Shown: one piece after another, positions 1-64,000 of the stretch
How the letters are laid out: each line of letters begins with the position of its first letter
Numbering within the stretch: position 1 is the stretch's first letter
NCBI GenBank assembly: GCA_026120185.1
Contig: JANUWF010001101.1
Location: 1,302,001 to 1,366,000 of the forward strand
Length of the DNA: 64,000 nt
Direction: 5' to 3'
From: Voacanga thouarsii
Lineage: Eukaryota; Streptophyta; Magnoliopsida; Gentianales; Apocynaceae
Notes under the pieces: generated by a model
Seen by the model: the letters and a program-made list of their open reading frames with translations, nothing else
Database searches by the model: none
What the model was told of the DNA's origin: nothing
Program-made: the position numbers and the translations under genes

Positions 1-823
1 TAGCAATTATAAACTAATATTTGATTACCCAATTTCTTGACAATTAATCTTTTTTTCAAGCAAGTTAAGAGATAACAAATATAAAATTAATTAAATTAAA
101 ACCATTATCGACCCCTTTTTCAATTAAGTTAACAAGAAGAATCAATCAATCAATTTCGTAGTAAAAATAAGTTATCAAATTTCAAGAAAAATAATTAATT
201 GATCAAAAGACTAAATTAACTCAAGAAATCATGAATACCAAAATAATGTCAAATTACAATGAAAACATTAATCATATCATTGTTCTAGAAAAAGAAAGCA
301 AAGGTAAAAGAAAGAACTCATAGACAATCCCTTATTCTTCTCCTTGAAAACCTTCTTGAACAATAACACTTGATTGATGAATCTTCTCTTTTTGTGATTA
401 GTTGATAGCTTTAATCCTTAGATTCATATGTTTTTCTTACTTAAATAAGCTCCCAATATGCCAAAATTTATTCCCTAAGAGTTCAAGGCTGAACGTAAGT
501 TGTAAAATACCAAAAATCTTAGAAAATTCCCAAATCCGTGCAAAATAGGAAAAGTCATTGCACAGCCGGCGCTGGCGACCCAACGTGCTCTATTCTCCCC
601 CCCCCCTTTCTCCCATATTTCTAGTATTAGGCCGACACCGGCAGTGCACTGTTTGATGATGATTTTTTCGTTGTTTTTCTCTTTTTTTGCAATAAAATGC
701 CAAAATACCTTTCCAAGGGTAAAATATAAAATATGAAGGAATATGACTAGTTATTGCATCAAGTGTATCACAAAATATCCTTAAATAACTAAAATATTAT
801 TGATGAATTTAGCCCCTATTACA
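1..823 (-). repeat. 3' LTR of A1 (partial)
   Basis: Aligns with 6620-7483 throughout, including the GC-rich island at 565-650 that corresponds to 7190-7310. The minus-strand LTR start reads TGTAATAGGGGCTAAA, ending at 823. The rest of this LTR lies left of the window. Confidence 0.85.
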
Positions 824-2169
824 TTCCTCCACACTTGAATATTTGCTTGTCCTCAAGCAAATACTTGAGACAAAGAAAAACAAGACAAACTTTCAAAAAT
901 TCTAGCTTATACCCCTTCAAACTTTAGATATGACCTTATTATTCTTTTAACCCTTTGAAAACATTTACAAATTGACGCACTAGACAAGACATACCAAGGC
1001 TCTTAAAGTCAAGTTAAGCAAGTTTATACTTTAGTCTATGAAAATTATTTCACCATTCAAGCAAAAACGTAGATAATATGAATCACATAAGTCAAGCTAT
1101 TTACCAACTCAAGCGTTATAAGCTCAAAAATTGCATAACTCAAGTAATGATTTAAGGAAAACACCCCATTCTTTTTTTTTCTTCAAAAACATAGGGAATT
1201 AATATCCTCAAGTGAATAGATTTCTATTCATTCATCATATTGGCCCACTTTATAGTCACTATACATTTTTTCAAGAGTTTTTTTTTTTCCAATATTTGCT
1301 TTCTTTGCTCTTTCTTGCCTTTTTGCCTTTGGAATATCCTCAAGAGAGTATACCAAATAACACTTGCTACTTCTCTTCATATTAACCCCATTTTCAACAA
1401 AAGGTCTTCAGCAAAATTCAACAAAAATAAGGGCATCTTTTTCAATTCTAAAAACAATGAATTTTTCCACTCAATATTTTTCAATTTCCTCACATTCCTT
1501 ACTTATTACTTAAAGCCAAGCAAATTTCAAATCCATAATACAAGAGTTAGTCAATAACTTTCCCTACATTCATCACATTATCCATATTTAAACTAGACGA
1601 ATAAAATAACATTTAAATACTAATGCATAAACAAGATTAACTCAAACTTTCATGAATTAACTTATCCAATTTAATAAACCAATTCATTGTTAATAAAAAT
1701 CCAACCCCAATTGAATGACAAAAGTTATATCCCAAGCAAGAAAGATAATTACAACTTCATTATAAGTGAAAGCAATAAAAACCACAAGAATTTTGAAAAC
1801 ATTTAGCCAATATAGCCCAAAACTAAAGTGCATGGAATATATTTTCAATGCTAAATTCTCCCCCACACTTAAACTGGACATTGTCCTCAATGCCAAAAAA
1901 TATATCAATGAAAGTAAAGCCAATGGACCAAAATAAATAAAGAGGAAGAAGATAAGAAAGGAAAGTACTTCCATAACATAGTAGCCTCAACATATGTGAA
2001 TCTATCATAAGGAGTCATTAGGGAATGTACCTAAATGAAAACATAAAAGAAACAAAAAACATAAAGCTAGAAAAGGAAAATAAAATAAAAACAAACTAAG
2101 AAGAATCCTAAGAAAAGTCATGAAAATATAAATAGAAAAGAAAATTAAATAAAATAAACAGGGATCAGT
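824..2169 (-). other. A1 non-coding 3' interior with polypurine tract
   Basis: Immediately inside the 3' LTR the minus strand reads TCAAGTGTGGAGGAA (824-838), a plausible polypurine tract. The rest is AT-rich, lacks a credible reading frame, and is shared with A2 (for example 1860-1890 with 27425-27460, and 1070-1110 with 26640-26690), so it is family-specific untranslated sequence. A hydrophobic frame at 2005-2226 on the minus strand looks like low-complexity sequence rather than a protein. Confidence 0.6.
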
Positions 2170-3420
2170 AGCAAAATGCTTAATCATTATTATCATGGTC
2201 ATCTTTAGACATATGGCTACTATCACCTCCTAGAGGTCCAGGGAATTGTTGCATCTATTGCGTCCATTGTTGTTCCTGAGTGTCTTACCTCCTAGTGAGG
2301 GCAGTCATGGACTCACGAAGCTGAAGAAGTATCTCCATCTATATCTCTATGCCCACTCTCAACTGTTCCAACTGACCTCTCACCACAGTCTCAAAATCAG
2401 TCCTCAATTGGGACTAGGAGCCACTAGCGTGAGCTCAAGGTTGTGGTGCAGGGTGCTCCTCCTCCACGGTAGAAACTCAACTTGTCCCGAGTGCTGCACA
2501 TCATAAGGCCTCAACCATCGCCTTACCTCACCTCAATACTATACTGATAACCACAGCTAACTAATGTTTGCTCAGTAATGAGATCTCTCTCAGTTGTGGT
2601 CTTAGTAAGTTCCCCCTTAATACTAATGCTAAACACTTCCAGAATTTTCATGATCACAAGGGGCAAAACAAAGGCTTTGGTGGAAAGGTGAGAGTGGACC
2701 ATATCTCGCATAGATTGGATAATCAAAGAAGTAAGCGGGATAGGCTGGGCATGCAGCTTCTTATGTAGAATATAAAGGTCAATTAGACGGGACTCATTGA
2801 ACCCACTAGCCTTAGAAACAACATTGTAAGAAAAGATATAGACTAAGGCACGTAGGTTGGCCTCAAGATCATTATTAGAATTAGAAACCTACCTGCCCTA
2901 CTAGACATCTCCTGTACATCCTTAAGGTAGCTCTAGTATCACTCACTCTCTAATCAGGGTCAGAAAGTATCTTTTGGTTGTGGTGATCTACAGCTAACCA
3001 AGAGCCTTTATCATGAATATGTAAGATGGCAACCAGTCTCTCTCTATCCATAAAAATAGGGGTTCCCTCTACCCTGGTCTCAATGGTCTCAAGATGGTTA
3101 TTTTGTTTCTGGACCATATTGGCATCAAACTCTTTAATCAAGACAGGTAACAGGGTCCTTTCAATTGAACTATAGGCCCCTACCCCAATCGTCTAAACAT
3201 CATTCCTAACTTGAGGGCACGGTCTAGAGAGTGTGCAAAGGTGCGTTTTACAATGATTTTGTTAGAAGCCTTCTTAGAGTTCCACTCTTAACAGGAAGGA
3301 TCAATAAGATCAGAAGGGTATAGGAACAAGGGGTCTATAGATATAGGGAAAGAGAAAGATGAGGCTCTAGCCATTTTGGAAGATTAGACTTTGTCTTTAG
3401 GCATGATGAGGGAGTTTGAA
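2170..3420 (-). pseudogene. broken env-position ORF of A1 (plant transposon-associated domain type)
   Basis: Reading leftward from an ATG near 3402, pieces in several frames make a recognisable protein shape: a short basic N-terminus, a middle part with IFMDRERLVAI and a stretch FNESRLIDLYILHKKLHAQP around 2740-2810, then a Gln/Leu/Glu-rich probable coiled coil (2280-2420). This order resembles the 'putative plant transposon protein' domain found in the slot downstream of pol in Athila-type elements; its function is not established. Frameshifts and stops throughout make it a pseudogene. It lies between the deleted pol and the 3' LTR. The assignment rests on pattern recall only. Confidence 0.5.
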
Positions 3421-4499
3421 GATGGGTATCACGAAAGAATGATAATAAGGAACTGTAACAATATAACAACAACCTTATCCTAATATGATCAATCCATCAC
3501 AGCACAACAAAACACACAACCCTCAATAATGCATAATTTTTAATCAAACCACAACCTCTTCAATCCACAATATCAATTAATCATAGTCTCCTTTCAAATC
3601 CTACAAAAAGAAATATAGAACCACAATTCAAACTACCATATAATTCCCAACTTGTACATAACCTGATCATAGTATATGAAGAACATATCTATATCATAAT
3701 TCATGAAGAATGCATCATAGTTAATAACATTGTTTGTCTAGCATGAATTCATTACCAATATAGTCTCAATAACCCAAAAATAGCCAACATATGATCAAAA
3801 TATGGAACATATGATAGCAAAAATAATCTTTGAATCATAAACTCATGCTATTTCAATCATAGTGGAGCCACCAATTCAATCAAATTTAATCAACAACTCC
3901 AAATTATATAATTTTCGCCCAAAAATATGCTAAAAAATAGTGAAAAATCTATTTAACTGTCAAAATGCAAGAAAAATCATACATTTGTGCTCTCTAATGC
4001 ATGGGCAAGCAAAATGTGCAATCTTTTTGAAGAGATCTTCACTTGAAAGAGAAGATTTGAAAGTGGGTTCTTGAAGAAAAAGTTGAGATTTTTGAAGTTT
4101 GAATCCCTATATTCAACAAGAACAAAGAGATTTGATATTAGGTTGGTGTTTTTTTTATGGTAAAAATTGATCTGGTGGTATTTAGAGATGAAGAATGGCG
4201 TAGGGTGGAAAAAAAATTGAGGAAAGTTGGAACAGTTTGAAAACAAATTGCCAAATTTGGCTATATAGAGGGTTGCCTGACATGAGCCGGTGTTGGCCCA
4301 GGTCTGTCCGGCCTAGAAAAATATATTTTTAATTAATTAATAAAAGCAATAATATTGAAAAACACATAATCATGACGAAAATGTAATTATCCCATAAATT
4401 AAAAATATAGAAAGATAAACAAAAGCAAACAGAAATTAAAAAGATGTCCCAAATAAATGAAAACCAAAGCAATGAAAATTCATCTTTTTCTAAAGTCTT
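3421..4499 (-). other. A1 interior where pol would be expected; no pol found
   Basis: No protease, reverse transcriptase, RNase H or integrase motif is seen on either strand. The segment at about 3900-4330 matches A3 at 58080-58500, including GACATGAGCCGG-type GC-rich text near 4278 in an otherwise AT-rich stretch. It is therefore family sequence that replaces or follows pol, and pol seems to have been absent from the common ancestor of A1 and A3. Confidence 0.55.
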
Positions 4500-5846
4500 G
4501 ATTACGTGGATTTATTTCAGTGTTCTCGGGAAGAGATCCCATTTGACGGTCTCCAAGCATCTTGGCCAATTTCCAATTTGATTTTCAAGATTATGCATTG
4601 ATGCCTCCAAATTTCTTGTCACAGCATCCATTCCTTAGAACCTTGCCTCAGTTGAGCTCACCATCTTGTTAACCAACTCATCCAATGATGGCTTTGATAG
4701 TGGTGCATTGTAGGATAAAGAGGGTTGAGTCCTTTGATTGCCACCAACATTAGAAGGCCTAGGTTGATTTTGATTTGTCCAAGAGAAATTAGGATGATTC
4801 CTCCAACCCAAATTGTATGTGGCACTATAGGGATTGTTATCTTGTCGCCTATTACTCATAAACGCAACTTGTTCTTAGGAATTTTGAGATGAACCCATGA
4901 TGTGGCACTCATGATTGGGATGCCCTTCTCCACAAAAATCACAGTTAACATTCATTACCTGGCCTGGAGAGGGGGTCAACACCATTTATTCCATCTTTTT
5001 GTGCAAGTGCCTCAACTTTAGCTTCCAGAGCAACTATAACATCAAACTCGTGCACACCTATTCATTGCAAAGTTCGTCACCAACTCATATGATTTCTCTG
5101 GGATCTTAGAATTGATAGTCCCTCCAGCAGATATATCAACTAACTATTTGGATGCAAAATTCAGCCCACTATAAAATATCTGCATTTGCATTCCTAGCTC
5201 AAACCCATGATGAGGATACTTTCTAAGAATCTCCTTTCACCTTTCCCAATACTAATAAAGGCTTTTAGAATCTAACTGTTAGAAGGCAAAAATGTCTATC
5301 CTAAGTTTGGTTGTTCTAGCTGGGGAAAAATACTTTGCCAAAAATTTCTCAGCTAGCCCATTCCATGTAGTGATGGATCCTACAGGTAAAGATTTTAATC
5401 ATAATTTAGCTCTATCCCTTAAGAAAAAAGGAAAAAGCCTAAACTTTATAGCATCATCCGAAACACTATTCATTTTGAAGGTATCACAAATTTCTAAGAA
5501 ACTAGCAAGGTGAGCATTAAGGTCTTCATCTGATAACCCATTTGTACCATGTTCTGGATCATTTGAATAATGTTGGGTTTGATTTCAAAATTGTTTGCCT
5601 CTACCCTATGTCTAGTGATGCTCGAGTCTGTACCTGAAATCACTGTTTAAAAAAGTGATCCGTAATCCTCCTACCATTATTTCCACCATTGTTACCATTG
5701 TTATTTTGGTTAACCTCCATCTCTTCTGTGGAACTGATTCGCTTATCCTTTTGCCTGAGTGCTCTCTAAATCCTTGTCAAAGTTCTTTCAATCTCAAAAT
5801 CAAAATCCACTGGTTCTCCTTGGAATCGTCGGATCATACACTAATG
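4500..5846 (-). pseudogene. gag: Athila-like gag (A1), broken
   Basis: The structural Gag of a Ty3/gypsy element. On the minus strand the order is: an N-terminal segment from about 5846; the retrotransposon Gag core with FRLFPFSLRDRAK and ITTW near 5400-5290; the FLAKYF helix; PHHGFELG; the zinc knuckle CDFCGEGHPNHEC near 4940-4900; and the tail DNNPYSATYNLGWRNHPNFSW at 4770-4840, a signature of Athila-type Gag. Stops and frameshifts separate these blocks; the longest open pieces are about 74 codons. The zinc-knuckle cysteines and histidine are all present. No protease follows. A3 carries a clear homologue (58640-59500). Confidence 0.85.
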
Positions 5847-6074
5847 GCTAAGAATACAAGAAAAATAAGATGATGAGATTAAAGAATTTGCAAATAGCCA
5901 ATTAAACATAATTTGCATTCAAAATACTACATAAACTAAGTTAATTAATGTACATTTAAAAACACAACAAGATATGACACTTAGCTACACAAATAAAATA
6001 TATACATATTTACATATGGACATATATACATCTAAACATGGTTAAATCAATGAAATCTAAACTTTCATCATATT

Positions 6075-6094
6075 GTTCCCCGGTAACGGTGCCA
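6075..6094 (-). other. primer binding site of A1 (tRNA-Asp type)
   Basis: The minus strand reads TGGCACCGTTACCGGGGAAC six bases inside the 5' LTR end. Plant tRNA-Asp ends in CCCCGGCAACGGCGCCA, so the match is near-perfect. This fixes the element as minus strand. Confidence 0.85.
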
Positions 6095-6100
6095 AAAACA

Positions 6101-7483
6101 TGATGTGTAGAATTTAGGTATAGAAAAATCATACAATTTAAATCCATTCCTAACCAAGTTTTAATTAAAACATTTGTCCCCAAATTATGCATATGAGCAA
6201 GTATACTCAACGCAAACATAGTATAGGGAATTAACGAGTATCAATCCTCAAGGAACAACTACCATTAGTTATCTTTCATTCATTGTTTAACTGACCCAAT
6301 AAAGTGATGAAAGAATAATAAAGAAAAATATATACAACTTAAGGATGAAAGAATATGCAATTTAGATAAATATTCTTGAAGATATGACAATGAATTACTT
6401 AGCAAATATCATAATCAATTATTATCTTAGTATCATGAAGGATTTAAAATAAACCCACTTCATTTGCAATATACGGAATAACTACCTCTTAGTTAAATTA
6501 GTGAACATATTCTATCTCAACCAATTTACCCAAAAGATGCATTAAAATTAATTCTCATATAAATTCCTATATTCTAGGTGATTTAAAGCATGAAATTAGC
6601 CAATGAATCTATATTCTAGCAATCATTAACTAATCTTTGATTATCCAAGTTCTTGACAATTAACCCCATTTCCAAGCAACTTAAGAGATAACAAATATGA
6701 AATTAATTAAATTAAAACTATTATCAACCCATTTTTCAAATAAGTTAACAAGAAGAACCAATCAATCAATTCCTTAGTAAAAATAAGTAATAAAATTCCA
6801 AGAAAATAATTAATTAGCCAGAAGACTAAATTAACTCAAGAAATCATGAATCCAAAAATAATATTAAATTATAATGAAAACATTAATCACATCATTGTTC
6901 TAAAAAAAAGAAAGTAATTGTAAAAGAAAGAACTCATAGACAAGTCCTCATTCTTCTTCTTGAAAACCTTCTTAAATAATGCCTCTTGATTGATGAATCT
7001 CCTCTTTTTCTAATTGATTAGTAGCTTTGATCCTTGGATTCATATGTTTTCCGTGCTTAAATAAGCTCCAAAGATGCCAAATTTCGTTCCCTAAGAGTTC
7101 TAGGTCGAGTACAAGTTAGAAAATATCAAAACTCTTAGGAAATTTCCAAATTTGCGTAGAACAAGAAAAATCGCCGCCTTGGAGTAGTATAGAGCTGGCG
7201 CCAGCTATGCTCCTCATGGGTGGTGCCGGCCGTGCACTGGCAGCCTAACGTGCTCTGTTTTTTTCTCCTTTCTCCCCTATTTCTAGCATTGGGCCAGCTC
7301 CGGCCGTGCACTGTTCGACGATGGTTTTTTCGTTATTTTTGCCCTTTTTTTGTAATAAAACACCAAAATACCTTTCAGAGGGTAAAATATCAAATATGAA
7401 GGAATACAACTAGTTATTACATCAAGTGTATCACAAAATATCCTCAAATAGCCAAGAAATTATTAATGAATTAACCCCTATCT
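6101..7483 (-). repeat. 5' LTR of A1
   Basis: On the + strand it runs from TGATGTGTAGAATT (6101) to CCCCTATCT (7483); a canonical end would be CCCCTATCA. It aligns with 1-823 and with the LTRs of A2 and A3. It holds a GC-rich island with CTGGCGCCAG at about 7193 and GGTGCCGGCCGTGC at about 7230. About 1.38 kb. Confidence 0.85.
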
Positions 7484-9660
7484 GTGAGCTATGTTCTTTT
7501 CGAGCAATAATGATCCCACCATACTACAAATATTGTGGATAAGTTCAAGTTTCAATTGGGGGTGCCGTAGCAGTAGGCACATTCCTCCTTGGGGTTGTCA
7601 TGGTTTGTAGCTTATTTTGCAACAACGTCTAAAAACCATTGCAAATTATTGGATAAGATTATGAATTAATTATCCTATGCTTTCATCAAACTGTAGTTGG
7701 ATGGCTATGAAAGATGTTGGAGAAGCTACAGTCGTAACGGGAATTGTATTTTGGCCAATATCCTCTGATTGACTATCATCATTTCTCTTGTGAGTTCATG
7801 TTGCAGATAATTTTTCCTGAATGCAATTGCATAACTTATGAAAGAGGGTCACGTCAAGATGATCCAAAATTTGACATAGAATAGTGTTAGGCCGTGAAAT
7901 ATGTAGTTGGCTGGGTCGATAGACGACGGACTGTACTAGCCAAGCTAAATCCCATAAAAGTCAACTGTGAAGACTAACATAAAAACCAATTTAGAAAGAA
8001 GCCTACTCTAGAAATGGATGAAAATAATGTTTATAGGCTCAAGATTTGAAATAAGGCACTCTTTTATTGATTAAATAGATGGAAATCCTGAATGCACAAG
8101 CAATTTATATTACTCTGAAGGAGTATTTTCTGATGTAATCTAGAATTAAAAGCTAGAAAGCATGTAAATGAATACAACAAAACTGAATCTAAAAAAGAAA
8201 CTCAAGAAAGAGGCATTAAACAGAAATTGCTTATCGATTTCGAGTGTTCTTGATTCGATCTCTTCTTTGACACCTTCCTTGAGTTTTGAAGGAATCTGAT
8301 AATCTTCATATCCACCACTTTTGCTATGTTTGGTGATCTCATCTCCCTTGATGTTCATGGCAATCGCAATGGAGGAGTGGATCTTAGAACTGGTCGAAAC
8401 TTCCACACATTTTCCTAGAATCCCGACTTTATCTCACTAAAATTCAAATTCCTAAAAACCTGATCACGTGAACTGACTCACTAATTTAGCCAGCCAACCA
8501 TCTTTTGGGTTGGCTAGCCAATCATCTAATATTCGTAGTTGTTTGTTTTTTGGTAAATCGACTAATCAAGCTTTTCCAACTTGCCTGGTTATCTTTGCTT
8601 GCCAATAATAATATTATAACTTTTTTTTCCTTACTTGTCAATAAAACTAAAATGGTGTATATTTTAGAAATATTAAACCTGTAGAACAGGTGTCACAACT
8701 ATCTAAAATTTGTATTATAATGCATACAGGATATAGGTTACGTTCAAATTTTGATTTTACTTGGTCTTCTTTGTAAATAATTGCATTGAAAATTTGTTAT
8801 TTAAAAAGGTATAGAATTTTAATATTTGTGATTCATGATTCTAAGGTCTATATAGCTTCTTCTTCCATTTTATGTTTTTGAAGTGAGATGTAGTATGTAA
8901 TTAATAAAAAAAAAAAAAAATCACCTGAGACCAAATTAAGATTGAAAAGTGTTAGAACTAAAAATTTATTTAGATAGAAACTTATCACTTCAATTTTCAA
9001 ACATCTCTCAAATAGATAACAATTGGTCCCTACTTGGTACAAATGCTCTTTATTAGGTTAAGAGCTTTAGTGTTGATTTTTTAAAATTTTCTTTAGGGTA
9101 AGTAAATCCCTCATTCCTATATACTAAAAAAAAAAAAAAATATGAAGTGTCATTTTATACTTCTAGAGTTTTGTTAAAGTGATTATATATTTGTAAACAT
9201 GTATATACACTGATCAATACTATGGATAATCAAATTTAAATAAATCAAGAGGATCTTTATATTAAAATAGTTATTATTTGTCTAGCTTACTATCTTTTGT
9301 GGAGAAAGAAAAAAAGCTAATATATATTTGCTTTTGCAAGAAAAATCCATTATAAAAAATTAAATTGGAAGCATGTGTTTGTTCAACGGTTAAAAAATCA
9401 TTACTAGACAAAAAATATTAGGTTGGATTTTCATTTATTTTTTAAATACATAAACAAATTAAGAAAAAATTGAATCCATCTACCAAATTCCAAAACATAC
9501 CTTCCAAAGAAACCCAAATGGGACTGGTGCCATAATGTCTCTGTCCCAAAATTTTTTGTAATATTGGCAAGTTCTAATAGCACTCTACCACTTACCATTT
9601 TAAGTGTGTTCTCTATGGACCAACAAACCAATTTCTTATGGTTAGAGCAAATAGAATTCC
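7484..9660. other. unassigned intergenic DNA upstream of the peptide gene
   Basis: No recognisable transposon protein. Short open stretches exist, for example + strand 7690-7765 (MAMKDVGEATVVTGIVFW) and a hydrophobic run at 7565-7630, and a minus-strand frame at 8146-8406 rich in charged residues. These could be scraps of old host exons, but none can be named and none has convincing splice sites. Poly(A/T) runs occur at 8905 and 9127. A short imperfect inverted repeat (AGCCAACC/GGTTGGCT) lies at about 8500-8520. Confidence 0.4.
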
Positions 9661-9662
9661 TA

Positions 9663-9711
9663 GTATAAATAGAGCTTAAATTGAGATTCATGAGACATCT
9701 CATATATAAAA
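9663..9711 (+). promoter_or_regulatory. candidate TATA boxes of the cysteine-rich peptide gene
   Basis: Two candidates precede the ATG at 9802: TATAAATAGAG at 9664-9674 and CATATATAAAAA at 9701-9711. The first is closer to the plant consensus and predicts transcription starting near 9695, giving a leader of about 105 bases. Confidence 0.5.
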
Positions 9712-9801
9712 ATTTTCCTTTTTGTTCACTTCTTCTATAGTTTACGTGTTCCAACTCTATAGCACCACCCCAAAAGAGAGACTTCTTGGCACTTGTTGGA
9801 G

Positions 9802-10557
9802 ATGGCTATTCACCCTACAACTTTGGCTATGGTTCTTGTTCTTATTTTTGCTTCAGGTAGTTCTCTTTTCTCTCTACCACCATATATAGAGTTTCAATAG
9901 CTGGTTTTATTGTTATGCATATTTCTCCAATTAATCAAGATTTCTAAAAAAAAATGAATAGAAATTGTTTTTTGTGACTCTTTTTTGAATTTTTCATGCT
10001 TAATTAACTTGAGTCTGTAAATATCAAATCGAGAAAGCATAAATTTGAATTTCTTTTTTGAATTGTAAAAGTTATTTCAATAATTTAGACACACTCATGG
10101 AGACAAGGAATCCATGGTTAGGGGGTGATATAATTATGCCTTGAAAATGTATCTTTAAAACGTCAAGAGTAGCAAAAATTTTGGACATTTTTAGGATGGC
10201 TAAAATCTTTTAATTATACTTAAAAAAATTATCGTAATATAAATATCCAACATCTAAAATGCAGAGTCATCAAACCAACCAATAATTTGTATATGCGGCA
10301 AACTAACATTATTAGTTGTAATAACAACAGCTAGTAGTACGGCAGCAACGACTACTGATCATGGATTATCTACACCAATAATGCCACTGAAAAGATGCAG
10401 GGAGGGCTTAGGTCCATGCAGCTTAAATTGTGATTTATCTTGTTGCACTCGCATGTGCAATAACTACTACTCTGAAAGAAATCCGCAAGCAAGCTGTGAA
10501 AGCATCCCTGGATTTCCTGGACTTTTGTGCCTCTGTGTTCATGATTGCAATGCTTAG
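9802..10557 (+). CDS. small secreted cysteine-rich (defensin-like) peptide, two exons
   Basis: CDS is join(9802..9856,10331..10557), 93 residues. Exon 1 ends CAG|GTAGTT and exon 2 follows AACAACAG|CT; the 474-base intron is AT-rich and phase 1. Exon 1 encodes a hydrophobic signal peptide (TLAMVLVLIFAS), with likely cleavage after the Ala created at the junction. A Ser/Thr-rich linker follows, then a domain with ten cysteines spaced C-x6-C-x3-C-x3-CC-x3-C-x12-C-x10-C-x-C-x3-C. The signal peptide in exon 1, a phase-1 intron near its end, and C-x3-C plus C-x-C spacings are features of plant defensin-like proteins with the CS-alpha-beta fold, though ten cysteines exceed the usual eight. The product probably acts outside the cell in defence or cell signalling (inference). 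No stops interrupt it, unlike every retroelement frame nearby. Alternative: another plant cysteine-rich peptide family. Confidence 0.8.
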
Positions 10558-10586
10558 ATTATTATTATTTCCCTTCCTTTTACCCA

Positions 10587-10592
10587 AATAAA
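10587..10592 (+). promoter_or_regulatory. poly(A) signal AATAAA
   Basis: Lies 30 bases after the stop codon of the cysteine-rich peptide gene, inside AT-rich sequence, as expected for a plant near-upstream element. Confidence 0.55.
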
Positions 10593-11050
10593 TCACATTT
10601 TAGAGTTTTAACATTTTCTACCAAAATGCTATATATATGTACGACTTTGATTTACTATATATGAAGTTCCAAATGATATGAATCTAAAAAATAATATTCT
10701 ATCATTTCAATTCTTTTTAAGTTTATGTCATTATCATTTTTATTTAATCGTGAATTAAGTAATTAAAAAAAGGCAAAAGAGGAAAAAAAGAACAAATCCC
10801 TTTCAACTGACAAATATTCCCCCCCCCTCCCCCCACCAAATGAATATCAACAATGACTACATATACATAATACACGTATAAGGATAAGCTGAACAAATTA
10901 ATTAGGTAACAATTGACTCAATTTTAATATTCATTCTAAAAATAGACTTGATCAATAACTGGTTTATGTTGAAAATGGTAACTTAAGGAGTTAATAATTT
11001 TTAACTCATGATTAGTTAGCCTAAAACAATTAATGGGAGTTGTTCTTGAC
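10593..11050. other. AT-rich intergenic DNA
   Basis: Nothing recognisable apart from C-rich runs at about 10820-10837. Confidence 0.5.
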
Positions 11051-12115
11051 ATGTTAGAGATTGTTCTGATTATTGTAGAAGCTATTTTAATGGTGAAAAT
11101 TCATAATTAAATGTCATTAAAGTTGAGTATTTAACCATTTAGGAACTTATGTTACATGAGTCCCACATGGAAAAAATTTAAGAGTGTTGAAGCCCTTATT
11201 TACTAAAAGGCTTTTCTATGGATTTGATAGAAAGCCTAAGGTAATAGGACTGCCAGACGCTTGCGTCGCCCAGCTCGGGCTTAGGTTTGGCCATGTTTTC
11301 TCACTTCTCTCTTTTTATTTTACCTAATTAACTCTAACTTGTACAAAAAAAGGAAATATCAAATTGATAAGAATTAGGTCTCATAATTCGAATTAATATA
11401 AGGTTTTTCCTGAAGTATAAGAAGAGAGCCACCACTCTGGTTTTGCTAGAGCTGCCTCTTCTGTTCTCCCTCTCGTAATCTATATTTTCTTAGCTTAACG
11501 GGACTGGTGAACTGATGAAATTTTTGAGGTGATCGCAGTTGGTATGTATCGACGGTGATTTGAGACCGTCTTATCCTACAAGAAGAGTCATTGTACCCAT
11601 CGCACAGGTAAGTAAGGCAAATAACTTCTTGAAGGTAAACTAGCATTGAACTGGTAATTTGGTCTACGCTTCTGTCAGATAAGTTGTTCTTCGGTTCTAC
11701 GGTTCAAGTTCGTTATTGACTTACTTTTCTGTTTTCAATTCTGGCTGGTTGCTTTACATTTAGACTCTTTGGCCTTGCCGACTTTGTTGATAATTGGTAA
11801 TTGCAATTTTGTTAGAGCCCTAGTCGGATATAGGCAGTGCTTGTTTAATTTTGTTGAGTTGCCGGTCTATGCTCATCATTACTGTTTTCTAACAATGTTC
11901 AAAAAGTTATTCTGTAATTATCTATTTCTGTGCAATGGCTAGTTTGTCAGGTAGTGCTTTTGCTGTGTATAAGCATTTGGTTGACTTGAATGGTCTCTCG
12001 AACAAATTTGGTCCAGGGTAGAATTTTAAGCATTGGCAAAAATGCATGAAAATTTAGTTAACCATGAGGAGTTTGTTGTCAGCAGTGCAGGTTGATAGGC
12101 CTGTACCAACTAAAA
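11050..12115 (+). mobile_element. 5' end of a decayed copia element (C0)
   Basis: From about 11050 (TGTTAGAGATTG) the sequence has the look of a copia LTR and leader, and it leads into a recognisable copia Gag N-terminus at 11935. No second LTR is visible and the PBS is not convincing. The element is cut at 12116 by the start of a gypsy LTR. Confidence 0.45.
11935..12115 (+). pseudogene. gag: copia gag N-terminus, truncated
   Basis: From ATG 11935 the frame gives about 60 codons containing KHLVDLNGLSNKFGPG, a stop, then NFKHWQKCMK and VDRPVPTK. The pattern of a short N-terminus, 'FDGxNFKRWQ'-like core and following helix is that of plant Ty1/copia Gag. At least two in-frame stops are present. 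The remainder of gag and all of pol are missing because the next LTR starts at 12116. Confidence 0.6.
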
Positions 12116-14050
12116 TGTAATACCCCGCCCAAAACCACTTTTGACCTAGGGGGAAAAGTCATGCATTGCCTAATATTTTGCATTTCATGTGATATTTTAA
12201 AATTATGCTTGCATGGGTGCATGTGATTTTCAAGGTTGCTCTTACATTAATTTATTTGAGGGAAATATTTGTGTTGTTGCATTGATTGGAAATTGTTTTG
12301 GGTAAAATTTAGTAGAGGAAATGGAGGGATAAGAACTAAGGTGAAAAGAATTTCTTAGAGATATATTAGCATCAGAGTTGATTTGGAATAGCGGTTAGGG
12401 TTGGTGATTATCCCTTGGTGACCCGAGTTCGAATCTTACCTCTTACGAAATTTAGCTTTCTTTTTGAATTCTTTTTCTAGATTTCATCATGCCTTGGCTG
12501 AAAATCCTAGCTATTCTCTTAAATTTTAGTGCCATCTTCTTAGGGGATAAGTCTCCATATTTAGCTCCTAAATTCAAGGATTTTTTATAAGAATAAAGTA
12601 TAAATTTTATTTCAGCTTTTATCCTCTTTGATTTTTGAAAATCTTAGCTATGATAATTAATAAATTCCAGCTTGCATTTAATTAATCAGATTTTATGTTA
12701 GTTAGCTTGAATTAATTTGTTATTTTCCTAACAAAATATCTTGTTGATTTTGAACATAGAACCCTAGTTGAAAATCTGAAAAATTTTCCAGCTTTGTGCT
12801 GCCACATTTGGAGCACTCCTAGCCCAACACAAACTCTCCCAAGACTAGGAAATCTTATCCTAAATCCTTTTGCAAATCAGGTTTTATTCTAATCCTAAAC
12901 AAATCAGATTTTGTTCCTCATATTTTGCAGATTTTCGGCTAGCCTTGTGCATGCACAAGCTGCACGAAAATCCTGCACTCCTAAGGCCATCCAAACTCTT
13001 CTAAACCTAGCTCAAATCACCTAAAACACCACTCACCAATTCAAATTACTTTAGCTATACAAACCAGATTTTTATCCCCTTTTTTTTCTAGAATTTCAGT
13101 CAGCTTGTGCACAGAATTTTGGTCAGCTTGCACACACCATATCACATGAAATTCTGCACTCCAAAACATACCAAAACTCCTTATTGATCAAGCCAAACTA
13201 CAGCACCTGAAACTCTCACTTTTCCTCTCTGATTTGCGGCAGAACAACAACCAAAACAGCCTAGAATTTTCTCTCTTTTTCTACAGATTTCACACAGAAT
13301 TTTTGGTTGTCAAAACTCACTCAAACTCCTTCTAGTTTTGGACAAAAACCTAAACACACATAGCCCTATCCTTGAGCACTATTTCAGCCAACCTAGGAGA
13401 GCAATCCCAGATTATTTTTCTCCCCTTAACCTCTTTGAATTTCAGCCAACAATTAGGTACAGCAAGCTGCCAAATTTTCGGCCTTGCTGCCAATGAAGTT
13501 TAGAGCTGTTAGGAGACCTTTATAACATCAACTTCCAAGCTTAGATCAAACTCTCCTAACCCTAAACCAAGTTAGCCGTCCACTCCCTCCTTGCTGTATG
13601 AAAATTCCAGTAAACTCTCTCCTGTAATTTTCAAAAAACACAAGAGCAATCCCTAGCAAAAATCAAACACACCTTAAGGTAAGCAAAAATCCTCTCAACC
13701 TCACGATTCCTTTCTTCCATTGATTCTTCTCTTTTTCTTCTCTTGAACCATGCCATATAAGGGCTGATCTTACCTTTCTTTCTTAACTTTCGGTCAAGAG
13801 GAGCAAAGAAGGAAGCTTTTCTCTTCTTCTCAAACGAACTCAGGACGATCACCATAGGAGCATCGAGATTTTGTTAATCCGATGGTTGTAAGGTAAAGGA
13901 ATTCTTACCCTTGGGGTTGAAGCTAAGGTTTAATGTGATTGATGATGTCTATGGAAGTATGATAGCATGATGAATGTGTTTAGTTAGGATAGATGAATAT
14001 TTTGAGATGAGTATCGTATCAAGCATGTTCAATAGATAGCGATGCTATGT
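12116..14050 (+). repeat. 5' part of a long gypsy LTR (G0)
   Basis: Starts TGTAATACCCCGCCC and shares its opening, the position of a tRNA-like pol III box pair (12389-12435) and overall composition with the 4.3-kb LTR of G1 (56969-63529). It is rich in CCAGCTTT-type text. It ends indistinctly near 14050 without the expected LTR 3' end or PBS, so it is truncated. The right boundary is approximate. Confidence 0.5.
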
Positions 14051-14290
14051 TTGCATCCAATTAACCTATTGTAATTGAGATTAAATCTCAGCCTTTGGAT
14101 GCCAAAAATAAGCTAAAAACAACATAAAAGTCTTGGAAATTAAAATGTAATCATCTAAGCTATTACATAGAGAAAATCTACTGAATGCAGAAAATCTTGG
14201 AGTAAGTCAGCATTGGTTTCATGGCCTCTATCGACATTGGTCCAAATCTACTGAATGAATAACCGAATTCCCGTGTATAGCTGACGTCAG
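14051..14290. other. boundary region between G0 and the CRM-like relic
   Basis: No clear gene. Probably untranslated sequence downstream of the minus-strand CRM-like pol. Confidence 0.35.
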
Positions 14291-15367
14291 TCCTAAGCCT
14301 TCAATTGGTGCTGGTTAGCTTCTGTCTTGTTTCTCCTGTTTTGTCTAGAGTGCTTGTTCTTATCAGGTGCTTGTTCTTTATTATGTTGATTCCTTAGCTC
14401 TTTGTTTGCGTATAAAACTTGAATAGACATTAACACTTGGTTCTGAGTTCCTTCAAATGCCATATGAGGTTCATTCCATTTCAAATGTGCCAAACATGCC
14501 TTTATAAATCCTTGAAGTCCCTCTTGAAATTTCTTGAGCCAAGCCCTTATCCTTGGTTCTTGAATGTTTTGTGGTTTGATGTCTCCCCCTCTTGAAATTG
14601 AGTATCATGATAGGATAGATTCTCATCATTTCTCCTTTGTTGAATTGGATTCACCCTCAAATCATCACGTTCAATGCATACATCAAAAGGTGACAAGTCA
14701 CGAACATTAAAGGTAATACTAATAGTAAAATCACCGAGCAAGTTAATTTTATAAGCATTATCCCCATATTTTGTGAGCACTTGAAATAGTCCATCTCCTA
14801 TAGGATCAAGTTTTGTTCTTTTTTGCATTGGAAATCTTTCTTTGTGAAAATGAACCCAAACCCAATCTCTGGGTTGAAATGTCAATTTCTTGTGTCCTTT
14901 ATTTCGCTTCAAAGTAAGTTCTTCATTCTTCTTTACAATGTTGGCCTTAATCATTGTATGGAGTTCTTTGACCTTATCTGCCCTCTTTTCTCCTTCATCG
15001 CTCACTTGATCACCTATTGGCAAAAGCAACAAATCTAAAAGTATTAATAGATTAAAACTATAACCCACTATAAAAGGAGAATGTAAAGTTGTAGAATGTA
15101 TAGAACAGCTGTAAGCAAATTCAATATGAGGTAGGCAATCTTCCCAAGTTTTCGAGTTCTTTTTATGATTGCTCTTAGAAGTTGCGTGCGTGTCCTATTC
15201 ACCACCTCCGTTTAGCCATCCGTTTGTGGGTGACAAGTCGTGGAAAACAAGAGATTAGTACCAAGTTTATGCCACAAAACACTATAAAAATGACTAAAAA
15301 ATTTAGAATCTCTATCAAAGACAATAGTCTTTCTAATTCCATGCAATCTCACCATATCCTTGAAAAA
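14291..15367 (-). pseudogene. pol: CRM-like gypsy integrase, catalytic end and C-terminus (R1, downstream half)
   Basis: Minus strand. 15212-15397 encodes the end of the integrase core ([13 protein letters not shown] and [10 protein letters not shown], with the second catalytic Asp). The part of the core holding the catalytic Glu is poorly preserved. 14547-15068 then encodes the integrase C-terminal region: TFQPRDWVWVHFHKERFP, DGLFQVL, NAYKINL and ITFNVRDLSPFD. This order and wording are those of CRM-type chromoviruses, whose integrase C-terminus bears a CR motif instead of a classical chromodomain. The frame is broken between the two blocks. The upstream half of the same pol resumes at 30926, after element A2; its target duplication CAAAT lies at 15368-15372 and 30921-30925. 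Confidence 0.8.
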
Positions 15368-15372
15368 CAAAT

Positions 15373-16350
15373 TGATGCGTAAATTTTGGGTACACAAAAA
15401 TCATCAATTTTAAATCTATCCCTTAGTCAAGTTTTAAATAAAATATTAATACCAAAAATACACTAATCACCTTTCATTCATTGTATAACCAACCCAATAA
15501 AGTGAGAAAAAAATAAAAAGAAAAATAAAGAAGTATATACAACTCAAGGATGTGGGATTATGCAATTTAGACAAAAGCTTTTGAAAACATGATCATGAAT
15601 CATTTAGCCAATAGCACAATTAATTATTATCTTAGTTTCATGAAGGATTTAATATAGATCCACTTCATTTGCAATCCATGAAATTGCTATCTTCTAGTTA
15701 AATTAGTGAACATATTCTGTCTCGACCAACTTATCCAAAAAATGCATTAAAATCAATCCTCATCTAAACCCCTATATTCTAGGTGATTTAAAATATGAAA
15801 TTAGTCAATGAATCCATATTCTAGCAATTATCAACTAACTTTTGATTACCAATGTTCTAGAAAATTAACCTCTTTTTCAAGCAAGTTAAGAGACAACAAA
15901 TATGAAACTAATTAATTAAAGTCATTATCAACCTTTTTTTCAAACAAGTTAATAACAAGAATCAATCAACCAAATTCGTAAGAAAAACAAATAATCAAAT
16001 CCCAAGAAAAATAATCAATTGATCAAAAGACTAAATTAATAAATAACTCATGAATCACAAAAACTATGTCAAATCACAATGGATATATTGAATACATGAT
16101 TGTTTAAGGAAAAGAAAACAAAGGTTGAAGAAAGAACTCATAGACAAGCCTCTTTCTTCTTCCTTAAAGACTCTTTTGAACAACCCTCCTTCATTTGGGT
16201 GAACTCCTCCTTCAATGAGAGATTGAGAATTTTTGCTTATGGATTCCACCTCTCTTCATTGTATCTCTAGGTATATCCCCCAATCCTTGTTTTTTCTTGT
16301 GCTTTTATAGGCCTCTTGGATGCCAAATTCATGGCTTAGGAAGTCTTAGC
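15373..16350 (-). repeat. 3' LTR of A2, left piece
   Basis: Starts TGATGCGTAAATTTTGGG and matches 29358-30440. It breaks at 16350 where C1 begins; the LTR resumes at 25883 with GAGTATGATTAAG, as in the uninterrupted copy near 30447. Confidence 0.9.
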
Positions 16351-18256
16351 TAATGATTAAATAGCAAATAAAATCACAGCAAACATACAAAAAGCCAAAA
16401 AAAACAGACGAAAACGTGAATATTTACCTCTTCGTTTTCTCAAAGCTGGCTGCACTGAGATAGGTGTACTGGTGGAAACCTCTTGTCTGATTCTTGCAAG
16501 CCTCTTACTGCGTCTGTGCAAGTACATAAACGCCAAACTCTTCTTGATCTTCCAATATATGGCTTTGCCTAATCCACTTTTGGTGAAGACTAACAAGACT
16601 AAGGAACGGTTTAAGCCTTTCCGTGACAATATGCTATAGAGCAGTGTCAAGAGAAAAAAAAAACCAATTTTCTGTCACTCAAAGAACGATGCACAGAGAA
16701 GAAGTTTTTCCAAAGAGAAAGGAGTTCTTAGAAGGAGAAGAAAACCGTGCGTCTTGATGTCACTTGAATCACACATGTTTTTTCTCTTTTATCTGCTAAT
16801 CCCATAAAAACCTGATAACCTCAAAGCATCATAGTATATCCAAGAATCCTATCCCAGGTTAATATCCAGGAATTTCTGAATATTGAACAAATGTGACTCC
16901 TTTTTTCCTGTTAACCGAAAAAAAGCCTCAGGTAAAATTGGAGTTTAATTTGGTCTATTGGACTATTAGTTTAGTTTTTTGAATCAAATTAATTATTTTA
17001 ATCAGAACCAAATAAATGGCCCAGTAAATAATTAATTTTCCAGCCCAAATAAACCAATCCAATTAACAAGACTATATTAGTTTAGTCTTAGGTCAATCTT
17101 TAATTATTCAAATTGCGCTAAAGTCCTGAACAATTAATTAACCTACCAAATTAATTTAATTAATTCTCTCTTTCTATGGAGCCTAGCCCAATAATTAAAT
17201 CAGGCTACTTAAATAAAATAAATTCTATTTAATTTAATTTAAGACCAATTCCTTAGCCTAAATATAATTAGGACTTATGGTTTATACTCGGGACCAAAAG
17301 ACACATTGCCTTGGCTACTAAAATGATCAAAATACCCTTGACATATAAATAGTTGTATTTTGCATTTTAAATATTTTTCAATTTCACCATAAGGAATATT
17401 GACCCCAAGGACAATGCGTTAGCAAAGTCTCCGACCTACAAGTGAAATGACTAAAAGACCCCTCTACATATCGCCGTGCATTTGAGAGGAAGAAATGTAT
17501 TAACACCTCTCTAAATGACATCTACCATCCTTAAGCTTCTAGTCCAATGATCCACGACTTCCTGGATTGTTTTCACTTTCCAAGGGAGCTACCCTAAAGC
17601 AAACATCCAAGTTATGTTTCCTAAGGCCTTGCATATTTAGATCATTCAGACAACCACAAGGGGCGATATAGTATATAAACTATCTTGCACAAGTCTGTCT
17701 TAACTAACTAGTCATATATACCCAATATGCAAGTATATTGGTCCTACGATAGAACCTCAACTAAAGCATATCAAAGTATATGCTTCCAGCTTTGTCAGAC
17801 CACCAACTCATACTCAAGTCAAAGAGTACTAGTTCACGCTATAGCAGAGTAGTGTAGGTTTCTAACATATAGTACTTTAAGAAACCACTACTATAGGTCC
17901 TATTCTACGTATTCGAAATACGCTTATGTCATGAAGTGAGTGGACTACTCACTGACTAAAGGTAAGCTATTCCACATTTGAAATTCATAACACAATAACC
18001 TAGACATGATGAGATTCCCATTCTCATCAACCAATTAAGAACAAACGTTTATGTGTTAAGTAACACGTGATCAATACCTTACTATGAAAGACCACCATTC
18101 ACATGAACCACTTACTTAAACACAATAGGTCTTTTTCAAATGTAATTATGCGTAAATAAAATGAAAATTCACAAATAATTTCTAAGAATAAATTCTTTTA
18201 TTAAAATATTCAATGTTTACATAAAAACCTAGTCTAAGAGGACATATATCCCAACA
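16351..18256 (-). repeat. 3' LTR of C1
   Basis: Aligns over its length with 23940-25877 with many substitutions and small indels. Ends CCCAACA at 18256; next to it the minus strand has the polypurine tract AAGTGGGAGAT (18257-18267). Confidence 0.9.
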
Positions 18257-19177
18257 ATCTCCCACTTGCACTCTAAGACTAAGTCCGTAGGTGCCCACCC
18301 CTATGACACCTAAGTGTCTCTTTAAAACTCTCTCAGCCAAAGGCTTGGTGAATGGATCTGCTAGATTGTTCTCTGAGGCAATCTGGTCCACCACGATTTC
18401 CCGTCTCTGGATGAAATCCTGGATCAAGTGGTACTTTCTCTCGATGTGCTTCCCCTTCTTGTAATTTCTGGGTTCTTTAGATTGCGATGCTACTCCAGTG
18501 TTGTCGCAATACATCACAATCGGCCTATCCATGTGTGGTACGGCTCTAAGTTCTGAAAGGAACTTCCAGAGCCAGACTGTTTCCTTATATGCCTCCAAAG
18601 CTGCCACATACTCAGCTTCCATAGTTGAGTCAGTAATGCAAGTTTGCTTGATACTCCTCCATGAAATGGCTCCTCCAGACAAGGTGAAGACATATTTACT
18701 AGTGAATTTTCTCTCATCCTTATCTGCTTGGAAGTCTGAGTCTGTATATCCTGTAGGAACCAAGTCATCAGCCCTGTAAACCAGGATATAATCTCTCGTT
18801 CCCTTGAGGTACTTGAGAATATACTTTACAGTTTGCCAATGAATCTCTCCAGGGTTTAATTGATGTCTACTAACTAGGCCTATGACAAAGCAGATATCTG
18901 GCCTAGTACATAGCAGGGCATACATAAAATTTCCCATAGCCGAAGCGTAGGGAATCCTACTCATTCTGTCTTTTTCTTCTTGAGACTTAGGATAGTCCTT
19001 TGAACAAAAAGACAACCCATGTCTGCAAGAAATTAGAGCTCCCTTGCCTGAGTCCATGCTGTACTTAGCCAGCATCTTGTCAATGTATGTCACTTGGGAT
19101 AATCCTAACATTCTCTGCTTCCTATTTCTAAGAAGCTTAATCCCGAGAATGTAACTGGCTTCTCCCAAGTCCTTCAT
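18182..19177 (-). pseudogene. pol: copia reverse transcriptase end and RNase H (C1)
   Basis: 331 open codons. The N-terminal part MKDLGEASYILGIKL is the reverse transcriptase connection; IPYASAMGNFMYA and TRPDI follow; then RNase H with GYTDSDFQAD, SGGAISW, STMEAEYVA, YCDNTGV and DPFTKPL. The Asp-Glu-Asp residues of RNase H (in YTDSD, MEAEY and CDNTG) are present. The frame runs 25 codons into the 3' LTR before its stop. Upstream, the catalytic LYVDD of reverse transcriptase is preserved at 19246-19260 but sits in a different frame, so the enzyme is broken. Confidence 0.92.
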
Positions 19178-19910
19178 ACTGAATTAACTAGACAGCCAAA
19201 CCTTTATAGATGATAATGTTCCTACATCATTTCCAATGAGTAAAAGTCATCCACATACAAGGCAAGAAAAACTACATTAACGCCCTCAAATTTCCTGTAC
19301 ACGCATAGTTCATCCTTATTTTGAATAAAATCGTAAATGGACTCGATGCTTGCTTAAGTCCATAAATGGACTTCTTAAGCTTGCAAACCATATGTTCTTA
19401 GCCTTTAGCAATAAAGCCTTCCGGTTGGGATATATAGATATTTTCGCTAAGACGGCCATTTAAAAATGCCATCTTAACACCCATTTGCCATATCTCATAG
19501 TCATAATGACATACGATGGGAAGAAGGATATGAGTGGACTTAAGCATGGCTACCGGAAAAAATGTTTCCTCATAATCGATTCCCTCTTTCTGAGTATACC
19601 ATTTCACTACAAGCCTAACTTTGAAGGTTTCTACCTTCCCATCTGCTCCCCTCTTCCTTTTGTATACCTACTTACACCCAATGGGTTTTATCCCTTTAGG
19701 TGAAGCTACAAGATCCCAAACCTGATTGAAATACATAGACTCAATCTCGACTTTTATTACTTCATGCCATAGATTTGCATCGATATCAGCAATAGCCTCT
19801 TCGTATCTAGTGGAGTCTTCTTCTTGATGGTCGGAGACTAGCTCGAAAGCTTCTCCAGTCCATCTCTCTAGAACCCTAGACACTCTCCTACTACGACGAG
19901 GTTCCATTTG
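19178..19910 (-). pseudogene. pol: copia reverse transcriptase, broken (C1)
   Basis: Fragments in order on the minus strand: LWHEVIKVEIESM and KGIKPIGCKW (19668-19790), the thumb-side pieces GIDYEETFFPVAMLKS and MAFLNGRLSENIYISQPEGF (19398-19600), YGLKQA near 19350, and YVDD at 19246-19257. Family enzymes have all of these in one frame; here stops and frameshifts separate them. Confidence 0.9.
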
Positions 19911-20069
19911 TACAGGCTCTTGAGGCTATGCCTCTTCTTATTCCACAATAGGGTTAGAAGAAGTTAATTCCAAAGATAACTTCTCCTTGAGTTCTAACCT
20001 AGTTGAACCTTTAGTGGAAGTACTCTAATCATCCTCTAAGTATCTAGTATTGGTACTAACTAGTACTTT

Positions 20070-21120
20070 CTACTCCTTAGGATAATAAAAGTAACCACCA
20101 TTTGTCCCTTTTGGATACCCAACAAAATAGCATAATTTTGATCTTGGTTCCAACTTATCTCCCTTGATCAGTACATAAGCTAGATAACCCCATATCATGA
20201 GATGATTCAAACTTGGCTTATGCCCAGTCCACATCTTATAAGGAGTCCTAGGTACTAACTTGGAAGGCACCAAGTTCAGAATGTATGCCGCTGTTTCCAG
20301 GGCATATCCCCAAAAAGACACTGGAAGAGTAGCATAAGACATCATGCTTCGGGCCATTTCCATTAATGTCCTGTTTCTTCTCTCAGGTACTCCATTCTGC
20401 TAAGGTGTCCCCGGCGCAAAGAGCTGGGATACTATCTCATGATATACCATATAGTCCTTGAATTCACCAAGGAGGTATTCTCCACCATGATCTGATCGTA
20501 AAGTCTTGATCAGTTTACCTATCCGACGCTCCACTTCAGCCTTAAACTTCTTAAACTTGTCAAAAGAGTCAGACTTGTGACTCATCAAGTAAATATAACC
20601 AAACCTTGTACAATTATCCATGAAAGTGATGAAGTACTCAAACTCCCCTGTAGCTAGTGTAAATAAGGGACCACACACATCAGTGTGAACAAAATTCAAT
20701 ATCTCTTTGGCTCTATCTGCCTTTGGGGTAAATGACCTTTTGGTCATCTTTCCCATTAGGTAGGATTCACACTGAAGCCAACTTTCCAATCTCAATGAGC
20801 CCAAAGGCCCATCATGGATTAACCTTTGAATCCTGGTTGAGTTGATATGACTCAACCTTAGATGCCAAAGATATGAGTCATTGACATTGATCTTTCTCTT
20901 CCTAGCTAAATGTTTAGATTGAGCGTTATTTAATTAATTGTTAATAGGGTTTAAGAAGAATAGATTTCCATACATGTGTCCAGAACATAAAATTTCTCCA
21001 TCTCTACTGATAGTAATACCAGAATGGAAAGATACAGAATATCCTTGATTTATTAGTTTCGCAACTGAAATCAAATTCTGTCGAAATCCAGGTACATATA
21101 AAATATTTTTTAAAACCACT
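20070..21120 (-). pseudogene. pol: copia integrase, broken (C1)
   Basis: Minus strand. The segment 20934-21119 (NILYVPGFRQNLISVAKL) links protease to integrase. The zinc-binding part includes LSHINSTRIQRL and CESYLMGK near 20870-20750. The catalytic core shows TDVCGP, RSDHGGEY and, after a stop between PGTP and QNGVPERRNRT, the Glu of that motif, so all three D-D-E residues are visible. 20070-20363 continues with FWGYALETAAYILN and SKLVPRTPYKMWTG. At least three in-frame stops or shifts disable it. Confidence 0.9.
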
Positions 21121-21239
21121 AATCCATTACAATCAAAAATAAGATCTAGCTCTCCTACTGCAAGGGCCCAAACTTATGCTCTATTTCCCATGTGTAGCCC
21201 ATGTTTATCCTTCTGGAGTCTTTTAATCTTTCTAAACCC

Positions 21240-22142
21240 CTACAAGAAGTTACAGATGTGATCAGTGGCCCCTAAATCAATAATCCAAGTAGAAGTCCAT
21301 CCAACCATTAATATAGACTCTAGATAGAAAATATTACCTGTGGGGTTTTTCTTGGCTTGAAGATCTGGACACTCATTTTTCCAGTGCCCCTTCTTTTCAC
21401 ATTTGAAGCATTTGCCCTTGGGTTTGTCTTTGAGTTGGGATTTGGGCTGGGCCACTGCGTTTCCCTTCTTCCTTTTGAACTTTCTAGGCTTGGACCCAGT
21501 TCTAGAGGAAGAAACCTTAGCAATCATAGCTTTTGATTGAGGCTTCATAACCTTCCCCACCATCTGGAGCTCTTTCATCAACTCAATTAAACTTATATTT
21601 AACTTGTTTATGTTGTAATTCAACTCGAACTGAGTAAAGGAACCCAATAGAGATTCGAGAACCATGTCTACTTGGCTCTCGGGGTCAACAATAGCCCCTA
21701 AGATTTCTGCTTCCTCGAAAGCAGCAATCATCTTGAGCATGTACGTTCTGATTGATGCTCCTTTAGCCATCTTAGTGTTAATTATTGTTCGAAGAGCCTC
21801 ATGCCTTGCAGGCTGGCTCTTGTCCACGAACATCTTGGCTAGTGATTGGCTAATATCATACGTAGAAGTGATGTGCTCGTGTTTTGACTGGAGCACATTA
21901 GACATGGAGGCTAACATATAGTAGCGTGCCGTTTCGTCAGCCTTCTTCCACCCCTTCTCAGGCTCTTGCTCTTCAGCGGTGGAACCTTCCCCGATAACAG
22001 GGCATGTTTCGTAGAGGACATACTTATACTCCTCAATTGTGAGTATTATGTCCAGGTTCCTCTTCCAGTCCACATAGTTTGGACCTATTAGCTTATTCTT
22101 GCAGAGAATAATGGCCAAAGGACTAAAAGAATCTCCCACCAT
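21240..22142 (-). pseudogene. gag: copia gag with start of protease (C1)
   Basis: 300 open codons, the best-preserved piece of C1. The N-terminus has LIGPNYVDWKRNLDIIL, the copia Gag core. A CCHC zinc knuckle CFKCEKKGHWKNEC lies near residue 246 (21365-21410), preceded by a basic stretch. The frame then enters protease with WIIDLGATDHIC, where the catalytic Asp-Ser-Gly of copia proteases reads Asp-Leu-Gly. It stops soon after. Gag would form the virus-like particle in the cytoplasm. The start ATG at 22142 is followed by a plausible N-terminus. Confidence 0.9.
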
Positions 22143-23925
22143 TTCTGAAAAAAATGAAAATAAAAGAAAAAATTTAGTTTGTGAAAAAAATAAATTAATT
22201 TGTGCACTTTATTCTCATATTAAAACTGATGATAGTTAACTATTATCTTTAATATAATTAATTTGGCTCTTAGAAAAACTGACATAGCTTCTTGGGAAGA
22301 TTAACAGTTCCCTAAGCTAAGTGTGTTAACCACCACAAATTAATTTCCCTTTTAGGTAATGATCTAGAAGATAACTCCATCAAGGGGATGGCCGTTTTCT
22401 CTAATTTCCTATGGACATTCCTCGCACTAAAACTTATAACGTGGGCTGGCTGATCATAGCACGTGTCCTAGGTTATTAATTACATCCTTCTATTAGATCT
22501 AGATCCTTGTGGTATCCCCATCCTATACGGGTTCACGTCCAGAGTGACGTGAGGGGACCCACGATCTCTAATGAGGATCGTGATGGAAGCCATGGGGCCG
22601 TTGAAACCCCTCTCCCACTTAGTCTTTTAAAATAAGGGTTTTCTGAAAAATACCCTTTTGAAAATTTCCATTAAGTTTTTCCTTAACTCAAAAAATAAAA
22701 TACCTAAATCCATTAAAATATCTATATCAAGGTTTATATCCTTTGAGAGATTTTTCCCTAGACTAATTTTATTTAAGTTAAAAACTTAATAGTTTCAAAA
22801 AAAATTCAATTAAAACTTTCAGAGACTTTGGTCTCAAATTTATTTGACGAAATAATTTTTCTTGTGCAAAAATAAAACAAAATGGCTTTCTATTTTAACT
22901 TATAAAAATATCTAAATCTAATATATTTTCTATGTCAAGGATTAAATCCTTTGAGAAAATATCTAAGGATTAATTTTTGTTCAAGTTAAAATAACTATTT
23001 AATTTGTAGAAAAATATTTTTCTTGTCAAAAAAATTCCCAAAGACTTTGGTCTTTGAGAAATTGTGCACATAGGTACTTAAAAATAAATAGCATACTAGA
23101 AAACAATAGACGTTTTCATGCTTTTCCTATTTTTAAACCTAAGTGCCCAAATAATAGAATTAAACACATTTATTAATTAATTAAATGGTCTTGTTTAATT
23201 TTAAAATCCCTTACTAATATTTTTCATGCAAAAATATTCCACGAATATTAACTATTGCAAAAATATTAACTTCGCCTGGTATGGAACCCAAAACAAAAAA
23301 GAAAATTCAAGAAAATTACAAGAAAAAAAAATAAAAAATTTCTCCTGGGTCCACTGTACCCGTCGCACTGGAATACGTGGTCCACAACACCTGTCGCATG
23401 GAACAACCACCTCATTGGTCCATCCAAGATCCCCGACCTGTGTTGCTTGACCCGCTCCAGTGCCGACCCACGAGAAATCTAAACCGCGGTTGAATTGCAA
23501 TTTGCAATTCATCGAGCCAATCAACGCCAATCCAAGCCGCCTTAGCTCTAGGTACAGAAGACTGCTGGTGGCTCGGCTCTCCGAGCCCAGCCAATCAACA
23601 GTGCATTCTTCTTCATTTTTTTCGTGCGTCTTCTTTCTACAAATTTTCTTCTCTGCAAGTCTCTCGATGGCTCTTGGCTCTCAGATTTCAACCCAAAACG
23701 AATGAAACCAAAAACTAACAACCGCCTATACCCATTAACATTGGACTTACACGATTTGCTAAGGAAAATAGTAAATTACATATGATCCTAAACCTTAATC
23801 CATGAGGTGAACAAAGTGTCTATCCATCCAAAAAAACCAACGAAGGATCATAGTGCATTCACACAAAACTGTCTAGTTTTATTTAACTAGCATACATGCT
23901 TTCTATATTTGCACAAAATCTTCAT
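22143..23925 (-). other. long leader of C1
   Basis: About 1.8 kb between PBS and gag without coding signal. The part at 23340-23700 is clearly richer in G and C than its surroundings. Several short overlapping frames there on both strands look fortuitous. Confidence 0.6.
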
Positions 23926-23939
23926 GCTCTGATACCAAT
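23926..23939 (-). other. primer binding site of C1
   Basis: The minus strand reads ATTGGTATCAGAGC directly after the 5' LTR end, matching the initiator tRNA-Met used by plant copia elements. Confidence 0.9.
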
Positions 23940-25877
23940 TGAAGATTAAATGGAAAATAAAATCACAGCAAACATATAAAAAACCAGAAAAATAGAGACG
24001 GAAATGTGAATATTTACCTCTTCGTTTTCTCAAAGCTGGCTGCACTGGGATTAAAAGCACTAGGATAGGTGCACTGGTGGAAACCTCTGGTTTGATTCCT
24101 ACAAGCCTCCTACTGCGTCTGTGCATGTACATAAATGCCAAACTCTTCTTGATTTTCCAATATATGGCTCTGCCTAATCCACTTTTGGTGAAGACTAACA
24201 AGACTAAGGAACGGTTTAAGCCTTTCCTTGACAATATGCTATGGAGCAGTGTCAAGAGAAAAAAAAACCAATTCTCTGTCTCTCAAAGAACGATGCACAG
24301 AGAAGAAGTTTTTCCAAAGAGAAAGGAGTTCTTAGAAGGAGAAGAAACCCGTGTGTCTTGATGCCACTTGAATCACACACGTTTTTTCTCTTTTATCTGC
24401 CAATCCCATAAAAACCAGATAACCTCAAAGCATCATAATATATCCATGACTCTTATCCCAGGCTAATATCCAGGAATTTCTGAATATTAAACAAATGTGA
24501 CTCCTCTTTTCTTGTTAATCGAAAAAAAGCCTCAGATAAAACAGGACTTTAATTTGGTCCATTGGACTCTTAGTTTAGCCTTTTGAACCAAATTAATTAT
24601 TTTAATCTGAACCAAATAAATGGCCCATTAAATAATTAATTTTCCAGCTAAAATAAACCAATCCAATTAACAAGACTATATTAGTTTAGTCCCAGGTCAA
24701 TCTTTAATTATTCAAACTGGGCTAAAGCCTTGAACAATTAATTAACCCACCAAACTAATTTAATTAATTCTCTCTCTCTCTATGGACCTTTATTTTATTT
24801 TAGCCAAATAATTAAATTAGGCTACTTAAATAAAATAAATTCTATTTAATTTAATTTAAGACCAATTCCTTAACCTGAATATAATTAGGACTTGCAGTCT
24901 ATACTAGGGACCAAAAGACACACCGCCTTGGCTACTAAAATGACCAAAATACCATTGTCATATAAATAGCTGTATTTTGCATTTTTAAATATTTTTTAAT
25001 ATCACCATAAGAAAATATTGACCCCAAAGATAATGCCGCGTTAGCAAAGTCTCCAACTTACAAGTGAAATGACTAAAGCACCCCTCTACACATCACTGTG
25101 CATTTGAGAGGAAGAAATGTACTAAGACCTCTGTAAATGATATCTACCATCCTTAGGCTTCTAGTCCAATAATCCATGACGTCCTGGATTTTTTTCGCTT
25201 TCCAAGGGAGCTACCCTAAAGAAAACATCTAAGTCATGTTTCCTAGGGCCTTGGATATTTAGATCATTCAGACAACCACAATGGGTGATATAGTATAGAA
25301 ACTATCTTGTACAAGACTGAAACTCTCTAGTCACATATACCCAATATGTAAGTATATGAGTCCTACGATAGAACCTCAACTAAAGCATATCAAAGTACAT
25401 ACCTCCAGCTTCGTCAGACCACCAATTCATACTCAAGTCGTAGAGTACTAGTCCACACTGTAGCAGTAGTAATCTAGGTTTCTACCATATAGTACTTTAA
25501 AAAACCACTGCTACAGGTCCCGTTCTACGTATTCGAAATACACTTATGTCATGAAGTGAGTAGACTACTCACTGACTAAAGGTAAGCCATTCCTTATTTG
25601 GAATTTATAACACAATAACCTAGACATGATGAGATTTTCATTCTTATCAATTGGTTAAGAACAAACGTTTATGTGTTAAGTAACTCATGATCCATACCTT
25701 ATTGTGAAAAACCATCATTCACATGAACCACTTACTTAAAAATAATAGGTCCTTTCCAAATGTAATTGTGCACAAATAAAATGAAAATTCACAAACAATT
25801 TCTGAGAATAAATTCTTTTATTAAAATATTCAATGTTTACATCAAAAACCTAATCTAATAGGGCATATATCCCAACG
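23940..25877 (-). repeat. 5' LTR of C1
   Basis: About 1.94 kb, from TGAAGATTAAATGG to CCCAACG on the + strand (canonical end CCCAACA). Pairs with 16351-18256. Confidence 0.9.
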
Positions 25878-25882
25878 TTGGC

Positions 25883-26366
25883 TGAGTATGATTAAGAAAA
25901 TACCAAAATCATCGGACAATTCCTAATTTCATGTACATAATATTTGCCTTCCAAAGCAAACCTAACGCCAAGTACCTTCGACCCACCTGGCGCCAAGTAC
26001 ACTCTATTCTTCCTCTAGAGCTTTACTCTATTTTTGTTTAGCAGATAGAATGGACCCAGCACTATGTACACTTTCTAGACCTGGCGCAAGGTCTGTTCTA
26101 GAATCTTCCCTGAAGCTTAGCTCGGTTTCTTCTATTGGACTAGAATGGACCCGGTGCCTAGTCCCTTTGCTGGGCCTGGCACTAGGTATATTCTAAAAGT
26201 TGTTCACTTTCTACTCAGAATCTACTCAAATATGCACATATTTGCCAAAAATAATTTTTACAAGAAAAATGTCAAATAAGAAGGATTATGCCTAGTTATT
26301 ACAACAAATGTATCTTAAAATAACCTCAAATAACTAGAAAAATAATGGTGATTTGAACCCCTATTA
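25883..26366 (-). repeat. 3' LTR of A2, right piece
   Basis: Continues the LTR broken at 16350 and matches 30447-30920, including three blocks with CTGGCGCCAAG-like text (25985, 26090, 26170). Ends CCCCTATTAA; the inner side gives the polypurine tract AGTGTAGGGGAA on the minus strand. Confidence 0.88.
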
Positions 26367-28300
26367 ATTCCCCTACACTTGAACTTTTGTTTGTCCTCAA
26401 GCAAAACACTTTAGGCTAAGAAAAATTATTAAGAAAACACATGCCATTTCTTATTCAAAAATCTTCGTACAGCATACCATGGATTATAACTTCCTTCAAA
26501 CTTTGGTTACAACTCTTGTTATTCATACCTTTTGAAAACAATACAAACTTTATAACTTTTGACAAGATATCACAAAACTCTTTGAAGTCAAACTAATCAA
26601 ATGTATACTTTAGTCTAAAAAAATTATTTCACTCTTCAAGTACAAATATGGATAACATGAATCACATAAGTCAAGCCATCTACCAACTCAAGCATTACAA
26701 ATCCAAAAATTGCACAATTCAAGTCATAATGGAAGGAGAGAACTCCGATATTTTTTTCTCTCTATTTTTTTTCAATGACTTAGGGAATTGATAGCCTCAA
26801 GTGCATGAATTTCGCTTCACACACTGTATTGGCCCCCTTTTAGCCATCACTCATCATTTTTTTCAACAACTTTCCACTAAGCAATTCTTTCTTTCTTTTG
26901 ATTTAGGGAATTCATAGCCTCAAGAAAGTGGATTTCTCTTCACTATTCGTATTGGCTCCCATAATCAAGTAAACAAAAAAAAAATTTTTCTCATCTTCAA
27001 AGAGAAAACAACCAACTTATTCTTTTAATTTTCATCTCACAAGAATGTTTCACAATTTTTTCTCTATAATCTTTCCTCTCAAGGATATTTTATCAACTCA
27101 CATTCCTCATCATAACTCAAAGCTAAGCAAAATTTAAACTTATAATACAAGAGTTAGCTAATAAACTCTTCCCAAATTCATCATATCCTCCATATTCAAA
27201 CTAGATGAGTCAAATAACATTCAAACAGCAATGAATAAACAAGATTAATCAAGATTCTCAAGTCTTGCAAAATATCTTATCCAACAAAAACAATTTCATC
27301 AAAATCCACCTAATGAATGACAAAACTCATATCCAAGTAAGAAAAAGAATTATAACCTTACTTAACAATGAAAACTACTGAAAATCACAAAAATGATAGG
27401 GAAATATTTCTTCAACCTCATTCTCCCTCCACACTTAAACTGGACATTGTCTTCAATGACCAAAGATAGAACAATAAAAGTACAGCCAAGAAGACCAAAA
27501 TAAATAAAGAGGAAAAAGAAAGAGAAGGAAGTACCTTCATTGCGAATTAGCTCCAAAAGTTCCAAACTTTTTAATCTTCACATTTTCAAAATTTTCAAGG
27601 AACTTGCAACAAAGTTGTTTTTCAATCAAAGTCTTTTAAAACAAATTTTTCCAAACAACGAATTGGTGAGAAAAAAAAAAATTTCCAAAGAAGCTCAATA
27701 CTAAGAAAATACTAAGATAATTGATAAAAACTTGGTGAAAGAACATCACCAAACCACTCCACCACATGTAAATTAAACAATGTCCTCATTGGCAAAAAAA
27801 TAAATAAATAAGAACGCATCTCCAAAGGGACTAAAAATAATAAAGGGGTAGAAAGTTTAAGTAATACTTCCCAAGTGCAATAACATGCCAATAGATATTA
27901 AAATTACAAATAGAGAGAATGGTTTGTTCAAGAGGACTTTATTCCTACCTATAAAACAAAACACAAATACAAGGAAAATAATAATAAAATAAAAACACAC
28001 CTAAATAAAATAAAACAACCTAAAAAATACCAAAAAATCCTAAGAAAGCAAATAAAGAAATGACTTGCTCCCCCACACTTAAGATAGAAAATATTTTTCT
28101 TATTTGGGAAAAATAACACATAACAACCGAAACAAACCTAAACCAAAAATAAATATACAAACTTTTTCCACCCATCATGCTCCCTCATTAAACAATTTGA
28201 AAAGAAATTAAAGTTCAAAATAGAAGATAGGCATGATGAATGTAGAAAGAAAGAAAGGTTTTTGAAAAAGGTCATGTTCATGAAAACAATTTTTCTTAGT
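26367..28300 (-). other. A2 non-coding interior
   Basis: AT-rich and without credible frames. 26380-27470 is homologous to A1 850-1900. CTCCACACTTAAACTGGAC at 27426 has counterparts at 1861 and, in part, near 28068. Confidence 0.6.
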
Positions 28301-28326
28301 AAAACGAAACACATGAACCTCATTCT

Positions 28327-28660
28327 CTAACATTCTTTTAGACACACAAATATTTTTGCAAATAAATGCACATGGTCTCTAAAGAATGCATCAAACGTGA
28401 AATCACCATTTAACCGTTCAAAAGATTTGTCACAATGAAAATTTCCCCTTAAACTTAGCAATTGAGTTCTTAAATAAGGGATTAAGAAATCTTTACTTTG
28501 CAATACAAGATCTATAAAAACGAAGTTACCTCCATTTGAATGGGGTGAAAGGTAGAAATTACAGCCATTCTCCAAGGACTTCTTACGATGTAGTGTTGAA
28601 GGATCCAACTCCTTGATGCGTGATAAATTCAATACATCAGCATTTGGACCCTTATTCTCT
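28327..28660 (-). pseudogene. unidentified frame in A2 interior
   Basis: An open stretch continuing from GPNADVLNLSRIKELDPSTL to a stop at 28327, about 110 codons. I do not recognise it. It follows the frame at 28667-29038 in the same direction and could be its frameshifted continuation. Confidence 0.3.
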
Positions 28661-28666
28661 AAGAAT

Positions 28667-29038
28667 TGAGAAAAACCTAAAAAAATCATGTGATAAAGAG
28701 AGATTAGAATTATTAGTACATAGTAGAGAATTGAATACCTCTTTTTCCATATTGGATAATTGTTCCTCATATCCTCTCTCTTTTCCTTGGGGATTCTCTT
28801 GTTCAAGTGTATGGGCCTTTATAGCATTCTCAACCGACTTGGTGAGTTGTGTTCTTTGATGGCTCAATCATTGGGATGCTTCTCTATGCCACTTAATGGA
28901 GGAAGTTGAATTGGCGACAAAAGAATGCATTGAGGCTTCAACTGACGTCTTACAAAAAGCATCGATCTGAGATTACAACTTTGCCAAATTCTCATCATTA
29001 AAACTCCTTTGATCTTGTGCCCAAATGTAGTGGTCCAT
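28667..29038 (-). pseudogene. A2 first ORF: unknown charged, helical protein, two in-frame stops
   Basis: From ATG at 29038 the minus strand reads about 123 codons in one frame with only two stops (TAA after LAKL, TGA after REASQ). It starts MDHYIWAQDQRSFNDENLAK and later has LTKSVENAIKAHTLEQENPQ, rich in Glu, Gln, Lys and Asn and probably helical. It sits about 300 bases from the PBS, where gag would begin, yet has no Gag core or zinc knuckle. It may be a replacement ORF of the non-autonomous family or a remodelled gag start. Function unknown. Confidence 0.4.
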
Positions 29039-29331
29039 GATGATATCAATCTCGCACAAAAATTAAATAAAAAATAAACAAAAATAATCTAAAAAGTAAA
29101 TAATAGAAAATTAAAGAAAAGAAAAACACACGCATTCACAAACTATCTAAATACAAAAGTTAGCAGTATTTACAGTATAAAATGAAGTAAGCTAGTCAAT
29201 TAAATCACATAATATACCCAACAACAAGATAGAAAACCGATTTACACAAAGAATAGATATACAAGTTTACATATAGATATATAGACATATAAACATAGTT
29301 AAATTAACAAAATCCAAGCTTTCATGATATT

Positions 29332-29351
29332 GTTCCTCAACAACGGCGCCA
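29332..29351 (-). other. primer binding site of A2 (tRNA-Asp type)
   Basis: The minus strand reads TGGCGCCGTTGTTGAGGAAC, agreeing with the tRNA-Asp 3' end over the first 11 bases and then diverging slightly. Confidence 0.8.
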
Positions 29352-29357
29352 AAAACT

Positions 29358-30920
29358 TGATACGTAAATTTTGGTTGCATAAAAATCATCAATATTAAAT
29401 CCATCCATTAGTGAAGTTTTAATTAAAACATTAATCCCAAAATACACATACGAGCATGTATACTCATCGCAAGTATATTATAGGGAATTAACGAGTATCA
29501 ATCGTCAAAGGAACAAGTACACATTAATCACTTTTTATTCATTATTTAATCGACCCAATAAAGTGAGAAAATAATGAAAAGAAAAATAAAGAAGTATATA
29601 CAATTCAAGGATGTGGGATTTTGCAATTTAGACAAAAGCTTTTGAAAACATGATCATAAATCACTTAGACAATATCACAATCAATTATTATCTTGGTCTC
29701 ATGAAGGATTTAATATAGATCCACTTCGTTTGCAATCTATGGAATCACTATCTTCTAGTTAAATTAGTGTACATATTATGTCTCGACCAACTTGTCCAAA
29801 AGATGCATTAAAATCAATCCTCATCTAAACCCCTATATTCTAGATGATTTAAAACATGAAATTAGTCAATGAATCCATATTCTAGCAATCATCAATCAAC
29901 TTTTGATTACTAATATTTTAGACAATTAACCTCTTTTCCAAGTAAGTTAAGAGATAACAAATATGAAACTAATTAATTGAAGTCATTATCCACCTCTTTT
30001 TCAAGCAAGTTAATAACAAAACTTAATCAACCAACTCTATAAGAAAAACAAATAATCAAATCCCAAGAACAATAATCAATTGATCATAAGACTAAATTAA
30101 TAAATAACTCATGAAAAATAAAAAATATGTTAAATTACAATAGACATTGAATACATGATTGTCTAAGGAAAAAAAAACAAAAGTAAAAGAAAGTACTCAT
30201 AGACAAGTCTCTTTCTTCCTCCTTGAAGACTCTCTTGAACAACCCTCCTTGAAGACTCTCTTGAACAATTCTCCTTGATTTAGGTGAATTCCTCCTTCAA
30301 TAAGAGATTGAGAATTTTTGCTTATGGATTCCACCTATCTCTATTGTACCTTTAGGTATATCCCCTAATACTTGTGTTTTCTTGTGGTTTTATGGGCCTC
30401 TTGGATGCTAAATTCGTGGCTTAGGAAGTCTTAACCGAGTAGGATTCAGAAAATACCAAAATTATTGAACAATTCCTAATTTCATGTACAGAATATTCGC
30501 CTTTCAGAGCCTACTTGGCGCTGGCTACCTTCGACCTAACTGGTGGTAAGTGCACTTTATCGTTCATCTGGAGTTTTGCTTTGTTTTTATTCAGCAAACA
30601 GATTGGACCTAGTGCTAAGTACACTTGCCAAACCTGGTGCTAGGTCTATTCTAATATTTTCCCTAAAGCTTTGCTCCGTTTCTTCTGTTGGACCAGAATG
30701 GACCCAGCGCCTGGTCCCTTGGCTGGGCCTGGCACCAGTTACATTATGAAATTTGTTCACTTTCTGCTCGAAATCTACTCAAATCTGTACATATTTGCCA
30801 AAAACACTTTTTACATGTAAAATGTCAAATAGGAAAGAATATGCTTAGTTATTATAACAAATGTATCTTAAAATAACTTCAAATAACTAGAAAAAATAAT
30901 GGTAATTTTAGCCCATGTCA
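29358..30920 (-). repeat. 5' LTR of A2
   Basis: 1563 bases, TGATACGTAAATT to CATGTCA on the + strand. At about 30220-30270 a block of nearly 30 bases (CCTTGAAGACTCTCTTGAAC) is duplicated in tandem; the 3' LTR has it once (16160), so the duplication happened after insertion or within this LTR. Confidence 0.9.
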
Positions 30921-30925
30921 CAAAT

Positions 30926-31660
30926 CTGCAATGTAAGAAGCATTATTAGTTTTTGAGCAAGATATGAAATATGTCATCATGGAAAAATAGTTTATCACAA
31001 CAAATATTGAATCCTCTCCATTTTTTGTTCCTTAAAATAAAGTGCATAGAGATATCAATCCAATGTGCAAAAGGAATGTGTAAAGAGGTATATAGTCCAT
31101 GAGGTAGGGAAGTAGACATAGTTTTCTTACAAGTAATACATTGTCCACAATGCTTTTCAACATTCATTTTCATCTAGGACCAAAAGAAATGTTATTGAAG
31201 AATTTCAAAGGTTTTGGCTATACCAAAGTGTCCCATTAACCCTCTTCCATATGCTTCCTTAACTAGTAATAACCTAATTCAACTCTTAAGCACACAAAGA
31301 TTTCCTTCCTTAAACAAAAATCCCTTATGCCTATAAAATTTCTCGAAGGCACCCTTTTCACAAGCAAGAAATATGGGACCAAAATCCTCATCATTTGCAT
31401 ACATGTCTTTCAACAATGCAAAACTAAGTAGCCTAGCATCCAAAAAGTTAAGCAAAGTATACCTTCATAAGAGTGCATCCTCCACAGTATTTTCCTTACC
31501 TTTCTTGTACTTAATGACATATGGAAAATCTGCTATGAATTCCAACAATCTAGCATATCGTTTGTTCAATTTGTATAGTCCCTTAAGCTGTATAAGGGAT
31601 TCTTGGTCAGTGTGGACAACAAACTCTTTGGAAAGTGTTGATTCTTATTAATATTTATTG
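30926..31660 (-). pseudogene. pol: CRM-like RNase H and integrase start (R1, upstream half)
   Basis: Minus strand. From about 31650: [17 protein letters not shown] (RNase H), [31 protein letters not shown], then the linker YRHKGFLFKEGNLCV and GLMGHFGIAKTFEIL, and the integrase zinc finger and core start (MNVEKHCGQCITCKK, LPHGLYTSL, WIDISMHFIL). The DISMDF catalytic Asp is preserved. This is typical CRM-type chromovirus text. It joins conceptually to 15367 across A2. Reverse transcriptase upstream is missing; R2 begins within 100 bases in the opposite direction. Confidence 0.85.
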
Positions 31661-31719
31661 ATCAAGAAATTTGCATGCATAAAGGCTCCGAAAACAAAGC
31701 AATCCCATAACTCAACCAT

Positions 31720-33070
31720 TGCACAAAGAAGAGGATATAGGGAGCAAGATAGCCCTAGGCTGAGGGAAGGAAACAATGCCACACCCCCATTATCTAAATA
31801 ACAAGGAGAGGGTTGGGATGAACATTTCTTAGGAGGCTATCCACCTATGCCATTGAGGGGAAAAAGGCAAAGGTTGAGAGAGAGAAGAGGTAGAGTTTTC
31901 GACAGGTTTGAATAGAGAGATAGCAAATGTGGTTGATTTACATTCTTATGAGACATTAGAGGAGATGGAACACATGGTCATAAAGATTAAGGGACAACTT
32001 AAAAAGGAAGTCTCATTCCAAAAACACCCCCTACACCAATCTATTCTTCAACCACTGATCTAAAGTGGGAGAAGAACTGCCAAAGCTACAAAAACCACCA
32101 AGAGAATCCTACAAGCCTAGAGAAGAGTGAACAAAAGAAAAATCTAGAGAGGAGTGGGCCAAGGAAAAGGACAAAGGTATAGAGAGGCCAACAAGGTATA
32201 GAGACATCAAATGCTTTAAATGTGTTGGAAATAGACACACCTCCTATGAGTTTCCAAACAAGAAATTGATGTTTACTAATGCCCAAGATGATATATCGTT
32301 CAGTGAAGAAGGGTATGATGTTGGGAAGGAAAATAAGGGACATAATGGAGATAGTGATATTAGTGGGGAAGGAATTATTATGCCACTAATTCATTCACTA
32401 GTCGAAGTTTCTATCAAGGAAATGAGTGCTTGTGAAGTATAGGATGTTTGTTAAGAAGAGGTGAAGGGAAGCTTATAAAGAAATAACATATTTTACTCTC
32501 ATTGCCTAATTAACCAAAAGCCATATGTTGCTATTATTGATGGAGGAAGTTTTACAAATGTGGTGAGTGCTAGCCTTGTGGAGGAATTGGGCTTATATAA
32601 GATAAAAGATAATAACCCCTATAGATTGTAGTGGTTTCATGATAGTAGGAAGTTGAGGGTGAACAAACAAATGTTGTTGACAATTGAGATGAGGAAATAT
32701 GTAGACGAAATCATTTGTGATGTAGTCCCTATCCAAGCTGGACATCTAATTTTGGGGAGGCCATTGCAATTTGAGATGAGTATGTTGCATGATGGGAGGA
32801 GGAATTTATACTCGGTTATGAAAGGGAGCATGTTATATACCCTTCTATCTCTACCCCTAAGTGAAGTTAGAGAAGTGCAAAGAAAATATAGGGGACAAAG
32901 AGAAAAGGAAGGGTGTTGATGAGAGTAGAAAGTAAGAGAAAAAATGAGGAGGGAAAAGAAAGAGTGCAAAAAGAGACCTTAATATAAGAGGAAGCCAAGA
33001 AGAAGAATAAAACAATAAGAGAAGAGGGAGATATGATGAAAGTGACTCTTTTGTGCTTGTAAAATAATAA
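31720..33070 (+). pseudogene. gag: CRM-like gag end and protease (R2), broken
   Basis: Plus strand. Gag C-terminus: REIANVVDLHSYETLEEMEH, then IKIKGQLKKEVSF; a zinc knuckle IKCFKCVGNRHTSYEF near 32210-32260 whose last Cys is Phe. The protease follows with VAIIDGGSFTNVVSASLVEE near 32530-32585 and DVVPIQAGHLILGRPLQFE near 32720-32775. These are CRM-family signatures. Stops lie between the blocks. Reverse transcriptase, RNase H and integrase are absent; by 33200 the sequence already resembles the 3' end of such elements (HSRTNL). Confidence 0.8.
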
Positions 33071-33397
33071 TGATGAGTGAGCTCCCACAAAAAAAAAAAA
33101 AGAGTGAAGGTGAAAGGGGAGATTAAACTTTATGTGGGGAAATATATGCTAATATTTTATCTTTGCACCAAAACTTCTTTCTTGAACTCTTATGTAGGTG
33201 CTCATTCGAGAACAAATTTGTACAAAGAATGGAAAAATAATAGGAATCTATCCAAGCAATATGCCAAAGCTAAAGAAGGGGGATGGAACTACAAGCTATA
33301 CCTCATGGCGCCTTGGAAGAATCCAAGGTATGGAGGCTTGCAAGGGAGAGTTCAAGCAAAACTAACTAACAAGCCAAGAAATATAAAGAGTGTGAAG

Positions 33398-34250
33398 TGA
33401 TGGGTGCCTAAGAGAAAGCCAAAGAATGCTACTTTTGGCGACAATCTGAGTGGAAGGCCAAAACAGCACAAGGGAAGGTTGAAAACAAGCAAATGTATAG
33501 GCTGTTTGAAGAACAGTACTGAACCAGCACCAGCCCAGCAAGGCGAACCGGTGTCAGCTCTTCTCAGCCTATTAGCCAATTTGATCAAAACACAGCCGAC
33601 CCTAGCTTACTTAGCTAAACCGAAGTTGGCCCACTTCGGGCAGTGCCCTGCTTTGTTTAATTTTCTTATTTTTGTTTTGTTTTGTTCCAATTAAATTTTC
33701 ACGACTTTTGTTATGTAATAGGAATACTTTAGACCTTTTAAATGTATCAATGGCTGAGATTACTTCTCACCCTAAATAGGGTTGAATGGCTATATATATA
33801 CACCATTATAATATTTCATATGTAAGTTGAATATTATTTTTAGATCAAAGAGAGACTCTAGTGAGAGTTCTTGTGGTTCTTCCTTGAAGGCCAAGACTAA
33901 TCTTAGAATTCCATTTCTTACTTTTGATTTGTGTCTTTAAACTCATAAAGATATATCAAACTAACCTATCAAAATAGCATTTTAGTTTTTTACTAATCTA
34001 AGGGTCTAGAGTAGAGTTTATCTTTGGTTGCCTAGTTCATCTACTTCAATTGTTCTTCACTCCTTAGTTGGTTTGAGTATTCTTAGGTATGAATTCGTAG
34101 ACTCAATTCCTATTTTCTAGTGATATGGGTTCTCTAATTAACCTAGAGTATTAGTTTTTGAATTAGGTGAGTTTGTTTTGCTTCAAAATCCTTGTTTTGA
34201 ACTTCAAAGTGGGTCATGTATTTATCCCCAAAATTAGGCATGAAATTCAT
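33398..34250 (+). repeat. probable LTR of R2
   Basis: Starts about TGATGGGTGCC just after the 3' coding end. It contains a TATATATA near 33790 followed by an untranslated part (AAGAGAGACTCTAGTGAGAG), and ends near 34250 with ATTTATCCCCAAAATTAGG, similar in design to CRM LTRs. A GC-rich patch lies at 33515-33560. No second copy is in the window, so ends are approximate. Confidence 0.5.
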
Positions 34251-35180
34251 CAATTAAACAGCCATAAAGCAAGATCATATCACAGCGTGACATTAATGTG
34301 ATACCTCAATCTCACATGTAATTTTGATGATAAGTCTAAATAGTATATAATGATGGTCTGAGTACCCATTGTCAACTTAGAATATCTATTTTAGCCTATC
34401 GTGGACGGTGACCAAGTTGTTGACTATGGGTACTACAAGGTCTATAGTCACGGTCTTGGGCCGATGGCCACGGGGCGTGATGTAGGCCTTTATTTGATTT
34501 TTGCAGTCCTTATTTATGTACCTCCTACATTCTCATCTTTTAAAAGGACCAACTGATCTGGAAGCCCACTTCATCAAAATTTTCATCTTTCTCAACTCAA
34601 TCTATGGTAAATAATTTGTGTTCTTTTGATCACTTTCTGAATTCAATATGGCATTCTAGGCTTCCAACAAACGTACGTTTGTTTATGTGGAAGCTAATTA
34701 ACGGCATTTTACCTCTAGACAATGTTCTCCAGTGTTTAGGCTTCTATTTAGCCTTAAAATGATTATTATACAATTAAGAACAAGAATCTTTGTTGCATTT
34801 TTTTTCTTTCACTATCCAGTGGCCATGCATTTAGGGAGAGCATTCTCGAACCATTTAAATAGCAAAAATAATACTACTTTAACCCAAAATTTCCTACTAT
34901 TTTCCTAAAGGAGCTTTGGTTTTTTTCTGGTTCTAAGAGAGCAATCTACAAGGTATTAGTTGCAACAATTCCATGGCATATTTGAAAAGAACATAATTTT
35001 CTATTATATGAAGGCAAACGAATTTTGGTGATTTGATTGAAAAAAAATATTAACCTTTTCATTAAAGACTTTTCTCAGAATTTCTCTTCAACTTCTTCTC
35101 TTTTTTACTAAGATCTTTTGCTCATCTCAACCACACTTGGTCTTTAGAAAGAATCTTTTCTGCTCAGTCAATCTAATGGA
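34251..35180. other. unassigned DNA
   Basis: No gene seen. 34390-34480 is locally GC-rich (GGGCCGATGGCCACGGGGCG) and could belong to another LTR, but no partner is present. Confidence 0.35.
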
Positions 35181-35189
35181 AGAACTTAG

Positions 35190-35751
35190 TTGAAGGTCTT
35201 CATTACATCTTGAATATTGACAGTGTATCAAATGGTAATCACAGTCTAGCTGGAACTAGTGGGGTTATCCGTCTCCCAAATCAGATTGAAGGTGGTTACT
35301 ACATCTTGAATACTGATAGTGTATCAACTGGCAATCCCAGTCCAGCTGGAGCTAATAGGTTATCTATCTATGTTTTAATGTGGAAGCTGAAGCTAAGCTC
35401 TCTTACACGGTTTAAAATTTTTTACAGCTAGAATGATTAATTTTGTTCAAATTCAAACAGACTCAATTGTTCTTTGTTAGCAGTTTCTTGGAAATGCACA
35501 ATATCACATGGCATTTGAAAGAATTTTTCCATCGTACCAAATTTCTTGTTTGCAGAATGCCTTCAATCACAATAGTTCATAATTTTCAGGAAGGCAACAA
35601 GTTGGTAGACTTTATAGCAAATAAGGGTTGCAGTGCCTTATCTCCTATTTCTTATACAAAATTCTCAAACTTGCTTCTTGAAGCTAATAGCATATGTAAT
35701 TTAGATAGGATGAATATTCCCTCACTATATATAAAACTTCTACCAACTTGA
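35190..35751 (+). pseudogene. plant RNase H-type domain relic (LINE-associated or host)
   Basis: Frames give LNIDSVSNGNHSLAGTSGVI and, 96 bases later, LNTDSVSTGNPSPAGANR, both versions of the RNase H opening 'LNTDGxxxGNPGxAGxGGVIR', followed by LKLSSL and by 35443-35751 with MHNITWHLKEFFHRTKFLV and NFQEGNKLVDFIANKGCSA, the usual end of plant RNase H domains from LINE-type elements. The opening is duplicated in tandem. The catalytic Asp of the first motif is kept but the following Gly is Ser. No reverse transcriptase is upstream. Confidence 0.65.
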
Positions 35752-35759
35752 TTCTTTAA

Positions 35760-37499
35760 ATAAATAGGTAAGGGTCTAGCCAAATCCCTTATCTTCTTGA
35801 TGGTTTAGAAAAAAATTCTTAACAGGAAATAATAAAGTTTCATTCAGTGCATGTTTTTGGAAGTATTATTTAGTTTTTTAGGCCAATATCTCGGTAATTA
35901 ATTTGCCGTGTTGAAATTATTCACCATTAAAATTTTTTTTTATCCTTTGGCATAATTAACTCAGGCTTTTAGGCAAAAAAGTTCTAGAAAGCCTTCTACC
36001 TTCTTTTCCAGATGAATTCTAAAATATAAAACATTATTGAACTACAACATAACAAAACGTGTATTAGCTAACAAGCAAGGATACAATTTCATTTTAAAAT
36101 TTTTTTCCTTTTTTATGTCAGTTGTTGCTTATATGTTGTTTTATTGAAACCGGTATCAAGGTTGGTCATTAAGGAGATTCTACAAGCCAACCAACTTGTG
36201 AAGAATCTAGAGTAGATATTTAGGATAATTTCGAATAGACCTTAATTCAAAATTTAGATTGGGTATAATAGATTAAACAGAGAATAGCTCACAATTTTGG
36301 ATGTTACAGGCTTTCTTGGGGTATTAAATAGAGGATAAGTACTTATTTACCTAACGTGTCATTACTAATCTTTTGAATCCCTACCATCTTTAACTTTTCG
36401 TGATGGTTGTTGAAAAGCTTAAGTACTACAATTAGGTTGTTCAAAAGTGCATTACATAAATGCATCCTCTATAGAATTTTTATATTTTCTCAGATCACTT
36501 TTAACTTTTTGCGAAGATTAATGAAATCTTGAGAAGTCGAATAAAAGGACTCGTAAAAGTAGTGGAAATGTTTTTCAACTGAAATAGTACAACATCGCTA
36601 AAAATTTTATATGAATGCATCCTCAAAAGAAAATTTTTTAACCTTTCGCTTGATTGTTAATATTCTAAGAACAACTACATTTTATGCTAAACTAGGGTGC
36701 ATTAACACTAAAAATAAAAGGATCTTTCATATCACTCAAAAATTTATTAGTACAAATGTGGATTCACAACCGAACAAACTCCATTATAAATCCACAGAAT
36801 GATGCGCTCCTTTTGGCCCATTTCCTTGCTAATAACAGTTGCCCAATTCATAGGTCATCACATCAATAATGTCATCGGGCACAATCTCAAGCTGTAATGA
36901 AATTTAGTGAGAGGCATGAAGTGAGATTATTTAGAGATAATAAATAATTGTATAACAATGCAAAAAATAGTTTAAATTGTTTATACTCGCACCTCAACCA
37001 TCTTTTTTGTTGTGTTTAAAGCGTTCATTAATAAGCAGAAAAACCATTTGGTTATAATTAAGGTTTTTCTTAAGGCAATATTGCACTAAAAGCATTAAAA
37101 CAAACCTGTATCCTTCTACACGAAGTCACATAGTTTCCCTACTCTACAAGAGAACATAATATGTTTTACACAATAAAAATTCTTTCGTGATCATACAATG
37201 GTTTTATTAGTTGCTATTGGTATTCGAGAAGGTTTCCAAATAGTTTAAAAGCTATCATCAGCTTGGGTTTCACGTGATGTTGACATTTTTGTAATAGATA
37301 ATGCAGGTTTTTAACAATTTTATTAGCTTCAGAATACTTTGATATTTGTGTAGTGAATCATATAAAAAGGGAGGTAGGACGTATTAATAAAATGCATCCT
37401 ACTTTGAACTTCTACTAATTTCCTTACGAACTTCTACTAATTTCCTTATGAATATCCCTAAAAAAGTAAAAATGAGCTTAGGATGCATTATGTAAATTT
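35760..37499. other. unassigned AT-rich DNA
   Basis: No credible gene or element. ATGCATCCT recurs at several places (about 36462, 36613, 37390) without obvious structure. Confidence 0.4.
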
Positions 37500-37504
37500 C
37501 ATAT

Positions 37505-38194
37505 TGTTTACGTCAAATTTAGCCGATCCGTTGCAACGATAACTTTAAACCAATGCCGATATGAATTCTGCCAAGTGGATGATGATGTCGAGAAAATTTT
37601 CAGCCGATGTACTCAGTCAACATTGGAACTAGGAGCGATAAGTCGTCACCCCCACATCGCAGTACGATCGGTAAAACACTACCGTTCTTAACCGCCAAGG
37701 ATGGGCCATGAAGTGAGATTCTCTTCACATTCGGATAGTCGGCAACCATGCAACAGCAAGCATAAAATGAGCAAGGAGTCCTAGAGTGAAGAACCCAACA
37801 ACAATAGTCTCAAACTAAATTACCAAAATTTCTTCCAATTTTCAATTTCACTTTCTACATTTCTTTTACAGCTTTCCATAGAACTTTGTTTACGTTTTCT
37901 TTAAAGTTTTCCTTACTACTTTAATTACCATCTTTTCGTTTTATGTTGTTTTGATTTCAAATTCTAATACTTTTGTATTTGTTCATCATCTCAATTGAAA
38001 TACACTGTTTTCAATCGTAGTTTGCTTTCACATGCAATATTTCTACCTTCTTGGACTCTTTTTATAGTAAGTTTAAGGAATGCACGTCTTTTAAAAGGTT
38101 CACTTATCCATTCATCTTTTCATCGAACTATTTATGTTTATTGGAAGAGCAGCTGATTGACAGTTCCATCAGCTCCCCATTTCATAAAGCAACA
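37505..38194 (+). repeat. left LTR of P1
   Basis: TGTTTACGTCAAATTTAGCC to AAAGCAACA. Followed by TAAA and the PBS. Contains several CCGAT/ATCGG words. Confidence 0.82.
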
Positions 38195-38198
38195 TAAA

Positions 38199-38218
38199 TT
38201 GGCACGCCCAGTAGGACC
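38199..38218 (+). other. primer binding site, left arm of P1
   Basis: TTGGCACGCCCAGTAGGACC, five bases after the LTR. The TGG start and position are those of a tRNA-primed PBS; I cannot name the tRNA with certainty. Confidence 0.7.
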
Positions 38219-38255
38219 AAAGATAGTTGTTGCATGCAATTGTGTTTAGGACGTA

Positions 38256-38804
38256 TTATGGCTAATCCTCAGTTGCAATCCTCAGGGCCTTCATCGGATT
38301 CCCCCAATCAGCCTACAATTCGAGCTTTACAAGAAGCATTTGATTCTGTAAAGACGGCGACTGGCAACACCCCAGTTACCATCCCTAAGCAACAAAGGGC
38401 ACAATCTTCGTCTCCTCCCTAGGTGCCCCAGTTGATACCCACGTCTTTAACTGCCATACGACAGGCCATGGAGCAGTGTACAGGTGAACTCATTTAGAGT
38501 CTTATTCCTCAATTCGCCATAGTGTTCCGACCTCTGCTTCAGAACGAGCTCTATAATTTTGAACAAATGCAAAATGCTCATGGGACAGCTCAAGCAGGTG
38601 TGTATTTTTCCCCCTCATCCATTGTTGCACCATCTTATAGGTTAGTACAATTGTTGCGCCATGAATTGCCTATGCTAATGCCCAGGGGGCACTAAGGGAG
38701 TCTACGGAATCCTTCCTAGGAAGAACTTCACTATATCCGGTCACAGGGACCCAGGTGCCGATGAGGGCATAGGTATTCTACGATCAAAATGCAGCACTCC
38801 CTAT
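38256..38804 (+). pseudogene. gag: gypsy gag start in P1, broken
   Basis: ATG at 38256 begins MANPQLQSSGPSSDSPNQPT and ALQEAFDSVKTA; the frame meets a stop at 38420 and several later. Position after LTR and PBS makes it gag. No zinc knuckle or pol is reached: at 38805 the sequence turns into the inverted copy of its own start. Confidence 0.55.
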
Positions 38805-38913
38805 AAGCTCGAACTGTAGGTCGATCGGGGGAATTCGATGAAGACCCTGAGGATTGCTGTTAAGAATTAGCCATAATATGTCCTAGACATAATTGCATGT
38901 AATAGGTACCTTT

Positions 38914-38933
38914 GGTCCCACTGGGCGTACCAA
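38914..38933 (-). other. primer binding site, right arm of P1
   Basis: The minus strand reads TTGGTACGCCCAGTGGGACC, 18 of 20 identical to the left PBS but inverted. Confidence 0.7.
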
Positions 38934-38937
38934 TTTA

Positions 38938-39623
38938 TGTTGCCTTACAAAAAGGAGAGCCGATGGAACTGTCGATCGGCTGCTCTTCCAATAAACATAA
39001 ACAGTCCAATGGAAAGATGAATTGATGAGTCGAACATTTTAAAAGACATGAGTTCCTTGAACTTATTATAGAAAGGGTCCAAGAAAGCAGAAATATTGCA
39101 TATGAAAGCAAACTAGGACTGAAAATAGGATATTTTGATTGAGACGATGAACAAATACAAAAGTATTAGAATTTGAAATCAAATCAACATAAAATGAAAA
39201 TCTGGTAATCAAAGTATTAAGGAAAACTGTAAAGAAAACGTAAAAAAAGTTGTAAACAAAGCTGTAAAAGAAATGGAAAAAAGAAAATTGAAAACTGGAA
39301 GAAAATGTGGTAATTTAGTTTGAGACGATTGTTGTTGTGTTCTTCACTCTAGGGCTCCTTGCTAATTTTATGCTTGCTGTGGCATGGTTGCTGACTATCC
39401 AAACGTGGAGAGAATCCTGCATCTTGGCCCATCTTTTGCGGTTAAGAACGGTAGTGTTTTACCGATTGTGCCGCGATGTGAGGGTGACGGCTTATCGGCT
39501 CCTGGTTCTGATGTTAACCGAGTATATCGGTTGAAGATTTTCTTAACGTCATCATCCGCTTGGCAGAATTCGTATCGGCTTCGGCTTAAAGTTACCGCGG
39601 ATTGGCTAAAAATGACGTCAACA
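38938..39623 (-). repeat. right LTR of P1, inverted
   Basis: 686 bases, the reverse-complement counterpart of 37505-38194. Open frames at 39337-39659 on the + strand are antisense LTR sequence, not genes. Confidence 0.82.
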
Positions 39624-39628
39624 CATAT

Positions 39629-41155
39629 ATATTGTTTACCCTCGAATATCGCTGAATAGCAAAATTCATAGGACTAACATATCTAAACTACATCCCGCAT
39701 CATCGAGGACTAATGGTACATCGGGGTATATCTATGGCAGCAGCTATCTCAGAGGATCTTGGAGCCTGCAGTAGAATTGGATATGGGATAGCTGGATAAT
39801 AGTCATGCAGTTATTTCCGTTGGCAAGTAACCTCAAACTTCTTTCTCGGCATAGGTAGGTCAATATCATCACTAGTGTGTCCACTGGATGCATGCATTAC
39901 TCCTTGTAGACCCTATATTTGAAGGTCAACTGTCTTTGCTACTAGGGCAACTAGTAGAAGTGTGAGTATCATCTCACCAGCTAAATTATCTAATTGCAAA
40001 AACTACCTTAGCAAGTCAGGTATCTAGATGCTTTGTAAGCTCATCCTTACTAAAAGATGAAAGGTAGCTATAAAACATAAAGACCTCAGGCATCCATTAA
40101 ATGCATCCTCAAATGTCCTTGCCTCGCCATTCCTAGTCCTGTCCCTCTTGATTTCCCATGCATCCTATATAGGTGGCCGTAGAGGTGCTAGGACTGGGAC
40201 AATATCTATTATAGACATATGAGGCGCAGGCTCCATAAGGACCTCCTACGAGGTAATGCCAAGACTATCCCAAGGTCATCTCTCCCATCTACCGATATTA
40301 TCTTGAAATAACTAGGCTCTCAATCTATACTTACGGTCCTTTTCAAGCAACCTGCTTTGTGATGTCATACATGGTGGCATCAAGCACAAGGTGGCTATTT
40401 ATATAAATAGGATCCATCTCAGTCACTGTAAGAATCCGAGAACATGTATCTCGAATGAGTTCCAATACCACGTGAGAATGATAGTTAGCCTCACACAGGG
40501 TAGCTATCATAATAAGAATAGGCCAATGAAGTGTATCTGACTGTAATGACAAAATAAAATAGAAATAAATCAATATTATTGAATTAGTATTCAATACAAA
40601 ATGAATGATAAACTCATCATAACAATAACACCTAAACTAATATTTTGATACTCAGGTGGCTTGACACTTAGTGGAGATGGATTACTAATTTGCCACCTTG
40701 TCCTCAACTAGAACTAAGTCATGTAACCTGGATCTACTCAATCACCACTCACTTCCTCAACAATTGTCTGTCAGAGTACACCCTACATAGTAATAAAATG
40801 TGCACGCTGGTAAGGCCAACTAGTCGTGTGCTTTTCTCTAATCCAAGTCATGTGTAACTCAACATAATAATCACAACCTTGGAGAATGGGTTGTGACATA
40901 CTAAATTATCAAAGCACATAATCACGATAGAAGAACTCTATAACATCATATTAGATGAGTAGGGTACATGACCACTATACGTCACTACGCTTGGTATAAT
41001 GAGTTATCAATGACTGCACTAAGGCTTCATCATAGTAGTGCCAAATAAACTACAAAACATTAAGATAAAAAATAATATCTAAATAAGAACAAATTACTAC
41101 ATATGCACATAATAGGAAATAATTCATTTGGAGAATACTTACTAATGAGTACCTA
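39629..41155. other. unassigned DNA with a possible minus-strand exon
   Basis: On the minus strand a plausible acceptor (GTCATTACAG) ends at 40541 and is followed by 65 open codons (40540-40343) starting SDTLHWPILIMIATLCEANY and ending at a stop. The surroundings on the same strand (40720-41050) have scattered coding-like words broken by stops. It may be a decayed host or transposase gene; I do not recognise it. Confidence 0.3.
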
Positions 41156-42633
41156 AAATGTACTTAATTTCATGTCATTTGTGTTATAATCACTTAGAAT
41201 TAATGAATAGATGATTGTACACTTATATTATTGTCACCTTGTTTTATGTTTATTACAAAAAAAAAGAAGATTTGTAAGAGAAATAAGGTGAAACGTAATC
41301 AATAGAACTTCAAAGGACATAACTGTCACCTGTTACTACATCTTAATAGTTGTTGATTAAATTCAGAAATCAGAAGACCCAAACTATTGGGAGTAACTGG
41401 CATTGGTCATGGTGAGCTAACAGGCGCTGGTTAATAGCTAGATGTTTAAAAAAGAGAGAGAGAGAGAGAGTAACTGGTGTTGGGAAGCACATCTTAATAG
41501 GTACCAGTTTAGTTCGCAGAATACCACTATTTTATGCTTTCAATGATTTTTGGAAGTGCAAGCTATAAATAGTCCTTTTATAACTTATTTGGGTGTGATT
41601 TTTTAGAGGAAAAGCCCCCAAAAATCCTCAAGAGCACCAAGAAGCCTCTAAGGGAAGATCAAGCCCTTCATTGAAGAGAAAAGGAGCATCTTTCAAAAGG
41701 AATTGCAAGGAAGAAAGGGCTTCACTTTTCTAAGAGTTTTCTCTTCTATCTTCTTGTAATTTTTTTTTTTTTTTGGTTATTATAGTAGGCTTTTTGGATT
41801 TATATTGTAGTTAGATGAACGAAGCTTATTTTATTTTATATTCAATTCCTTTTTGGTTTATTGAAATCTCTTTCTAGAATTCAACCACTTGCTTTGATTT
41901 GTGTGGATTGATTGATTGAGTTTTCCTTATTCTAATGATTTCAAGAGATATAGTTAGGATTTGGGAGCTTTGTTGATTGATTCACTCTATGAATTTTCCT
42001 ATGGTAAACACGAGCGGGGTTGAAGGAAGGGAACTTAGTTATTGATAGGTTGTTGGTGTTGCCTAGAGATAGGGTCACTATTTCCTCCAAATTGAGTTGG
42101 GCAATTGGATTTAATGCCCCTTAGACTTGATTATTGAGGTAGAGATATTCATTAGTTAGGCTAAGGGTAGGAGGTTCATAACTCTAGAGAGAGTTGTCTT
42201 GTATGAGATTACTTAATTAGTGCTAGATTTGGATTGTTAAATAGCTAAATTTGATATTGAATATCTCACTTGATTTTGGGGGATTAACTTAATTATATAT
42301 TTATCTTTTTTTCTTTTTCTTTTTCTTTTTCTTTTGGCAATTTTGTAACCACGGGTGGTATCTTTTGTGTGTGAGGTGTACTCTCTAGACAAATTATCAT
42401 ATCTATTTATTTCTTTGACTTGTCACTACACAATGAAATAAAAGCAAAGTCCGGGTTCTTGCCATCTTTTCTTGAGATTCTTCAATTCATCATTTTAACT
42501 CTATGCTACAAAATAGGTTTACATGCCTATATATGTTGTGAGTAATTTTAGTATTTTAATTTAAATTTGATTAGTTTTGTAATTTTGAGATAATGCTTCA
42601 TAAGAAACACATATACGCACAAAATGCACATCA
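41156..42633 (+). repeat. 5' LTR of A4
   Basis: Begins TGAGTACCTAAAATG (start approximate) and ends GCACATCA. Contains (GA)n at 41453-41471, a TTTTTC-type run at 42305-42335, and CTGGCATTGG/CAGGCGCTGG words at 41395-41430. Confidence 0.65.
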
Positions 42634-42639
42634 TGTTCT

Positions 42640-42657
42640 TGGCACCGTTGCCGAGAA
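42640..42657 (+). other. primer binding site of A4
   Basis: TGGCACCGTTGCCGAGAA, matching the 3' end of tRNA-Asp with two differences, seven bases after the LTR. Confidence 0.85.
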
Positions 42658-42960
42658 TGGAATGATAACATGATGAAAAACTTAAGTTTTGTTAATTTAG
42701 CTTTGTATATATCACTACTAGAAAGCATTAATTTTGCAACCATGGATTTGTAATGAGTTGTAATTCATTACAAATTTGCAACTAGATTACAAGAAAAGTA
42801 CAACGAGGGAAAGTTTACAATCAGTTTGCAATGAAAATGCATAAAGCATTGCAATTTAGTTAAGCTCACATATCAAATACTATTTTCTCAAAAAAATATA
42901 AATTATTTTTATTTAAATAGCCAATGTACAAAAAAGCTCTCATATCATTTGGATACCAAA

Positions 42961-43300
42961 TTATTGCAACAAATTGCAAATCGTTGCAACATTGTAATTG
43001 GTTTTTTTCATTTTAGTTGTGATCTGGCAGCAAATTATTGCAATAAATTGTAAATCATTGCGGCTTTTTAGTTGGTTGTTTCATTTTAGTTGTAATCTGG
43101 AGATAAATTATTGCAACAAATTGCAAATCATTCCGACCTTATAATTGGTATTTAATTTTGGTCGTAATTTGGTGACAAATTATAACAACAAATTGCAGAT
43201 CGTTGCGACTCTATAATTAGTGTTTCATTTTGGTTATAATTTGGTCTCAAATTATTGCAACAAATTGCAAATTGTTGTAACTTTGTAATTGAAAATGCAA
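42961..43300. repeat. 72-74 bp tandem array in D1
   Basis: Units begin TTATTGCAACAAATTGCAAA at 42961, 43035, 43108, 43180 and 43252 (last one partial). They diverge by scattered substitutions. Subterminal repeats of this kind are usual transposase-binding regions in CACTA elements. Confidence 0.85.
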
Positions 43301-43694
43301 TGAAAAAGGATATTTAGAATTTGAAAGGGAGTTTGCCATAGGTTTAAAATGAAGCTATGCAATGCAAAATTCTTCATTACAATACTATTGCAATCTCAAT
43401 ACAAATAATATATATATATATATATATATAATAAAACTCTAATATTAATAATTTATTTAACAACAACATTGTAAATAAAGTCTAATCTGTTATATAAAAA
43501 AATTATTAATATTTTACATGATAAAATATACTATATAATTAATATAAGATGATAATAAACAAAAGATCAAACATTGCCTAGTGGAGGAACACATGCTCCC
43601 CCACAACAAGGATGAAGGCATCCAACAATAATTAAAAAAAAAAAAAAATTCATACGATATAGGTTCAATGACTATAAGACCTTGCAATTTTTTT

Positions 43695-43875
43695 TTTAAA
43701 TTTGCAACGATTTTGAAAAGATATAGACCACTAAAACAAGTTTTCACTGTAATTTTGTTCCAATTTTGCAGCCATTTTGATAGGATATAGAGTGTTAAAA
43801 TAAGTTTTCATTGTAATTTTATTCCAATTTTGCAACGATTTTAAAAGGATGTAGTTATTGTAATTTCATTCCATA
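43695..43875. repeat. second subterminal array in D1
   Basis: Two full units and one partial of the pattern TTTGCAACGATTTTGAAAAG ... GTAATTTTGTTCC. Confidence 0.7.
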
Positions 43876-44422
43876 TAGTTATAGTTTCCTGGCAATATAT
43901 CATATATTTTCCATGGGCTTAATTCATTTTCTTTCCTTCCAAATTTGACATATTTGGAATGAAAATGAGTCCTTACAAATTTAGAAACGGCCTTTTTTTG
44001 GTTACCTGTATGTTTTGATTGCAAATTCATTGCAATGGCTATTTTGCAACAAATATTACTGTTTTTGCAGCAAAAAATTGGCCACTGCAAAATTGATATT
44101 TTCTAGTAGTGTATGTATATATTTATATATATTTGCACATATCACTAAATTGTACATAGGTAGTTATATATGTTTTGTTGTGAATATGGTGGATTTAGCC
44201 ATTTGTACTTGAGGATTTTCTTTGGTTCTTGTGTAAGTCCTGTTCTTTTGTAGCTTTAGGAATTTCTTTGATATATTTTGGTTTTTTGACACTTTATTTA
44301 TTGATTCATTTGAAAATTGAGTATAGAGGTTCTTTTTTTTTATTAAGATACATATTTTAGCCGTGTTTTAATTTTGATGTTAGTTTATTTGCATTTGAAG
44401 TAATTGGTGTTTTGTTTTCTAC

Positions 44423-44634
44423 TTGATAAGGACATTTGTCTTATGTATAAGTAGAAGAGGGCAAGGTTCTATTGAGAATTTTAACCCTGAAATAGAAATG
44501 ACATTAAGAAGGTTAAGGAGAGAAACAAACGAAGGGAAACATTTGGTAGTTCAAAATATTGAAGAAAGAGAAAGGTTATACGTTCTCTTGGAAAATCTAA
44601 AAATATGGAAAATCATGGTGGTAATCTTGGAATG
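44423..44634 (+). pseudogene. gag: Athila-like gag N-terminus (A4, first piece)
   Basis: Open from 44423 to the C2 insertion. Carries FNPEIEMTLRRLRRETNE, the N-terminal pattern of Athila Gag also seen in A5 (56315-56370). Interrupted at 44634 by C2. Confidence 0.7.
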
Positions 44635-45832
44635 TGAAAAACCTTAGAGGGGAAGTGAATAAGGTTTTTGGCATTCTAAAAATTTTTGACTCGTTTGATA
44701 TACAGAATAATAATGATCATCAAGTTTCTTGCGCCGACTTTATGGTGACAAAGAAAGTTATCCAAGAACTCTTTGAGAAATATTCAGATTCAGACTAAAG
44801 AAAGAAATACAAAGTAATTAATGACATATGAAAGGAGATGAGACATAGAATGTATAGTGGTTCGATCTATCGACATCTACGTCCACTACCTTAAGCACAC
44901 ACTTATGGATTTTCAACCAGATTTTATTTCCTCCACTTAATGAAATCAAACTGTACCACATACAAGAGAGGATTACCACACGAGGTTTTCCAAAACCTCT
45001 CAATCAAACAATCACAACAAGATTTACCCCAAATGGGTTTTACACCACAACCTTGTACAACAAAGAAGATTGAATATCAATAAAACAGTAAAAGCTCACT
45101 TATTTGAGTAGATGTTCACTAAGGTATAATGTACAAACACTTTTACCTTTGACACAATATGAATTCACTTTGAAGCACTTGGTAAAAGGAGATTTTTGTA
45201 AACTGTTGAGCAATAGTGTTTCTTAGAAGAATGTCACAAAAATCTTATATCTAATGTTGTTTAGAGGCTATTTATAGAGCTAAAAAGTGAGGTGTCAACG
45301 GCTATAAAATGGCTATAATTTTTCTGTTAAATTTGTCCATGTTTTGGACTTAGGTTTCAGACGACGATGTATCCAGAAGGTAAGTTCAAAATGGCACTTT
45401 TTTATATAGAAACAATTCAACACTGTTTATAGGATTATGGACGAATCTTTTGGATGCAGAAACATCCAAACTACTCAATCCAAAATTCTGAGATTTTCAA
45501 AATTTTGAAATCTTTTTCTTTGTGTGCTTCAAGGTAGAAATCAATTGAATCAAAAGGTAAAGAGACACAGGAATTAATAGAAATACCTTAACAACACTTC
45601 ATAGTCTAAAGTTCTTCTATAAGGACTTCTTGGTATGTAACCTCATATACGTTGATCTTCTTTTTTATCTTCCATACTTGAATTCCATTGCTCAAGAGTT
45701 GCTTATAATCATATTTGAATACCTTACAAGAACAGAGGTCAAACATGTCCTATCACATATAGATTACACAAGTTAGTTCACATCAATGTTTGTCATAACT
45801 CAAAACATAGGAAAAAGCCCTTAGGGCTAACA
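44635..45832 (-). repeat. 3' LTR of C2
   Basis: 1198 bp, TGAAAAACCTTAG to GGGCTAACA. Pairs with 53022-54216 with few differences for this window. The adjacent polypurine tract on the minus strand is AAAAAGGGGGAGAT (45833-45846). Confidence 0.93.
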
Positions 45833-45846
45833 ATCTCCCCCTTTTT

Positions 45847-47279
45847 AAGTGATGACAAACTTGATTAAAAAAATGATATATATATATATATATAGATATA
45901 TATAAAGAACAATAATATGAATAGAATGAACATGTTGATCGAGAGAGATACGAATATTTTTCATTTAAAAAGCAATCTCTCATTATAGGTCTCAACAAAT
46001 GCTTATGAGATTAAGACAGAAAATTAAAGTATATACTCACAAGCATAGCTCAATGAGCCTATAGCCTAGCCTATCTCCATATCCTTATGAATACTCAGAA
46101 GGAGATAATGATTCAATAAATAAATGAGATATAGTAGGCAAGTTATATGATGAGATGCTCCCCCTTAATATTTGCCTATATGAATATTTCAAAATGATAG
46201 GGAAAACTAAAATCAATTTTGTACGTCCAAAACGTATGTGCAAAACATTTGTGAAAGTATGTATGAAACCTTTATGGATACGGGTTTTGGATGTCCAAAA
46301 GATATGAGTCAAAACAGTATGACTCTTAGAAAAAGATTTTTGGATCAATAAAATATGAGTCCAAAACTCTCCCTGACACAATGCACGGGATAATGAATTT
46401 TTCAGGTTTTCAAAGAATTTTTATACATAAGGAAGACAATCCATTTGAATGAAATTTTGATTTTGTCACAGAATCATATCCCATCTTCTCAGATTAGTCT
46501 CAAAGATACCTTCATTATGAAGAGAATACTTTTGGATAAAAAGATTTGAGTGACCATAAATTGAAATCAGAGATGATTAATTTTTATATCAAGCAGTTCA
46601 TCAAATTAAACATAAGGTTTTATAAGAAGAAGGTTAGCCAAAAATTATTCCAACATTCCAAGCAGAAACTTCCAATCATTTTTCAATAATCATATCCAGT
46701 AAAGCAAACATTTTCCCAAATAGTATCATAAACTTCCAGTCAGTTTATATTTGCAGCAACATTAACAATTTCCCAAACAGTATCATATCAAATTATATTC
46801 ATATCAGTCTAATATCTTCTCCCCCTTCATATCTTAACCAATATCCCAATCAATCATATAGTTCAGATCAGTTCAATATGCGTCATAATAGTTCATATCA
46901 ATTCAATTCATATGCATCATAACAAATCATATAAGAACAGTTCAATATGCATCATAACAGTTCATATCAGTTCAATTCATATGCATCTATTCATATGCAT
47001 TATGACAGATCATATAAGATTAGTTTAATCTTTTCCCCTTTTGTCATTAATCAAAAAGAGTAATAACAGAAAGGAAGCAAAAATAGAATATAGATAGGAA
47101 ATAGTCAAAATTTAAGCAACATGCAGAATTTTAGCAGTTATCCTTATGTAGGCAGGAAAGTAAATTGTTCAATTTGTAGAAAGTAAATTGGTTATGATAT
47201 TAACTGAAGATCAACTGAAGATTATTCTGCCCAACTAGTCTTCTTAGGAGATGTTAATAGTTTCAGCTTCTGATCCAGC
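45847..47279 (-). other. C2 non-coding region between the extra ORF and the 3' LTR
   Basis: No frame of note. 45873-45903 is (AT)n. 46850-47020 is a degenerate tandem repeat built on TTCAATATGCATCATAACAG and CATATCAGTTCAATTCATATGC. Confidence 0.6.
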
Positions 47280-48791
47280 ACCCTTTTCGAAGTGTTGACC
47301 AACAATCCAGTTGGATTTTCTCTTCACCACAACATGCTTTTATCTCTTTCCAGGTGAGACATGTGGTTTAGAAGATGCAGAAGATGCTACAATTTCCTTA
47401 ATCAAAGATTTTGTCTGGGTTTGCTCATTAGCATGCTCTTCCTCTGTGGCAGGCAGATCAGTTTCTCTTTTAATAACCGGTTCTTCTCTTGTTTCCTTTT
47501 CATGAGCAGACATTGTTGGAGTAGACATTAGTGTATCTATTTTTGTAGTCTTTTCTACTACAGTCAATCTATTTCCAAGACTTTGAAGTTCAGAACTAAG
47601 ATTATCCAATTTCACAGCCAGTGAGTTGATAGTATCCAATATGCTCATAGATAGTCCCTCATCCTTTTCTTTCCCCTTAGCAGAGGATTCTGCTTGAGGA
47701 TCATCTTCAAACTTTTTTTTTTGTTCTAGCAATAGGAATAAACTTTCCTTCAGCTTTAATTTTCATCAAATTTTCTCTTTCTTTACCCTCAGCGTCTCTC
47801 AGCAGCTTCTATTCATTACCCATTCTCACATAACCCATTCTCTCAAAGGAATTAAAACTGTAAACATTCATCTTTGTTGGATCACAAGGAACTAAATTTA
47901 AATCAACATGAAAATGACTGAACATTCTAGATAACAGATTTTCATAAGGCAGAGCTTTGCTTGATGTATTCCTTGATTGCAGCATTAATTTAGCAGCTAA
48001 AAATTCAAAGTTTATTTGCCTTCCTTCTGCCAAGGCCAACATGATTACCATTTGTAGAATGCTTATAGAGGTCTTATGTCCATAGCTCGGAACCACCATA
48101 GTGGAAATCATATAGTGCAAAATTCTTCCAACTCCATTAAGCCATTTAGTATTTCTGTTACCAGAGTTCCCAAAACTCTTTCCTCCAGTTAGATTTCCTC
48201 AAATTTCTTCAAATAAAAAAATATCATTTCCCTTTTGAAATTTGTTCAACTCAAAATATTAAATTTCAGCATCCCTTACATCACAAATCCTATTTAACAA
48301 ATGGTGATTAAACTCAATATCTTTTCCCTTAACTCTTAACACATATCACTGAATCATAAAACCTCCCCCAGTTCCCTTAAGACGACCTTTTATTAAATTA
48401 GCATAAAATTTCCAAACAAGTGGAGTAAATAATTTCTCATCAACAAAAAGTAAACCACCCATCCAATGTGTTCAAACATATCTAATACATTTGAAAGATT
48501 TAGAAAGGCCAAAGGATTTGCACAGTATTCAGAAATAACCGTTTTGTTCCTTGAAACCCAGTCATTATAATTAGTTTCATATTTAGAGTCTATGAAACGG
48601 AGTACCTGATTTCTAGAACTCACTTGTTCTGGAGAAGACTTTGATGAGTCATAGTGTGACGCCAAGAAGTCCGATTGAGGAAAGACTTCTTTCCCTTTCA
48701 CTTTGCTTGATGTTGAACTCTTCTTCTTCATCTTCAGAGACATTTTATGCCCCTTCTTTGGTTTTGGTGTAGAAAATTTTGTTTTTGCCAT
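47280..48791 (-). pseudogene. extra downstream ORF of C2 (env position), broken
   Basis: Three open pieces follow each other on the minus strand: 48791-48393 (132 codons), 48120-47809 (103) and 47732-47340 (130). The first starts MAKTKFSTPKPKKGHKMSLK, very basic, then VLRFIDSKYETNYNDWVSRN and SEYCANPLAFLN. The second has LHYMISTMVVPSYGHKTSIS. The third is acidic and has a likely coiled coil (SILDTINSLAVKLDNLSSEL). The order (basic start, helical domain, coiled coil) resembles the plant-transposon ORFs at the same position in Athila elements and A1. There is no transmembrane segment or signal peptide to support an envelope role. About 500 codons if unbroken. Confidence 0.6.
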
Positions 48792-49238
48792 TCGGAAGAT
48801 TAAAGCTTTTTCTTTTTGGACTGGCGATTTTCTTTGAAGAAGAAGAACATAGAGACTTTTGGAGGAATCGGTTACAAGGGTTTGGAGAAAAATTAAAGTG
48901 CTTTAAATGTCTGGAGAAATGTGATATAAAGTGTATTGAAAAGATAAATTTATTACAGAAGTTTAGAGAAACGTGCAAACCATCTTTTTGAAATTCAAAA
49001 ATTGGAATAAGGAAAAATATAGAGTATATATATATATAAGAATGTTTTAGATTTTGACCCAATCTGAAATAATCATCTAAATGAGACTTTTTCAGAAATA
49101 TATTTTGGGTGCAGGATTTGGACTTAAATACTGCGTCCAAACAGTTGTTGGTGTGTTTTGGATACAAACACTGTTTCCAAAAACTTTTTCTTCACTAATC
49201 CTGCAAAATAAAGAAGCCTTATGCAAAAAGGTTAGTTA

Positions 49239-50990
49239 TCAAATTTTTGTAATTCCCAAACCGCTTCTCAGGTTGTTGAATCTTTCTTTAGCTAGAGGTT
49301 TAGTGAAGATATCTGTAAGTTGTTCATCAATTGAAATATATTCAACACACACATCGCATTCGAGCACATGATCTCGAATGAAATGATGTTTAACTTCTAT
49401 ATACTTTGTCCTAGAATGTTGAACGGGATTTTTTGTTAGATTGATAGAACTTGTATTATCACATAATATAGGTATGCAATTAAAGTTAAGACTAAAATCT
49501 AGAAATATATTCTTCATTCAAAAAATTTGAGCACAACAACTACTGACTGCAATGTACTTAGCCTCAGAAGTGGATAAGGATACACACGCCTACTTTTTGC
49601 TGTGCAATGACACAAGAAAGTGTCCAAGAAATTAACAATGGCCACTAGTACTTTTTCTTTCAAATTTACAACCTACATAATCTACATCAGTGTATCCTAT
49701 AAGATCAAATCTGTTAGTGTGAGGATATCATAAGCCATAATCATATGTGCCAATTAGATATCCGAGTATATGTTTTACTACATATAGATGTAATTCCTTT
49801 GGACAAGATTGAAAACGAACATAAAGATATACTGAAAACATAATGTCTGGTCAGCTAGTAGTAAGATAGAGTAGACTTCTAATCATACCTCTATACTTAT
49901 GTTCATCTATTTTCTTACCATTTTCATCTTGATCAAGTTTTATAGAAGTACTCATAGGTGTGCAGATTTCTTTTACTTCATTCATTCCAAATCTTTTGAG
50001 CAACTCCTTTGCATACTTAGCATGATTTATGAAGATCCCATCCTTGGTTTGCTTAATTTGCAGTCTGAGGAAGAAGCTTAGTTCTCTCATCATACTCATT
50101 TCAAATTCTTACTGCATTGTCTTAGCAAATATCTTGCACAAAGAGTCGTTAGTAGCACCAAAAATGATATCATCAATATAGATTTGAACAATTAGTAGAT
50201 CACCAGAATTATCAAATTTGATGAACAAGATGGTATCAATTAAGCCTCCTGAAAACCCTTTTGAAATCAAGAAACCACTAAGCCTCTCATACCAAGCTCT
50301 TGGAGCTTGCTTTAATCCATAAAGAGCTTTAGAAAGTTTAAAAATGTGATTTGGAAAGTGCTCGTGACTAAAACCAGGAGGTTGTTCAACATATACTTCC
50401 TCCTCAATAAAACCATTTAGGAATGCACTTTTAACATCCATTTTAATAGAGCATGAAATTTTTTAAGGATGCAAAAGCAAGAAGCATTCTTATGGATTCT
50501 AGTCTAACAACAAGAGCGAATGTCTCATCATAATCAATACATTTTTCTTGATTAAATCCTTGGGCAACTAATCTAGCTTTATTTCTAATTACAGCTCTGT
50601 TTTCATCAAATTTATTTCTAAATACCCATTTGGTTCCAATAACAGGACGATCAAGATGTCTAGGGACAAGTTTCCAAACTTGATTTCTTTCAAATTAGTT
50701 TAATTCTTCTTACATAGCAATAATCCAAAATTCATCATGCATTGCTATATCAATACAGTTAGATTCTATATTTGAGAGAAAGGCAAAGTTGTCAATGAAA
50801 TACCGTCTAGTTTTAACTCCATAGTTTGGATCACCAATGATTTGTTCTTTGGGATGGCCTGTTTTGTATTTCCAATCTTTTGGCAATTGTTGATTTGTAG
50901 AATCTTCAGTTTGTTCTTTTCCTTGTTCAGCTTACAACTCTTCAATTTCTTCTTCTTTTGCATTAGTATCTAGCGATGGAGTTTTGAGTT
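49239..50990 (-). pseudogene. pol: copia reverse transcriptase and RNase H (C2), broken
   Basis: Minus strand, right to left: KWVFRNKFDENRAV, ARLVAQGFNQEKCIDYDETF, MDVKSAFLNGFIEEEVYVEQ, YGLKQAPRAWYERL, the catalytic YIDDIIFGATN (50155-50187), SFFLRLQIKQTKDGIFI, then RNase H with LCDNTSSINLTKNPV, RTKYIEVKHHFIRD and DIFTKPLA. YIDD replaces the usual YVDD. Several stops break the frame. Confidence 0.9.
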
Positions 50991-51043
50991 GATCTAATTT
51001 GACTTCCTTCATTTGTGGTCTGTATATCCTCTAACAAAATTGA

Positions 51044-51085
51044 GTTTCCAGTCATGTGTCTTGAACAACCGCTGTCTAAGAACCA
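51044..51085 (-). pseudogene. pol: copia protease active site (C2)
   Basis: The minus strand encodes WFLDSGCSRHMTGN, an intact copia protease active-site motif of the SIRE type. Within about 60 bases the sequence becomes reverse transcriptase hinge: the integrase region, normally several hundred codons, is missing. Confidence 0.85.
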
Positions 51086-51109
51086 CTTGGTGAAGCTCAA
51101 AGACTGTGC

Positions 51110-52962
51110 CTATACATGAGAATGAGGAATGATTTTTTATACTCACACTTTCTTTGGTCCATGAAGGTTAGTAACATTTCTTTTGATTTTCTAGAATGTT
51201 ATTCCACCGGATTCCACTTTTCTTTTAATAAGACATCTTGAAACTATGTGTCTCGATTTTTCATAATATGTGCAAGCTGTGTGTGTTGGGTAACATAAGG
51301 TAGATTTAACAAATTGAGGCTTGTTAAATTTGTCCTTATTCTCATGTCCATATCTTAAGCCATTTCGATTTCTAGTATTGACAAATCTAGGCTTGTAAAT
51401 TTTTTTCTTATCCTCATGTCTATATCCTAAGCCATTTTGGTTTCCAACTTGATGTTGAGTTTTGAGAAATTTTTCCAAATTATTTTTACCATTTGTGAAT
51501 TTTTTAATATAAGAGGTAAGATCATTGACTCTATTTTTCATGTCATTAAAAGTGCTAACCGTACTTTCAAGAGTTTGAATTTTATCACACAAATTTCTAT
51601 TTTTTAGAGATGCATATTGTAAAGTAGTCATGATAACATCTTTTTCAATAATAGCACTCACATATGACTCAAGAGACATTTTGTTATCATTTAACAACAT
51701 TTCATTCTCCTTTTTTAAATAGTTAATCTTCAACTTTATTTCTTTATTTTTTCTGGACAATTTTTTTAATTCATGAAATATATCAATTAACAACTTGTTC
51801 GAATCATCATGCTTTTCAGTCATAGATATAAGTGAATTAGACATGAAATTAGATGTAGAAGAGCTTACCTCGTTTTCCATGGCCATGAAGCATATGTTGG
51901 CAGTTTCATTCTCAGAATCTTCATTTTCAAATTCAGTCCTATTTAAGTCACAAGTTCTCATCAATCCTTTACCTTTCTTTGCCTTCAGGTCTTTCTTCTT
52001 TCTAAGCGCTCTTCCTTCCTTACCTTTTGCAACTGGACAATCGGCAATAAAGTAATCAGTGCTTTTACATTCATATCATTGAGGTTTGAATGCCGGGGTT
52101 TGTCCTTTCTTTCTCATAAACTTCTTTCCTCTTTTGTAGTTCCCTTTGTTGAACATTCTTCTGAATTTTTTTGCTATCATAGCCAAATCCTCATTATCCA
52201 TTTCCATACCCTCACTACTATCCGATAGACTTGTTTCTTCATCTTCATTTTCAACTTTCAATGCCATTCCCGTTTTGCCTCTATCATGATAATCAGATTT
52301 TTTAAACCTTTTGAGTTTCATCTCATGTGTTAGAAGAGATCCAATCAGCTCTTCAGTTGGTAAGGATTTGACATCCTTGGATTATTCTACTACAAGAGCT
52401 TTAGGCTACCAGCTTTTAGGTAAGGCATCTAGAATTTTTCGATTTTATTCCCCAGGGGAATAAACCTTCCGTAGGCTTTGAGACCATTTGTGATATTAGT
52501 GAATCTCGTAAACATATCAGTGATGCTTTCATTCGGCTTTATTGTGAATAAGTCATAGTCATGAATCAGAAGCCCCAATTTTGATTCTTTGACTTGGTTT
52601 GTCCTCTCATGGGTGACTTCAAGTAATTTTCACATTTCATGGGTTGAATCACAACCACTAACTCAGTTGTATTCAGTCGCATCTAGTGCACAATATAAAA
52701 TGTTCATAGCCTGAAAATTTAAAGTCATCTTAGCATTATCTTCAACACTAAACTCCTCATTTAGTTTAGGTAATTTTATGCCATCAACAATTTTTAACAA
52801 AATAAAAGGACCATTATCTATCAAACTCCATAACTCAAAGTTGGTAGAACACACATAAATTTTCATTCTATTTTTTCAGAATATACAGTTGTTTCCATTG
52901 AACAAATGAGGTCGATTTGTTGAAGATCCTTTAACATATGGAAGAAAGGATGAGTTTGCCAT
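51110..52962 (-). pseudogene. gag: SIRE-like gag (C2), broken
   Basis: Starts MANSSFLPYVKGSSTNRPHL at 52962. Later pieces: FELWSLIDNG, MTLNFQAMNILYCALDATEY (52663-52866), ITDMFTRFTNITNGL, then 52076-52321 with ALKVENEDEETSLSDSSEGM and MIAKKFRRMF, and a long C-terminal coiled-coil-rich part (51191-51964) with 257 open codons. The zinc knuckle reads YECKSTDYFIADCP, with its first Cys replaced by Tyr or displaced. Gag of this length with a long C-terminal extension is typical of SIRE-type elements. Confidence 0.85.
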
Positions 52963-53004
52963 AAAGATCTTTTCTACTAGATTGTTAAACCAAGAATATG
53001 TAGA

Positions 53005-53021
53005 CCAAGCTCGATACCAAA
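53005..53021 (-). other. primer binding site of C2
   Basis: The minus strand reads TTTGGTATCGAGCTTGG right after the LTR, a variant of the initiator tRNA-Met PBS (TGGTATCAGAGC). Confidence 0.75.
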
Positions 53022-54216
53022 TGAAAAACCTTAGAGGGGTGAATAAGGTTTTTAGCAAGCTAAAATTTTTTTACTCGTATGATATACAAAATAATAATGA
53101 TCATCAAGTTTCTTGCACCGACTTTATCGTGACAAAGAAAGTTATCCAAGAACTCTTTGAGAAATATTCAGATTCAGACGAAAGAAAGAAATACAAAGCA
53201 GTCAATAACATATGAAAGGAGATGAGACACAGAATGTATAGTGGTTCGATCCACCAACATCTACGTCCACTACCTTAAGCACACACTTAAGGATTTTCAA
53301 CCAGATTTCATTTACTCCATTTAATGAAGTCAAACTGTACCACATACAAGAAAGGATCACCACACTAGGTTTTCCAAAATCTCTCAATGAAACAATCACA
53401 ACAAGGTTCACCCCAAATGGGTTTTATACCACAACCTTGTACAACAAAGGAGATTGAATATCAATAGAATAGTAAAAGCTCACTTATTTAAGTAGTTGTT
53501 CACTAAAGTACAAAGTACAAATACTTTTACCTTTGACACAATATGAATTCACTTTGAAGCACTTTATAAAAGGAGATTTTTGTAAACTGTTGAGCAATAG
53601 TGTGTCTTAGAAGAATGTCACAAAAATCTTATATCTAATGTTGTTTAGAGGCTATTTATAGAGCCAAAAAGTAATGTGCCAAAGACTATAAAAAGGTTAT
53701 AATTTTTCTATTAAATTTATCCATATTTTGGACTTAGGTTTTGGATGACGATGTATCCAGAAGGTAAGTCCAAAATGGCACTTTTTCAGGAAGAAATAAT
53801 TCAACACTGTTTACAGGATTTTGGACGAATTTTTTGGATGCAGAAACATCCAAACTACTCAATCCAAAATTTTGAGATTTTCAACACTTTGAAATCTTTT
53901 TCTTTGTGTGCTTCAAAGTAGAAATCAATTGAATTAAAAGGTAAAGAGACATAAGAATTAATAGAAATACCTTAATAACACTTCCTAGTCTAAAGTTCTT
54001 CTATAAGGACTTCTTGGTATGCAACCTCATATACGTTGAATTTCTTTTGGTCTTCCATACTTAAATTCCATTGCTCAAGAGTTGCTTAACAATTATATTT
54101 GAATGCCTTAGAAGAACAAAGGTCAAACATGTCCTATCACATTTCGATTACACAAGTTAGTTCACATCAATATTTGTCATAATTCAAAACATATGAGAAA
54201 GCCCTTAGGGCTAATA
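53022..54216 (-). repeat. 5' LTR of C2
   Basis: 1195 bp, TGAAAAACC to GGGCTAATA (canonical CTAACA with one change at the outer end). Confidence 0.93.
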
Positions 54217-54221
54217 GAATG

Positions 54222-54957
54222 CATAGGGACAAAGCTCAAAATGGAAATAGTAATAAAAGGAGGACTATGAGGAACTAAGCTAGGCCTTTTCTACAAGGAA
54301 CGGAATCAAATATCTTGAGACCACATGTGGTGGCCAATAACTTCGAGTTGAAACCTTTTTTCATCCAAATAGTATAATAAATAGTTCAATTTGATAGATT
54401 CCAATATGCGGACCCAAATGCACACATAGAGAGCCTTTTTTTAGATATGTGATACTTTCCAAATGAATGGTGTGTCTGATGACACTATCAAGCTTAGACT
54501 CTTTCCTTTTTCTCTAAGGGATAGACCAAAATCATGACTCAAGTCATTCCCTCCTAGATCTATCACTACTTAGGATGAATTAGCGAAAGAGTTCCTTGCA
54601 AAATACTTCCTTCCAACTAGTACCACAGTACTCAGAAAATGACATATTTTCCTTTGGGCAAATAGAATTGAGACTCTTTATGGCTGTTGGAAAATGTGGA
54701 AGGGATCGGTAAGGGAGTAGCCACACCATAGTTTAGACTTGGGATTCCAGATGCTTATATTTCATAACGATTTGAACTTTGCTACTAAGAAGCCCCTCGA
54801 TGCATCATCTAGAGGTTCCATAGCAACCAAGACCCTAGAAAAGCTGTGAGAATTAATTGAGAACATCACTATGAATAGCTATTCAAGGGGAAATCCAAAA
54901 CTTAAGCACGTGCACAAGAAATGCATAGTATAGATGCCATGGCGGCTTGATGTAGTG
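54222..54957 (+). pseudogene. gag: Athila-like gag core (A4, second piece)
   Basis: Resumes after the GAATG duplication. Across frames: VVANNFELKPFFIQIV, ADPNAHIESLF, DDTIKLRLFPFSLRDRPK near 54478-54530, ELAKEFLAKYFLPTSTTVLR, and LGFQMLIFHNDLN with SSRGSIATKTLEKL near 54790-54850. These match the Athila Gag core in order. Stops are frequent. It ends where the A5 LTR begins. Confidence 0.75.
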
Positions 54958-56152
54958 ATATTGCATTAAATATGTTGAGTAATTTTTGGATAGATCATGT
55001 TATAATTTAATGCAATATGAGCTTTACTTAGACAATTTACTCTCTTTTGTGATTATTTAGTTTTTTTAGGGACTTGAACAAAAAAAAGTACAAGTTGTAG
55101 GGTTGAATAAGTAAATTAGGAAAGATCACACTAGGAGAGTTCAATCATGGGCTGGATTCATCAATGAAAGGCCGAATTGAACTCTCCAATGGATTCTAGC
55201 AAAGGTTTCAATCCAGTTCAATGATACGGAAAGGATAAAAGCCGAAGGGGAGCAAATTTTGAGGGAGTAGAGCAATCAAAGACAACTTTTGTTCTATTTC
55301 TTTACATTAGATTTAGGTATTATCTTCTTGGATATTTTTTGTTGTAATTTTGAGAGGGTTTTCCAGTGTTTGACGCATATTGGAGGCTACTCGTGGATAA
55401 AATTGGAGATTTTATTAGGACACTATGATGTTTTCTCATATCTTCACTTTTAATTTGTTCTTGAATTTCTCTTCAATTATGCATTAATTTATTATTCTAA
55501 GGCCGTAATATAGCTAGTATTGATTATTATATTATCGTATGATTCGATTATTTGAAGGGTGTTATTAAGTTTTTGCCTAATTATTGTATTTAAAGCAATT
55601 GAATAATTGATCACCATTCAAATTGATTTATCATTAATTAGAAAAATTTGAAAGATGGTTTAGTTAATTGTGACAGGTAATCAGACCACAAATTACATGT
55701 GAAATAGAAATATATTTGCATTGTTTGTATGATCATTATAATGTCATGTTCCTGAATGTGTTCCATTTAATTAAATTCAGCATATAAATATAGTTGGGTT
55801 TTTTAAAGGAATCGAATTGAAATACCTTGAAAAAGGATATTGGTTAACTTTAGACATTGATTGACCGACAAAGAACACTCTAAAATAACAGGTCACTTTG
55901 ATAATATAACAGTTAATCTAGAAAATTCATGTGCCTTTGATAATCTCATTACAATTTTTACCCAAAGAAAGTGCTAGTTTAGTTATTTCACTTTAATTCA
56001 TTTAAACAACATTCATTGAAATCTTTGTTTTATTTTAACTCAAGTTAGAATTAATTTCATTGGAAGGAGTTTTAATTTCTAATCTCTATGGGATGACCTT
56101 GTTATTATAAACGAGATCTAGTACACTAGCTAGTGATCCGAATTAGTTATCA
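54958..56152 (+). repeat. 5' LTR of A5
   Basis: Ends GTTATCA at 56152, directly before the PBS. The start is taken as TGATGTAGTG at 54958, where gag homology of A4 ceases; TGTAGTG at 54961 is an alternative. Confidence 0.6.
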
Positions 56153-56158
56153 AGTTTT

Positions 56159-56176
56159 TTGCACCGCTACCGGGGA
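56159..56176 (+). other. primer binding site of A5
   Basis: TTGCACCGCTACCGGGGA, the tRNA-Asp type PBS with two changes. Confidence 0.8.
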
Positions 56177-56281
56177 TTAGTAAATTAAAAAATTATTCTT
56201 TTAATTTTAACTCTGATTTGAATTATGTTTTTGCTTTTATTCTCTCAAGTGTGTATATTGTGGATAAATTTTAAGTGGTGC

Positions 56282-56968
56282 ATGTCTAAAAATCGTACTG
56301 CGGACTTAATACCCTTTCACCCTAAAATTGAGCATACTTGCAGGCAAAATAGAGCCAACCGAAGGGCTGAAGCTACGGAAAATAATGGAGAAAATCAAGC
56401 ACATGACGATGGGCCAGATAATCAGTTACAACCATTGGCTCTCTTGGGAGTTAATAACCAAGCCCATTCTCGACTAAGGGATTTACAAATTCCCACCATT
56501 TCTACCAAACCATTATGTATTAGGCTAGGAAATGCAACAAGGAATTATGAATTGAAAATTTTCCATCTTTATCTACTTCCAACATTTAGTGGATTGGGCG
56601 TAGAGGATGCTTTGAGATTTCTGCGTGAATTCTATAGTACAGTGCAAACATTCCCTTGGAACAACTTGTCTGAAGAAGAGTTGAGGCTCAGATATTTTCC
56701 ATATTATTTAAAGGGGGATTCTAGACAATGGCTACTAGGCTTACAAGAAGGATCCATGAGCACTTGGGATGAGGTCTATGAGACGTTCATGTTCAAATAT
56801 TATCTGTCTCAAAAAACCATAGATTACAGGAGTAGGATTAGTTCTTTCATGCAAAGGGAAAGAGAGGCATTTCATGAAGCATAGGACAAGTTTAAATTGT
56901 TATTGACCCAGTGTCCTCACCATGGTTTCTCTCTTTTGTTGATTACTTAGTTTCTCTATGAAGGACTA
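56282..56968 (+). pseudogene. gag: Athila-like gag (A5), truncated by G1
   Basis: Best-preserved Athila Gag here. ATG at 56282 starts MSKNRTADLIPFHPKIEHTC; the core has LYLLPTFSGLGVEDALRFLR, LRLRYFPYYLKGDSRQWLLG, WDEVYETFMFKYY and ISSFMQREREAFHEA. One nonsense change (TGG to TAG at 56882) interrupts it, after which DKFKLLLTQCPHHGFSLLLI continues in frame until the G1 LTR cuts it at 56968. An earlier ATG at 56225 gives a hydrophobic, atypical start, so I prefer 56282. Confidence 0.85.
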
Positions 56969-57218
56969 TATACAAACCCCACCTAAACCTACCCTAGAGT
57001 AAGAGGGATGGGATGCATATCATATCATCATGTATAAAATATATTTCTTGAATAATTTTATGTGCCTTAGAATTGCGGTTTATTAGTTATATGATTTATT
57101 TGTTCTTGTTGAATAGAAAGGGTAAAAAGGTAATTTTACTTAAGGTCAAAATAGGAAGATGGCTTGAGGTTTAGATAAGAAGAGGATTTGGTTGAGAAAA
57201 TAAAAACAAGAGTTAATG

Positions 57219-57274
57219 TGGTTAAGTGGTTAGAGCTTTGTGATTTAATCTCTAAGGTCTTGAGTTCAAATCCC
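57219..57274 (+). promoter_or_regulatory. tRNA-like A and B boxes inside the G1 LTR
   Basis: A-box-like TGGTTAAGTGG (57219-57229) and B-box-like GAGTTCAAATCCC (57262-57274), spaced as in tRNA genes or tRNA-derived SINEs. A counterpart lies at the same offset in G0 (12389-12435, B box GAGTTCGAATC). Confidence 0.5.
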
Positions 57275-57660
57275 ATCACTTAAGTTTTATCCATATTTAT
57301 CTTAACCAATATTTGAATTTTCTTCTTTCTTACATTCCTTAAAGTTAGGAATGTTGTCTTAGGGAAGACACAATGGTAATATTTTAATGATGCGTACTTA
57401 TTTGGGTATAAAAATCATATAAAAACTCAGCACATTCCCAATCAAGTTTACATTAAAACGTTAACCCCAAATTACACATATGAGCAAGCGTACTCATCAT
57501 TAACATAGCATAGGGTTTAAACAAGTGTCGATCCTCACCTCCAATCAATTCAACACAACCTGCAACAATACATGTAAAGTTCCCTGTAAAGCATAAACGT
57601 GTTGAATATCCTCAATCCATGCAAGTAGACATGATCATGTTAATGAAGGCATCATCATGG

Positions 57661-58072
57661 CATTACATGAAAACTAATGCACATTCCATGTATAACCTCT
57701 ACTAAACCATCACAAATAGCCACAATTCCACCCTTAGCTATATGCATGAAGCCCCTAATGATCATATGCATGAATCAAGTATCAAAGAATCATTAACTCC
57801 TAATCTAATCCAACTCATGAAGCTTCAAGGAGTAATCCACAATTCAAGCTAGCATACACAATCCAATGCATTACATGAAAACCAATGCACATTCCATGTA
57901 TAACCTCTACTAAACCATCACAAATAGCCACAATTCCACCCTTAGCTATATGCATGAAGCCCCTAATGATCATATGCATGAATCAAGTATCAAAGAATCA
58001 TTAACTCCTAATCTAATCCAACTCATGAAGCTTCAAGGAGTAATCCACAATTCAAGCTAGCATACACAATCC
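57661..58072. repeat. 208-bp tandem duplication in A3
   Basis: Unit 57661-57868 is repeated at 57869-58072; by eye they differ at one position (CTAATG against CCAATG). Confidence 0.9.
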
Positions 58073-58639
58073 CAATTTTCGGCCAAAATTGTCCATAAGA
58101 TTAGAAAAAATCATCTACACCATTTTAACCGTGAGAATTGAATAAAATCATACATTTGTGCTCATGTATGCATGGGAAAGCAAAAGATGTAAGTTTTTTT
58201 ACAGAAATCCAAGCTCCTTGTTCATGGATTGAATATGATGTTGTTGTGAAAAATGGAAGATTTTGAGATTTTTTATCCGGAGGATCAACAAAAGAGAAGT
58301 AGATAGATGGTGTAGAAGTGTTTAGGAGGTGAAAAATCAAATTTTGGGAAGTAGGGGATGTGAAGCCGGCACAGGTTAGAGAGAATTTGAGAGGGAGATT
58401 GGACATTTTGAAGAAAAAGTGGCCAAAATGGCCCTTAAGAATGCCTCACCCGACATGAACCAGCGCCGGCTTAGTTCTGTCCGGTTCTCCAAAAAATATA
58501 TTTAAAAAAAATGAGAAACACATAATAATAATGAATAATGCACTATAATTCATGAAAAATAATCAATCAAAATGACAGAAATAAAAATTATTTTAATCAC
58601 AAAACTGAAAGTAAGGTAAATAGAAAAACTGGCTTCAAT

Positions 58640-59500
58640 GCTTTCCACGGCTTTGATCCCGTGGATTTTCCTTCGTGTTTCCTGACAATGTCCTAGCTTG
58701 ACGATCTCCTAATAGTTTAGCTAACTGACCAATTTGGTTCTCTAAATTGCACATAGAGGTCTCTAGGTTCCTTGTTATCACATCGACCCCTTAGAACTTA
58801 GTCTCTGTGGTACTTACCAATTGGCCAATCAACTCTTCCAATGGTGGCTTTGAAGGTGCTGCAGTATTGTTCCTGGGGTTTTGACACCTTTGATTGCCTC
58901 CAAAATTGAAATAACTATGCCTAGGTTGATTTCCATTGCTCCAAGAGAAATTAGGGTGATTTCTCCAACCAGGATTATAGGTAGAGCTATAAGGGTTGTT
59001 ACCTGACTGAATATTACCTGCAAAGGCCGCTTGTTCCAAAGTTTCTTGGAGTGACCCCATATTTTGGCATTCATGACTAGGGTGTCCCTCTCCATAGAAA
59101 TCACAACTTATGTTTAACACCTGGCTGTAAGGCATCACCATCTATTCCATCTTTTAGGTTAAGGCGTCCACCTTAGCTTCCAATGCTGCCATAGCATCCT
59201 CCTTGTGTACTCCTTGCACACGAGCTCTAGACCGTGTACTGCCCCAAGAATAGTTATTTGAAGCCAAATTTTCAATAAGCTCAAATACCTATTCCGAGGT
59301 TTAATGATTAATGGAACCTCCTGCAAAAGAGTCCACCACTTGACGTGTCGCAAACGTGAGGCCATTCAAAAAGATAAGCATCTACATTCTTAGCTCAAAT
59401 CCGTAGTGTGGGCATTTTCTTAACATCTCCTTAAATCTCTTTCAACTTTCATATAAGGTCTCAGAGTCTAATTGTTGGAAGGCAAATATCTCGCTCCTAA
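58640..59500 (-). pseudogene. gag: Athila-like gag, C-terminal half (A3)
   Basis: Minus strand: FKEMLRKCPHYGFELRM, VVDSFAGGSINH, FELIENLASNNYSWGS, the zinc knuckle CDFYGEGHPSHEC (second Cys changed to Tyr), NPYSSTYNPGWRNHPNFSW, and NLENQIGQLAKLLGDRQ. Homologous to A1 gag. The N-terminal half was lost with the PBS and most of the 5' LTR, the deletion joint being near 59505. Confidence 0.85.
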
Positions 59501-61126
59501 TATCTCGTTTTTGCTTCGTTTTACCCCAAAAATCTGTAATAATGAACAAAATACCTTTCTAAGGGTAAAATCTCAAATGTGAAAGAATATGATTAGTTAT
59601 TGAACAAAATGTATTACAAAAGTACCTCAAATAACTAAAAAAAATATGACTAATTTAGCCTCTATCACTTAACCATGTGACATTGTCTTAAAAAGAATTC
59701 AAGAAGAATTCTTGTCTCCATTATTTTTGCAAGCTTTGTCCTAACCTTTTTAAATTTAAACTACTCCTATTTCTTTAATTTATTTTTATATCCATAAAAT
59801 TCTTGGATAATTCCTTACTTAGAATTTCAAAAAATTCCAGCTCTTGTGGGATAGGAGGTTGGCCAAAAATGTGGAGGAAGAATAGAAAAAGGTTTCAAAT
59901 AAATCACCATAACTATTTCTTCAAGAACTTCATTTTCTTCTTATTCTTGTTTTGGTTAAAATCTGAAAAAATTTCTAGATTTTCCTCATGGCTGGTTTTC
60001 AAAATTTGCAACAAGCTTTTTCTATCTAATTCTCGCAAAGAACCAACTATCTTGTGTGAAACACTTTGGAATTTTGTAGCCTTACAAACTACACCAAACC
60101 AGAATTTTTTTTTTTTTTCCAGCAAACAAGCAATATTTGAACATGGTATGGAGCCATTCGTTAGTGCTCAAGAACACCTGAAACTTTCTCCTTTCTTCTT
60201 CAAGATGGTGGCTAGAAAACCACAATTAATGGACCTTTAAACACCCCAAAACTCCAGCTGCAAAACCGTCCCAAAGAAGACAAAAAGCTTAAATTCCAGA
60301 TTTTTTTTCCAGCTTTACCTATTCAATGCTAAGGCCTATTTTCTTCATCAAACTTTACCTTGTTTCGGCCATAATGCAGCCATGGATAGAACCCCTTAGG
60401 TTCTCCATCTACCTTGATCATTAGGACTCCATTAACATAGCTCAAAACACTCCTATCTTCACTCCATTCAAATTTATTCAAATTTCAAATTGAATTTCAG
60501 ATTTTTATTCTATTAAACACTCACCTAGCTAGATAATAAAACCAGAAACTCCTCTGCTATTCCACCACCATTTTTGACCAGCCTAAAGCTAAAACAACTC
60601 CCAATTCCACGGTCAAATCATAGCTAGTTCAGACATACACCATTGAAGGACAAGAAACCTTCTAAGAGCAAATACCATTACTCAATCCTATACATCAAAC
60701 ATCTCCACTTTTCTCTCAATTTGAATTTTGAGAAAGTTGAAACTCTCTCGCTCCTTCTTGTATAACCAAAAGCCTCCCTTAAGCTAGGCCATTCGGCCTC
60801 ATTTACACACACACGAAATCACGCACTCTCTCAATTTCTCTCAAAAACACTAAGAATATCAAGTACACACACTAAGCTTCTTCAATCTTTAATCACCTCT
60901 ATACATCTGAAATCACTCCAAGAACCTTCAAACCAACTAGGATTCGGTCCCTACTCACTCCTAGGCTACTCTATAACATTAAAAACACCAAAGTTGATCT
61001 TCTAATCAAATTAAACACACCTTTTTCAGTCAAAAACAAGAAGAACATCAAGAAGGTAACTTTAAACACCTTGCACCTTCTTCATCTCATCATCACTATT
61101 TCAATATCATCCTAATCTTTTTTCTC

Positions 61127-61163
<37 letters not shown>

Positions 61164-63531
61164 CGAAACTTAGATGGCCGTTCTTAGACAAATTTCAACC
61201 AAAGAAGGACTCTCAAGCACTCAAGGACCTCTATTAAGTAAGGCGATACCTTTATCTAACGTTCATCAAATCAAGTATTTCTCTCTTCATATTCTCTTTA
61301 AATTCTCAAACTCAAGACTCTTATATGATGGATTTGATAGGTTGATAGAATAATGTGGGGTTAAAGATATATATGCGGGTGAAAGAAATGGATTTAAGAC
61401 ATGAGAATTGGAATTTTGTGACTTATGGATTATGCTTTAGGATCACAATATGTTCATTATAATTAAGAGCTTTATGGATGTTTTGATGTATGATAGTCAT
61501 TATGCCACCATTGTTGATTAGGCCTTCAAGATATTATTTTTCAATAAATCCATAGATAATATTATGCCTAGTAGAATATCATCATTGTTGTGATATATGT
61601 TAATTCAAGTCTATTTTTGGATATATCGACATGTTATTTGTTGTATCCATGTGTGTATGGATATGTACATGGGTTTTCTCTAGCAATAAAATTATTGTTA
61701 GAACAACCTTTATTACTTTTAGAATTTTTCTTGCTATCATTATATTATTAATATAATTAATACTATTATTTTATTTTATTTGCAAAATTTGAAAACACTA
61801 AGTAGTTTTGGAATTGAAGATTATTTAAAATATTATTATTTTATTAGATAAATAAATAGAATTTTTTATTAAATATAAATAATAATATATTAGAATTAAT
61901 TAATATCAAATGTCTTTTATATTCATATTATTATTAGTTAGCCTTACTAAAACTTTTATTTACACTCATAAATATTATTTATATTGGAATAATTTATTTA
62001 TTATTAATTTTATTTGTTATTTGTTATTTGTTATTTATTATTAAAATTAGGTATACTTTAGTATTAATATTACTTATTAGTTATAATAATATTATTTATT
62101 ATTTATTACCAATATTATTAAGAATTTATTATTGATAATACTCATTATTTATTACTAATTTTATTTATTATCAATATTACTCATTATTTATTATTTGTTA
62201 ATATTATAATTTACAATTTATTATTTATTTATAACACCTATTTATTTTAACTTATCAAATTAATTTTACTTTATAAAATACTTTATCAACTAGTGTTAAA
62301 ACTTTAGGCATTGTTGTTATAGTTAGATGTTGTTATAGCTAGTTGACCTAAGAGTTATTTATTTAAGGCAAGTATTGTCTAGATGTTAGACTTATACCTT
62401 TTATTTACCCCAACCGGGATTAGGTTACTTTGAAATACCTTGGAAGGCTTTTGTACCCTAGAAAAGCTAAAAATCAAGTAAGTTCTTGTATAAAGCTGTT
62501 TGAATATCGAAGTTACCTTGGCAAGTCAAACACCATGTATACGAGAATTTGTACTGTAAATGCAATTATGGATAATTTTTCTTTTCTTTTCAGTCAAACA
62601 AACCATGTAAAGTGGAACAAGCCAATTTATACAAAATGCTAAACTTTTCCTAAAAACCAACTTTGACAAGAATTTTGGAAATTGCTATTTCAAAGAGAAT
62701 CATTGTATGATCTTTCTTTTCCCAAGTGGGATGAACACAACGTTGAGTACTCAATAAGGGTAGATTACTAGTTCTAGTCTTTGAAGAGTTGGTGTAAATC
62801 TCTTAGTAGGTGGCCACCTCTGAGGGGTGAGTCCTCCCGGGATAGGATGCCAGTCCTGTAGATCGTACCGGTCTGAGCTAGCAAGTTTAGTCAAATGGAC
62901 CATGTATTTTCAGAATGGACAACTAGTAAGTTTAGGTGTAGAGATGGAGGAGTATCTCACTCGGTAGGCCGTACACCTACCTTATGTCAGAATGTACAAA
63001 GTATGGCATCCTAAATGTTCTTTTGTCATGGTGCACAAAGTGTGGTGCCATTGCTACCTCTTTTGAGTGGTTACATTTATTGTATACATGTATTATTTGA
63101 AAGGAAAACACCACTCCTCATTTGTAAAATTTATTTGAGATTTGCCAGTACTTTCTTTATGAAATTTTCTCAACCTGCGTACAAGAACTATTTTACCTGA
63201 AACACTCAAAACACACACGGGGTTACTGAGATTTATGTCTCCCCACCTTTTATACTATGCTTTCAGATCGGTCCTGCTGTAAAGTTATTGATTAGAGATT
63301 ACCTTTGATTGAAGACTTCTTTCCTTTCCTATGTATTTCATTTGAGAGATTTTGGCAGACATTTATTTATTTTTTTGAAATTGTTCATGTATTGCTTGAG
63401 TTGTAATAAGTTTAATTTTGAATTATTTCTTTCCTTTCTTTTGTGAGTCCTAGTTATAAAGACACCTTATCATGTGGACGAGGTAATATCCCCAGCCCTA
63501 ATAGGGTACATAGGTTGTAAGGTGTTACAAG

Positions 63532-63543
63532 TGGTATCAGGGA
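63532..63543 (+). other. primer binding site of G1
   Basis: TGGTATCAGGGA, two bases after the LTR end GTGTTACA; matches the initiator tRNA-Met PBS TGGTATCAGAG with one change. Confidence 0.75.
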
Positions 63544-63629
63544 TATGGTTTAGGCAATTATTAACAGTATTTGCCTTATTTCATTAAGATTAAACTTTTT
63601 TGACTAATCTGGTTTGTTTATGCTATAAG

Positions 63630-64000
63630 ATGGCTAGAATGTATAGAACAGTGAGGAAGGGGCAGCAATGACATCCACTAATCTCTATTTACCCAGAAGA
63701 CTTACTAGTGCCATAACCTGCACCACAACTGGCACCTCAACCAGTCATGCCTTTGGAGGAAAGTAATGATGATAAGGTTCAGATTATTAAGCCACCCTCT
63801 ATACCTATAATAGACTTAATCACTAATAGTGAGGATGAGGATATTGACATGGAGTATGTCCCAAACCCATCTAACTCTATGATTGATTTAACTACTGATA
63901 TTGATGATTTGGGGCAAATAAACTATGAATCTCCACCTAGACCTTCTTTTGTACCCTTACAAAACTATGTTGAAACTGGGGAGAGTTCTAGGAGACTCGA
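63630..64000 (+). pseudogene. gag: start of gypsy gag (G1), runs off the window
   Basis: ATG at 63630 gives MARMYRTVRKGQQ then TGA at 63669 and TAA at 63714 in the same frame, after which it stays open to the window end. The product is Pro-rich (PAPQLAPQPVMP) and acidic (SEDEDIDMEYVPNPSN). An N-terminal Gag segment of this composition is plausible but not diagnostic; the position after LTR and PBS is the main evidence. Confidence 0.55.

What the first reader, a model, noticed from the sequence alone, without database searches (positions are those of the whole stretch)
37500..39628. LTR retroelement integrated as a palindrome: two inverted LTRs, two PBSs, one target duplication
Seen: a 690-bp LTR, PBS and gag start on the + strand (37505-38327) face the same three parts inverted (39623-38805) across a 477-base loop. 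The outer ends are TG...CA, both from the U3 side, and the unit is flanked by a perfect CATAT repeat. Known: normal LTR elements have direct LTRs, and integrase joins one U3 and one U5 end. Inference: the cDNA was made as a palindrome, perhaps by a strand or template switch at TTCGAGCTT/AAGCTCGAA (38319-38327 and 38805-38813), and integrase used two U3 ends. If transcribed, it would form an 820-base-pair hairpin able to feed small-RNA silencing of its family.
Basis: partly seen in the sequence, partly recalled or inferred. Interest (0 to 1): 0.75.

Follow-up and report, generated by a model that had tools for sequence, protein, structure and literature searches.

The report
Inverted double-LTR retroelement insertion
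A decayed plant retroelement fragment carries two mirror-image end repeats inside one short host-DNA duplication, as if integrase had pasted in the same end of two DNA copies at once, although a chance product of two older insertions is not ruled out.

Summary
A 690-bp LTR, PBS and gag-like start (37505-38327, +) face the same parts inverted (39623-38805) across a 477-base loop. The arms are 85.8% identical over 817 aligned columns. Both outer ends are U3-side TG ends, directly flanked by an exact 5-bp CATAT repeat whose chance rate is 0.0016-0.0023. The loop reads best, though only modestly, as gag continuing from the left arm, so the novel joint is probably 38804/38805, with up to 9 bp of microhomology.

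I favour one integration event using two U3 ends: two 5'-end cDNA pieces joined head to head in gag, before integration or, after a two-molecule concerted integration, by host end joining. A simple fold-back cDNA has one open end and does not suffice alone. Main rival: two inverted insertions of one family, a deletion between them and a chance CATAT; the flanks' unequal G+C mildly favours it.

No relative or empty site was found: the genome search did not complete (11 calls), and the collections that could be scanned gave none. A hairpin RNA is structurally possible; expression was not testable. Verdict: real, unusual, single, old, unproven.

The parts
37500..37504 (.). Left copy of the presumed target-site duplication, CATAT
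   Evidence: exact 5-bp match to 39624-39628; chance 0.0016 flank against flank
37505..38194 (+). Left LTR, U3 end outward, 690 bp, TG...CA
   Evidence: U3 side inferred because the PBS follows the other end
38200..38217 (+). Left primer-binding site TGGCACGCCCAGTAGGAC, 5 bases after the LTR; tRNA not identified
   Evidence: the same 18 bases stand in a Capsicum annuum sequence printed in PMC10211496 (passage seen)
38258..38804 (+). gag-like frame of the left copy (ATG at 38258) running into the loop; 5 in-frame stops, 3 of them after 38692
   Evidence: no Pfam match and no protein relative, so 'gag' is inferred from position and reading frame
38328..38804 (.). Loop between the arms, 477 bases
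38805..38813 (.). Head-to-head joint: AAGCTCGAA, inverted match to TTCGAGCTT at 38319-38327 (possible microhomology)
38805..38874 (-). gag-like start of the right copy (ATG at 38874, 23 codons, one stop)
38915..38932 (-). Right primer-binding site, 2 of 18 bases different from the left
38938..39623 (-). Right LTR, inverted, U3 end outward, 686 bp
39624..39628 (.). Right copy of the presumed target-site duplication, CATAT

Best explanation
One integration event placed two U3 ends of the same LTR-retroelement family into one target site. Shown: two complete inverted LTRs, each with PBS and gag-like start, U3 ends outward, inside an exact 5-bp repeat, with no second pair of LTR ends between them. 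Inferred: two 5'-end cDNA pieces, one reaching about 820 bases and one about 1300 bases in from its U3 end, were fused head to head at a short microhomology (TTCGAGCTT/AAGCTCGAA). The fusion came either before integration (overlap of two plus strands, or end joining of two cDNAs) or after it, when one intasome took a U3 end from each of two cDNAs and the host joined their broken far ends. Afterwards both arms decayed alike. The insertion has no intact gene left and, if ever transcribed, would give a hairpin RNA.
For: Exact 5-bp CATAT at both outer LTR ends; chance 0.0016 (flank against flank), 0.0018 (two random 5-mers of the window) or 0.0023 (frequency of CATAT). Both outer ends are TG termini. 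Decay is even: of 84 transition differences 39 keep C or G on the left and 45 on the right. Divergence shows no constraint: in the 23 shared gag codons 11 of 11 differences lie in codons that change the residue, against about 70% expected without constraint, and the PBS differs at 2 of 18; this fits copies alike at insertion that decayed in place. The loop follows the left gag frame best: 2 stops in its first 145 codons, matched or beaten by 436 of 18162 window samples. Precedent for arguing one integration from one TSD: Sabot and Schulman 2007, PMC1950507 (abstract and whole body section read).
Against: One copy only; no empty site and no relative found. G+C of the 500 bases left of the unit is 0.294 and right of it 0.405, so the flanks may not have been neighbours before. 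Two independent insertions of similar age would decay just as evenly and without constraint. The unit was picked because it looked striking, so 0.002 overstates the case. In PMC1950507 recombinant complexes outnumber template-switch ones (table: 20 and 2 in about 7 Mb of Triticeae sequence). The frame evidence for the loop is modest and no gag relative confirms it.
Confidence: 0.6

Rival explanations
1. Two separate insertions of the same family in opposite orientation, followed by a deletion from gag of one to gag of the other (perhaps at the 9-bp microhomology); the CATAT match is chance.
For: LTR elements recombine and lose DNA after insertion (PMC1950507). The flanks differ in G+C. Arm divergence of 14% is also what two old family members could show.
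Against: Needs the 5-bp match by chance (0.0016-0.0023) at exactly the place and a canonical length of a TSD, and a deletion that removed everything between two gag starts.
Confidence: 0.3
2. One reading: the growing plus strand folded back on itself at TTCGAGCTT and copied its own 5' part, giving a hairpin cDNA that was then integrated.
For: Explains the 477-base loop that best follows the left gag frame, and predicts arms identical at birth, which fits the unconstrained decay.
Against: A fold-back hairpin has a single open U3 end; two-ended integration with a TSD needs a second open end, so the loop must first be opened or the hairpin copied. No evidence for such a step (reasoning, no call).
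Confidence: 0.08
3. Assembly or fold-back read artefact.
For: Inverted palindromic joins are a known class of library and assembly artefact (recalled).
Against: Such artefacts repeat one sequence nearly exactly; here the arms differ at 116 of 817 columns with decay on both sides, and each arm ends at an LTR terminus next to CATAT.
Confidence: 0.02

Closest known systems
Template-switch complex LTR insertions of Triticeae, rice and maize (Sabot and Schulman 2007, PMC1950507; abstract and body read)
   Same: Abnormal insertion of one family inside a single 5-bp TSD, argued to be one integration from two co-packaged templates
   Different: Those have three LTRs in direct order with two complete cores; here two LTRs are inverted, both outer ends are U3, and no pol or 3' end is present
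Two-molecule concerted integration by retroviral integrases in vitro (PMC4358916, passages seen)
   Same: Concerted assays there yield circular and linear full-site products; I take the linear ones to be two donor molecules joined at one target (general knowledge, not stated in the passages seen)
   Different: In vitro with donor DNAs whose far ends stay free; here the far ends would have been joined and the product fixed in a genome
Aberrant HIV integrations with host repair of one end (PMC5041404, abstract and passages seen)
   Same: An integrase-made joint combined with host-mediated joining
   Different: There the aberrant end lacks the 5-bp repeat; here both outer ends look integrase-made and the irregular joint is internal
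DIRS-1, a retrotransposon with inverted LTRs (PMC5633606, passages seen)
   Same: Inverted LTRs
   Different: DIRS-1 has three ORFs with a tyrosine recombinase between the inverted LTRs; here the PBS and gag start are duplicated around a 477-base loop and a TSD flanks the unit
Inverted-repeat silencing loci such as maize Mu killer (recalled; search listing only)
   Same: An inverted duplication of a transposon part that could yield hairpin RNA
   Different: No transcript or small RNA is known here; the arms are 14% diverged

Membership tests
LTR retrotransposon insertion | LTRs with TG...CA ends | tested here: met
   TGTT...CAACA on both
LTR retrotransposon insertion | PBS just after the 5' LTR | tested here: met
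   TGG... begins 5 bases after each LTR; the priming tRNA was not identified
LTR retrotransposon insertion | LTRs in direct orientation with outer U3 and U5 ends | tested here: not met
   LTRs inverted, two U3 ends outward
LTR retrotransposon insertion | Short (4-6 bp) target-site duplication | tested here: met
   CATAT exact; no empty site was available, so chance is not excluded
Ty3/Gypsy superfamily | pol domain order or RT phylogeny | not testable with these tools
   No pol in the unit; gag piece without Pfam match or protein relative
Template-switch complex insertion (PMC1950507) | Internal LTR, two complete cores, similar outer LTRs, flanking TSD | tested here: not met
   TSD and similar outer LTRs are present; no internal LTR and no complete core
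DIRS-type element | Inverted LTRs around ORFs including a tyrosine recombinase | tested here: not met
   Only a 477-base loop without an intact ORF lies between the arms, and each arm has its own PBS and gag start
Hairpin silencing locus | Transcript across the inverted repeat and small RNAs from its arms | not testable with these tools
   Only predicted folding was computed

The most novel reading that the evidence does not exclude
A plant LTR-retroelement intasome took the U3 ends of two different cDNAs, integrated them together with a normal 5-bp duplication, and the host sealed the resulting break by microhomology joining inside gag: an in vivo fossil of two-molecule, two-U3 integration that also builds a ready-made hairpin source against its own family.
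Probability: 0.3. Interest if true: 0.6.

Novelty: new variant of a known kind. Interest (0 to 1): 0.42.

Why it matters
If one integration is right, integrase in a plant cell accepted two U3 ends, and LTR elements can by accident create TSD-flanked inverted repeats of themselves. Such units would be a plausible, datable origin for hairpin loci that silence a family. Pipelines that look only for direct LTR pairs would miss them; a cucumber study, for instance, removed two LTR pairs in opposite directions by hand (PMC4600303, passage seen).

Tried and rejected
Relatives. Protein searches with the gag piece gave 218, 203 and 31 word-sharing candidates, none scoring E up to 0.001, 1 and 1. DNA patterns from the LTR and PBS gave 0 and 2 stretches in viral contigs (the 2 were not read, so their relevance is unknown) and 0 and 0 in genome contigs, a bacterial and archaeal collection. 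Pfam gave nothing for the gag piece. In 10 flank translations Pfam gave 2 matches below the curated cut-off: plant mobile domain, E 0.034, and a T-antigen domain, E 0.12. ARAGORN, with the bacterial code, found no tRNA in the window, so the PBS was not matched to a tRNA.

Flanks. The 300 bases on each side show no continued homology: local score 20 direct and 20 inverted, against a mean of 19.1 and a maximum of 32 in 300 shuffles. The repeat finder lists one 24-nt inverted match of 79% between the flanks (37465-37488 and 40028-40051); not followed up, of a kind the tool warns is often chance.

Rejected: assembly artefact (arms differ at 116 of 817 columns); DIRS-type element.

Literature. Ten searches, and the hits, served the PBS letters. 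In the titles and abstract starts listed I saw no TSD-flanked palindromic LTR insertion. The listings are capped (for example 25 of 60, 25 of 198, 12 of 121) and the library lacks most subscription journals, so this is weak evidence of absence.

Full report
Observation. Two arms, 37505-38327 on the + strand and 39623-38805 on the - strand, form an inverted repeat with a 477-base loop. Over 817 aligned columns they differ at 116 (84 transitions, 32 transversions), with 8 further gap columns; identity is 85.8% and K2P 0.161. The LTR with its 5-base spacer is 86.2% identical (689 columns) and the part from PBS to gag 83.6% (128 columns). Each arm has an LTR starting TGTT and ending CAACA, a TAAAT spacer, a PBS and an ATG of a gag-like frame. 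The homology ends sharply inside at 38327/38805, and outside within the CATAT repeats. No other copy of the unit is in the window at E 0.01.

Target duplication. CATAT stands directly outside both LTR ends. The flanks match in register at 5 bp and not at 4, 6 or 7. The chance that two random 5-mers of the window agree is 0.0018, and the frequency of CATAT is 0.0023; for 5-mers drawn from the two 2-kb flanks the chance of agreement is 0.0016. CATAT occurs 5 times in 1996 positions of the right 2-kb flank and 4 times in the left (both counts include the copy at the unit's edge).

The loop and the joint. From the left ATG at 38258 the frame has 2 stops in 145 codons, then 3 more by 38804. Of 18162 same-length samples of the window 436 had as few stops, and a composition shuffle gave 0.034. 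Within the loop the left gag frame has 5 stops, the right arm's gag frame 12, and the other four frames 6, 8, 7 and 7. So the loop most likely continues the left copy, and the novel joint is at 38804/38805, where AAGCTCGAA mirrors TTCGAGCTT at 38319-38327. This support is modest, and no gag relative was found to confirm it.

Decay. Of 84 transition differences 39 keep C or G on the left and 45 on the right. They fall on 23 CG, 18 CHG and 43 CHH sites, against 39, 34 and 184 conserved C or G sites: the enrichment at CG and CHG is as expected of methylated plant repeats (general knowledge). In the 23 gag codons shared by both arms all 11 differences lie in 8 codons that change the residue, where about 70% is expected without constraint, and the PBS differs at 2 of 18 bases. 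The divergence therefore looks like decay in place after insertion, of similar extent on both sides. At 1.3e-8 changes per site per year (recalled rate) K2P 0.161 would be about 6 million years. Two insertions of similar age would look the same. Divergence of both arms makes an assembly artefact very unlikely.

Mechanism. A normal LTR element cannot give this by simple inversion, because both sides carry LTR plus PBS plus gag start, which belong together only at the 5' end. Two 5' ends are needed. A fold-back of one plus strand makes a hairpin with a single open end, so it needs a further opening or copying step before two-ended integration. Two cDNAs solve this: overlap or end joining of two 5' pieces before integration, or one intasome taking the U3 ends of two cDNAs, followed by host joining of the far ends. 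These steps are inference. Template switching between two co-packaged RNAs, and plus-strand pieces that dissociate and anneal elsewhere, are described in PMC3187697 (section 1.3 read). In vitro concerted integration gives circular and linear full-site products (PMC4358916, passages seen). Host joining of an irregular viral end is described in PMC5041404 (passages seen). In what I saw of these papers the present structure is not shown. Which route was taken cannot be told from one product.

Rival. Two inverted insertions with a deletion between two gag starts need only ordinary events plus a chance CATAT. G+C is 0.294 in 37000-37499 and 0.405 in 39629-40129; further out it is 0.309 and 0.301 on the left and 0.385 and 0.339 on the right. 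This fits flanks of different origin, although 2-kb bins of the window range from 0.28 to 0.41. PMC1950507 counts 20 recombinant and 2 template-switch complexes in about 7 Mb of Triticeae sequence. I put this rival at 0.3.

Hairpin. The unit as RNA folds to -1236.8 kcal/mol with 739 left-to-right arm pairs, against -509 to -536 in 5 base-composition shuffles; the longest perfect runs are 38, 29 and 23 bases. So a transcript would form a long imperfect hairpin. Expression and small RNAs were not testable.

Known relatives. The left PBS letters also stand, before what reads by eye like a gag start, in a Capsicum annuum sequence printed in PMC10211496 (passage seen), so this kind of PBS is found in another plant. 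Ty3/Gypsy is my guess from memory and was not tested. The window is from a plant: two matches to the plant snoRNA family snoR71 and Copia-like ORFs, named by eye.

Noticed in passing
16355-18255 and 23944-25876: Direct repeat of about 1.9 kb, 89.3% identical, around Copia-like ORFs on the - strand (18182-22208, named by eye): probably an LTR pair.
   Followed up: no
44635-45830 and 53022-54214: Direct repeat of 1.2 kb, 91.9% identical, possibly another LTR pair.
   Followed up: no
5202-5308 and 59398-59504: Two snoR71 snoRNA matches, each about 140-185 bases downstream of one copy of a 68.7% identical duplicated stretch (4543-5059 and 58698-59214).
   Followed up: no
57660-58072: A unit of about 208 bases repeated twice in tandem at about 99% identity, probably a recent duplication.
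   Followed up: no
about 40873-41061, - strand: Plant mobile domain (PMD) match in the right flank, below the curated cut-off, E 0.034.
   Followed up: no
37465-37488 and 40028-40051: 24-nt inverted match, 79%, between the left and right flank of the unit; may be chance.
   Followed up: no
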